From positions 1 through 38,085 of IMG/VR virus record IMGVR_UViG_3300027843_000003: a DNA stretch of 38,085 nucleotides. The stretch is one strand, 5' to 3'. This DNA comes from a virus. The translations under genes were made by a program, and so were the position numbers. Position 1 is the stretch's first letter. Every line of letters starts with the position of its first letter. The notes beneath the pieces were generated by a model. It was not told the origin of the DNA. It ran no database searches and saw only the letters and a list, made by a program, of their open reading frames with translations. This document shows, in pieces, positions 1 to 38,085 of the stretch.

Positions 1-99
1 GTAGTAGCAACTTCGGTATTGTCGGGTGGTATTTATTCAGAGGTTAAACCTTCGGAAGTAAAGATTTTGACCGATAGCAAAAATGAGATTACAACAGAC
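1..99. repeat. 99-bp direct terminal repeat, left copy (circularity signature)
   Basis: These 99 bases are repeated exactly at the right end of the window. The reading frame of the fiber gene continues in phase across the join. An exact overlap of this size at both contig ends is what a de Bruijn assembler leaves on a circular or circularly permuted molecule. I read it as an assembly overlap and not a biological attachment site. Confidence 0.95.
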
Positions 100-987
100 G
101 GAACGTATCAAGTAAAATATATCGACATCTTAGAAAAATACGATATTGTTGATTTTCCAAGCATGATACTAAACCTTACAGCGAATAGACCAGTTGGAGG
201 ATATTTAACCCAACCCGATTTCAATAATGTGGCAAATACATTGTTGCTATTTTCGATGTCGATAAATTATAGATTTACAGAAAACGGGAATACGGTTGTA
301 TCGACCAATTTTAGAACGTATAAGAAGCTGAAATTCAGTTCGCACGGATTCGTTCAAGCGGGTGCTTTAACTTCGGGGAATTTATATTGCCCTAAAAGTT
401 TACCAATTTCGGACGGTGTTACAACCTATGATTTTAGAAAGATATGTAATTGGACAACACCGCCCGCATCCTCTATTTATCTTTCTCCCGCATATTGGGA
501 AAACCCTCTTTCGCCTCCAGACCGTGTAGTCAATATGAACGCAACGGCTAATATGCAATACGGATATATTACGGATAGGGGGATAGAATCAAGCCGAAAA
601 GACGTAATCTATAACGCAATGTTTTTCTACACATCTAGGAAATTATATCCTGTTGGTGTTGGTCTTGCAGCCGATACGATTTTAGAAGCTAACCAATTCT
701 ATTCAGCCGTTGCCTTTCGATCAACTACAAACCCCACATTAAACCCAGTAGGAAGGACGAACTATTCATATATTGAAGTTGGAAGTGACGTTTTTCTGTA
801 CCTAGATTATCACGGTGCTTTAAATGATTCGATTATTCCACAGGATGAATGGATAGGCAAAAAGATTACCGTAGTAGAATCAAATGCAAGAGCCGCAATT
901 ATTGGCGATGTCGTTGCATCAAGGATTGAAGTTACAAGCACGGCAGATGCTAACAATAATGGATTTATAGTTTTAAAACTCACCTAA
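1..987 (+). CDS. Long tail fiber / baseplate protein, C-terminal part (starts at 35971)
   Basis: This is the last third of the 1000-residue protein that begins at 35971. An internal ATG at 19 exists, but the frame is open upstream through base 1 and continues from 37987, so 19 is not the true start. The segment is beta-prone and rich in Asn, Thr and Tyr, compatible with a receptor-binding or fiber-tip domain. No intramolecular chaperone or enzyme motif was recognised. The stop at 985-987 is followed within 12 bases by the next small gene. Confidence 0.8.
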   Translation, partial: VVATSVLSGGIYSEVKPSEVKILTDSKNEITTDGTYQVKYIDILEKYDIVDFPSMILNLTANRPVGGYLTQPDFNNVANTLLLFSMSINYRFTENGNTVVSTNFRTYKKLKFSSHGFVQAGALTSGNLYCPKSLPISDGVTTYDFRKICNWTTPPASSIYLSPAYWENPLSPPDRVVNMNATANMQYGYITDRGIESSRKDVIYNAMFFYTSRKLYPVGVGLAADTILEANQFYSAVAFRSTTNPTLNPVGRTNYSYIEVGSDVFLYLDYHGALNDSIIPQDEWIGKKITVVESNARAAIIGDVVASRIEVTSTADANNNGFIVLKLT

Positions 988-998
988 CCCCACCCAAA

Positions 999-1085
999 AT
1001 GAAAACCCACCTAGACGATGACGGTAGCCAACAATTGCCACCCGATGAACCAACGCCAACCACGCCACTACCTAAAAAGCCGTAG
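999..1085 (+). CDS. Tiny proline/threonine-rich protein (28 aa)
   Basis: ATG at 999, stop at 1083-1085, between the fiber stop (987) and the membrane protein start (1088). The product starts acidic (three Asp in a row) and ends in a Pro/Thr-rich tail with two Lys. It fills the gap with almost no spacer, which supports translation, but it is so short that chance cannot be excluded. Function unknown. Confidence 0.4.
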   Translation: MKTHLDDDGSQQLPPDEPTPTTPLPKKP

Positions 1086-1087
1086 CA

Positions 1088-1483
1088 ATGATTAAGTTTG
1101 AAAAGTACTACCCTATAATCGCAAACATCTATTTGCTTTCCGTCCATCTACTTTGGAAATGGTTCGCATTTGATATTCGGGATTATACGGCTGTACTTTT
1201 CGGCTTTTCGTTTTTCCCTTGGTTGATGATATATGGATATTCAAAAGCACATTATTTTTGCTTATGGCATAGGATACTACTTCTAAATATTCTACTACAC
1301 GGCATTTTATATTCAACAAATTACTTTCTAAATAAGTGCGGATATGAAATGTTACAAGTTTTTTATGTTACTTTGTGGGTAACAGTTTTAACCCTAATTG
1401 TCGCTACATTACTATACTTCAAAAATGGATGCTACACTACAAAGATTAACAAGAGGGTTAGAAAAACTCATCCTAGAAATTAA
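1088..1483 (+). CDS. Integral membrane protein, about four transmembrane segments (131 aa)
   Basis: ATG at 1088, two bases after the previous stop. Four hydrophobic stretches are visible at roughly residues 8-27, 34-50, 62-80 and 90-110, followed by a basic tail (RVRKTHPR). It opens the lysis-associated cluster, so a role at the inner membrane during lysis (holin or antiholin partner) is possible, but the 77-residue protein at 2631 is a better holin candidate. No family recognised. The C-terminal codons overlap the start of the next frame at 1425. Confidence 0.7.
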   Translation: MIKFEKYYPIIANIYLLSVHLLWKWFAFDIRDYTAVLFGFSFFPWLMIYGYSKAHYFCLWHRILLLNILLHGILYSTNYFLNKCGYEMLQVFYVTLWVTVLTLIVATLLYFKNGCYTTKINKRVRKTHPRN

Positions 1484-1658
1484 GTGCGGGAAATGCGACC
1501 GCATGAACGAAACACAGTATAAACGATTTCTCAACGGATTATCAATCATTATTGAAGTTGAGTCAGAAATGGAAAAAGATGGAAGTGCTAGAAATATTGA
1601 AAGTCGTAGGAAGTGCAATTGGAGGCGGTGGATTAATGCTTTTCTTCGTAAAGGCTAA
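1425..1658 (+). CDS. Small basic protein overlapping both neighbours (77 aa)
   Basis: An ATG at 1425 is used because the frame upstream offers only a TTG. It overlaps the membrane protein by 59 bases and the following gene by 80 bases, in a different frame from each. The product has a helical N-terminal half and an Arg/Lys/Trp-rich end. Without it, 95 bases between the flanking genes would be empty, which favours a real gene. The long overlap with the 1579 gene is odd. Function unknown. Confidence 0.5.
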   Translation: MDATLQRLTRGLEKLILEIKCGKCDRMNETQYKRFLNGLSIIIEVESEMEKDGSARNIESRRKCNWRRWINAFLRKG

Positions 1659-2061
1659 GAACCGATGGATTAATGCAGGAAGCGACAAGCAAGATGCTGA
1701 AACGGCAAAGATTAAATTAGAAACGGAATTATTGGATGATGAATCTAGCCTTACTATTTTAGGGCAATCGTTCAACGACCTTGTTAAAATTTACGATGCC
1801 AAGTTCAAAGCACAATCCGACTTATTCGATATTAAATTTGAAACCGTTACATTCCAATACAATCAAATCAAGCTCGAAATGGATACAATGAAAGCACATT
1901 TTGAGGAAAAGGAAAAAGGATTCATAGAAAGGGAAATAGTTTATAAATTGGATATTGAACTATTACAGATTCACAAACTTTGTGCCGAAGAAATGAAAAA
2001 ATGCCCCGATTTCAAAACGTGCCCAGGTGCTATACTTTACCATAAACTACTAAACAAATGA
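1579..2061 (+). CDS. Membrane-anchored coiled-coil protein (160 aa)
   Basis: The ATG at 1579 is chosen over an upstream TTG (1552) because it begins directly before a membrane segment. Residues about 8-25 are a Gly-rich hydrophobic helix ending in FFVKAK. The rest is long, charged and helical, with heptad-like spacing and Met/Glu/Lys-rich stretches at about 60-140. A short C-terminal part contains three Cys (residues about 141-155). The anchor-plus-coil layout resembles accessory lysis proteins or i-spanin-like proteins, but a spanin of another type is present at 4333, so the role stays open. The stop overlaps the start of the endolysin candidate (ATGA at 2058). Confidence 0.7.
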   Translation: MEVLEILKVVGSAIGGGGLMLFFVKAKNRWINAGSDKQDAETAKIKLETELLDDESSLTILGQSFNDLVKIYDAKFKAQSDLFDIKFETVTFQYNQIKLEMDTMKAHFEEKEKGFIEREIVYKLDIELLQIHKLCAEEMKKCPDFKTCPGAILYHKLLNK

Positions 2062-2507
2062 AAACAATCGAACTACAATTAAACCGCATTGCAAAGAACC
2101 ATCTTTACACCATTGGTAAACTATACATACAAAACCAATACTTTGCGGATACCTTAGAGGATACCGTTAGATTATTGGTTGATAAAAACAATGATGGGGA
2201 TTTTGATGATTCGGGCGAAGGCAAGGTTTACGGAAAAACAGCAATACAAGAAGGTAGGTACAAAGTAATATTCACAATGTCCACACGGTTCAAAAAGTTG
2301 ATGCCTTTATTGGTGGACGTTCATGGATTCGGTGGTGTACGCATTCATTCAGGCAATAAACCCGAAGATACCGAAGGTTGTATTCTAATTGGCAAGAACA
2401 CGATCAAGGGACAATTAACAGATTCAAGGCTTTGGACGGATGCTTTATATTCTAAGTTGCAAGGCTATATTTCGGACGGTTACGAAATCTACATAACAAT
2501 CAAATGA
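2058..2507 (+). CDS. DUF5675 protein, L,D-transpeptidase-like endolysin candidate
   Basis: The N-terminal pattern (initial beta strands with TIGKLYI and DTLEDT) and the motif RIHSGN...DTEGCI match the DUF5675 family, common in Bacteroidota phages and related to YkuD-like L,D-transpeptidase folds. The likely active-site residues are His97 and Cys108. The family's lytic activity is inferred from fold and gene context and is not universally shown. Residues 42-54 form an Asp-rich loop (DKNNDGDFDDSGE) resembling a calcium-binding EF-hand loop inserted before the core. At 149 residues it has the usual family length. It is translationally coupled to its neighbours at both ends and sits beside the holin candidate. 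Confidence 0.85.
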   Translation: MKTIELQLNRIAKNHLYTIGKLYIQNQYFADTLEDTVRLLVDKNNDGDFDDSGEGKVYGKTAIQEGRYKVIFTMSTRFKKLMPLLVDVHGFGGVRIHSGNKPEDTEGCILIGKNTIKGQLTDSRLWTDALYSKLQGYISDGYEIYITIK

Positions 2508-2641
2508 GAATCCCCTGGCATCGCTTCACAAACATTGGAATCAACCGAGAAGATTTAAAGGTCGTATTCTACTTTTTGAAGGTTGCCAATAATTATGAGA
2601 AGTTAGATCTACTCACTAAAGAAATGGAAAATGAAAACTAA
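2504..2641 (+). CDS. Small protein in lysis cluster (45 aa)
   Basis: The ATG at 2504 overlaps the stop of the DUF5675 gene (ATGA), and its stop at 2639-2641 overlaps the start of the holin candidate. This tight coupling on both sides is good evidence of translation despite the short length. The product is Arg/Lys/Phe-rich at the N-terminus and ends in an acidic tail, with no membrane segment. Function unknown. Confidence 0.65.
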   Translation: MRIPWHRFTNIGINREDLKVVFYFLKVANNYEKLDLLTKEMENEN

Positions 2642-2864
2642 AGAAATATTTCAGTACATTCTTGCAGGTATTATCGTAGTGTTCTTTTTCGCTACGGTTA
2701 TACTTCTTATTGTTATTCCCGTTCCCGCTGACAATCAACAGAACTTGAACATTGTCTTAGGTGCTTTAATTGGAGTCTTTACAGCCGTAATCGGTTACTT
2801 CTTTGGTTCGTCCATTGGTTCGGCAAAAAAGACAGACTTAATGAATGAAAAGAAACTGACTTAA
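2631..2864 (+). CDS. Holin candidate, two transmembrane segments (77 aa)
   Basis: Two strong hydrophobic segments at residues about 10-31 and 41-63 are joined by a short polar turn (PADNQQN) and followed by a charged tail rich in Lys. The second segment ends in FFGSSIGSAKKTDL, a pattern common in small phage holins. Size, topology and position directly after the endolysin candidate support a holin that would permeabilise the inner membrane at lysis timing. Known for the family: two-helix holins of 70-100 residues. Inferred here: the actual function. Confidence 0.65.
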   Translation: MKTKEIFQYILAGIIVVFFFATVILLIVIPVPADNQQNLNIVLGALIGVFTAVIGYFFGSSIGSAKKTDLMNEKKLT

Positions 2865-2875
2865 TATAAAATATT

Positions 2876-4351
2876 ATGGCACTAATCAACTTTTACAAGG
2901 ATTACGACATTTGGGTTTTAGGTAATAACCGACTAGCCGCAAAAACTTGTCAAGCTGAATGGATTGGAGTTAAGGAGTTTGTCAGCATCTACCTATTGGA
3001 GGGGCACGAACTACTCGAAGCGGGTAAGCCTAGCGACTTTTGCGACATAACGGGAACAGCGTACACCAATGGTGCTGCTTTTGAAAATGCAACGGATGAG
3101 TTTTTTGCAGGGGTTTTAGTTCCTACGATTCAGGGAACGGTAAGCCTTGGTAGCTTGCCCGATGTACAGAACACAACAGTTACTCCACTATTAGCCAATG
3201 CCACATTTACGGGAGAATGGGTGGATGCAAGCGTATTCGGAACGGTGACGGTGAGTGTTAAATCTGATGTTGGTAGTGCTGTTGATGGATTGAAGATTGA
3301 ATATTCGTGCGATAAGGCAAATGTAATCCAAGACGATCACTATACTATATTCGCAGGATTAGGCAAGGTCTTCACTCAAACACCTACAAATAGGTACTAC
3401 CGTGTGAAATATACCAACGGTGCAATTAATCAGACTTCGTTTTGCCTAGAATCGATTTGCAGGACGGCAGCCATCAAGAATAGTTCACACAGAATCAGCG
3501 ATAGTATTGTAGGGGATGACGATGTGGAGTTGGTCAAATCTGTAATTTCTGGATTAAGGGATGACCAAACCTTTGGTAATGCTATCCTAGACAATGAGAA
3601 CAGGGTGCAAGTATCATCACAGCCTTATTTGTACGGAATAGCAGAGCAATCAATCTCAGGTCATACGGCATTATTGAAGTTTGGCACACGATCCGCAATA
3701 CTAGCCAATACGCAATCCACCATTTGGGAGGGAACGGCAGCCCTATACCAATACCTAACCGTTGCAGAAACTTTGAGCGTTGTCAGTTCACAAGCGGCAG
3801 ATGCGGCACTAGGAACTGGAGTCAGAACGATGACCCTATACGGTGAGGATATTAATTTCAACGAGATTTCCGAAGTCATCACAATGACGGGAGTAACACC
3901 CGTAGTTACAACGCGGTCATTCTTTAGGATATTCCGTGCCATTTCATCCACTTGCGGAACAAGCAGGACGAACGTAGGCAATATAACTATTACAAGTTCT
4001 GTTTCAGCCTTACAGCTTGTTTACATACCCGCAGGCGATGGTCAAACCTTGATGACACTTTGGACTGTACCACTAGGAAAGGTCGCTTATATCACACAGA
4101 TAACAGCCTCCAATGATTCGGGCAAGGGTGCAAGGTTCTCACTATACACTAGGCAGATGGATGGAGGTATTCTCTATCCTTGGGTAATCAAATACCGTGC
4201 TTACTTGACGGGCGGCAATAATGTTGTTCCGTTCAACATTCCTTTTAAGATTACAGAAAAAACAGATATAGAAATTCGCTTCACTACTGACACCAACGCA
4301 GGGACAACCCGTGGCGGTGCAACATTTGAATTATGGTACGAAAATATTTAA
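2876..4351 (+). CDS. Putative virion structural protein / adhesin (491 aa)
   Basis: ATG at 2876, 11 bases after the holin candidate. The protein is rich in Thr, Ser, Ala and Val, with alternating beta-prone stretches and no membrane or catalytic motif. Its composition resembles phage tail-tip or capsid-decorating proteins seen in aquatic phages. A possible two-part build is visible: an N-terminal third (residues 1-200) with several Cys, and a C-terminal jelly-roll-like part ending in FELWYENI. Its place between holin and spanin genes is typical for late host-recognition proteins in compact phages. The exact role is not recognised. Confidence 0.65.
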   Translation: MALINFYKDYDIWVLGNNRLAAKTCQAEWIGVKEFVSIYLLEGHELLEAGKPSDFCDITGTAYTNGAAFENATDEFFAGVLVPTIQGTVSLGSLPDVQNTTVTPLLANATFTGEWVDASVFGTVTVSVKSDVGSAVDGLKIEYSCDKANVIQDDHYTIFAGLGKVFTQTPTNRYYRVKYTNGAINQTSFCLESICRTAAIKNSSHRISDSIVGDDDVELVKSVISGLRDDQTFGNAILDNENRVQVSSQPYLYGIAEQSISGHTALLKFGTRSAILANTQSTIWEGTAALYQYLTVAETLSVVSSQAADAALGTGVRTMTLYGEDINFNEISEVITMTGVTPVVTTRSFFRIFRAISSTCGTSRTNVGNITITSSVSALQLVYIPAGDGQTLMTLWTVPLGKVAYITQITASNDSGKGARFSLYTRQMDGGILYPWVIKYRAYLTGGNNVVPFNIPFKITEKTDIEIRFTTDTNAGTTRGGATFELWYENI

Positions 4352-4857
4352 CCCTTTCATTGGTGGTATTGCTTGGAAGTTGTGCCCCGAAAATCATTCT
4401 TACATCAACTGAATACGTTAAGGTAGAAGTACACGATACTACTTTATATCCTAAACTTGTTCCGTATGATTCAAGCGTAAAAATTAAGGACACCGCATCA
4501 AGGCTAGAAAACCCGTATGCCGTTTCCTATGCCATGTTTTCCGATGGGTATCTTTCGCACTCTTTAAGGATAAAGGATATAGCCGTTCCCTTAACTGTTT
4601 CCGTGCCCACTACGACCATAACGACCGTAAAGCAGGTAAATGTACTAACTAAGGAACAAGCGGCTAAAATCAAAGCCTATGACGGTTTAATTAAGGATAA
4701 AAAGGACTTGACTATTAAGGTGGACAAACTCCAAGCATCCGACAAGGCAAAGACCGCAAAGATTTGGCGATTAGTCTGTATTATCGCATTGCTTACCATT
4801 TGGACATTACGAAAGCCGATTATTTGGCTAGCATCCAAGGCGATTAAGCCGATATAA
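4333..4857 (+). CDS. Unimolecular spanin (u-spanin) candidate
   Basis: The start at 4333 overlaps the previous gene by 19 bases. Residues 1-17 form a lipoprotein signal ending in the lipobox LLGSC, so Cys17 should be lipidated and held in the outer membrane. A single hydrophobic segment at about residues 143-160 near the C-terminus can span the inner membrane. Between them lie beta-prone Thr/Val-rich sequence and a helical Lys/Asp-rich linker (about 105-140). An N-terminal lipobox plus a C-terminal transmembrane helix is the defining layout of u-spanins such as T1 gp11, which fuse outer and inner membranes in the last step of lysis. It is the last gene before the terminator at 4880. Assignment rests on topology and context only. 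Confidence 0.7.
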   Translation: MVRKYLTLSLVVLLGSCAPKIILTSTEYVKVEVHDTTLYPKLVPYDSSVKIKDTASRLENPYAVSYAMFSDGYLSHSLRIKDIAVPLTVSVPTTTITTVKQVNVLTKEQAAKIKAYDGLIKDKKDLTIKVDKLQASDKAKTAKIWRLVCIIALLTIWTLRKPIIWLASKAIKPI

Positions 4858-4879
4858 CCCACCACAACCCAACAATTTG

Positions 4880-4910
4880 CCCGCTATTTCATAGATTTAG
4901 CGGGTTTTTT
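4880..4910 (+). terminator. Rho-independent terminator closing the late/lysis transcript
   Basis: The arms CCCGCTA (4880-4886) and TAGCGGG (4898-4904) form a perfect 7-bp stem with an 11-base loop, followed by six T. It lies 23 bases after the u-spanin stop and separates late genes from the early promoter region. Confidence 0.85.
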
Positions 4911-4950
4911 GTGCCTATATTGACATAAATTTGCAAAGATTAACATTTGA

Positions 4951-4994
4951 ACTGAAATATTTAACATACTTATGTGTTGTTATACTGAAATATT
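4951..4994 (+). promoter_or_regulatory. Direct repeats of an 11-bp operator-like element
   Basis: ACTGAAATATT occurs at 4951-4961 and 4984-4994, 33 bp apart (about three helical turns), with the second copy inside the promoter spacer. Ten of the 11 bases occur again in the promoter at 10533 in the same position relative to the -33 element. This suggests a shared activator or repressor site; the binding protein is unknown. Confidence 0.55.
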
Positions 4995-5006
4995 GCATTA
5001 CATTTG
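4977..5006 (+). promoter_or_regulatory. Bacteroidota-type promoter P1 of the RNA/early region
   Basis: A TTG at 4977-4979 and TAcaTTTG at 4999-5006 are separated by 19 bases, fitting the -33/-7 pattern of the Bacteroidota primary sigma factor. Transcription should begin near 5010-5014. The sequence around it is nearly the same as the promoter at 10533-10562. CATTTGTC (5001-5008) has its inverted copy GACAAATG at 5039-5046, flanking the start point, which could serve as an operator or as a 5' hairpin. Confidence 0.75.
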
Positions 5007-5011
5007 TCCTA

Positions 5012-5267
5012 TCAAAAACGGTGAAAGCCAAAGCGTTTGACAAATGACATTCGGGACATACAAAGCCACCTAGTAAAGCGGGAAACAAGTCGTAGGAGAT
5101 TGCGGAAAGCGGGGAAGTGGTAAGCCACTAATAAGTGATGGATGCGATTCTGAAGTAAGACGTTGCGAAAGCCGAAAGGTAGAACGTAAATGCAAACAGA
5201 ATGAAATATCCACATCGGGAGAGCCGTAGCATCAAAGCAAGTGTGGAACAAACTAATAACAATTACA
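5012..5267 (+). ncRNA. Structured untranslated RNA / long leader downstream of P1
   Basis: About 255 bases follow promoter P1 without a plausible gene on either strand. Many short complementary arms are visible: GGT/GCC closing a GAAA loop (5020-5029), AGTGG/CCACT (5116-5120 with 5125-5129), ATTCTG/CAGAAT (5147-5152 with 5197-5202) enclosing ACGTT/AACGT (5160-5164 with 5183-5187) and CC-GAAA-GG (5172-5179), and TCCACA/TGTGGA (5209-5214 with 5242-5247). The sequence is purine-rich with repeated GAAA loops, as in tetraloop-rich structured RNAs. It matches no RNA class I can name. It could be the leader of the gene at 5268 or a processed small RNA. Confidence 0.5.
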
Positions 5268-5531
5268 ATGACAGAAACAGAAATCAAGCGATTGAATAAA
5301 GGGGCAAGGATACGACCTATTGACGGTGTGAAATGCCACTCAATTTATAAAAAAGGCGGGTTGCTAATATTTCAACCTCCAGAAGAATGCAAAGGCAACG
5401 AATTTACATACGGTATAGAAGTTGCAAAGGGCTATTGCTTTGAGTTTAAAGCTAATGAACTTGAAAAAATACCTAATAAGGTGAACACAATTAAGAAAAG
5501 ATTCGTATCTTTGGTACGCTTAACACTTTAA
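5268..5531 (+). CDS. Hypothetical protein downstream of structured leader (87 aa)
   Basis: The ATG at 5268 is preferred over an upstream GTG at 5241, which lies inside a predicted RNA stem. The product is small and Lys/Glu-rich with a beta-prone middle (GLLIFQPPEE, TYGIEVAKGYCFEF) and three Cys. It resembles the many small early proteins of Bacteroidota phages but no family was recognised. Its last codons overlap the promoter-like site at 5506 and the first arm of the next RNA, so the end of the gene is shared with regulatory sequence. Confidence 0.65.
   Translation: MTETEIKRLNKGARIRPIDGVKCHSIYKKGGLLIFQPPEECKGNEFTYGIEVAKGYCFEFKANELEKIPNKVNTIKKRFVSLVRLTL
5506..5513 (+). promoter_or_regulatory. 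-7 promoter element before the small RNA
   Basis: TAtcTTTG matches the Bacteroidota -7 consensus and would place a transcription start at about 5518-5521, exactly at the first base of the 10-bp arm of the following RNA. No convincing -33 TTG is seen at the usual distance, so activity is less certain than for P1. Confidence 0.5.
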
Positions 5532-5617
5532 TTACTTGTGGTATGTGGCATAAAGAAGCCCTATCAGTACATAAACCGCAAGGAGAGTGTTAAGCAACTG
5601 ATAGGGTTTTTCTTTTT
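5518..5617 (+). ncRNA. Compact RNA with two interleaved 10-bp stems (pseudoknot or attenuator)
   Basis: Arm A GCTTAACACT (5518-5527) pairs perfectly with A' AGTGTTAAGC (5586-5595). Arm B CCCTATCAGT (5559-5568) pairs perfectly with B' ACTGATAGGG (5597-5606). The order A-B-A'-B' is interleaved, so the two helices form a pseudoknot or are alternatives. B-B' is followed by a T-rich run, so it also works as a terminator. With a start at about 5519 the product would be a small RNA of about 95 nt whose 5' end is base-paired. No known class recognised. Confidence 0.6.
5559..5617 (+). terminator. Rho-independent terminator (stem B-B')
   Basis: The perfect 10-bp stem 5559-5568 / 5597-5606 is followed by a T-rich tract (5607-5617, one C). 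The 28-base loop is long and contains arm A' of the competing helix, so termination may depend on which helix forms. Confidence 0.65.
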
Positions 5618-5903
5618 GCTACATCCGTTTTATATCTAGTTGTACGGAAGTTAAATATTTACAACGAGCCTTGTATTAGGCAAACCGACATTGAGGAATC
5701 TCTACTGAAATCTAGCAACGTTTGAAAGGTAACGACTAGGACTGCACAGTTTGCAATAACGAGTAGAGGGCTTGCAGGATAGCTAAGTTCCGAGTGCCGA
5801 CCAACTTTTAGAATACGTTCTATTTTGGTTCAACCCTAACACTAAGAGTGTGCAGGAGTAAACCTTCCTACCTTAATAAATTCACAAACTAAAACCATAC
5901 ACA
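5618..5903 (+). other. Gene-free stretch with further RNA-like structure
   Basis: This 286-base stretch has no plausible gene on either strand. Paired arms are visible: GTTGTA/TACAAC (5639-5644 with 5660-5665), CTCTACT/AGTAGAG (5700-5706 with 5762-5768) enclosing CTAG/CTAG (5712-5715 with 5736-5739) and TGCA/TGCA (5743-5746 with 5752-5755), and ACACT/AGTGT with a 3-base loop (5839-5843 with 5847-5851). It may be the 5' leader of the gene at 5904 or a separate RNA. No promoter was found at its start, so it may depend on readthrough of the terminator at 5559-5617. Confidence 0.45.
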
Positions 5904-6131
5904 ATGAAGAAATCAGATTTAGTACTAGGCAAAGAGTACATGACAAAGCCCGACAACATTAAAGCTTTCTATGTAGGGGACAATACTAACGGTTCACCGA
6001 TATTTGAGCTATCAGAAAGGAAGCAATACGATGGTGTGCCTATTGCCAAATACGAAGGCATTAAAAGTATCGCTTCGGGCGTTGCATGGTGTTTTAACGG
6101 ACTAGAAAACCAATTTCACGAAATAATTTAA
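5904..6131 (+). CDS. Hypothetical early protein (75 aa)
   Basis: ATG at 5904 after an A-rich stretch. The product is a small globular-looking protein with a beta-prone core (KEYMTKPDNIKAFYVG, PIFELSE) and no Cys cluster or membrane segment. It is the first of a run of six tiny genes lying before the recombination ATPase. No family recognised. Confidence 0.65.
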   Translation: MKKSDLVLGKEYMTKPDNIKAFYVGDNTNGSPIFELSERKQYDGVPIAKYEGIKSIASGVAWCFNGLENQFHEII

Positions 6132-6134
6132 TCT

Positions 6135-6275
6135 ATGAATTGGACATACAGCGGAAGCGAACAATTAGACCCACCTTACTACGATGAGGACGAAATACAG
6201 TCCGACATTGAATTGCAGGAGGAGGCAGACGAGGAAAAGCGACAGTATATGAATGAAATAGCACAATACGATTAA
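6135..6275 (+). CDS. Small acidic protein (46 aa)
   Basis: ATG at 6135, three bases after the previous stop; stop at 6273-6275. The product is strongly acidic (about 15 Asp/Glu of 46) with several Tyr and only two basic residues. That charge is reminiscent of small DNA-mimic inhibitors, but the length and lack of a recognised family make this only a thought. Position in a tight run of genes (3-4 base gaps) supports translation. Confidence 0.55.
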   Translation: MNWTYSGSEQLDPPYYDEDEIQSDIELQEEADEEKRQYMNEIAQYD

Positions 6276-6278
6276 GCC

Positions 6279-6371
6279 ATGAGCCAACCACTATTCGGGA
6301 TACTAGTCGCAGTCGCACTACTATTCTTTTTAGGGAGTTTTGCAATACGTAAAAATAACCATAAAAATTAA
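6279..6371 (+). CDS. Single-pass membrane microprotein (30 aa)
   Basis: ATG at 6279, stop at 6369-6371. Residues about 5-23 are a continuous hydrophobic helix followed by a basic, Asn-rich tail. The membrane-like composition and the 3-4 base gaps to both neighbours support a real gene. Function unknown. Confidence 0.5.
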   Translation: MSQPLFGILVAVALLFFLGSFAIRKNNHKN

Positions 6372-6375
6372 AGCC

Positions 6376-6570
6376 ATGACTAACTTAACAGACTATAAAA
6401 TTGGAGATTCATTCAAACTTAGAGGCATAGAGTATATTGTAGAGAAAGATGTTGATTCTCCACCGTGTTCGTTCTGTGCATTACGTACCGAGTGTGCTAA
6501 TGAGGAGTGGACTGACACAATTCACACGAATTGCGGAAATAGCCATTACCATTACGAACGCAAGCCATGA
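6376..6570 (+). CDS. Small Cys-rich protein, likely metal-binding (64 aa)
   Basis: The ATG at 6376 follows AAAGCC and lies four bases after the previous stop; an earlier in-frame ATG at 6340 would overlap that gene. The N-terminal half is a beta-prone segment (IGDSFKLRGIEYIVEKD), followed by Cys residues in the order CSFC...C...C (residues about 31-54) and two His. This strand-plus-Cys layout is common among small Bacteroidota phage and mobile-element proteins and suggests a zinc-stabilised fold. Function unknown. Its stop overlaps the next start. Confidence 0.65.
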   Translation: MTNLTDYKIGDSFKLRGIEYIVEKDVDSPPCSFCALRTECANEEWTDTIHTNCGNSHYHYERKP

Positions 6571-6785
6571 ACGACTTCCAGCACGTAAAATTTCCGAACA
6601 ATGTGGAATATTACATCTACAAAAACATGATGCTCCAACGTGGGGCGATATTCGTGCCAAGTGGCATCCTACCGAGTAGAGCAACTAATTACGTCAGAAT
6701 ATGGCAGGAAGGCTCTATCTATATGTTCAGTTTGATAACATTAATGGATTACATAAAAGAAACGACCGATGAAACCGATATTTAA
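6567..6785 (+). CDS. Hypothetical protein (72 aa)
   Basis: The ATG at 6567 overlaps the previous stop (ATGA). The product is rich in aromatic residues (Tyr, Phe, Trp) and ends in an acidic helix (KETTDETD). A mid-protein hydrophobic stretch (about 52-62) is too short for a confident membrane segment. No family recognised. Confidence 0.6.
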   Translation: MNDFQHVKFPNNVEYYIYKNMMLQRGAIFVPSGILPSRATNYVRIWQEGSIYMFSLITLMDYIKETTDETDI

Positions 6786-6918
6786 AACCTTCATTGTCAT
6801 TGCGATGATATTCGGACTATTACTTGCCGCATCCGAACAGCCTTCCATGCTGCCTAATTTTGCAGGCATTATCATTGTCGGTGTCGGGGCGTTGATTTAC
6901 AGAAAACTAAATAACTAA
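6769..6918 (+). CDS. Small membrane protein, two transmembrane segments (49 aa)
   Basis: The ATG at 6769 lies within the end of the previous gene (17-base overlap), stop at 6916-6918. Two hydrophobic helices (residues about 4-21 and 31-43) flank a short polar loop, and the tail is basic (YRKLNN). It is an early-region membrane protein, so a role in membrane-based takeover or exclusion is conceivable, but nothing specific can be claimed. Confidence 0.6.
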   Translation: MKPIFKTFIVIAMIFGLLLAASEQPSMLPNFAGIIIVGVGALIYRKLNN

Positions 6919-6939
6919 TTTACTCAAAAACTAAAAACT

Positions 6940-7827
6940 ATGATTATCAAGAAAAATGAATCATTTCCCGAACGGCCTGTTATTATCACATTGTACGGTA
7001 CACCAGGTGTCGGTAAAACATCCGTAGCTTGCACGGCTGAAAATCCTATCCTTGTCGATTGTGACCGAGGGGCAGACCGTGCCTGCTTTCGTGCCGATAC
7101 GATTGTAGCCCAAAAATGGGCAGACGTTACCGAACAAGACAAGGAGTTTGCAAATTACAGCACTTGCATTTTAGACACGGCAAAGGCTATTTTGGACGAT
7201 TATCTGATGGTTTATGTTGGCGAAAAGGATTACAAGCTAAAGACTAACAAACTGAAAGCATACGGTGCTATTGGTGACGAGTTTAAGACGTTCACAAATC
7301 AAAGACGTTCCGAATCATCCGACATCGTTGTAATTGCCCACGCAAAGGAAGAAAAGGACGGAGATATTACCAAGTTTTCACCCGACATCACGGGGCAGTC
7401 GAAAGATTTGATTTTACGCATCTCCGACCAAGTTGGTTTCGTTTCAATGGTGAACAACAAACGTATCATTTCCTTTGACCCGACCGACCGAACCATTGGT
7501 AAGAACGTGGCACGGATTGAGCCTATTGAAATCCCGAACGAAAAAGACCCCGCCTACAAAACCTTTATGGCTGACATCATCGCCAAGGTTAAAGCATCTA
7601 TTCGCCAACAATCAGAGCAACAGATTGAAGATCAAAAGACAATCGACAATTTCCAACTTGAAGCCGAAGGCTGCACGGATTCTGATACATTGATGGCAGT
7701 CTTTGCAAAGACCAAAACGCATCCTAAACACATTCAGGCAGCCGTGTGGAAACTTTTACAAATGAAAGGAACAACTTTATCCCTTGTGTACGATAAGGCT
7801 TTAAACGGCTTTAAAACGATTGAATAA
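6940..7827 (+). CDS. Sak4-like RecA-fold ATPase, recombination/annealing
   Basis: Residues 20-27 (GTPGVGKT) are a Walker A motif, and a hydrophobic strand ending in Asp (TCILDT, about 73-80) fits Walker B. The layout of about 200 residues of RecA-like core followed by a helical C-terminal segment matches the phage AAA_24/Sak4 group of ATPases that act with or instead of single-strand annealing proteins. It would act on single-stranded DNA during recombination-dependent replication or repair. Context agrees: a RecB/Cas4-type nuclease, NinB-like and NinG proteins follow directly. A helicase-loader ATPase is the main alternative, but the loader position is taken by the gene at 12767. Confidence 0.8.
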   Translation: MIIKKNESFPERPVIITLYGTPGVGKTSVACTAENPILVDCDRGADRACFRADTIVAQKWADVTEQDKEFANYSTCILDTAKAILDDYLMVYVGEKDYKLKTNKLKAYGAIGDEFKTFTNQRRSESSDIVVIAHAKEEKDGDITKFSPDITGQSKDLILRISDQVGFVSMVNNKRIISFDPTDRTIGKNVARIEPIEIPNEKDPAYKTFMADIIAKVKASIRQQSEQQIEDQKTIDNFQLEAEGCTDSDTLMAVFAKTKTHPKHIQAAVWKLLQMKGTTLSLVYDKALNGFKTIE

Positions 7828-8489
7828 TGAAAAAGGTATCCGTTACATTATTGGAAACATTCAGACGTTTCAGAGATGGAGCGTCCGAATGGGATACCGA
7901 ACAAAAGGTAATTGATTCACTTACGGGTGAATTTCAAGGAAACGACTATACAAATATCGGTTCGGCTTGTCATTTCATTATCGAAAATGCAGGAAACGGA
8001 ACGACTGTTTTAAAAGAGCCTTTCTTTGAAATGTTCGGTACGACATTAAGCGATACGCAAATAGATTTACTTTGTGCCCACGCCAACGAATTGAAACCGT
8101 TTGTTCCCGAAGTGAAACTTACAAAGCGGTACGAAACCAAGATAGGCACAATTAGCCTAACTGGGATGTGTGACGTATTGAAAGGCAACACCATCCGAGA
8201 TACGAAATGCAAGTTTTCACCGCCCAAATTGATTGAGTACTACAATTCTTGTCAATGGAAGTTTTACCTTTCCATTTTCGGACTTGAGAGATTCTACTAT
8301 GATATATTCGAGTTTGTAGGGTACAAGGTAGAAATGGGCAGGGATGTAAGCGGGTTGCAGTTAGTAAAACATGACCCTTTCGAGTGCTTTTCCTATTCAA
8401 ATATGGAATCAGATTTACAAACTATTGTTGATGATTTCATTGAGTGGATTGAATTTAGGGGATTAACGCATCATTTAAAAGAATTGTAG
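7827..8489 (+). CDS. PD-(D/E)XK nuclease, RecB/Cas4-like exonuclease
   Basis: The start at 7827 overlaps the ATPase stop by one base. His49 in an IGSACHFIIE helix, Asp116 in LTGMCD and the D-x-K pair Asp125/Lys127 (IRDTKCK) give the order expected for the PDDEXK_1 superfamily nuclease core. The downstream Gln-rich helix (NSCQWKFYLSIFG) matches the motif that follows the active site in RecB-like nucleases. It is probably an exonuclease working with the upstream Sak4-like ATPase as a two-component recombination system. The length (220 aa) is typical for phage members. No iron-sulfur Cys set as in Cas4 is evident. Confidence 0.8.
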   Translation: MKKVSVTLLETFRRFRDGASEWDTEQKVIDSLTGEFQGNDYTNIGSACHFIIENAGNGTTVLKEPFFEMFGTTLSDTQIDLLCAHANELKPFVPEVKLTKRYETKIGTISLTGMCDVLKGNTIRDTKCKFSPPKLIEYYNSCQWKFYLSIFGLERFYYDIFEFVGYKVEMGRDVSGLQLVKHDPFECFSYSNMESDLQTIVDDFIEWIEFRGLTHHLKEL

Positions 8490-8491
8490 CC

Positions 8492-8743
8492 ATGTTCACC
8501 AAGAAATCCGAATTGACCGTAAAGGAAGCCGCCAAGCTTGCTTACGATGAGCAGCCCGAAATATGGCACAGCGTTATATTTGTTATGGCAGTACGCAGGC
8601 TTTTAAACCGTCCCGCTTGCAAGGATGGCACAATCGACAGACGCTTGCGGGAGTTGAGAGGCGAGGACAAAGTTATCAACTACAAGTGCATTAATAACGA
8701 ATTGGCGATTTACAAGAAATTGCCTATAACACCTATCCAATGA
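8492..8743 (+). CDS. Hypothetical protein, possible winged-helix fold (83 aa)
   Basis: ATG at 8492, two bases after the nuclease stop. Helical N-terminal half with an Arg-rich segment (AVRRLLNRPACKDGTIDRRLRELR), then strands ending in a basic tail. The arrangement of recognition-like helix followed by beta-prone sequence (KVINYKCINNELAIYKK) is reminiscent of a small winged-helix protein, but no family is certain. The stop overlaps the NinB-like start. Confidence 0.65.
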   Translation: MFTKKSELTVKEAAKLAYDEQPEIWHSVIFVMAVRRLLNRPACKDGTIDRRLRELRGEDKVINYKCINNELAIYKKLPITPIQ

Positions 8744-9168
8744 AATCCTTCACATTTGAAAAGAAACAATCCGAAACGGTGAACATTAAAAACCTCACCG
8801 CTTTCTTGGAACGTCAAATGCCACTATTGAAGAATGGACATTGGCAACTGACCATTGAAAAGCCTACACGGAATAACGATCAAAATTCGTTATTTTGGGT
8901 TTATCTTGGTTGCCTATCCGAAGGTACGGGGCAGGCAGTTTGGGACGTTTATACCTACATTTGCGACAAATACAACCACGAACATTGCCTTTACAATGCT
9001 GACGGTGTATTTAAAAGTGGTGGAACGTCAAAGCTAAACACTAAGCAGTTTGCGGAATTAATCACAAATACACAGGTTGAAGGTGCTGAACTTGGCATCG
9101 TTTTGTTATCCAAGGGCGATGAACATTTTGAAGAGTTTTATAACGAATTTAAACATTATATCCGATGA
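8740..9168 (+). CDS. NinB-like recombination protein
   Basis: ATG at 8740 overlaps the previous stop (ATGA). After an initial beta segment, the protein has an Arg/Asn-rich turn and the motif NDQNSLFWVYLGCLSE, resembling the signature of NinB/Orf family recombination mediators (R...QN..FW). These proteins help load or anneal strands in lambda-like recombination. The gene lies between a RecB-like nuclease and NinG. Length (142 aa) fits the family. Sequence match outside the core is weak, so the assignment is moderate. Confidence 0.6.
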   Translation: MKSFTFEKKQSETVNIKNLTAFLERQMPLLKNGHWQLTIEKPTRNNDQNSLFWVYLGCLSEGTGQAVWDVYTYICDKYNHEHCLYNADGVFKSGGTSKLNTKQFAELITNTQVEGAELGIVLLSKGDEHFEEFYNEFKHYIR

Positions 9169-9539
9169 ATCCATCCACCGAAAAAGAACTTGATCGGGTA
9201 TTCTCTTTATACATTCGGACACTTCATTCAAAGGATGGTGTTTGCATTTGCTATACTTGTGGTACTCCTATTCGTATTTCAAACGCTCAAAATGGGCATT
9301 GCTTTGGACGGTCAAACAGAGGTGTAAGATTTGATGAAAGAGATTGCAGACCTCAATGTATTACTTGCAATTACTTCGATAAATCAAAGGACGAGTATTT
9401 TAAATATAAACTTCTGCAAGAAATTGGAGAAAAGGAATATGATAATCTTTACTTTAAATCGAAGCAGATGGTAAAAATAACCGACACCGAAGCAAAGGCA
9501 ATGATTAAACTTTATAAGGAAAAACTTAAAGCGTTATGA
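9165..9539 (+). CDS. ninG: NinG (Rap-like) recombination nuclease
   Basis: The core reads CYTCG (Cys29, Cys32), then QNGHCFGRSNRGVRFDERDCRPQC (in two parts: His45/Cys46, then Cys61 and Cys65) and CITCN, the hallmark of NinG proteins of lambda and relatives. NinG (Rap) is a structure-specific endonuclease that cuts branched recombination intermediates; His45 lies in an HNH-like setting. The C-terminal third is a Lys-rich helix. The gene is shorter than lambda NinG because it lacks the N-terminal extension. It is overlapped by four bases on each side in the recombination operon. Confidence 0.85.
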   Translation: MNPSTEKELDRVFSLYIRTLHSKDGVCICYTCGTPIRISNAQNGHCFGRSNRGVRFDERDCRPQCITCNYFDKSKDEYFKYKLLQEIGEKEYDNLYFKSKQMVKITDTEAKAMIKLYKEKLKAL

Positions 9540-9916
9540 ATATCCAAGAATATCGCAAACTAAAGCCGAAAACCAAGAAATCCAAGTACAACAGTACAAA
9601 GACGGACGGATACGATAGCCGTAAAGAAGCACAGAGAGCCGCCACGCTGAAATTAATGGAAAAGGGTGGACTTATATCGGATTTGATGGAACAGTCGAAA
9701 TTCGAGCTTATACCAAGCCAATACGGTTTAATAGATGGAAAGTATAAATGTGTTGAAAGAGCTTGTACCTATATTGCAGATTTCACCTACTATAAAAAAG
9801 ACCCCAACGGTGATATTTTTATTGTCGAAGATTGCAAAGGCATGAAAACGGAAGTTTATCGCATTAAGAAAAAGCTGATGCTTCACGTTCATGGGATACG
9901 AATTACAGAATCATAA
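9536..9916 (+). CDS. DUF1064 family nuclease-like protein
   Basis: The N-terminus with KYNSTKTDGYDSRKEA, the strand TYIADFTYY and the motif VEDCKG are the DUF1064 signature. The residues Asp82, Glu98/Asp99 and Lys101 form a PD-(D/E)XK-like active site. Family members are common in phages and are expected to be DNA endonucleases, though the substrate is not settled. ATG at 9536 overlaps the NinG stop. It completes a block of at least three predicted nucleases in 2 kb. Confidence 0.85.
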   Translation: MNIQEYRKLKPKTKKSKYNSTKTDGYDSRKEAQRAATLKLMEKGGLISDLMEQSKFELIPSQYGLIDGKYKCVERACTYIADFTYYKKDPNGDIFIVEDCKGMKTEVYRIKKKLMLHVHGIRITES

Positions 9917-9941
9917 TTGAACATTATAAAAAACTAGCAAA

Positions 9942-10175
9942 ATGAACGATGAAAATGGTAAAGTACTAAGGGTTGGTGATGTCATTTATATTCACCAAAC
10001 GGTGAACGGGCAAAATTTATTTGTTGTATTGAATTTAAACCCGCTTGATATTAGATATGAATATGACAGATTGCGAGAATACGAATACGACAAAGAAGAA
10101 CTTTTAGCCATAACATTAGGAGAAGGGTTTGAAATAATTGGTAATATCTTCCGTAACCACGAATTAATAAAATGA
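9942..10175 (+). CDS. Half-length YopX-like protein (77 aa)
   Basis: The start NENGKVLRVGDVI-like segment and the end EIIGNIFRNHELIK line up with the C-terminal half of the YopX protein encoded at 16610, which has NNGSMIFEGDIC and ends EIIGNIHDNPELIK. The usual YopX N-terminal segment (FRGKR...GEWVEG) is missing, so this is a short or truncated family member. YopX proteins are widespread in phages and their function is unknown. The stop overlaps the next start by four bases. Confidence 0.65.
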   Translation: MNDENGKVLRVGDVIYIHQTVNGQNLFVVLNLNPLDIRYEYDRLREYEYDKEELLAITLGEGFEIIGNIFRNHELIK

Positions 10176-10486
10176 CCACTAACCAAGTCCTCCACACCCT
10201 CACCGAACTAACCTGCATCCACTACTCCACCACCCCGCTACAACTCAAGTACGCAAGCAGAAAGCAGCCATACGCAGAAGCACGGCAGGCTATTTGGCTA
10301 ATGGCGAAGAATATCCTTTGGCGGGACGTTCAGCACATCGAACTAGCCGAGATGTTCAACCGTCAGCGGACTACCGTAGTTAATGGAATCAAGGCGATTA
10401 AGTGCCACTATGATACTTGCGGGGATTTTCGTAGGTTTGTGGATGAAACGGAGAAAGAAGTTATGCGGTTGATTAAAACGGAATAA
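10172..10486 (+). CDS. Stand-alone DnaA domain IV-like DNA-binding protein
   Basis: Residues about 29-78 contain SRKQPYAEARQAIWLMAKN, then IELAEMFNRQRTTVVNGIKAIK, matching the DnaA C-terminal domain: basic loop, long helix and the helix-turn-helix with the TTV signature that contacts DnaA boxes. The AAA+ part of DnaA is absent. Such stand-alone domains occur in phages and may recognise an origin or block host initiation. The gene is the last of the recombination operon, before promoter P2. The assignment of the domain is solid; the role is inferred. Confidence 0.75.
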   Translation: MTTNQVLHTLTELTCIHYSTTPLQLKYASRKQPYAEARQAIWLMAKNILWRDVQHIELAEMFNRQRTTVVNGIKAIKCHYDTCGDFRRFVDETEKEVMRLIKTE

Positions 10487-10532
10487 GATGCTGAATAACA
10501 TATGATTTGATATAAAATAATCATTATATATT

Positions 10533-10562
10533 TTGTTATACTGAAATATAAATGTATATTTG
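10533..10562 (+). promoter_or_regulatory. Bacteroidota-type promoter P2 of the Mom operon
   Basis: TTG at 10533-10535 and TAtaTTTG at 10555-10562 have the same 19-base spacing as P1. The stretch TTGTTATACTGAAATAT and the following TTTGTCCTAT are identical in both promoters in the same register. P2 lies 29 bases before the first gene of the operon at 10591. The surrounding sequence (10487-10590) is AT-rich and otherwise empty. Confidence 0.75.
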
Positions 10563-10590
10563 TCCTATTGAATATTACAAATAAATACTT

Positions 10591-10779
10591 ATGGCTATGA
10601 AACTTATAATTAATTTATCAAATTCAGAAGTAAAAGGAATTAAAGAATATTTGAAAAATGAATTTGGAGAGAATAATGATAAAAAAGCTATACAACTATT
10701 TATACAGGGAATAGTTTCTGGAAATATCAACGCACCACAAGAATGTGTATCTAATTATATTAATAAACATGAAAACTAA
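10591..10779 (+). CDS. Hypothetical protein, first gene of Mom operon (62 aa)
   Basis: ATG at 10591; a second ATG at 10597 would lose two residues. The product is helical, Lys/Glu/Asn-rich, with KLIINLSNSEVKGIKEYLK at the start, which resembles the strand-helix opening of ribbon-helix-helix proteins. Codon use is more AT-rich than in neighbouring operons. It has the same position before mom as the translational activator com in phage Mu, but no Com-like zinc motif is present (one Cys only). Function unknown. Confidence 0.6.
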   Translation: MAMKLIINLSNSEVKGIKEYLKNEFGENNDKKAIQLFIQGIVSGNINAPQECVSNYINKHEN

Positions 10780-11038
10780 TATGACAAAAGAGCAACGCTC
10801 TAATTTGTTGAAGGCATTCAATCAAAGGAAAAGGACAACCATTGCCAACACTCTTGCAGGGTCAACGCTTGATAACTTATTGAATGAGATATATGGAACA
10901 TCTTATTCTGAAATAGGTGAATATTCAGATCAACTTATAGACCCTTTAGACTATGGAGAAGGAACTAAAGAATTATCATTTAAAATTTTTTTAAAACTTA
11001 TGGATTCTATAAATGGGGATGATTTAAATTATGAATGA
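10769..11038 (+). CDS. Hypothetical protein, second gene of Mom operon (89 aa)
   Basis: The ATG at 10769 overlaps the end of the first gene by 11 bases; an upstream GTG (10745) is less likely. The N-terminal half is basic (KEQRSNLLKAFNQRKRTT), the C-terminal half acidic with DPLDYGEGTKEL. The charge split suggests a small protein that binds nucleic acid or a partner, but no family was recognised. It overlaps the Mom-like gene by eight bases, so the two are probably translated together. Confidence 0.6.
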   Translation: MKTNMTKEQRSNLLKAFNQRKRTTIANTLAGSTLDNLLNEIYGTSYSEIGEYSDQLIDPLDYGEGTKELSFKIFLKLMDSINGDDLNYE

Positions 11039-11843
11039 TAATATAATTTATAATATAGGGGTAGCCTATCAAAAAACCGTAAGAGATCAGCGTGCCGTTA
11101 CTGATTTACAAAACCTATTTGGAAATTACTGGAATGACTTAGATTTAGATTTAAAAAATGCTACCGTTAAAGAAATAAGCCTATCGACTGCATCTAAAAT
11201 GATTATCGAATATGAGTGGCTTGGGTGTATGCCTGCTGTTAATTTTTATTCATATGGGATATTCTTTAATGATATTTGCGGAGGTGTAGTCGTTTTCGGG
11301 CAAGAGTATATAGAAAACTTGGGAAGGTGGGATAAATACGATTATACTGGTAAAATTATTCTATTGAGCCGTGGCGTATGCTTACATTGGACTCCAAAGA
11401 ATACAAATAGTAAGTTAATTATGGCTGCTATTAAAATGCTTCCAGCAAAATACAAAATCGTTACATGCACAACCGACCATCTGGCTGGAGAAATTGGAAC
11501 TATATATCAATCTTGCAATTTTTACTATGTAGGGAGCATGAGAGATTCAAACCCAAATATACCTAGTAGTAAGAATGGGGATAGAGATGGATGGATAATA
11601 AATGGAAAATTATATGGATCAAGGGCTTTAAGGCAAAAATATGGCGATACGAAAATGGAAACACTTTTAAAATATAATAGGTCTGTTGAAAAGATAAAAC
11701 AAAATAGTAAGCACCGATATTTTTATTTTAGAGGCAATAAGCGTGAGGTGTCTTATTATAAATCAAAAATTAATGATTTAATACTACCATACCCAAAAAG
11801 GGAAATAAACCAGATGAACCGAAGCAGTCCACCAATTACATAG
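11031..11843 (+). CDS. Mom-like DNA-modification protein (GNAT fold)
   Basis: The order of motifs matches the Mom family: YEWLGCMP (61-68), a strand pair YGIFF...GGVVVFG (75-90), LSRGVCLHWTPKNTNSKLI (112-130), TCTTDHLAGE (145-154) with Asp149, and GTIYQSCNFYYVG (156-168), plus a C-terminal part ending in PYPKR. Mu Mom converts adenine in DNA to a carbamoylmethyl derivative and shields DNA from restriction enzymes. Members of the wider family keep this GNAT-like fold, but the chemical group added here cannot be told from sequence. The gene is the last of the P2 operon and is followed by a candidate terminator. Base composition is AT-richer than the flanking replication genes, which may reflect a separate origin. 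Confidence 0.8.
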   Translation: MNDNIIYNIGVAYQKTVRDQRAVTDLQNLFGNYWNDLDLDLKNATVKEISLSTASKMIIEYEWLGCMPAVNFYSYGIFFNDICGGVVVFGQEYIENLGRWDKYDYTGKIILLSRGVCLHWTPKNTNSKLIMAAIKMLPAKYKIVTCTTDHLAGEIGTIYQSCNFYYVGSMRDSNPNIPSSKNGDRDGWIINGKLYGSRALRQKYGDTKMETLLKYNRSVEKIKQNSKHRYFYFRGNKREVSYYKSKINDLILPYPKREINQMNRSSPPIT

Positions 11844-11891
11844 TGGGACTGACCGATGGCGAATGGACAAGACCAAAGCGTTGGTCGAAAT

Positions 11892-11956
11892 CACCCCACA
11901 GACGAACCAATCACTTCTAATGCTTTTGATGATCGGTGAATGTGGTGGTGGTTTTT
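11892..11956 (+). terminator. Candidate terminator after the Mom operon
   Basis: CACCCCACA (11892-11900) pairs with TGTGGTGGTG (11941-11950) with one bulged T, and five T follow at 11952-11956. The 40-base loop is long, so this is less certain than the other terminators in the window. Confidence 0.45.
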
Positions 11957-11961
11957 AAATT

Positions 11962-12006
11962 ATTCCTGCAAATGTTTGCGGAATGAGAAAAGAATGGTTA
12001 TATTTG
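11962..12006 (+). promoter_or_regulatory. Promoter with inverted repeat over the -33 region
   Basis: TTG at 11976-11978 and TAtaTTTG at 11999-12006 fit the Bacteroidota promoter pattern (20-base spacer). The -33 element lies within an inverted repeat, ATTCC-t-GCAAA (11962-11972) against TTTGC-GGAAT (11975-11984). A repressor bound there would block the promoter; the Cro-like protein encoded directly downstream is the natural candidate. Confidence 0.6.
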
Positions 12007-12052
12007 TTGGGTCGATTAGTTCGGCTATTTTTTGAACCACTAATTTACAAAA

Positions 12053-12223
12053 ATGTTTAGACTAAAATTAGAACGATTAATGAATGAGTTTGGAGTGAAG
12101 CAAGAGGCTTTAATCGAAACGATAAATTCAACCCGTGTAACTTTTGGAAAGAAGATGAAAGATAATACTTTCACAGATTCAGAAGTTAGGTTGATACTTG
12201 ATAAGTATGGCAAATTGCTATAA
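12053..12223 (+). CDS. Small Cro-like helix-turn-helix protein (56 aa)
   Basis: ATG at 12053 after an A-rich leader; stop at 12221-12223. The segment LMNEFGVKQEALIETINSTRVTFGKKM (residues about 9-35, in two helices) reads as an XRE/Cro-type helix-turn-helix, and the end SEVRLILDKYGKLL as the closing helix. Such proteins in Bacteroidota phages act as small repressors. It is the first gene after a promoter that carries an inverted repeat, so autoregulation is likely (inferred). Confidence 0.7.
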   Translation: MFRLKLERLMNEFGVKQEALIETINSTRVTFGKKMKDNTFTDSEVRLILDKYGKLL

Positions 12224-12258
12224 TTATTTTTGGCTAATTTAATTTACAAAAAAGTATA

Positions 12259-12762
12259 ATGGAAAAGAAAATTGAAAAAAATGGATGTGTTTATTTCCTT
12301 AAGCACAACAATCTATCCCCTATAAAAATAGGGTTTAGTGCATCTGCGACCCCTTCAAAGAGGTTGGTTCAGTTAAAGGTTTATGCACCATATGGAGCCG
12401 AGGTAGTTGGATTCATAAGGTCTGATAATGCGATTGAATTAGAAAAGATTCTACATTTGATGTTTTCAGATAAAAGGATGGAGGGCGAATGGTTTAATAT
12501 TACAAAGGAAGATGTTGATAATATAATATCTATTCATACAAAAAAAGAAGAAAGCTCAATAAGTCGTTCCGTTGTAGCTAAAAATGATATTCCAACATCC
12601 GAAAAGGTACTGATTGAGTTAAGGAGAAAAAGCCTTACACGTGACGAACTAGCCGAAAAGCTTTCTGTAAATCTTATGACTATCAACAGGCGTATTGATT
12701 CAAACGCATGGAAGCCGATGGAGGTTTATTTTATGAAGCATAAACTTGGCTTTGATTTGTAG
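12259..12762 (+). CDS. T5orf172 / GIY-YIG-like domain fused to helix-turn-helix
   Basis: Residues about 10-90 read VYFLKH...IKIGFS, then R-rich and Leu-rich helix (KRLVQLKVYAPYGAEVVG), ELEKILHLMF and EGEWFNI, which is the T5orf172 (Mug113) branch of the GIY-YIG nuclease superfamily. Residues about 120-150 (RRKSLTRDELAEKLSVNLMTINRRI, in two helices) form a helix-turn-helix. The protein could be a site-directed nuclease or a DNA-binding regulator; its catalytic state is not certain. It sits between the Cro-like gene and the replication genes. Confidence 0.75.
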   Translation: MEKKIEKNGCVYFLKHNNLSPIKIGFSASATPSKRLVQLKVYAPYGAEVVGFIRSDNAIELEKILHLMFSDKRMEGEWFNITKEDVDNIISIHTKKEESSISRSVVAKNDIPTSEKVLIELRRKSLTRDELAEKLSVNLMTINRRIDSNAWKPMEVYFMKHKLGFDL

Positions 12763-12766
12763 AAAA

Positions 12767-13447
12767 ATGGCAGACGGATGGATTAAAATACACCGTTCTA
12801 TTCAGCAAAACTGGATATGGAAAGACCCTATTAAATTCAGTTGGTGGATGGATATTTTATTGAATGTAAATTATTCAGATGCAAAAGTTAATATAGGGTA
12901 TGAGTTGTTCGACTGTAAAAGAGGGCAAAGTATAATGAGTTTACAAAGTTGGGCATTACGATGGAAAACATCAAAAGACACCGCTAGAAACTTCTTGAAG
13001 CTACTTGAAAAGGATGGTATGATTTCACACGAAAGTATCGGAAAATCTACACGGATAACTGTCTGTAAATATGAAGAATACCAAGCAGATTTACACGATA
13101 GCCAAACGCCACCCAAACGCAAACCAAACGCAAACTCACCCAAACAAGAAAGAGAAGAAGAAAAAGAAAGAAAGAAGATAGAGAACGCCAATAAATTGGC
13201 TACACGCTCAAAGGAGTTTGGACAGTCTTTATTACCTTTTGTAGATGTGTATACTAATGATATGCTTAGAGCCTTCTTAAATTATTGGTCAGAGCCTAAT
13301 ATAACAAACACTAAAATGAAGTTTGAAATGTGCCCAACGTGGAATACAGCGATGAGGTTGGCAACATGGGCTAGTAAAGAAAAAACGTTTACAAAAAATA
13401 AACCAAATGAACCAACAACAAACTACAAGTTTATCAAAACTGATTAG
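12767..13447 (+). CDS. Replisome organizer / helicase loader-like protein
   Basis: The ATG at 12767 is chosen over an upstream TTG because the start MADGWIKIHRSI matches the N-terminal winged-helix domain of phage replisome organizers (GWIKIHR...W.W). Residues 1-105 form this domain. A charged linker follows (KQEREEEKERKKIENA, 131-146). The C-terminal part, ending near LATWASKEKTF, may be a DnaD-like or helicase-contacting tail. The gene overlaps the DnaB helicase gene by 41 bases, as expected for a loader that brings DnaB to the phage origin. Confidence 0.75.
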   Translation: MADGWIKIHRSIQQNWIWKDPIKFSWWMDILLNVNYSDAKVNIGYELFDCKRGQSIMSLQSWALRWKTSKDTARNFLKLLEKDGMISHESIGKSTRITVCKYEEYQADLHDSQTPPKRKPNANSPKQEREEEKERKKIENANKLATRSKEFGQSLLPFVDVYTNDMLRAFLNYWSEPNITNTKMKFEMCPTWNTAMRLATWASKEKTFTKNKPNEPTTNYKFIKTD

Positions 13448-14834
13448 GGTAAACGAAGAAGCGGAACGACTAGTAGTCGGAACGCTTTTATCAATCCCTA
13501 ATTCAATGCTTAATCTTTGCGATGGGTTCTGTGCTGACTTCTTCTATGATTCATTCTTTGCGGAAACGTTCAGAGCCATTTCACAGCTTGATTCAGAGAA
13601 TGCGAAGATTGACGTACTTACCGTATCGGAAAGATTAAGACGTAATAAGGTTCAGTTTGATATTGCGGACTTCTTTAAACTTGCAGATACCCAAACATTC
13701 AACATAGAGCCTCACAGCCTTATGGTGAAGGAGAAAGCCATAGAAAGGGGCGTTTTATCGCTTGTACACGAATCATCGCTTAAAATCGCTGAAAATAACG
13801 ATATCGGGGACGTTCTGTATAATATCGGGGAACAATCTACTAAACTACAAGAATCTTTAGTCGGTGGTGAACAGTCAAAGCATATCAGTGTTGCGGTTGC
13901 AGAATCAATCGAAAGACTTAACAAGCGAATTGAAAATAGGGAGAAAGGTTTTATACCTGGTGTACCTACTGGATTATCAGACGTGAACAAACATACAAGC
14001 GGATGGCAAAAGCAGGATTTGATTGTAATCGCAGCACGTCCAGGTATGGGGAAAACAGCACTAGCTTTAACGATGGCAGAAGCAGCCGCAAAGCACGAAA
14101 CACCCGTATGTATATTTTCATTGGAAATGGGTAAATCACAATTAACCGATAGGCTTTTAGTTGGAGAATCGGGGATATTATCGGATGCTTACAAAGCAGG
14201 AATTATACAACCCGAACAGTTTGCTAATTTAACCAAGGCTACAAACCTAGTTGCAAGCTTACCAATTTACATAGACGATAAACCTACGATGTCAATTTCA
14301 TACGTTCGATCAAGGGCAAGGATACTACATAAGCAGGGAAAGTGCGAGCTGATTATCATTGACTACCTTCAATTAATGGAAGGAACGAAAGAGCAAAGGG
14401 GCAACCGTGAGCAGGAAATAGCATCAATTTCAAGGGGATGCAAGGGTATTGCTAAAGAATTGGATATACCCGTTATTCTACTTTCACAGCTAAACCGAAA
14501 AGTTGAGGATAGAGCCGATAAACGTCCGATGTTGCAAGACCTAAGAGAATCGGGGGCAATTGAGCAGGATGCTGATATTGTGCTATTCATTAACCGACCT
14601 AAGCAATACGGGCAGGAGTGCAAAGATTCAGACGGGAATGTGCTAAATAATGGTATGGAGTTGATCTTCGCAAAGTTTAGGAACGGTTCACCAGGTATCC
14701 TTTTTGCACAACACAATGATTCATTAACCCGACTTTACGACATAAACACAAGGCAGTACGAAGAATCTACTTTTAACGCTCCAAGGAGTTTCAGCGAGCC
14801 GAAAAAATCAGAACAAGACGATTTGCCTTTTTAA
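13407..14834 (+). CDS. dnaB: Replicative DNA helicase, DnaB family
   Basis: Residues about 10-110 are the DnaB N-terminal domain (EEAERLVVGTLL...), and from about 185 the RecA-like ATPase domain: Walker A ARPGMGKTAL (about 210-219), the segment FSLEMGKSQL, Walker B ELIIIDYLQLM (about 314-324), the Gln/Arg motif ILLSQLNRKVEDR and ESGAIEQDAD. It unwinds DNA ahead of the polymerase at the phage fork. The length (475 aa) is normal. The very C-terminus is SEQDDLPF, an acidic tip like that of single-stranded DNA-binding proteins; no SSB gene is seen in this genome. ATG 13407 overlaps the loader gene. Confidence 0.95.
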   Translation: MNQQQTTSLSKLIRVNEEAERLVVGTLLSIPNSMLNLCDGFCADFFYDSFFAETFRAISQLDSENAKIDVLTVSERLRRNKVQFDIADFFKLADTQTFNIEPHSLMVKEKAIERGVLSLVHESSLKIAENNDIGDVLYNIGEQSTKLQESLVGGEQSKHISVAVAESIERLNKRIENREKGFIPGVPTGLSDVNKHTSGWQKQDLIVIAARPGMGKTALALTMAEAAAKHETPVCIFSLEMGKSQLTDRLLVGESGILSDAYKAGIIQPEQFANLTKATNLVASLPIYIDDKPTMSISYVRSRARILHKQGKCELIIIDYLQLMEGTKEQRGNREQEIASISRGCKGIAKELDIPVILLSQLNRKVEDRADKRPMLQDLRESGAIEQDADIVLFINRPKQYGQECKDSDGNVLNNGMELIFAKFRNGSPGILFAQHNDSLTRLYDINTRQYEESTFNAPRSFSEPKKSEQDDLPF

Positions 14835-14859
14835 CAATTAACCAAACAAATAAAACAAA

Positions 14860-15312
14860 ATGAAAGCACTTACAGTAAAACAACCTTGGGCATCCTTGAT
14901 CGTTCACGGCATCAAGGATATTGAAAATCGCACTTGGAGGACGTATTTTCGTGGAAGGGTAATGATCCATGCAGGGGTAGCAAAACAGCTATCCATACAG
15001 CAGCTTCTTACGGTCGAGCAGCTTGTTAAAGCTAATTTTGAAATTGATATGGAACAAGATTTTAATTCCTTGTTTCCGAAAGGTGCTATTATCGGAAGCG
15101 TTGAAATCGTTGATTGCGTTATCAATCATCCATCTATTTGGGCTGAAAAGACAAAATTCGAGTTTATAAAAAGGGGATTATCTGAAAAAGAGTTGGAATG
15201 TACAAGCCCTGTTATTTACAATTGGGTACTTGCAAACCCCATCATGTTTGATAAGCCAATCCCCTGCAAGGGAAATCTTTCATTTTGGGAATTTGACGGT
15301 AATATAAAATGA
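14860..15312 (+). CDS. ASCH domain protein
   Basis: The N-terminus KALTVKQPWASLIVHGIKD followed by IENRTW, then RGRVMIHAG, GAIIGSVEIVDCV and a C-terminal Trp/Phe-rich strand, is the ASCH fold (PUA-like). The conserved pocket residues (Lys/Glu/Arg in GIKDIENR) are present. Relatives bind RNA or hydrolyse modified cytidine (YqfB amidohydrolase). In phages, ASCH proteins are common near replication and modification genes with unclear role. The stop overlaps the start of the frameshifted gene (ATGA at 15309). Confidence 0.85.
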   Translation: MKALTVKQPWASLIVHGIKDIENRTWRTYFRGRVMIHAGVAKQLSIQQLLTVEQLVKANFEIDMEQDFNSLFPKGAIIGSVEIVDCVINHPSIWAEKTKFEFIKRGLSEKELECTSPVIYNWVLANPIMFDKPIPCKGNLSFWEFDGNIK

Positions 15313-15498
15313 CCGACCCCCCCCCACGACATAATCGGCTACACCCTACGCTACAATCAAACCGAGGGCATTGTCATCAATTGCGACCAAACCCACATTG
15401 TGCTGAAATTCAAGGACGGTGCAAAGCATTGTTTCGGACGGAGCAGTTTTACGGAGAATGACATCATATCGAAACCACCACTAACAACACTATTTTAA
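15309..15498 (+). pseudogene. Small gene with frameshift at a C9 tract (about 62 aa if restored)
   Basis: The ATG at 15309 overlaps the ASCH stop, but its frame runs into a C9 tract (15317-15325) and then out of the sensible frame. From 15325 on, the other frame encodes a coherent product (DIIGYTLRYNQTEGIVINCD..., beta-prone, ending in TTLF) that stops at 15496-15498, one base before the methyltransferase start. Losing one C joins the two into about 62 residues. So this is a sequencing error, a real mutation, or a phase-variable or slippage-controlled gene. Function unknown. Confidence 0.65.
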
Positions 15499-15499
15499 G

Positions 15500-16153
15500 A
15501 TGCACACAGACCAATTACAAGATATTACACTGATACAAGGAGATTGTTTAACTTTTATGGCAATGCTGCCCGACAAGGCGTTTGACTTGGCAATAGTTGA
15601 CCCGCCGTATGGAATAGACTTAGCGAACATGAATATGGGCATAGGTAAAAGCAAAAAATCATCCAACGCTAAAAATAGAAAGTGGGTCGCAAAAGACTGG
15701 GATAAATGTGTACCATCGGATGCGTACTTTGAGGAACTTTTTAGGGTTTCAAAAAATCAAATAATATTCGGTGGAAATTATTTTAATCTTCCTCCGTGTA
15801 AAAATTATGTTATTTGGGATAAAGAAATACCAAATGGGTTATCTTTTGCGGATTGCGAGTTTGCGTGGACTTCGTTTAAAAATGCACCAAGAATATTCAG
15901 ATATTCAGCGTATTTGGATAAAGGAAACAAATCACACCCCACACAGAAACCCGTAAAATTATATCAGTATTTTTTACAGAACTACGCCAAAGAAGGCGAC
16001 ACCATCCTGGATACCCACGGCGGTTCGTTCAGTTCAGCCATTGCGGCACATGACGGACACTTTAAGTTTACAGGCATCGAATTGGATGCTGACTACTACG
16101 AAGCCGCAAAGAAGCGGATTGAATATCATCAACGACAACAAAACTTATTCTAA
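15500..16153 (+). CDS. Site-specific DNA methyltransferase (N4/N6 amino type)
   Basis: DPPYG at residues 34-38 is the catalytic motif IV of amino-methyltransferases. HPTQKP (about 146-151) and the segment GDTILDTHGGSFSSAIA follow later, so the catalytic motif precedes the SAM-binding motif, as in the beta group (N6_N4_Mtase). It would methylate adenine N6 or cytosine N4 in phage DNA, probably as defence against restriction. The length (217 aa) is compact and the target-recognition part is small. The usual FxGxG is replaced by THGGSF. No restriction endonuclease partner is seen nearby. Confidence 0.85.
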   Translation: MHTDQLQDITLIQGDCLTFMAMLPDKAFDLAIVDPPYGIDLANMNMGIGKSKKSSNAKNRKWVAKDWDKCVPSDAYFEELFRVSKNQIIFGGNYFNLPPCKNYVIWDKEIPNGLSFADCEFAWTSFKNAPRIFRYSAYLDKGNKSHPTQKPVKLYQYFLQNYAKEGDTILDTHGGSFSSAIAAHDGHFKFTGIELDADYYEAAKKRIEYHQRQQNLF

Positions 16154-16155
16154 CC

Positions 16156-16320
16156 ATGAACGAACCAAAGTACAAAATTTACAGATTCAAACCAATAGGA
16201 ATGAAAGCCGAACGATGCGAGATTCAGACGAACGACTTGCAAGGTATCAGAAAGTATTTATCGGAAAAGTACGGCGGTGTCCGTATTTTTCTGTACTATG
16301 AAACGAACGAGCCGTTTTGA
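16156..16320 (+). CDS. Hypothetical protein (54 aa)
   Basis: ATG at 16156, two bases after the methyltransferase stop; stop at 16318-16320. The product is basic and beta-prone (KYKIYRFKP, YGGVRIFLYYET) with one Cys. No family recognised. It appears to be the last gene of the operon before the promoter region at about 16377. Confidence 0.55.
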   Translation: MNEPKYKIYRFKPIGMKAERCEIQTNDLQGIRKYLSEKYGGVRIFLYYETNEPF

Positions 16321-16376
16321 TATGTTAAATCTTGTAAATTATTTACCCGATAATAAACAACCAATAAAAATAATTG

Positions 16377-16384
16377 TAATTTTG
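16377..16384 (+). promoter_or_regulatory. -7 promoter element before the HTH gene
   Basis: TAatTTTG matches the Bacteroidota -7 consensus and lies 20 bases before the ATG at 16405 in an AT-rich 84-base gap. No clear TTG is found at the -33 position, so the promoter may need an activator. Confidence 0.5.
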
Positions 16385-16404
16385 ATAAACTAAAATAATG
16401 AACT

Positions 16405-16608
16405 ATGAAACAAACCACAATCGGACAATCAATCACCCACGCAATGAACGCACAGCACAAGGCAGTGCAGCCAATGGCAGAGCGTTTGGGGATTAGCGTA
16501 AGCACTATTACAAACATAAGAAAAGATCGTAACTACACTAAAGATAGCTTATATCCTATTTTGGAGGATTTGGGACTTGAAGTATTAATCGTAGAAAAAG
16601 CTAAATAA
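16405..16608 (+). CDS. XRE-type helix-turn-helix protein (67 aa)
   Basis: Residues about 20-46 (VQPMAERLGISVSTITNIRK, in two helices) form a clear helix-turn-helix, with YPILEDLGLEVLIVEKAK as the closing segment. It probably regulates the transcription unit it opens. The position directly after a promoter element supports autoregulation. Not a CI-type repressor: no C-terminal dimerisation or peptidase domain. Confidence 0.75.
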   Translation: MKQTTIGQSITHAMNAQHKAVQPMAERLGISVSTITNIRKDRNYTKDSLYPILEDLGLEVLIVEKAK

Positions 16609-16609
16609 C

Positions 16610-17017
16610 ATGAGAGAGATAACTTTCCGTGGAAAGCGGGTTGATAATGGAGAATGGGTTGAAGGTGAAATAATCTTCAAAATAATGGAAGGCGTAAGGG
16701 ATGAGAATCCGTCAATGCATTGCAAAATACCGAATGAAAAGTTTGGACAGTTTATTGATGTTATTCCCGAAACAGTTGGTCAATTTACAGGCTTATTGGA
16801 TAATAACGGATCAATGATTTTTGAAGGGGATATCTGCAATGTCGAAGGATTTTATACATCTATTGTTTATCAGAATAAAACAATGGCAGCCTTTATGCTA
16901 GATTCAAAAAGAAAATACAAAGATGGAACATTTTGTTCTATTGGATTTGAAGAAACTCAACCATCAGAAATGGAAATTATCGGTAATATCCATGATAACC
17001 CCGAACTAATTAAATAA
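16610..17017 (+). CDS. YopX family protein
   Basis: The start REITFRGKRVDNGEWVEGE, the middle VGQFTGLLDNNGSMIFEGDI and the end EIIGNIHDNPELIK are the YopX signature over full length (135 aa). YopX proteins are common in phages and prophages of Bacteroidota and Firmicutes; their function is not known. The protein at 9942 corresponds to its C-terminal half. The gene follows the HTH gene with a one-base gap. Confidence 0.85.
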   Translation: MREITFRGKRVDNGEWVEGEIIFKIMEGVRDENPSMHCKIPNEKFGQFIDVIPETVGQFTGLLDNNGSMIFEGDICNVEGFYTSIVYQNKTMAAFMLDSKRKYKDGTFCSIGFEETQPSEMEIIGNIHDNPELIK

Positions 17018-17020
17018 CCC

Positions 17021-17497
17021 ATGAATAAACTATTGCTTTGCTTCTTTCTCGTTTGCGGAACGGCATCGGCTGAAACTAATGTAGTCGGACACATGAAACT
17101 AAACCTTACCGTTGGTCTTGAAGTATCCGAAATCTGCTCCATGAATTGGGGCAAGCTTGTATCAACTGGCGAAGGTCTTTGTACGGTGAACGAACTTGGA
17201 CGTACCGCATCGGGAAAGGTTACAATATCAGAATCGGACTACTCAACCAATCAGTTCAATATTCGTGGTGGTCAGTCAGCCACTTGCGGGTTATCTTTGC
17301 CTACGTCTGCAACCGTTTCCAATGGCGTTACAACGCTTCAAATCATAAACCTTACAAGTAATGCTGTGAACGGAGTTATCACCTTAAACGCAAGCGGAGA
17401 GGGTTTGTTGAAGGTTGGCGGCACGGTTGTTGTTCCGAGTACGTTTGTAGGTGGAAATTTTAACGGGGTTTACAATTTTATTCTAAATTATAATTGA
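17021..17497 (+). CDS. Secreted DUF4402 protein
   Basis: Residues 1-18 are a signal peptide (short basic start, hydrophobic core LLLCFFLVCG, cleavage after ASA). The mature part is beta-rich with repeated Thr/Gly/Val strands and four Cys, and the end GGNFNGVYNFILNYN matches the C-terminal strand pattern of DUF4402. Such proteins in Bacteroidota and Proteobacteria are secreted or pilus-related beta-sandwich proteins. A secreted product in an early phage operon suggests action in the periplasm or at the surface, for example blocking adsorption or injection by other phages, but that is inference. Confidence 0.7.
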   Translation: MNKLLLCFFLVCGTASAETNVVGHMKLNLTVGLEVSEICSMNWGKLVSTGEGLCTVNELGRTASGKVTISESDYSTNQFNIRGGQSATCGLSLPTSATVSNGVTTLQIINLTSNAVNGVITLNASGEGLLKVGGTVVVPSTFVGGNFNGVYNFILNYN

Positions 17498-17498
17498 G

Positions 17499-17834
17499 AT
17501 GAAGGCACAAGAACTTGCTCAATGGGTAATCGATAATAGATACCCAAAATCAGAAAAAGAAAAAATATCCGACTTTGAAATGTATAATTTCATAATTGAC
17601 AAATATCAAAGCACAGAAACCCATTCAGACGTAATGCAAGCCTTAGCCGATGTCCGAGCCGAGGAAATGCAGAAGGGGATGATATTCGGCGAATGGGCGA
17701 ATAAGTGCAGTTTTAAATACGATGCCTTCCGTGAGCGATGGGAGGATGTAGGCGGGTATATTTATTACACATCCGAATTATATGCATCGTATGAATTTGA
17801 TTCGTATTACCAACAACGGAGGATGAAGTCATGA
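17499..17834 (+). CDS. Hypothetical protein (111 aa)
   Basis: ATG at 17499, one base after the DUF4402 stop. Helical, Glu/Lys/Tyr-rich product with an initial segment KAQELAQWVIDNRYPKSE and a Tyr-rich end. No Cys cluster, signal or membrane segment. No family recognised. Its stop overlaps the DUF4406 start. Confidence 0.65.
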   Translation: MKAQELAQWVIDNRYPKSEKEKISDFEMYNFIIDKYQSTETHSDVMQALADVRAEEMQKGMIFGEWANKCSFKYDAFRERWEDVGGYIYYTSELYASYEFDSYYQQRRMKS

Positions 17835-18223
17835 ACCGCCTCCAACTCCTAAAATCACTATACGCATTTACAGCCTTTCTAAGCGACTGCAAGCATAAGT
17901 TGAGCCATTATGCCAACCGTTGTTATATCGCAGGAAAAATAAGCGGTGTAGACCCATTAGAATGCAAGCAGGACTTTGCGTTTATAGCCGAACGAGTCAG
18001 ACGGATGGGATTTATCTCAGTCGTTCCGTTTGGAATGTTCCCTGCAAGTTGGTCGTACCGAAAGATAATGACGTACTGCATCCTTGAATTGCTTATGTGT
18101 CGGTCGGTGTACTTTCAATCCAATTGGCAAATGAGCAGAGGTTGCAAGATCGAAATGATCTTTGCCAGGTTATTTATGAAAAATATCTTATTTGAATCAA
18201 ACAATTATACAGTAGCAAAATGA
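17831..18223 (+). CDS. DUF4406 protein, nucleoside deoxyribosyltransferase-like fold
   Basis: After an N-terminal extension of about 30 residues, YIAGKISGVDPLECKQDFAF opens the DUF4406 domain, followed by RVRRMGFISVVPF, a Tyr/Met-rich helix (YRKIMTYCILELLMCRSVY) and SRGCKIEMIFAR, where Cys/Glu lie at the usual substrate-pocket place. The family has the Rossmann-like fold of nucleoside 2-deoxyribosyltransferases and is frequent in phages; the reaction has not been settled for most members. A role in nucleotide salvage or modified-base supply is possible. Confidence 0.75.
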   Translation: MNRLQLLKSLYAFTAFLSDCKHKLSHYANRCYIAGKISGVDPLECKQDFAFIAERVRRMGFISVVPFGMFPASWSYRKIMTYCILELLMCRSVYFQSNWQMSRGCKIEMIFARLFMKNILFESNNYTVAK

Positions 18224-18405
18224 CACACCAAAATAAAGGATACCATAACGAACTAGCGGGTATATTATACGCTATTGCATCACAATTATTTGAACAAAAC
18301 GGGCATGATGTTTTACAGTTAATGTTTGCTATAATGTCTTTAGGATGCTTTTGTATGATGTGTATCAATGCTTATGGATCAGTAAAAAACAAAGAAGATG
18401 AATAA
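18220..18405 (+). CDS. Small membrane-associated protein (61 aa)
   Basis: ATG at 18220 overlaps the DUF4406 stop. A hydrophobic helix with Met and Cys residues (about 32-50, LQLMFAIMSLGCFCMMCI) is followed by a charged tail. Probably a single-pass membrane protein. Overlaps on both sides indicate it is translated with its neighbours. Function unknown. Confidence 0.55.
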   Translation: MTHQNKGYHNELAGILYAIASQLFEQNGHDVLQLMFAIMSLGCFCMMCINAYGSVKNKEDE

Positions 18406-18730
18406 ATCCGACTTCCAACAACGCACCCTAAACGGCAGGACTTGCGTATTACGTCCGCTAAAGCGAGTCGATGCCCCGAACGCCAATTATTACGATGGCA
18501 TGGCTTTGGTCGCTGTATTGAAACCCGCTGACACGTTTGAAGCCTGGTTAGAGCGATGGCAGGCAAAACAACCGCCAATAATAAAGCGACCACGAGGCAG
18601 ACCGAAAGGATGGGTAGCACCGCACAACAACGGAATACCCGCGCCGAAGTTTGTCAAAAAGACCAACAAAGAGCATTTCAAGGAAAACCCCGAATTGATC
18701 GGGACATTTAACGGAATTATTAACCAATAA
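18398..18730 (+). CDS. AT-hook-containing DNA-binding protein (110 aa)
   Basis: ATG at 18398 overlaps the previous gene by eight bases. Residues about 64-72 (RPRGRPKGW) contain the PRGRPKG core of an AT-hook, which binds the minor groove of AT-rich DNA. The N-terminal part is Arg-rich and beta-prone, the C-terminal part basic with Lys-rich segments. It could organise phage DNA or compete with host nucleoid proteins; the domain is clear but the role is inferred. Confidence 0.65.
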   Translation: MNKSDFQQRTLNGRTCVLRPLKRVDAPNANYYDGMALVAVLKPADTFEAWLERWQAKQPPIIKRPRGRPKGWVAPHNNGIPAPKFVKKTNKEHFKENPELIGTFNGIINQ

Positions 18731-18741
18731 AAATTAAGACA

Positions 18742-18972
18742 ATGGCATACGCAGAAACAACACAGATACCAAGTGGAGTTGATATTACATTCAGACCAAC
18801 CGTAGAATTACGCTATATTATTCGTGAGTTACCGATGGGGATAAAATATGTAGCAGGTGGCGAATCAGAATTGGAAACACCAATTAAAAAAGTCCTACAA
18901 CAAAAATACATAGGTATTGAATATGGCACAGAAGTATGGCAGGATGTTCCTACAATATTTCCGAATAATTAA
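18742..18972 (+). CDS. Hypothetical protein (76 aa)
   Basis: ATG at 18742, 11 bases after the previous stop, with an A-rich leader. The product has a beta-prone N-terminal half and a Lys/Gln-rich helix (PIKKVLQQKY). No motif or family recognised. It is the last gene before the gap at 18973-19090. Confidence 0.6.
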   Translation: MAYAETTQIPSGVDITFRPTVELRYIIRELPMGIKYVAGGESELETPIKKVLQQKYIGIEYGTEVWQDVPTIFPNN

Positions 18973-18993
18973 CCAACAATCAGAAACATTCAC

Positions 18994-19001
18994 TATCTTT
19001 A
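18994..19001 (+). promoter_or_regulatory. Weak -7 promoter-like element
   Basis: TAtcTTTA differs by one base from TAnnTTTG in the 118-base gap before the gene at 19091. Downstream a small inverted repeat (AGCAC at 19035-19039, GTGCT at 19054-19058) lies in the expected leader. No -33 element seen. Confidence 0.35.
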
Positions 19002-19090
19002 CAATGTTTCATGGTTATTAGTTTTTCTCCAATTAGCACGGTTTGCGAAAATAGTGCTGATTACTTTAAACCAACAAATAAATAAACAAC

Positions 19091-19486
19091 ATGGAAGCAA
19101 AAGAATTGAGAATTGGAAACTATGTACAATTATATCGCTCGCCTAGCGATAAGGCTAAATCGTTTCATAGCATTATAACTATTGGGCAAATTGATGATGA
19201 AGAAGACGAGGTTGAATTAGAAGATGGGTTTCGTGTTAATGTTGATAACGGCATTGAGCCTATCCCATTGACCGAAGAAATACTGTTGAAGGCGGGATTT
19301 GAGTGGGATGTATTCTATCAAGGATATACGGATGGTAATTGGATAATGCAAAGGGGGGCTAATGGCTTTATGCTGTCATACGGAAAAAGAAAGTACGACA
19401 TAATTATTTACGGAATAGAGTATTTGCATAGATTCCAAAATGTCTATTACGAACTTGCAGACAAAGAACTCGAAATCAGACTATGA
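19091..19486 (+). CDS. Hypothetical phage protein of a Bacteroidota family (131 aa)
   Basis: The pattern KELRIGNYVQ at the start, IEPIPLTEEILLKAGFEWD in the middle and IEYLHRFQNVYYELADKELEI at the end is recurrent among Bacteroidota phage and prophage proteins; the family function is unknown. The middle holds an acidic loop (DDEEDEVELED). Length agrees with the family. Its stop overlaps the next start (ATGA). Confidence 0.7.
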   Translation: MEAKELRIGNYVQLYRSPSDKAKSFHSIITIGQIDDEEDEVELEDGFRVNVDNGIEPIPLTEEILLKAGFEWDVFYQGYTDGNWIMQRGANGFMLSYGKRKYDIIIYGIEYLHRFQNVYYELADKELEIRL

Positions 19487-19641
19487 AACTAATCCACGTA
19501 AAACCAAACGACACCCTAAGCCTTGAAGGTAACAACTACAAGATTACCGACACGGCAAACATGACCGTTCCAAACAAGGCTTTGCAATTCGATGAGGCTG
19601 GTAATGAGATTACGATGTATGTTGAGATTGACGAAGTATGA
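19483..19641 (+). CDS. Hypothetical protein (52 aa)
   Basis: ATG at 19483 overlaps the previous stop; its own stop at 19639-19641 overlaps the next ATG at 19638. Beta-prone, acidic at the end. Coupling on both sides supports translation. No family recognised. Confidence 0.6.
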   Translation: MKLIHVKPNDTLSLEGNNYKITDTANMTVPNKALQFDEAGNEITMYVEIDEV

Positions 19642-19874
19642 GTACACCAAGTAGAAAGCGATATGAGTTCAAGGATAGGATTAAAAAGATGGGTTATGCA
19701 ATCAATAAAGCTGAACACTTGGATGCTGTTAAATCCATCATAAACAAGCCGTGTATTGATATTTCCTATGAGGTTGAGCATTTACAAGTAACACCGAATA
19801 CAAGCCGAATTTGGCAAGAGCAAATGATTTCCGATTTAAACGACAGTACTAATTTAAAAAATGAAACGATATGA
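19638..19874 (+). CDS. Hypothetical protein (78 aa)
   Basis: ATG at 19638. Basic N-terminal segment (SRKRYEFKDRIKKMG), then a mixed helix/strand region with one Cys and a polar Asn/Ser/Asp-rich end. No motif recognised. Overlaps both neighbours by four bases. Confidence 0.6.
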   Translation: MSTPSRKRYEFKDRIKKMGYAINKAEHLDAVKSIINKPCIDISYEVEHLQVTPNTSRIWQEQMISDLNDSTNLKNETI

Positions 19875-20176
19875 GAAACCTTATAGGCATCACAGATAAA
19901 AGTGTGGTAGTATGCGATAACAAAGAATGCGATTACGAAACCCAATACGAGATTAACCAATTAATCCATTTCATAAACAAGCCGTGTCCTAAGTGTGGAC
20001 AAAACTTATTGACGGTAGATGATTACATCGTTCACGAAAGAATGATTAAAATCGTAAATTGGATTAACAAATGGCTTTCATGGATAACTTTATTCCAATC
20101 AAAGAAAGGGAGAGTCGAGAAAACCGTTAGCGTCCATTATCACGACGGAGTAACCACATCAAAAATAGAACAATGA
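19871..20176 (+). CDS. Zinc-ribbon-like protein (101 aa)
   Basis: The pairs C-x4-C (residues 15 and 20) and CPKC (about 39-42) fit a small zinc ribbon in the N-terminal half. The C-terminal half has a Trp-rich helix (IVNWINKWLSWITLF) that may be amphipathic, and a basic end. Probably a nucleic acid- or protein-binding small protein. No family certain. Confidence 0.6.
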   Translation: MRNLIGITDKSVVVCDNKECDYETQYEINQLIHFINKPCPKCGQNLLTVDDYIVHERMIKIVNWINKWLSWITLFQSKKGRVEKTVSVHYHDGVTTSKIEQ

Positions 20177-20244
20177 AAATAATCTATTACCTAATCGGAG
20201 TCGATTTAATCGGGCAACCATTATACTGCTACCACTATGTGTAA
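20173..20244 (+). CDS. Very small hydrophobic ORF (23 aa)
   Basis: ATG at 20173 overlaps the previous stop, and its stop overlaps the next gene's start region (20237). The product is Tyr/Ile/Leu-rich. It bridges the only gap between its neighbours, but at 23 residues it may only serve translational coupling. Confidence 0.3.
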   Translation: MKIIYYLIGVDLIGQPLYCYHYV

Positions 20245-20368
20245 ACAGCACTCATTCATCAAATCCGCAATTAATTGGTTCAAGGAGAATCGGATGGTAC
20301 GAAGGGTCGATAAGGTATTGAAGGAAAATCCGAGGGGGATAGCAATTACCTACAAGGGTACATTATGA
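20237..20368 (+). CDS. Small basic protein (43 aa)
   Basis: ATG at 20237, stop at 20366-20368 overlapping the next start. Lys/Arg-rich helix (NRMVRRVDKVLKENPRG). No family recognised. Coupled position in the operon is the main support. Confidence 0.5.
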   Translation: MCKQHSFIKSAINWFKENRMVRRVDKVLKENPRGIAITYKGTL

Positions 20369-20514
20369 ACAAGGGGCGTGAAATATTTGAACTTGCAACG
20401 GTTCAATGTTGCAGATGTGGACGGTACTTCATAAAGGAAATGCCCCACACTTGCGGAAAGCAATGGCAACGAAGGCATTTGAAGTTTATCAAACTCAATC
20501 AACCAGAAGTATAA
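20365..20514 (+). CDS. Small Cys-rich, zinc-finger-like protein (49 aa)
   Basis: ATG at 20365 overlaps the previous stop. CCRCG (residues 15-19) and HTC (28-30) give a possible single zinc site, and the C-terminal half is strongly basic (KQWQRRHLKFIK). The layout suggests a nucleic acid-binding small protein. It is the last gene before the terminator at 20517. Confidence 0.6.
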   Translation: MNKGREIFELATVQCCRCGRYFIKEMPHTCGKQWQRRHLKFIKLNQPEV

Positions 20515-20516
20515 TT

Positions 20517-20542
20517 AAAGCGGTCTAATCAGCCGCTTTTTT
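20517..20542 (+). terminator. Rho-independent terminator ending the early/middle operon
   Basis: AAAGCGG (20517-20523) pairs with CCGCTTT (20533-20539), nine-base loop, and the T run continues to 20542. It lies two bases after the last small gene and before the promoter of the packaging genes. Confidence 0.8.
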
Positions 20543-20610
20543 GCGTTTAATAAAGATTTCCCGATAAAAGAGTACAAGAGATACGCAAAATGATAATTTT
20601 CCCCCTTCAA

Positions 20611-20643
20611 TTGAACAAATTACCGTAAAGCATTGTATCTTTG
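20611..20643 (+). promoter_or_regulatory. Promoter of the packaging/structural genes
   Basis: TAtcTTTG at 20636-20643 is a full -7 consensus, and a TTG at 20611-20613 lies 22 bases upstream of it, slightly farther than in P1 and P2. It is placed 19 bases before the TerS start codon and just after a terminator, as expected for the late promoter. Confidence 0.65.
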
Positions 20644-20662
20644 GGAACTAAAGATTAAGACG

Positions 20663-21154
20663 ATGGCACCTAAAGGGAATCAATACGGATTAGGCAATGA
20701 GGACGCAGGCAGACCGCTAGTGTTCGAAACAGCAGAGGAATGGCAAAAAGCTATTCAATCATATTTCGATTGGTGCGATAATAACCCTATACAAAAGAAC
20801 GAGGCCGTAAAGTCAGGCATTGAAGCAGGACGGATATACCAAGTACCAACACAAAGACCGTATCTAATTGAGGGCATTTGCGACTTCTTAAGCATTAGTG
20901 TTCAGACGTTTCACAACTACGAAAAGAAAGAAGGGTACGAAGCATATTTTGAAGTTTCAGCATGGGCACGAAATAAATGCTTCAAACAGAACCTTGAAGG
21001 AGGCTACACGGGAGGCTTTGACGCGGGGTTAGTTGCTAGGAAGTTGGGTATTGCGGACAAGCAGGAGATGAAAGCCGAGGTTCGTCAAACCCAAATCATT
21101 GTACGCAACGACCACGAGAAAGCCGTAATGGAATCTGTTTTGTCGAAAGAATAG
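20663..21154 (+). CDS. terS: Terminase small subunit (gp3-like)
   Basis: The ATG at 20663 is used; an upstream TTG at 20633 lies inside the promoter. The start PKGNQYGLGNEDAGRPLVFE and the helix-turn-helix-like middle (IEGICDFLSISVQTFHNYEK) match P22 gp3-type small terminases. The C-terminal part is a charged helical tail. TerS recognises the packaging site on phage DNA and regulates TerL. The gene is directly upstream of TerL. Confidence 0.85.
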   Translation: MAPKGNQYGLGNEDAGRPLVFETAEEWQKAIQSYFDWCDNNPIQKNEAVKSGIEAGRIYQVPTQRPYLIEGICDFLSISVQTFHNYEKKEGYEAYFEVSAWARNKCFKQNLEGGYTGGFDAGLVARKLGIADKQEMKAEVRQTQIIVRNDHEKAVMESVLSKE

Positions 21155-21212
21155 CCTTTTAACTATCAAAAGTGCGGCAACCTTCGGGGGAAAATAATCA
21201 AAATGATATTTT

Positions 21213-22391
21213 ATGTACACAACGACCTTCATTAAAACCGCAGAAGCATACGCAAAAGGCTACGGCTTTATTGAAAATCGTGGTGGTACAAGGTCGGGCA
21301 AGACTTACGGAGAGCTTCAATTGCTTGATTTAATCGCACAGAAGCCCAAGAAGCGGGTAATAACTACGGTTGGATTATCAATACCACACCTAAAGGGCGG
21401 GGCGATTAGGGACTACGACAACATACTTAACGAACGTGGAATCATTCCCGACTTAATCAGAACCAAAGACCCATACATTTATAATTACGGTCAAACTATC
21501 CACGAATTTATATCATTTGACAACCTAGGAAAAGCGTTGGGTTCTGCTAGGGATATACTCTTTCTGAACGAATGTAATAAAATGCCTTGGGATATTGTCC
21601 ACCAATTAATCCAACGAACTACCGAATGTGTCTTTGCCGACTATAACCCATCGACTAGGTTTTGGATTGATGATTCAGAGGGGTATGATATTAACAGCCG
21701 AAAGGATGCAGTATCAATTCATTCCACATTCCAAGACAACTACGAAAATCTTTCATCCACACAAAAGGAAGAGTTTCGAATCGGTGAACGAAAGGCAAAG
21801 GAAGAAGAAGCAAGGGGCGTTTATGGCTATTGGTCGAATTGGTGGAAGGTTTACGGACTTGGAGAGTACGGGCAGATTGAAGGGGCGATTTATACCGATT
21901 GGTCGGAGGGTGAATTTAATACTTTATTACCGTATCGTTTCGGATTAGACTTTGGTTTTAGTTCTGACCCTGACGCATTGGTGAAAGTGGCAGTCGATGA
22001 AAAGAATAAGGCCATCTATCTACATGAGTGTATGTACAAGAATGGGCAGTCGTTTGATACGCTTAAAACAAACATCTTAAACCATTGCAAGCGGAATGAT
22101 TTGATCGTGGCGGATTCAGCAGAGGACAGATTGATATTCGATTTGTCCAGGTCGTTTAATATTGTTCGCTGTTCCAAATGGAAGGTAATCGAAAGGATTA
22201 AAAAGATGCAGTCGTATCACCTGGTTGTTACTCCATCATCCACGAACCTAATCAACGAATTAATGCAGTACGTTTGGTCTGACAAGAAATCAGAAACACC
22301 TATAGACAAATCGAATCACTTGCTTGATGCGGTCGGTTATGCTCTTACGGGAATGCCTATGCAACAAACATCTAAAATCAGTTTACCATGA
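21213..22391 (+). CDS. terL: Terminase large subunit
   Basis: Walker A GGTRSGKT at residues 24-31, Walker B ILFLNECN at about 114-121 (with Glu as catalytic base), and a C-terminal RNase H-like nuclease with GLDFGFSSDPDAL (about 243-255), VADSAED (about 298-304) and SNHLLDAVGYAL. TerL drives DNA translocation into the prohead and cuts it. The length (392 aa) is at the short end of the family but all motifs are there. A 58-base leader separates it from TerS. Confidence 0.95.
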   Translation: MYTTTFIKTAEAYAKGYGFIENRGGTRSGKTYGELQLLDLIAQKPKKRVITTVGLSIPHLKGGAIRDYDNILNERGIIPDLIRTKDPYIYNYGQTIHEFISFDNLGKALGSARDILFLNECNKMPWDIVHQLIQRTTECVFADYNPSTRFWIDDSEGYDINSRKDAVSIHSTFQDNYENLSSTQKEEFRIGERKAKEEEARGVYGYWSNWWKVYGLGEYGQIEGAIYTDWSEGEFNTLLPYRFGLDFGFSSDPDALVKVAVDEKNKAIYLHECMYKNGQSFDTLKTNILNHCKRNDLIVADSAEDRLIFDLSRSFNIVRCSKWKVIERIKKMQSYHLVVTPSSTNLINELMQYVWSDKKSETPIDKSNHLLDAVGYALTGMPMQQTSKISLP

Positions 22392-23128
22392 CAATGTATT
22401 GGGACGGTCAGTATTGGAACAATGAAACAATGAACGCAAGTCAGCGGGAGTACTTGATGGTAGCGAATCCACGAATCTATCATCTGTTATTCTTTCCCGA
22501 CAATACGAAGGTTCACCCGAATGCGGAGGACTTTGCCATATGGCATATATGTTTCGACGAAGCATCGGAGAAGCGGATGGATGTCAATTTCAAAGAGTAC
22601 AAAAAAGGCAATTCGCCAAACTTCGAGAATGATGCTATCTTAGACATTTACGAGTACAAAATAAATGATTGGTTCGGTAAGAAGTATGTCGGTGCATTGT
22701 CGTGGAGGTTCGGAGAAAAGACGGGGCTAACGGGTTATGATGTTATCGAAGCGGCCTCAAAATCTACCAAGGACTGTGTCACCTTCATGCCATCAGGACA
22801 CGAGGTGTACGATCATCCGTTCAGTAGGCTAGGTTTTACCTCCGTCCGCAAGATGGTGGAGATGGTTGATGAGGCGGAAATACTTCCGTTCAAAATCAAG
22901 GACTACCCGATTAATCAAAACGTGTGGTGTAACTATTGGCTCACAACTCCTGAACTATTCGATAGGTACATGAGCGAAGTGCTACGACCTTGTATGCAAC
23001 TATTAGGAGGTAATACCACATTAACCGAACAACACAGAGGCAAGACTTATTTGGCTCAATGCTTCTTTTTTGAAGGTTTATTTTCGGTGTTCATGCAGGA
23101 AAACAATTTAACCTATGAAGTGATATGA
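22388..23128 (+). CDS. Glycosyltransferase-like protein (DUF4422-like, tentative)
   Basis: ATG at 22388 overlaps the TerL stop; a second ATG at 22394 is possible. The layout YVGALSWRFGEKTG, later WCNYWLTTPELFDRYMSEVL, and FFEGLFSVFMQ near the end parallels the order of motifs in DUF4422-type sugar transferases (YIG..HYRR, N.fi...e.fdeY, and F.eRLF). These are enzymes of surface polysaccharide synthesis. The match is by pattern only. A phage gene of this type could decorate virion proteins or alter the host surface. It lies where a portal gene is often found, but it does not look like a portal. Confidence 0.35.
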   Translation: MTMYWDGQYWNNETMNASQREYLMVANPRIYHLLFFPDNTKVHPNAEDFAIWHICFDEASEKRMDVNFKEYKKGNSPNFENDAILDIYEYKINDWFGKKYVGALSWRFGEKTGLTGYDVIEAASKSTKDCVTFMPSGHEVYDHPFSRLGFTSVRKMVEMVDEAEILPFKIKDYPINQNVWCNYWLTTPELFDRYMSEVLRPCMQLLGGNTTLTEQHRGKTYLAQCFFFEGLFSVFMQENNLTYEVI

Positions 23129-23640
23129 AGATTAAGGCGGTAACATTTGAAGAGTTCCTCCAATTGGACGAGGCTACAAGGGAGTTCCACGAAACAGCGT
23201 ACGCACTACAAGAGCCTATGGAAGTTGATTGCAAGTCGTGGAAGTTCGGAACGGTAAAGGAGATGCAAATAAGGTTGTCTAAAGCGATAACCTACAACGA
23301 TATAATCGAGGTAGTGAACAATGTCAAGGAAAATGCACTACATTTACAGGCACATATTGTCTTTGGTTTGTTCATTGGTGTTCAAAAGTCGATAATGGAG
23401 ATTGCCGACATTGAGAATAAAACCCTTTCAAGCCAATTAACAGCCAAAGAGATAATGGCAATGGAAGCGGTTGGAGGCTTTGAGAGGTTCGGAAAGCTGC
23501 CAGAGTTCATTTCCCTAGCGAATAAGTGGGGAATAAGCTATGAAGAGGTGTATAATATGCCTTGGGACTTAGCATTTTCCACCCTATACTTGGACAAGGT
23601 TACGAATGATTACCAAAAACAACTATACAAGAATGATTGA
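23125..23640 (+). CDS. Probable tail assembly chaperone-like protein (171 aa)
   Basis: ATG at 23125 overlaps the previous stop. The helical C-terminal half with LANKWGISYEEVYNMPWDLAF and a closing Tyr/Gln/Lys-rich helix resembles small helical proteins encoded before tape measure genes in siphophages. The context (tail genes follow, tape measure 3.4 kb downstream) favours a tail-assembly role, but the usual frameshift product was not found. The function is inferred. Confidence 0.45.
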   Translation: MKIKAVTFEEFLQLDEATREFHETAYALQEPMEVDCKSWKFGTVKEMQIRLSKAITYNDIIEVVNNVKENALHLQAHIVFGLFIGVQKSIMEIADIENKTLSSQLTAKEIMAMEAVGGFERFGKLPEFISLANKWGISYEEVYNMPWDLAFSTLYLDKVTNDYQKQLYKND

Positions 23641-24079
23641 CGTAGTTAAGATTTTCGAGGATAAAGCAAAGGCGGACGAAAAGAAGTTTTCCTATGGTGC
23701 TAGAATGTTTCAGTCATACCAAGTAGGAGAGTTGCAGCTTGCACCAAATGAGGAGGTAATCATCATGTTTCCTTGCAGAGAAACCCCACAGATTGAGAAC
23801 GGGTATTGGTCGCGGTATCGGATTGAAACGCAAATATGGATGTGTCGCAAATCGGAGGATGATACTTATTCCTACATAGGAGAAACGGAGGAAGCAAAAT
23901 ATAAAGCAAGGTTGCTCAATCTTTCCCACCAATTAGACGAATACCTTAAAGCTATTTTCTACTGCAACACGGAGTATCAGCTAAACATGATTTCCATATC
24001 GTATTTCAGAGAGTTGAACCAATTGTCTACATCTATTGATGGTGCTAGTGCAACGATAACATTTGATATATGGCAATAG
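23633..24079 (+). CDS. Putative tail terminator / neck protein (148 aa)
   Basis: The ATG at 23633 is preferred over an upstream in-frame start at 23606 because the upstream part would lie entirely inside the previous gene. Mixed alpha/beta product with strands at the C-terminal end (SATITFDIW), size and position typical of tail-completion proteins. Overlap with the following gene is ten bases. No motif gives certainty. Confidence 0.45.
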   Translation: MIDVVKIFEDKAKADEKKFSYGARMFQSYQVGELQLAPNEEVIIMFPCRETPQIENGYWSRYRIETQIWMCRKSEDDTYSYIGETEEAKYKARLLNLSHQLDEYLKAIFYCNTEYQLNMISISYFRELNQLSTSIDGASATITFDIWQ

Positions 24080-24564
24080 GAACAGCCAATATAATGGCGA
24101 AGGGCATTGATGAATTTCTAGCTACTTGGATGCAGGAAGGTAAAGAAAGCCTTATTTCCAATTACGAAAGGCGTGGGCAGAAAGCTAGCGGCGAATTTGC
24201 TCAAAAGGTCGAGATTAGACCAAGACCAGCAGGATCATCAATGTTTGCACCGTCATACGCCTATCAGATGGTAAACGGTCGCAGACCAAACTTAAACCAA
24301 GACAAGGATGCTATGCGTAAATGGGTCGGGTGGATGGGTTCAACCATCCTAGCTAAATGGGTCGCTGAAAAAGGCATATCTATAAACCCGTATGCTATTG
24401 CTTGGAAGATTGCAAGGCAAGGCGTTCAAGTTCCGAATGCTCATAATGATGGAAAGCTGCTTGAAGAATCGTTTCCGCAAGAGAAGTTCGATGAATTGTA
24501 CGCAGGGATACTAAATATTTACACGGTCGAAATCGTTTCAACAATTAAGAAGATATGGCAATAA
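24070..24564 (+). CDS. Putative HK97 gp10-like neck/tail protein (164 aa)
   Basis: ATG at 24070; a later ATG at 24094 is also possible. The segment SYAYQMVNGRRPN in the middle with basic surroundings resembles the YA..v..G..P motif of gp10-like head-tail joining proteins. Helical ends. It lies in a run of overlapping tail genes. The assignment is from motif resemblance and position. Confidence 0.45.
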   Translation: MAIGTANIMAKGIDEFLATWMQEGKESLISNYERRGQKASGEFAQKVEIRPRPAGSSMFAPSYAYQMVNGRRPNLNQDKDAMRKWVGWMGSTILAKWVAEKGISINPYAIAWKIARQGVQVPNAHNDGKLLEESFPQEKFDELYAGILNIYTVEIVSTIKKIWQ

Positions 24565-25505
24565 TCATCACAAGGGGTCTAACATCGCTTGTAAGCGTGT
24601 TTAACCAGCAAAGCATAGAATTTACCGTACCAAATGGGACAACGGGCGTAGCTGTCAGCATAGGGGCGTACACGTTCATTCCTATTAGAACTTCGACCGT
24701 AACGGTTGATACGTACTATATGGATTTGAGCGACATTCTAAAGTACATCTTGGGATTGCCAAATGACGAGATATTTGCAAGTTACAATACTTATTCATCC
24801 GCTACGTGTACGGTAAGCATTTCAGCAACGGGACAAACGACAGTTACAACGGTAGGAAAACTTTGCTTTGGATATGACTACATAGGCGATGAAACAATAC
24901 CAAACGGAGTCGCTGTAAATGGGGCAATAGCACCACAATATCACTACGGTCAGATTTGTTTCTACAACTACGCAGCGGCAGGAAATTATTCGTGTACGGT
25001 TGCGGGGGTGTCTTATACCTATGCACTACTGCAAGGATATAATGACCTAGTTTTACATTCAACACAAGCGGGGTTAAGCGGAACTTTTACGGTAGCAACT
25101 ACAACCATTTCGTTTCCTATTGTCAGAGTAGAGGCACAAGGAACGGACTATATTAAATGGATTGATAAAGAAGGTCGGTATCATAAGATGTACGTTAGAC
25201 AATTGATGTACGACAATGACAGCAAGTCCTCCAATTCAATACCTTCATATTATCAAACACACCCGCTAACGAAACAGAAATCAATCGACATTAGCAGGGA
25301 ATTGAAGTCAAGATATACAGCTGACGTTGTGGCAAAGGATGATATTCATTATAAGCAATTGACGGAAATAATCAACAGCGTAATTGTTCAGTACAACGGC
25401 TACCGAATGAAGGTAACTTCATCCAACGCATCAACAGCCACGTGCAGGCAGAACCTACATTTTACCATCACCTTAGAGCAGGAACAGTATGTACCAACCT
25501 ATTAG
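24555..25505 (+). CDS. Tail protein, probable distal tail/baseplate component (316 aa)
   Basis: ATG at 24555 overlaps the previous gene by ten bases. Residues 1-185 are beta-rich with Thr/Ser/Gly/Tyr. The second part starts with YIKWIDKEGRYHKMYV and ends in strands (LHFTITLEQEQYV). A two-domain beta protein between neck genes and a hub-like protein fits a distal tail (Dit-like) component. No family confirmed. Confidence 0.5.
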   Translation: MAIIITRGLTSLVSVFNQQSIEFTVPNGTTGVAVSIGAYTFIPIRTSTVTVDTYYMDLSDILKYILGLPNDEIFASYNTYSSATCTVSISATGQTTVTTVGKLCFGYDYIGDETIPNGVAVNGAIAPQYHYGQICFYNYAAAGNYSCTVAGVSYTYALLQGYNDLVLHSTQAGLSGTFTVATTTISFPIVRVEAQGTDYIKWIDKEGRYHKMYVRQLMYDNDSKSSNSIPSYYQTHPLTKQKSIDISRELKSRYTADVVAKDDIHYKQLTEIINSVIVQYNGYRMKVTSSNASTATCRQNLHFTITLEQEQYVPTY

Positions 25506-26865
25506 CATCCGAACAGTCGCAGGGCAAAGGATTGATGTCTTTGCAGATGAAACGATAGAGGTCAATATGGGGGGTATATCGTTGCTTTCATTGGCTGAGA
25601 GGACACAGACGTACACCAACACGTTTAAACTTCCAAGGACTCCGAACAATGAAGCTATCTTTGCGTTCGCCTCACAGCCTACACGGTCGAATGTGGTGGA
25701 AATTGCGGTAGTAGTTTCTAAAGGATTGTTCTATCAATCGGCAAAACTTAAAGTAACATCATTTGAAGAGTCTTATTCGTGTACTCTAGCTTATGATTCG
25801 GATGGTGTTATATCCGCTTTGTCCTTGGAAAACTTCTACGAACTACCAACGGACGGATTAAAGACCACCATATCAGATACAGCACCGACAACGGACGAAA
25901 TATTGGCAGCCGTTTCAAATCCAACATTAGCGGGTGCTTGCTTTTCTCCAATGATGTACAAGACGGATGTGGATACGAATACGGCAGCGATGACGTTAGC
26001 CTCCTTTCTGACTATTGTAGAAATAAATTGCGGGGTTACGTTTGCGGGGGATGTTCTTTCTGATTCAGCATCAATGGAAGCGTTCATCTTTAATAAGTAT
26101 GTTACGTTCACTTACAACTCAATCGTTCCCGATCCGTTCGATTACTATTTTCAACAACATTTAGCGGCGGGGGACAAGGATTTTAAAAGTTGCTCCGAAG
26201 TGCTTAAAGCCTTTAGTCAAGTACTTTTATTTGATGTGATTATAAGCGGAACAACGATAACTCTTACCTCAGTTGAAGCAAAGCAAGCAGGAACACCAAT
26301 ACCGATTGAAGGGTTTACTTTCTCGAAAGACATCTATTCTGGGTATGGTGAAACAAACTTAGTCAAGTACAAGGTCAGTGAAACAATTGCTGATACGTTC
26401 GGTTCGGATACGTTCACCTCAAACGGACAAGGATTGAAAACAGCCTTACAACTTTCAGCCTACATTCCGATTGCTTATATTGATGCCTATTCTCCAAACA
26501 TTAGGGGCGGGTATAATTGCAACGATACGAACGCACTAAAGGAATTGATTATAATGATTCCAGTAGATATTGAGGCAAACGTAAACTTCCCGATTAAATG
26601 GACAGCTTATTCTTTATCCTCAACAACAGCAACGGCAACGACGGGAAATCCTTTATCTTTGGCAACAGTCTATAGCGTTCCTATGGCTTCGATGGCTACA
26701 CCCGTAATACTTGAAGCAGATGGATATTTAGACCCGCTTACAGCCTCACAAATAACACTGGGGCGATTGATTATATCCAGACAAATGGGCGGTAAGTATT
26801 GGGTAGATGAAATGAAATACAACCTAACAACGGGAAAAGCCGTTTTAAAACTGATTAAATTATGA
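25489..26865 (+). CDS. Tail protein, baseplate hub-like (458 aa)
   Basis: ATG at 25489 overlaps the previous gene by 17 bases. The opening PISIRTVAGQRIDVFADETI and LAERTQTYTNTFKLPRTPNN are typical of baseplate proteins of Bacteroidota phages. Long beta-rich body, with an ending LISRQMGGKYWVDEMKY. Probable part of the tail tip. No enzymatic domain recognised. Confidence 0.55.
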   Translation: MYQPISIRTVAGQRIDVFADETIEVNMGGISLLSLAERTQTYTNTFKLPRTPNNEAIFAFASQPTRSNVVEIAVVVSKGLFYQSAKLKVTSFEESYSCTLAYDSDGVISALSLENFYELPTDGLKTTISDTAPTTDEILAAVSNPTLAGACFSPMMYKTDVDTNTAAMTLASFLTIVEINCGVTFAGDVLSDSASMEAFIFNKYVTFTYNSIVPDPFDYYFQQHLAAGDKDFKSCSEVLKAFSQVLLFDVIISGTTITLTSVEAKQAGTPIPIEGFTFSKDIYSGYGETNLVKYKVSETIADTFGSDTFTSNGQGLKTALQLSAYIPIAYIDAYSPNIRGGYNCNDTNALKELIIMIPVDIEANVNFPIKWTAYSLSSTTATATTGNPLSLATVYSVPMASMATPVILEADGYLDPLTASQITLGRLIISRQMGGKYWVDEMKYNLTTGKAVLKLIKL

Positions 26866-27038
26866 CCTACGAAGAAAGCGTATTGAATGCTAAGAATGTT
26901 TGCCTAGAGAAAGGTAAGTATTCCAAGGAGTATTCAGAGGCGGTTAAGGAAATGAACCGTATTTGGCAAAAGAAGCACAACCGAGTAATTAATCTTATAT
27001 GTAAATTGATATGGAAACTACAACGCAAGAACTCTTAA
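26862..27038 (+). CDS. Small basic protein before the tape measure gene (58 aa)
   Basis: ATG at 26862 overlaps the hub-like gene stop (ATGA); stop at 27036-27038, 28 bases inside the tape measure gene. Helical, Lys/Arg-rich (EMNRIWQKKHNRVIN). Overlap at both ends supports translation. Function unknown. Confidence 0.5.
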   Translation: MTYEESVLNAKNVCLEKGKYSKEYSEAVKEMNRIWQKKHNRVINLICKLIWKLQRKNS

Positions 27039-29305
27039 TCGACATCAATATAAACGCTGACGATGCGATTAAGGCGGCAGGGGAACAGACCAATGCCATA
27101 GCTAAACTTCGTGAGCAGAACAACGCCCTAAAGAAAGAGCAAGCAGAAGCACGCAAGGACGGTAAGGACGAAACAGAAGCATACAAAGCACGGGGACAAG
27201 CAATAGCATCGAATGAGGCTCAACTGAAAACCCTTTCGTCCGCTTTGAATAATAATCAGAAAGTTCAGAAGTTACTCACCACCGAAACAAAGGATGCAAC
27301 GGGTGCATATCAACTATTGCAAAATCAGTACTCCGTAGCGGCTCAACGTGCCAAAGATTTGACGGTCGCTTATGGTGCGAATAGTGCAGAGGCAAAGAAA
27401 GCCACAACGACAGCTAAGGCGATGTCAGACCAATTAAAAGAGGTCGATGCAAGTGTAGGGCAGAATCAAAGGAATGTTGGGAACTATACAAGCGTACTTG
27501 GAATGTTACCAGGTGGATTCGGTCGTGCAGCAAGTGGGGCACAAGGATTCGGAACGACCTTAAAGGCATTGTCAGCAAATCCGATACTTTTAGTCTTAAC
27601 GGCTATTGTCGGGGTTGTCATTCTGCTATCCAAAGCGTTCAGCCAAAACGGTGCAGCGGTCGAAAAGATGAATCAAGTAATGGCACCGTTTAAAGTTGTG
27701 ATATCAGCCACAATGAAAGTCTTGGGCGATGTTGTCGAAGTGTTGATCGATGGTGCTTTAGCTGTTGTTAAATTCACTTCTGCGATTGTGGGATTTATTA
27801 CGGGGCAGGACAAAGCGAATACTTCGGTAAGCAAAGCTATCCAACTTGAAAAGGAACGGCAATTGATAGCCGAACAAGAACGTGCTGATTTAGTTGATGA
27901 TGCCAAGTTGAGGGAAAAGGTTGGAGAATTGAAAAAGACCTTAGGACAAAAGGATAAATACACAGCACAAGAAAGACTAGCAGCCGCTAAGGAGATTGAC
28001 CGCCTAGAAAAAGCCAATATGCTTGACGATATGAACCGTCAAATCAGAAGGCATAATAATTTAATGGCTCAATATAAACTAGAGGGCAAAGCGTACAAGG
28101 ATTTAACTACCGAACAAAAGGATGCGGTACGTCAATCCGAAGCCGCTATTTACAACATTAAAGCGGAATACTTTGAAAAGACTAAGCGTTCAGCATCTAC
28201 CGAAGCAAAAACAGCCGCAGAAATCGAAGCCGATAAAGCCGCAGCCAATGAAAAAGCCGCATCCAATCGGGAAAAGCGACACGAAGCCGAACTAAAGAAG
28301 ATGGAAACAAACTTGCAAATATCCCAAGCCAAGCAAAAGGAGATTACAATGCAGGGGGCACTTGATACATGGAACGCTGAAAAGGCTATCATTGACACGA
28401 AAGTAAAGTACGGAAAACTTACTACAGAGGAAGCCATACTTGCCCGCTTACAGGCTGAAAACAAGTACAACGAAACAATTACAGACCTAGCTAATAAACA
28501 GTACGACCAACAACAAGCCGTATTCGCCAAACGCATACAAGCAATCACCGACTTTGAAACCGAGTACTATTCAATCGAGGAACAAGCAAGTGCAGAGGCA
28601 GCCGCTAGAATCAATGAGAACAACCTATCCGAGTTTGAAAACCGTATGATAATTGCCGAGGGTAATTTAGAGGCTGAATTTGCGATGAAGCAGGAATATT
28701 TGGATAAGCAAAAAGAGGCTGAACTTTCAAACGCTTCTTTAACGGCTGAACAAATTGCCTTGATTAACGAAAAATACAGACAGCAAGAAATAGCACTTGA
28801 ACAGCAAAAGACACAAGCCAAGTTGAATATTGCATCAAGTCTGTTCGGCTCACTAAAGGATATATTCGGTAAGGGCACGATAGCTTCAAAGGTAGCAGCA
28901 TCCGCACAAGTCGGGATTGACTCGGTATCGGGGGCGTTCGCGGCGTTTACGGGAATGGTTAAGGCGATACCTGGTCCCGCTGGTTTAGTTGCGGGTGGAG
29001 TTGCAGCGGCTGGAGTTGTGGCAAGTGGGGTAAAAGCTATATCAGACATTTGGAAGGTTAAGGAAGGTAGTAAGTCCGTTTCGGTATCAGCTCCATCAAC
29101 CTCGGTAGGTTCGACCGCATCAAGTCCCGTATCCGTTGCAGGGTCATTGGCTATCCGTTCAGTCGGAACAAACCCAACTACCCAAGTTGAGCAAGGGGTG
29201 TCGAATGCACTAGCGAATAACCCACAACAAACCGTACTTGTGATTGATGATGTGACCAAGGCGATTGATAGGAAGGTTTCTATTCGAGAGAACAACACGC
29301 TATAA
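27011..29305 (+). CDS. Tape measure protein
   Basis: At 764 residues it is the longest protein encoded without crossing the window ends. Residues 1-170 are a long charged coiled coil rich in Ala, Lys, Glu and Gln. Hydrophobic segments at about 190-215 and 235-265 follow. Then come more coiled coil (290-600), a small-residue hydrophobic region (about 625-680, rich in Gly/Ala/Val), and a Ser/Thr/Val-rich end. This is the standard tape measure layout: it sets tail length and is ejected into the host envelope. It ends at a strong terminator. Given its length the tail should be roughly 100 nm long (about 0.15 nm per residue, a rule of thumb). Confidence 0.9.
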   Translation: METTTQELLIDININADDAIKAAGEQTNAIAKLREQNNALKKEQAEARKDGKDETEAYKARGQAIASNEAQLKTLSSALNNNQKVQKLLTTETKDATGAYQLLQNQYSVAAQRAKDLTVAYGANSAEAKKATTTAKAMSDQLKEVDASVGQNQRNVGNYTSVLGMLPGGFGRAASGAQGFGTTLKALSANPILLVLTAIVGVVILLSKAFSQNGAAVEKMNQVMAPFKVVISATMKVLGDVVEVLIDGALAVVKFTSAIVGFITGQDKANTSVSKAIQLEKERQLIAEQERADLVDDAKLREKVGELKKTLGQKDKYTAQERLAAAKEIDRLEKANMLDDMNRQIRRHNNLMAQYKLEGKAYKDLTTEQKDAVRQSEAAIYNIKAEYFEKTKRSASTEAKTAAEIEADKAAANEKAASNREKRHEAELKKMETNLQISQAKQKEITMQGALDTWNAEKAIIDTKVKYGKLTTEEAILARLQAENKYNETITDLANKQYDQQQAVFAKRIQAITDFETEYYSIEEQASAEAAARINENNLSEFENRMIIAEGNLEAEFAMKQEYLDKQKEAELSNASLTAEQIALINEKYRQQEIALEQQKTQAKLNIASSLFGSLKDIFGKGTIASKVAASAQVGIDSVSGAFAAFTGMVKAIPGPAGLVAGGVAAAGVVASGVKAISDIWKVKEGSKSVSVSAPSTSVGSTASSPVSVAGSLAIRSVGTNPTTQVEQGVSNALANNPQQTVLVIDDVTKAIDRKVSIRENNTL

Positions 29306-29306
29306 A

Positions 29307-29338
29307 AAGAAAGCCTCCCATAATTGGGAGGCTTTCTT
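29307..29338. terminator. Bidirectional terminator between convergent operons
   Basis: A perfect 14-bp stem (29307-29320 with 29325-29338) with the loop TAAT. T-rich sequence follows on both strands, so it can end the tail operon on + and the reverse cassette on -. It starts one base after the tape measure stop codon and ends three bases before the stop of the last reverse gene. Confidence 0.9.
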
Positions 29339-29341
29339 ATT

Positions 29342-29539
29342 TTACTTAGACTGCTTATTTTTGATATGCTCTTGCTTGAAATACTCATCTGTTATATTGT
29401 AAAGATTCTTCATACATTCATAAGCGGAATATCCAAGATAATGAACCATTTCGTTTTTCATTTCTTCAACTCCATTTTTGTATATCTTATCAATAGATTC
29501 GATGATTTCCAATTGCTCTTTGCTATATTCTTTTCCCAT
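29342..29539 (-). CDS. Hypothetical protein, reverse cassette gene 4 (65 aa)
   Basis: Reverse-strand gene, start at 29539. Helical, strongly charged (Lys/Glu) protein with a Tyr/Met segment in the middle (MVHYLGYSAYECMKNLYN). It is the last gene of the cassette, before the bidirectional terminator. No family recognised. Its leader repeats, with changes, the right arm of that terminator (29536-29556). Confidence 0.6.
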   Translation of the reverse strand: MGKEYSKEQLEIIESIDKIYKNGVEEMKNEMVHYLGYSAYECMKNLYNITDEYFKQEHIKNKQSK

Positions 29540-29562
29540 AATTGAGAGGCTTTTTTGTTTTA

Positions 29563-29781
29563 CTACGAAAGAATGTATTCATGCCCATACTTTAATTCAT
29601 GCTTTATTTTATCAGCGAATGAATCAGAACAATGGATAACAAACGATTCTTTTCTTATGGCATTTAAGGCACGAAAATAGAACTTATTGCCACGATGTAG
29701 ATAATACTCAAAGACAGTAGTCCCGTTTAATGGGTTGTAATTGCCGATCAATGCATTAAAATGCTTCATTTCTTCGCTCAT
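29563..29781 (-). CDS. Hypothetical protein, reverse cassette gene 3 (72 aa)
   Basis: The start at 29781 is used because its ATG overlaps the stop of the upstream gene (ATGA); a longer frame starting at 29853 would lie inside that gene. Mixed alpha/beta protein with an aromatic, basic middle (YYLHRGNKFYFRALNAIRK) and a closing helix. Family not recognised. Confidence 0.6.
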   Translation of the reverse strand: MSEEMKHFNALIGNYNPLNGTTVFEYYLHRGNKFYFRALNAIRKESFVIHCSDSFADKIKHELKYGHEYILS

Positions 29782-30092
29782 AACCCATGCATTTTGAAAA
29801 AGATTGTCGCTTTTAATTGATATTTCACCGACAATTCGGCAGCCAATGCCCAAATATCCTCCTTTGTTTCGCAGGATGGTTGCTTTTTTCGCTCTTGAAA
29901 TTCAACGGACGCATTAAAATAACCGCTTACGGCTTCATCGTCGCCTTGAATTTCAATCATTATGCACCGTTTTGTCCGCTTAATTTTGTGGTTTGATGGT
30001 AGCTTTCCGAATTGAACCATCCTTTCAATCGTACGAACAGATTTTGTTCCACTATAAAATACTTGCGAATACTCTTTGGTAGTGTAAATCAT
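29778..30092 (-). CDS. Excisionase/MerR-like small DNA-binding protein, reverse cassette gene 2 (104 aa)
   Basis: Start at 30092, right after the stop of the first gene. Residues about 1-45 (MIYTTKEYSQVF, SVRTIERMVQFGKLPSN and a basic wing KIKRTKR) resemble the helix-turn-helix and wing of small MerR- or excisionase-type proteins. The rest is charged and helical. It is a candidate for the repressor that binds the palindrome upstream, but this is inferred. Confidence 0.55.
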   Translation of the reverse strand: MIYTTKEYSQVFYSGTKSVRTIERMVQFGKLPSNHKIKRTKRCIMIEIQGDDEAVSGYFNASVEFQERKKQPSCETKEDIWALAAELSVKYQLKATIFFKMHGL

Positions 30093-30398
30093 CTATCTAT
30101 TTGCTTTTTTCCATTTGATAAATTGGAATACAGACATTGACAATAGGCATTCTCTTAATGCATCGCATGGGTAATCATATCCTTTTAGCGAATAGGCTAA
30201 GCCCCTATTATATTCTCTTAGATCCTTAAACCTTCTACATATATCAAACACCGCCTTTTTGTCTGTATGGATAATACTAGAGCCGAACCCACCATAAGAG
30301 ATACAAATAGTATGTGCCTTTGGCTCATCCTTTCTTTCGTCCACTAATTTCAATCTTTCATACTCTTGAATAGAAATGCAAACCGTTCCTTGTTCCAT
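30093..30398 (-). CDS. Hypothetical protein, reverse cassette gene 1 (101 aa)
   Basis: Start at 30398, following an AT-rich leader. N-terminal strand-helix (VCISIQEYERLKLVDE), then ICISYGGFG and a basic helical part (FDICRRFKDLREYNRG) with several Cys. Family not recognised. It is the first gene behind the operator-controlled reverse promoter. Confidence 0.6.
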   Translation of the reverse strand: MEQGTVCISIQEYERLKLVDERKDEPKAHTICISYGGFGSSIIHTDKKAVFDICRRFKDLREYNRGLAYSLKGYDYPCDALRECLLSMSVFQFIKWKKANR

Positions 30399-30421
30399 AA
30401 TTTTAGTTTTAATTTAGGTTA

Positions 30422-30466
30422 TGACGTTATAACGTCAAATGTACAAACATAAAATGTTAATTGCAA
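30422..30466 (-). promoter_or_regulatory. Reverse promoter with 16-bp palindromic operator
   Basis: On the reverse strand, TTG (30466-30464) and TACATTTG (30443-30436) form a Bacteroidota promoter. The perfect palindrome TGACGTTATAACGTCA (30422-30437) starts at the last bases of the -7 element and covers the expected start point, as a dimeric repressor site would. It controls the four-gene reverse cassette. No clear + strand promoter for the capsid genes was found in this 93-base interval. Confidence 0.75.
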
Positions 30467-30491
30467 TAATTTTATAGAAAATATTACACCT

Positions 30492-31580
30492 ATGGCACAA
30501 ATCGAAATTAAAGGTATCATTGGAGAGGATTATAAGATGTCCAATCTATTGACCGACTTTGCATCATGCGGGGTTGAGCCTATCCGTTTGCTCATTGCTT
30601 CCCAAGGTGGGAACTTTTTTGAGGGTATGGATATGTCCAACTTCATCAAGTCGAAGCAAGACCGATTTTTGAGCGTGTCGAATAGTGGTGATGTTGCTTC
30701 TATTGCGATGCCTATTTTTGTCAGCTTGCCACGTGAGAAGCGTTTCTTCGACCTATCAAAAGGTGTGCCTCTGATTCATAACCCATACCTAGACCCTTTT
30801 AGCCTAGCATTTATGGACACGACAGCCGAAGGGTTGTCACTTATTTCGTCAGAGTTGGAAACGGTGGAAACAGACTATGCAAAATGGATGCAAGCAAACA
30901 CGGGGGCGGACATAGACGTTATTCGGGGATTGATGAAAATCAACCAACCTCTAACCGAGGAACAGATGGTAGCACTAGACATCGCTACTATCTACAAGTA
31001 TCAAGCAGTCGCAATTTTTAAACCAAAAAACGAAATGAACACAGAAGATGTAAAACAAATCATCGCCGAGGATAGGCATACCTTCCTTGATGAGATTAAA
31101 GGTTGGTTCAAGAAAACAACCAAATTTGTCGCTATCATGCTGACCGATGCCGTAGGTAATCAGTTGGAATTTCCCGATGTAATGGAAGGAACTGAACCGA
31201 TTGTCGGGGATACCGCACGTTTTGCCGATGGTAGTTTACCCAATGGAGAGGTGTTGATGGCAGACGGTACGATCTATGAGTTTGAAAACGGTAAGCTGAT
31301 GGAAATCAAAGCAGCCGAACCAACCCCCGAACCCGTAACCGAACCCGCCCCCGATGCACTCCAAGCAGTACAAGCCGAATTGGAAGCAACAAAAGCCGAA
31401 TTAGCTAATTTCAAGGCACAAGCAACACAGAAGGAAACCGAGATTAAAACCTTGCGTTCACAAATCAAGTCGCAAATGCCAACTACCACACCAGAATCGA
31501 CTCCCGAACCAATTGACAACAGCGGAAAATCCGCATTTGCAATCGCAGCCGAAAAAATCAAACAACAAGTAAAAAATTAA
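30492..31580 (+). CDS. ClpP-type prohead protease fused to scaffold
   Basis: Residues 1 to about 180 are a ClpP-like serine protease: the SQGGNFFEG turn (37-45), catalytic Ser70 in SGDVASIAMP, and His96 in PLIHNPY. From about 182 on, the protein is a helical, Pro/Glu/Ala-rich scaffold-like segment with a long coiled coil (about 288-330). An in-frame ATG at 31035 (residue 182) would make the scaffold alone. It would process the capsid and scaffold during prohead maturation. It is placed directly before the major capsid gene. Confidence 0.85.
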   Translation: MAQIEIKGIIGEDYKMSNLLTDFASCGVEPIRLLIASQGGNFFEGMDMSNFIKSKQDRFLSVSNSGDVASIAMPIFVSLPREKRFFDLSKGVPLIHNPYLDPFSLAFMDTTAEGLSLISSELETVETDYAKWMQANTGADIDVIRGLMKINQPLTEEQMVALDIATIYKYQAVAIFKPKNEMNTEDVKQIIAEDRHTFLDEIKGWFKKTTKFVAIMLTDAVGNQLEFPDVMEGTEPIVGDTARFADGSLPNGEVLMADGTIYEFENGKLMEIKAAEPTPEPVTEPAPDALQAVQAELEATKAELANFKAQATQKETEIKTLRSQIKSQMPTTTPESTPEPIDNSGKSAFAIAAEKIKQQVKN

Positions 31581-31600
31581 CCCATTAACAAATAAAAAAA

Positions 31601-32695
31601 ATGGCAACACAAATCAATGTAAGTTCTCTTACCATCAATCCCGAAGAAGCAAGACTCGTTAGCGAGATTGTAGCCCCTTTGGTTTACTCGAATCCAGATT
31701 TCATCAAGTATCACAATGTTATTTCAGGCATTGCAAACGGTCAGCAAATTGTACTAGACAATGGAGGCGGTGACGCAGGTATCTTGGATGCTAATTGTAC
31801 GGCTGTTGAGTCTGGCAGCATGGCTATTACCCTTTCTCAATTGTTCTGGGCACCTAAGACCATTGGCGATCAGATGATTCATTGTCAAGCCGACTTGGAT
31901 CAGAATTTCAAAATGGCAGTCAAGAAATTTGCAGCCGATCATAAAAACATCGACTCTTCCAATGAACTTTTGACCTACATCATCGCACGTTTGGAACGCT
32001 ACATCAAGGAATCAATGGAACGTCTGATTTGGTTGGGCGATACCGCAGCCGCAGACAATACAGGTGGCGGTTATGTGAAAGATACCGTAAACGAATTGCT
32101 GTACAAACCTTTGGACGGTATTTGGAAACAAGCCTTTGCAGCCGTAGGTGCAGGAACGACTCCACGTTTCACCGTTACCCCGAACGCACAAGTTACCAAG
32201 GCTTTGCAGTTGTCCACAATGACCCCCGCTTTGGCTTTCGCAGCTATTGAAGGTGTTTACATCAATGCGTCCGACTTATTGAAGTCAGACCCAACCGCTT
32301 ACATCACCGTTACGCCTTCCATCTACCACAACTACAAGCAGTATTTGATGGATACCCCTCTTTCCGCAGGCGGTCTTTCCCAAGCTTTGGTTGATGGTGT
32401 TACGGTTGTCAAATATGCAGGCGTTCCCGTGTATAACTCTTTGTTCATTGGCAACAAGATTCTTGAAGCCTTCCAAGTCAGCCAAGGTGGAACACCCGAA
32501 ACATTCAACTACAATTTACCTCACCGTGTTTTGATGACCACTCCCGAAAATGTTCCCGTAGGTACATTGTCTGAAGATGATTTCAGCAAGGTAGAAAGTT
32601 TCTACTATCAGAAAGACCGTGTAAATTACTTCCGTTTCGCTTACGACTTGGATGTAAAAGTACTCCGTCCGCAATTGATGTCAGTAGGTTACTAA
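31601..32695 (+). CDS. Major capsid protein
   Basis: 364 residues, starting after an A-rich leader 20 bases from the protease-scaffold gene. N-terminal helical part, then beta/alpha mixture with LERYIKESMERLIWLGDT and the C-terminal FRFAYDLDVKVLRPQL-type strand seen in capsid proteins of Bacteroidota phages. The position after protease/scaffold and the strong GCA/GCC, TTG-biased codon use with few rare codons indicate the abundant capsid subunit. HK97 fold is expected from context. Confidence 0.85.
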   Translation: MATQINVSSLTINPEEARLVSEIVAPLVYSNPDFIKYHNVISGIANGQQIVLDNGGGDAGILDANCTAVESGSMAITLSQLFWAPKTIGDQMIHCQADLDQNFKMAVKKFAADHKNIDSSNELLTYIIARLERYIKESMERLIWLGDTAAADNTGGGYVKDTVNELLYKPLDGIWKQAFAAVGAGTTPRFTVTPNAQVTKALQLSTMTPALAFAAIEGVYINASDLLKSDPTAYITVTPSIYHNYKQYLMDTPLSAGGLSQALVDGVTVVKYAGVPVYNSLFIGNKILEAFQVSQGGTPETFNYNLPHRVLMTTPENVPVGTLSEDDFSKVESFYYQKDRVNYFRFAYDLDVKVLRPQLMSVGY

Positions 32696-32697
32696 AC

Positions 32698-32732
32698 AAT
32701 ATTCGGGGGTAGGTAAAACTATCCCCGATATT
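32698..32732 (+). other. Hairpin between major capsid and first tail-tube-like gene
   Basis: AATAT-t-CGGGG (32698-32708) pairs with CCCCGATATT (32723-32732) with one bulged T. No T run follows, so it is not a classical terminator. It may be a processing or stability element that sets capsid mRNA abundance, or a weak partial terminator. Confidence 0.5.
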
Positions 32733-32746
32733 AAACACGAACAAAA

Positions 32747-33484
32747 ATGAGTTGTAATTTAATTACGTCCGACATCGTTAATTCATGTATTGCCGTTCGT
32801 GGACTATCACCCGAAGCATGGGTATTACCTTTTGTTGGCACTACGGTTTTCTTTACAGAGGTAGATGATTCCGCTTTGCAGGTTCATAAAGTCGTTACGG
32901 GTGCAGGAAGTGCAAACCAATTATACCCTTCATCGTTTACAGCCTTCAAATTTGGCTTAAATGCGGGGGCTGATGCCGTTGTATCCGAAGTTCGAGTAAA
33001 TACCCACAAGCACTATTTCAGTGCTGTGTTGCAACCCGCAAGCGTTACAGATGCCGAACGGTTAGATAAGATGGACGGGATTATTCTATTCGTCAAAGAT
33101 AACACGGGCAAATACTTGGTTTACGGTGCTGAAAATGGACTTTGGAAATCATCCCAAACAAAACGGGCAAACGACAACACGGGACTATTGACGGTTGAGT
33201 ACACATCAAGAGAGGGTATCGAGGAATCACAGTCAGAGTATGAATTGGTAAACAGCCTATTTGAACCGATTGATTTCTTGGATAATTACAGTTTCGTTCA
33301 AGGAACTAATTCGGGAGTAGCAGTTGATGCCACCTCTGACGAACCAATGATTTACCGTCTTTCAGCAATCGGGTCAAAGGAGATATCAGGCGATTGGTTT
33401 ACAGCACCAGCTATTATAACGATTGCCTCAAATCAATCCTATCAGATATTTTACAAAACAGTTGCAGGAATAATCATCTCATAA
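32747..33484 (+). CDS. Tail tube-like structural protein, longer paralog (245 aa)
   Basis: Residues 1-180 correspond to the next gene's product: both have LIT.DIV..C near the start, PEAW/PKAW, and the block NGLWKSSQTKRAND followed by TVE[YF]TSREG and SEY. It carries an additional C-terminal part of about 60 residues (beta-rich, Ile/Ser/Ala) that may be an Ig-like surface domain. It is probably a major tail tube protein or tail-related structural protein; the family is not known to me. Confidence 0.6.
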   Translation: MSCNLITSDIVNSCIAVRGLSPEAWVLPFVGTTVFFTEVDDSALQVHKVVTGAGSANQLYPSSFTAFKFGLNAGADAVVSEVRVNTHKHYFSAVLQPASVTDAERLDKMDGIILFVKDNTGKYLVYGAENGLWKSSQTKRANDNTGLLTVEYTSREGIEESQSEYELVNSLFEPIDFLDNYSFVQGTNSGVAVDATSDEPMIYRLSAIGSKEISGDWFTAPAIITIASNQSYQIFYKTVAGIIIS

Positions 33485-33497
33485 AAACATAAACAAA

Positions 33498-34049
33498 ATG
33501 GCTTGTTCAACATTAATCACAGCAGACATCGTTCAAGACTGCACTAAAGTTCCCGTAAAGGGGCTTAAACCAAAGGCTTGGATTTTCAATATGGGAGAGG
33601 CTACCATCACCAAGACAGCCAACTTAATCTCCAACCTTGTGAAAGTAGCGGGTAAATCCTCTTTCACTTGTGAAGGGTTCAAGGACTTTATGAACGCAGG
33701 GTATGACGCAGTAATCGCTGAAAATATGCCAAGTGCATTCACTCACTATTGGTCGGTAGTTTCCAACGCAGCTACGGCAGCCGAGAAAGCCAACATCGAC
33801 AAGGCGGACAACATTATGATTGTGGTTCAGAAGAACGGACTGCAAGAACAAGGTTGCTTTGTCGCTTACGGCATTACCAATGGTCTTTGGAAGTCCTCAC
33901 AGACAAAGAGAGCCAACGACGCTAACGGTACGGCTACGGTAGAATTTACCTCCCGTGAAGGTATGACCGAGGAGTACAGCGAGTATGTAGTGTGGATTAC
34001 CGACTACGCTACCACGTTAGCCGCTTTAGTAGCATCCGAAACAGTTTAA
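33498..34049 (+). CDS. Tail tube-like structural protein, shorter paralog (183 aa)
   Basis: Tandem paralog of the preceding gene, 13 bases downstream. Shares the N-terminal LIT.DIV..C and the block NGLWKSSQTKRAND...TSREG. It lacks the extra C-terminal domain. Its well-kept codon use suggests an abundant structural protein. Two paralogs may form one tube in two versions, or one may be a decoration or head protein. Confidence 0.6.
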   Translation: MACSTLITADIVQDCTKVPVKGLKPKAWIFNMGEATITKTANLISNLVKVAGKSSFTCEGFKDFMNAGYDAVIAENMPSAFTHYWSVVSNAATAAEKANIDKADNIMIVVQKNGLQEQGCFVAYGITNGLWKSSQTKRANDANGTATVEFTSREGMTEEYSEYVVWITDYATTLAALVASETV

Positions 34050-34059
34050 CCCTTTGGCT

Positions 34060-34257
34060 ATGGACACCGTTCCAACACTAGCCGAAGTACTTAAAAAGTC
34101 CGATGCGGAAATACTTCGTGTCGGACTTTATGCTAAAATTATCGTTCGAGAATGGCACAGACTAACGGGAGAAGATCCATCTGCTTGCGATTGCCAATTA
34201 AAGAACTACCTCCGACTTGTACGACTTAAACACAGCAAAGATGAAAATATTCTATAA
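34060..34257 (+). CDS. Hypothetical protein in head module (65 aa)
   Basis: The ATG at 34060 is used over an upstream TTG (34054). Helical, basic C-terminal half (LKNYLRLVRLKHSKDE) with two Cys (CDC). Small proteins before portals are often head-tail or packaging accessories; no family recognised. The end overlaps the next gene by 17 bases. Confidence 0.6.
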   Translation: MDTVPTLAEVLKKSDAEILRVGLYAKIIVREWHRLTGEDPSACDCQLKNYLRLVRLKHSKDENIL

Positions 34258-34372
34258 TGGCAAATGGTACGACAAACTTCCAAAAGAAGTCGTAACCGAT
34301 ATTAAGACCAAACACCCCGAACAATGGGCGAAGATTGACAAGAAGTACAAGATTGAAAAGCCGAAGAAATGA
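34241..34372 (+). CDS. Small basic protein before portal (43 aa)
   Basis: ATG at 34241, stop at 34370-34372 overlapping the portal start (ATGA at 34369). Lys-rich, with an aromatic start (KIFYNGKWYDKLPKE). The overlaps on both sides are good evidence of translation. Function unknown. Confidence 0.6.
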   Translation: MKIFYNGKWYDKLPKEVVTDIKTKHPEQWAKIDKKYKIEKPKK

Positions 34373-35532
34373 AAGCCAGCATAAACGATATTCCAAAGCG
34401 TAACCAGGTCAAGCTAGACAAGCAGAAGGGCATTTACAACAATGGTCTTGATAATGCATACCCTCAACGTGTGGAAAGGCTTATCAATGCCTCTGTAACG
34501 GCTAAAACAGCGGCTCAAATGCTATCAAAGTTCATCATTGGCAATGGTTTTGAGGATGAAACGCTGAATTCTGTAGTTATTTCATCCGACATTATGGGCG
34601 ATTTGACACTCTTAAAGCTACATTCACAGATAGCACAGACCCTTTCACGTCAAAATGGGGCATCAATTCAGCTTCAATACGACATGAATTACAAGATTTC
34701 AGCATCTTGCCATACTCCTTTTCGTAATGTTCGCTTTGGTACGACCGATTCCAACGATTATTCGGGCATTATGCACGTTTATAACAATTGGGAAAAGCGG
34801 GACGGTATCCAATTTGATGCTAAAAAGGTGCTGAAAGTGAACACTTTTAACCCGAATCCCGACATTGTAAAGGCTCAATTCGACAAATACGGAAGAGATT
34901 ATCACGGTCAGTTAGCCGTTTTACGCTTGGATGACGAATATATCTACCCACTTGCCCCGATTGACCCCGCTTTGGAGGATGCCGATACCGAGGCTCAAAT
35001 AAAGATGTTCAAGAATGGTGAACTATCAACGGGATTCTTTGCTAAGTACATCTTATGGCACACCACATTTGCCAACGATCAAGAGCAAGCCGATTTCAAA
35101 CGTGTTATGAACACTTTCACAAGTGGCAATCACACCTCATCTGTATTGATGTCCGAGGGTTCATTTGATGAGAACGGAAATTTCAATCAAGCAAATAATT
35201 TCAAGCTAGAAAAGATTGAACAGAACATTAATGACAAGATTTTCGAAAGTTACGAGAAATCAGTAGCCAATAATATCAGAAAATCAATGTATGGACTTCC
35301 ATCTATTCTAATTGAGCAACAAGACGGTGCATTTTTCGGCACAAGTGGCGAAGCATTTAAGCAAGCGTTCAATTTCTACAACACCCAAACGAAAGACATA
35401 CGTTCAGCCGTTTCACAATGGTATCAGGAGATTTTCAAAAACTCCGCAAACGAATATCTATCTAAAGCAAATTTCACAATTAAACAACTCGATTATGGCA
35501 CTGTGGACACTAGCGGAACAGCAAACGTATAA
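34369..35532 (+). CDS. Portal protein
   Basis: 387 residues. The N-terminal part with LINASVTAKTAAQMLSKFI and the long helical region around SYEKSVANNIRKSMYGLPSI, followed by SGEAFKQAFNFYNTQTKDI, matches portal proteins of HK97/SPP1 type (the LAGSG/SGEA turn and following helix are characteristic). It forms the ring at the capsid vertex through which DNA passes. The place downstream of the major capsid gene is unusual. The C-terminal 38 bases overlap the next gene. Confidence 0.8.
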   Translation: MKASINDIPKRNQVKLDKQKGIYNNGLDNAYPQRVERLINASVTAKTAAQMLSKFIIGNGFEDETLNSVVISSDIMGDLTLLKLHSQIAQTLSRQNGASIQLQYDMNYKISASCHTPFRNVRFGTTDSNDYSGIMHVYNNWEKRDGIQFDAKKVLKVNTFNPNPDIVKAQFDKYGRDYHGQLAVLRLDDEYIYPLAPIDPALEDADTEAQIKMFKNGELSTGFFAKYILWHTTFANDQEQADFKRVMNTFTSGNHTSSVLMSEGSFDENGNFNQANNFKLEKIEQNINDKIFESYEKSVANNIRKSMYGLPSILIEQQDGAFFGTSGEAFKQAFNFYNTQTKDIRSAVSQWYQEIFKNSANEYLSKANFTIKQLDYGTVDTSGTANV

Positions 35533-35974
35533 GCCTATCAACAATTTGCAAGAGGGCAGGTTCAGACAATTGCAGGCAGAAGTTGAAATTAACGATGTTC
35601 CGCAATACGTTGGGTTTGAGTTCTACCAAGAACTTGTCAGGAATGCGGCTAGTTACGCTACGCTTCTTGATGGTGGCTCTTATTCTCTCAATGGCTATAC
35701 TTACACCTTTCGTGGATTAAAGGCTATGTTCGCCTTTATTCTGTACGCTAGGTACGTAAGAGAGTCAGCCGTACAAGACACCTTTAGCGGGATGGTAGTC
35801 CACACGGGCGAAGGAATTAGCCCCGTATCACAAGGAGGATTGAAAGATATGGAAAATCGGTATCTGAATATCGCAGGATCAATTTGGGAAGAAACCCTAA
35901 AATATATCTGTACGCTCAACCTTCCATTTTTCCACTCAGAAAATAAACGAACCATTAAAATAACAGCATTATGA
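35495..35974 (+). CDS. Head-tail connector / head completion-like protein (159 aa)
   Basis: The ATG at 35495 is chosen because the frame upstream lies wholly within the portal gene. Helical protein with aromatic segments (YVGFEFYQELVRNA, FAFILYARYVRESA), the pattern of small connector proteins placed next to portals. The stop overlaps the fiber start (ATGA at 35971). The specific type is not resolved. Confidence 0.55.
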   Translation: MALWTLAEQQTYKPINNLQEGRFRQLQAEVEINDVPQYVGFEFYQELVRNAASYATLLDGGSYSLNGYTYTFRGLKAMFAFILYARYVRESAVQDTFSGMVVHTGEGISPVSQGGLKDMENRYLNIAGSIWEETLKYICTLNLPFFHSENKRTIKITAL

Positions 35975-38085
35975 TACGTGGAGAAACATTCACAGTCGAT
36001 TTGATTTTCAACGCAGAATACGACCTTTTGAGGATTGACGAAGTACGGCTCACCTTGGGTAATTATGACCTTTGCTCACTTGGTAAAGGGGTAACGATTG
36101 ACGGACAGACCTTACATTGTATTGTACCGTCCGACCTAACAGCTGTTGTTTCAATCGGAGAGCGTCCGTTAGTTATGGCATTGAAAGATTCTACGGATGG
36201 AATCAGAAAATGCGTAATTGCAAATATCCCCGTACAAGACACGGGCAATCAGTATGCCAATGAATCAACGACCGACACCGCTAATTTGGTTCTTAATTTA
36301 GAGTACCTACCAACCAATATCACATCGCAGTTATTGATTACGGACGTATCGGCACAAGTAGCATTGAACGCAGCCATTGAAGCGAAGGCATCCGAGGATG
36401 CAGCGAAGGTTTCAGAGGATAACGCAAAAGTAAGCGAGGATAACGCCAAAGACTCCGAAACCCTATCCATTGCCGCTAAGAACGAAGCAGTCCCCGCAGC
36501 CGCAACAGCCACCACCAAGGCAGTAGAAGCCGCAGGTTCAGCGTTCCAAGCCAATGCGGACAAACTCACCACCGAGGGGTATATGAACACCACCCTAGCC
36601 GCTAGGGATACCACCGTAACCAAGGCGGGGGAAGTTGAAGCGGATGCTATCCAAGTTGCATCTGATAAAAATTATACAGCGGGTTATGCCGATGATGCGA
36701 ACACCGCTAAATTGGCAGCACAAGTGAGCGAGGAAAACGCTTTGGATTATTTTGAGGCTCAATCTACCATGATTACAGGTGGCCCATTATACGGCCCTCT
36801 ACCTTTCAGAGTCAATACATCTGAAAATTCACTTACACCAAACGCATTTCCAACTGTAGGAGAGGCTGCAAATGGGTTCAGTATCACATTGTCAGCCGAT
36901 ACGGAAAGCCCTGTTAAGGATTATGTAGGGTTTAAAAGGGTGCTTACAAACACACTCACGGCAGGGGTAGCTAGCTGCTATCGTAGTTGGGCGATGCCTT
37001 TAGCTAACCAATTAAGACCTTCTAAAATATCCGTGTCATATTGGACTAAGAAAACAGAATGGCAAGCAATTTATGCAACCACATTTAAATCGCAACTTGG
37101 CGGTACGGTGTTTCAGATATTACCGCCTCCAAATTTAACAGGAACAGTTACAACGGTAGCAGCGGCTGCTTTAGGCTCTGAACTTACAGCCGCAAATATG
37201 AGTTTTTCCGTAATCGCAACTGTTGGTGATTATATCCGTGTAAGCCTTGTTTATTCGGGTCTTGTTTGGGCATCTGGGTTTGTGGCATCGGCCATATTGT
37301 ATTATATTCAGTTCAATGGCAACAACTCGCAAAGCAAATCATTAACCGTAATTGATTTTAATTTGCTGTTTGAAAATGAAGCAAATACATTCATTGTTTA
37401 CCCCGATAGCGGTACATTGATAGGAACAAAAACACTTGATACCGCCTATAATTTAATAGCAGCGAATACGGTCAATATTACTGACCTACAAAATCGTAGG
37501 GGAAATGTAACGCTTAAAAAAGTCGGGAACTTTCTTTACATCGCAAATCCGTTTTCGGCAACGCACAACCTAGTTAAAAAAGTGGAATATATCAGAGCCA
37601 CAAGTTTTACAAATAATCCAAATCTTAATTTTATTGAGGATTATTTAACCCTTAAAACTAGTGCATTGGATGTCGTTGGGACGAGCGTAAAAGTTACGGC
37701 TGATGATATTTGCCCCGCAAGCGTAAATGGCTCTTATATCGGTGGTAATCATTCTTTCAATTGGGGTTATACGGTTGTTATGAATACACACGGTAAAACA
37801 CTTGCTGATGTTGGAAGTGTTTACAAGGATGGATCAAATGTTGAATTTGTAATCCTTCGTATTGTTGATGCCAATACGTTGTGGATAGCCTCAAAGAATC
37901 AAGCGGTAGATGGGTTTACATATACTTTTGCCCGTCCGCTTGGAACGCTTACATACGTTTCTAGCGGCACAAATACAGCAAGCATAGTAGTAGCAACTTC
38001 GGTATTGTCGGGTGGTATTTATTCAGAGGTTAAACCTTCGGAAGTAAAGATTTTGACCGATAGCAAAAATGAGATTACAACAGAC
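35971..38085 (+). CDS. Long tail fiber / baseplate protein, N-terminal part (continues at base 1)
   Basis: The ATG at 35971 overlaps the stop of the connector gene (ATGA), and the frame is open to the window end. Across the 99-bp overlap it continues to 987, giving 1000 residues. Residues 1 to about 110 look like a compact beta domain of the kind that anchors baseplate or fiber proteins (BppU-like N-termini are the nearest analogy; inferred). Residues about 130-265 are Ala/Glu/Lys-rich with heptad-like repeats such as VSEDNAK, so a trimeric coiled-coil shaft is likely. The rest is Ser/Thr/Gly/Asn-rich and beta-prone, as in receptor-binding tips. It follows the portal and connector genes and precedes the lysis genes, as expected for a late host-recognition protein. 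The exact family is not recognised. Confidence 0.8.
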   Translation, partial: MIRGETFTVDLIFNAEYDLLRIDEVRLTLGNYDLCSLGKGVTIDGQTLHCIVPSDLTAVVSIGERPLVMALKDSTDGIRKCVIANIPVQDTGNQYANESTTDTANLVLNLEYLPTNITSQLLITDVSAQVALNAAIEAKASEDAAKVSEDNAKVSEDNAKDSETLSIAAKNEAVPAAATATTKAVEAAGSAFQANADKLTTEGYMNTTLAARDTTVTKAGEVEADAIQVASDKNYTAGYADDANTAKLAAQVSEENALDYFEAQSTMITGGPLYGPLPFRVNTSENSLTPNAFPTVGEAANGFSITLSADTESPVKDYVGFKRVLTNTLTAGVASCYRSWAMPLANQLRPSKISVSYWTKKTEWQAIYATTFKSQLGGTVFQILPPPNLTGTVTTVAAAALGSELTAANMSFSVIATVGDYIRVSLVYSGLVWASGFVASAILYYIQFNGNNSQSKSLTVIDFNLLFENEANTFIVYPDSGTLIGTKTLDTAYNLIAANTVNITDLQNRRGNVTLKKVGNFLYIANPFSATHNLVKKVEYIRATSFTNNPNLNFIEDYLTLKTSALDVVGTSVKVTADDICPASVNGSYIGGNHSFNWGYTVVMNTHGKTLADVGSVYKDGSNVEFVILRIVDANTLWIASKNQAVDGFTYTFARPLGTLTYVSSGTNTASIVVATSVLSGGIYSEVKPSEVKILTDSKNEITTD
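37987..38085. repeat. 99-bp direct terminal repeat, right copy
   Basis: Exact second copy of bases 1-99. Removing one copy gives a unit of 37,986 bp, which is divisible by three in the frame of the fiber gene, so that gene stays open across the junction. Confidence 0.95.

Follow-up and report, generated by a model that had tools for sequence, protein, structure and literature searches.

A Mom-family DNA modification protein and its putatively inserted anti-restriction cassette in a phage with a likely Bacteroidota host

RESULTS

Overview of the mom locus

Virus record IMGVR_UViG_3300027843_000003, whose full 38,085 bases we refer to as the window, encodes a 270-amino-acid (aa) protein that belongs to the Mom family of DNA modification proteins over its full length and is distant from Mu Mom. 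This assignment is strongly supported, since profile, structural, and conserved catalytic-residue evidence agree. The gene very probably forms part of an inserted anti-restriction cassette whose main product, a Mom-family GNAT enzyme, most likely modifies adenine N6 in the phage's own DNA. The host is likely a member of the Bacteroidota, given that the terminases closest to that of the window come from Parabacteroides phages (~36% identity) and that promoter matches of the Bacteroidota type were found in the window. The features of the locus are as follows; L039 and L040 are fragments of related phages.

10172..10486, plus strand: conserved 104-aa gene, upstream edge of the variable site, with homologues in L039 and L040
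10532..10562, plus strand: Bacteroidota-type promoter consensus (the window has one further match)
10591..10779, plus strand: 62-aa open reading frame (ORF) without known relatives
10769..11038, plus strand: 89-aa ORF (ATG at 10769, stop at 11038) overlapping the 62-aa gene and mom
11031..11843, plus strand: Mom-family GNAT-fold DNA modification protein, 270 aa, identified by profile, structure, and conserved columns
11871..11955, plus strand: two-hairpin terminator-like element (stems 11871-11886 and 11887-11955, then a U-run)
11975..12006, plus strand: promoter consensus for the 56-aa Cro-like ORF, with a similar one ahead of the same gene in L039
12053..12223, plus strand: conserved 56-aa Cro-like ORF, downstream edge of the variable site, with a homologue in L039
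15500..16153: N6/N4-type DNA methyltransferase with a DPPY motif

The 270-aa product is a Mom-family protein

An earlier note, made from the sequence alone, had assigned the 270-aa product to the Mom family on the basis of its ordered motifs, and these motifs (YEWLGCMP, HWTPKNTNSKLI, TDH with Asp149, and GTIYQSCNFYYVG) are all there. Profile searches recovered the family core as well, with scores far above chance for both Pfam PF25680 (Mom; 80.2 bits, curated cut-off of 27.1) and PHROG_1384 (Mom-like DNA modification protein; 97.3 bits). Mu Mom (PDB 8bv8) was retrieved from the 270-aa sequence by phmmer (E = 0.0011), and an alignment-based comparison with Mu Mom (E = 3.8e-9, 96% probability) was collinear to the C-terminal Tyr-Pro-Lys. 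The aligned proteins are only 23% identical.

The structural comparison that the note had proposed led to the same protein. The best PDB match of an AlphaFold2 model built from a 26-sequence alignment (pLDDT of 78, medium confidence) was 8bv8 (Foldseek E = 6.8e-11), which VIA-align superimposed with a Z of 16.1 over 184 aligned residues (rmsd of 3.9), whereas the best non-Mom acetyltransferase of the GNAT type reached a Z of 11.6. According to its PDB title, 8bv8 is the inactive mutant S124A, and phmmer sets its alanine opposite Ser127 of the window protein; wild-type Mu Mom has a serine at this position. Ser127, Arg114, Asp149, and Tyr159 of the window protein align with Ser124, Arg111, Asp149, and Tyr159 of Mu Mom. 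None of these four residues varies among the 39 compared proteins, Mu Mom included, nor do Gln160, Tyr230, or the terminal Tyr-Pro-Lys.

The two proteins thus share a GNAT fold, which is collinear over residues 41 to 256, as well as the catalytic serine, Arg, Asp, Tyr, and C-terminal Tyr-Pro-Lys, and each gene follows a small gene within a small operon. They differ in two segments that are additional in the window protein (A-[HY]-Q-[KR], N-terminal, and WDKYDYTG, internal) and in their genomic setting, as the window gene is set among replication-type genes, whereas Mu mom lies at the genome end. A candidate extension of mom by a -1 frameshift at C CCA AAA was rejected, as the open frame of ~40 residues is absent in relatives and runs into the two-hairpin element.

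In Mu, the product of Mom in DNA is alpha-N-(9-beta-D-2'-deoxyribofuranosylpurin-6-yl)glycinamide (Swinton et al. 1983, as cited in PMC3874153). Since the family profile, the fold, and the catalytic serine, Arg, Asp, Tyr, and Tyr-Pro-Lys are kept, the window protein most likely modifies adenine at N6 with a group of the Mom type, which would protect the phage DNA; by the same features, its product may be identical to that of Mu Mom. GNAT folds serve many substrates and the identity to Mu Mom is low, so a Mom-fold acyltransferase that acts on a protein or a small molecule, or that transfers a different acyl group, has to be considered. We regard this as very unlikely, because the matching profile is specific to Mom, no other GNAT matches the model nearly as well as Mom does, the catalytic serine and the C-terminal Tyr-Pro-Lys do not vary, and a DNA methyltransferase occupies the same gap in a related phage (see below).

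Mom relatives form a large clade and are mainly phage-borne in these data

Relatives of the window protein are encoded by 36 viral contigs, 32 of them at 55 to 73% identity and 4 at 27%, and a further 12 came from genome contigs. The N-terminal A-[HY]-Q-[KR] segment that is missing in Mu is common to the window clade. Mom-like proteins of sequenced phages, including Bacillus phage Riggi, Polaribacter phage P12002L, and Proteus and Listeria phages, belong to the same PHROG/Pfam family and can be aligned over ~80% of the length, although the best of them is only 32% identical to the window protein. In contrast to these proteins, the window clade was found, in the data examined, in uncultivated viral and metagenome contigs only. 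In a profile search of 395 genomes sampled within the phylum to which one Mom-bearing Bacteroidales genome belongs, four matched at E ≤ 0.001, two of which exceeded the curated cut-off; Mom is therefore mainly phage-borne in these data.

Several relatives have other architectures. Mom is fused to a GIY-YIG domain at L047:6948-8687, to an N-terminal region judged by eye to be HNH-like at L057:7251-8768, and to an N-terminal region of no assigned family at L050:1-1491 and L051:7059-8873. One viral contig carries tandem mom genes (L013:7944-8753 and L013:8737-9714), which between them represent the window clade and the 27%-identity clade. In jumbo phages, Mom has been reported in fusion with nuclease domains (PMC7824862); these Mom-endonuclease fusions share with the window protein the same Mom domain and the use of DNA modification in conflict, whereas the window protein is single-domain and lacks a nuclease. 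At 12259-12762, the window encodes a protein with a T5orf172/MUG113 (GIY-YIG-like) domain and a C-terminal helix-turn-helix-like part that resembles PADLOC candidate PDC-S57.

The N6/N4-type methyltransferase encoded in the window raises the question of whether Mom cooperates with it, for example, at shared sites or through methylation-dependent control of the kind that Dam exerts on Mu mom. In line with such cooperation, Mom shares one reading frame with an N6/N4 methyltransferase (PF01555) and a ParB-like region, the latter recognized by eye rather than by profile, in contigs from two Acidobacteria genome bins (L048:7995-9926 and L049:7920-9914). However, none of 14 further viral records with Mom, a set that includes many fragments, has a PF01555 match above cut-off, and L039 has a 65% identical methyltransferase without mom in the sequenced fragment. 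A general dependence of Mom on a methyltransferase was thus not seen in these 14 records, and cooperation in the window phage seems distinctly improbable. The window methyltransferase has an altered SAM-type motif, GGSFSS, in place of the LGSGSS of its L039 homologue.

The two small upstream genes are probably local companions of mom

The three ORFs of 62, 89, and 270 aa are present as the note had described, with ends that overlap one another in series. It had also read them as a separately promoted operon. A promoter match, TTTG-N19-TATATTTG, does lie 28 bp 5' of the 62-aa gene, but two such matches were found in the window where ~1.8 are expected by chance, so that the case for a promoter of its own derives mainly from position.

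In Mu, the zinc-finger protein Com binds mom mRNA and switches on its translation (PMC6483171). No zinc-binding, Com-type protein was found upstream of and overlapping mom in the window: the 62-aa protein has one cysteine and the 89-aa protein none, whereas Mu Com has a cluster, and in this respect the window locus differs from that of Mu as the note had said. Its observation that one of the small proteins is split into basic and acidic parts also holds, for the 89-aa protein, which carries a net charge of +4 in its N-terminal half and -8 in its C-terminal half.

The note went on to suggest that the two small genes could encode new regulators or substrate-specificity partners. As functional partners of Mom, they would either regulate expression in place of Com or act as substrate-specificity subunits, and they would be made together with Mom via the overlapping genes. 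The overlaps, which presumably couple translation, and the single promoter-like site ahead of them are consistent with this proposal. So is a single-sequence model of the 62-aa protein (pLDDT of 72.6), in which an extended stretch (residues 1 to 10) is followed by helices at 11-25, 31-42, and 48-61; it is vaguely ribbon-helix-helix-like, an unproven resemblance that could point to DNA binding, and Foldseek returned no significant fold match for it. However, neither gene recurs beside mom in any of 36 other mom loci, where mom stands alone or beside unrelated genes, and no convincing relatives of either protein were found in viral contigs or sequenced phages, nor of the 89-aa protein in the 395 genomes. 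Searches of Pfam, PHROGs, PADLOC, and NCBIfam gave no firm match for either. RNA structure at the mom start was likewise unremarkable, with a z-score of -0.45, a comparison of little power, as the Mu control gave only -0.28.

Two candidate matches were discarded. One small-gene match at E = 0.0055 fell inside a 460-aa frame. PHROG_37511 showed weak full-length similarity to the 89-aa protein (E = 0.0071), and a genome search with it matched no control, which leaves that search uninformative.

Since these searches found no relatives of the small proteins and none of the 36 mom loci carries their genes, the regulator or partner proposal is unsupported, and we consider it unlikely. Doubtful to a greater degree is the idea that the two proteins constitute a module of a new type, distinct from Com, that governs the control or specificity of Mom and travels with it as an exchangeable anti-restriction cassette. 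Most likely, the 62- and 89-aa genes are local passengers or expression-tuning genes rather than conserved parts of the Mom mechanism; they may conceivably have a local role in the window phage alone.

The mom cassette occupies a variable site

The genes that flank the cassette are conserved in the related fragments. On the downstream side, window positions 12021 to 12256 share 79% DNA identity with L039, and the 56-aa Cro-like ORF is 89% identical over 44 matched residues. The two-hairpin element recurs with the same topology and with compensatory base changes at L039:621-691 and L040:3061-3131; it lies directly 3' of the upstream conserved gene in both fragments and 3' of mom in the window. 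When 2.9 million viral contigs were scanned for its pattern, the element came up only in these two fragments, which with the window makes three records; it has no family in Rfam.

The simplest reading of this arrangement is that the AT-rich mom cassette was inserted between the upstream conserved gene and the two-hairpin element. The cassette (10487-11843) has a GC content of 30.4%, against 40.3% for the whole window, and no non-overlapping segment of equal length is as low, although low GC by itself does not prove insertion. In L039, the gap between the same flanking genes is occupied by a C-5 cytosine DNA methyltransferase (PF00145, 125 bits). Because this gene stands where the window has the mom cassette, the gap looks like an exchange site for DNA modification genes in this phage group, a suggestion drawn from two related fragments (L039 and L040), of which only L039 has a modification gene there.

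DISCUSSION

We propose that the phage gained the cassette as a unit between the conserved gene and the two-hairpin element, that its Mom-family enzyme would place a Mom-type group, glycinamide-like in Mu, on adenine N6 of phage DNA, and that DNA modified in this way would be poorly cut by host restriction enzymes. By identity, the enzyme itself is an ordinary member of the Mom family, with a divergent clade around it and a cassette that appears to be mobile; the insertion and exchange-site picture is what is new here.

The window protein extends the Mom family to a large, mostly uncultivated clade. This clade provides a second, well-diverged set of sequences, which fixes the residues that Mom cannot lose. 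The site, in turn, points to phages of one group apparently swapping different DNA modification genes.
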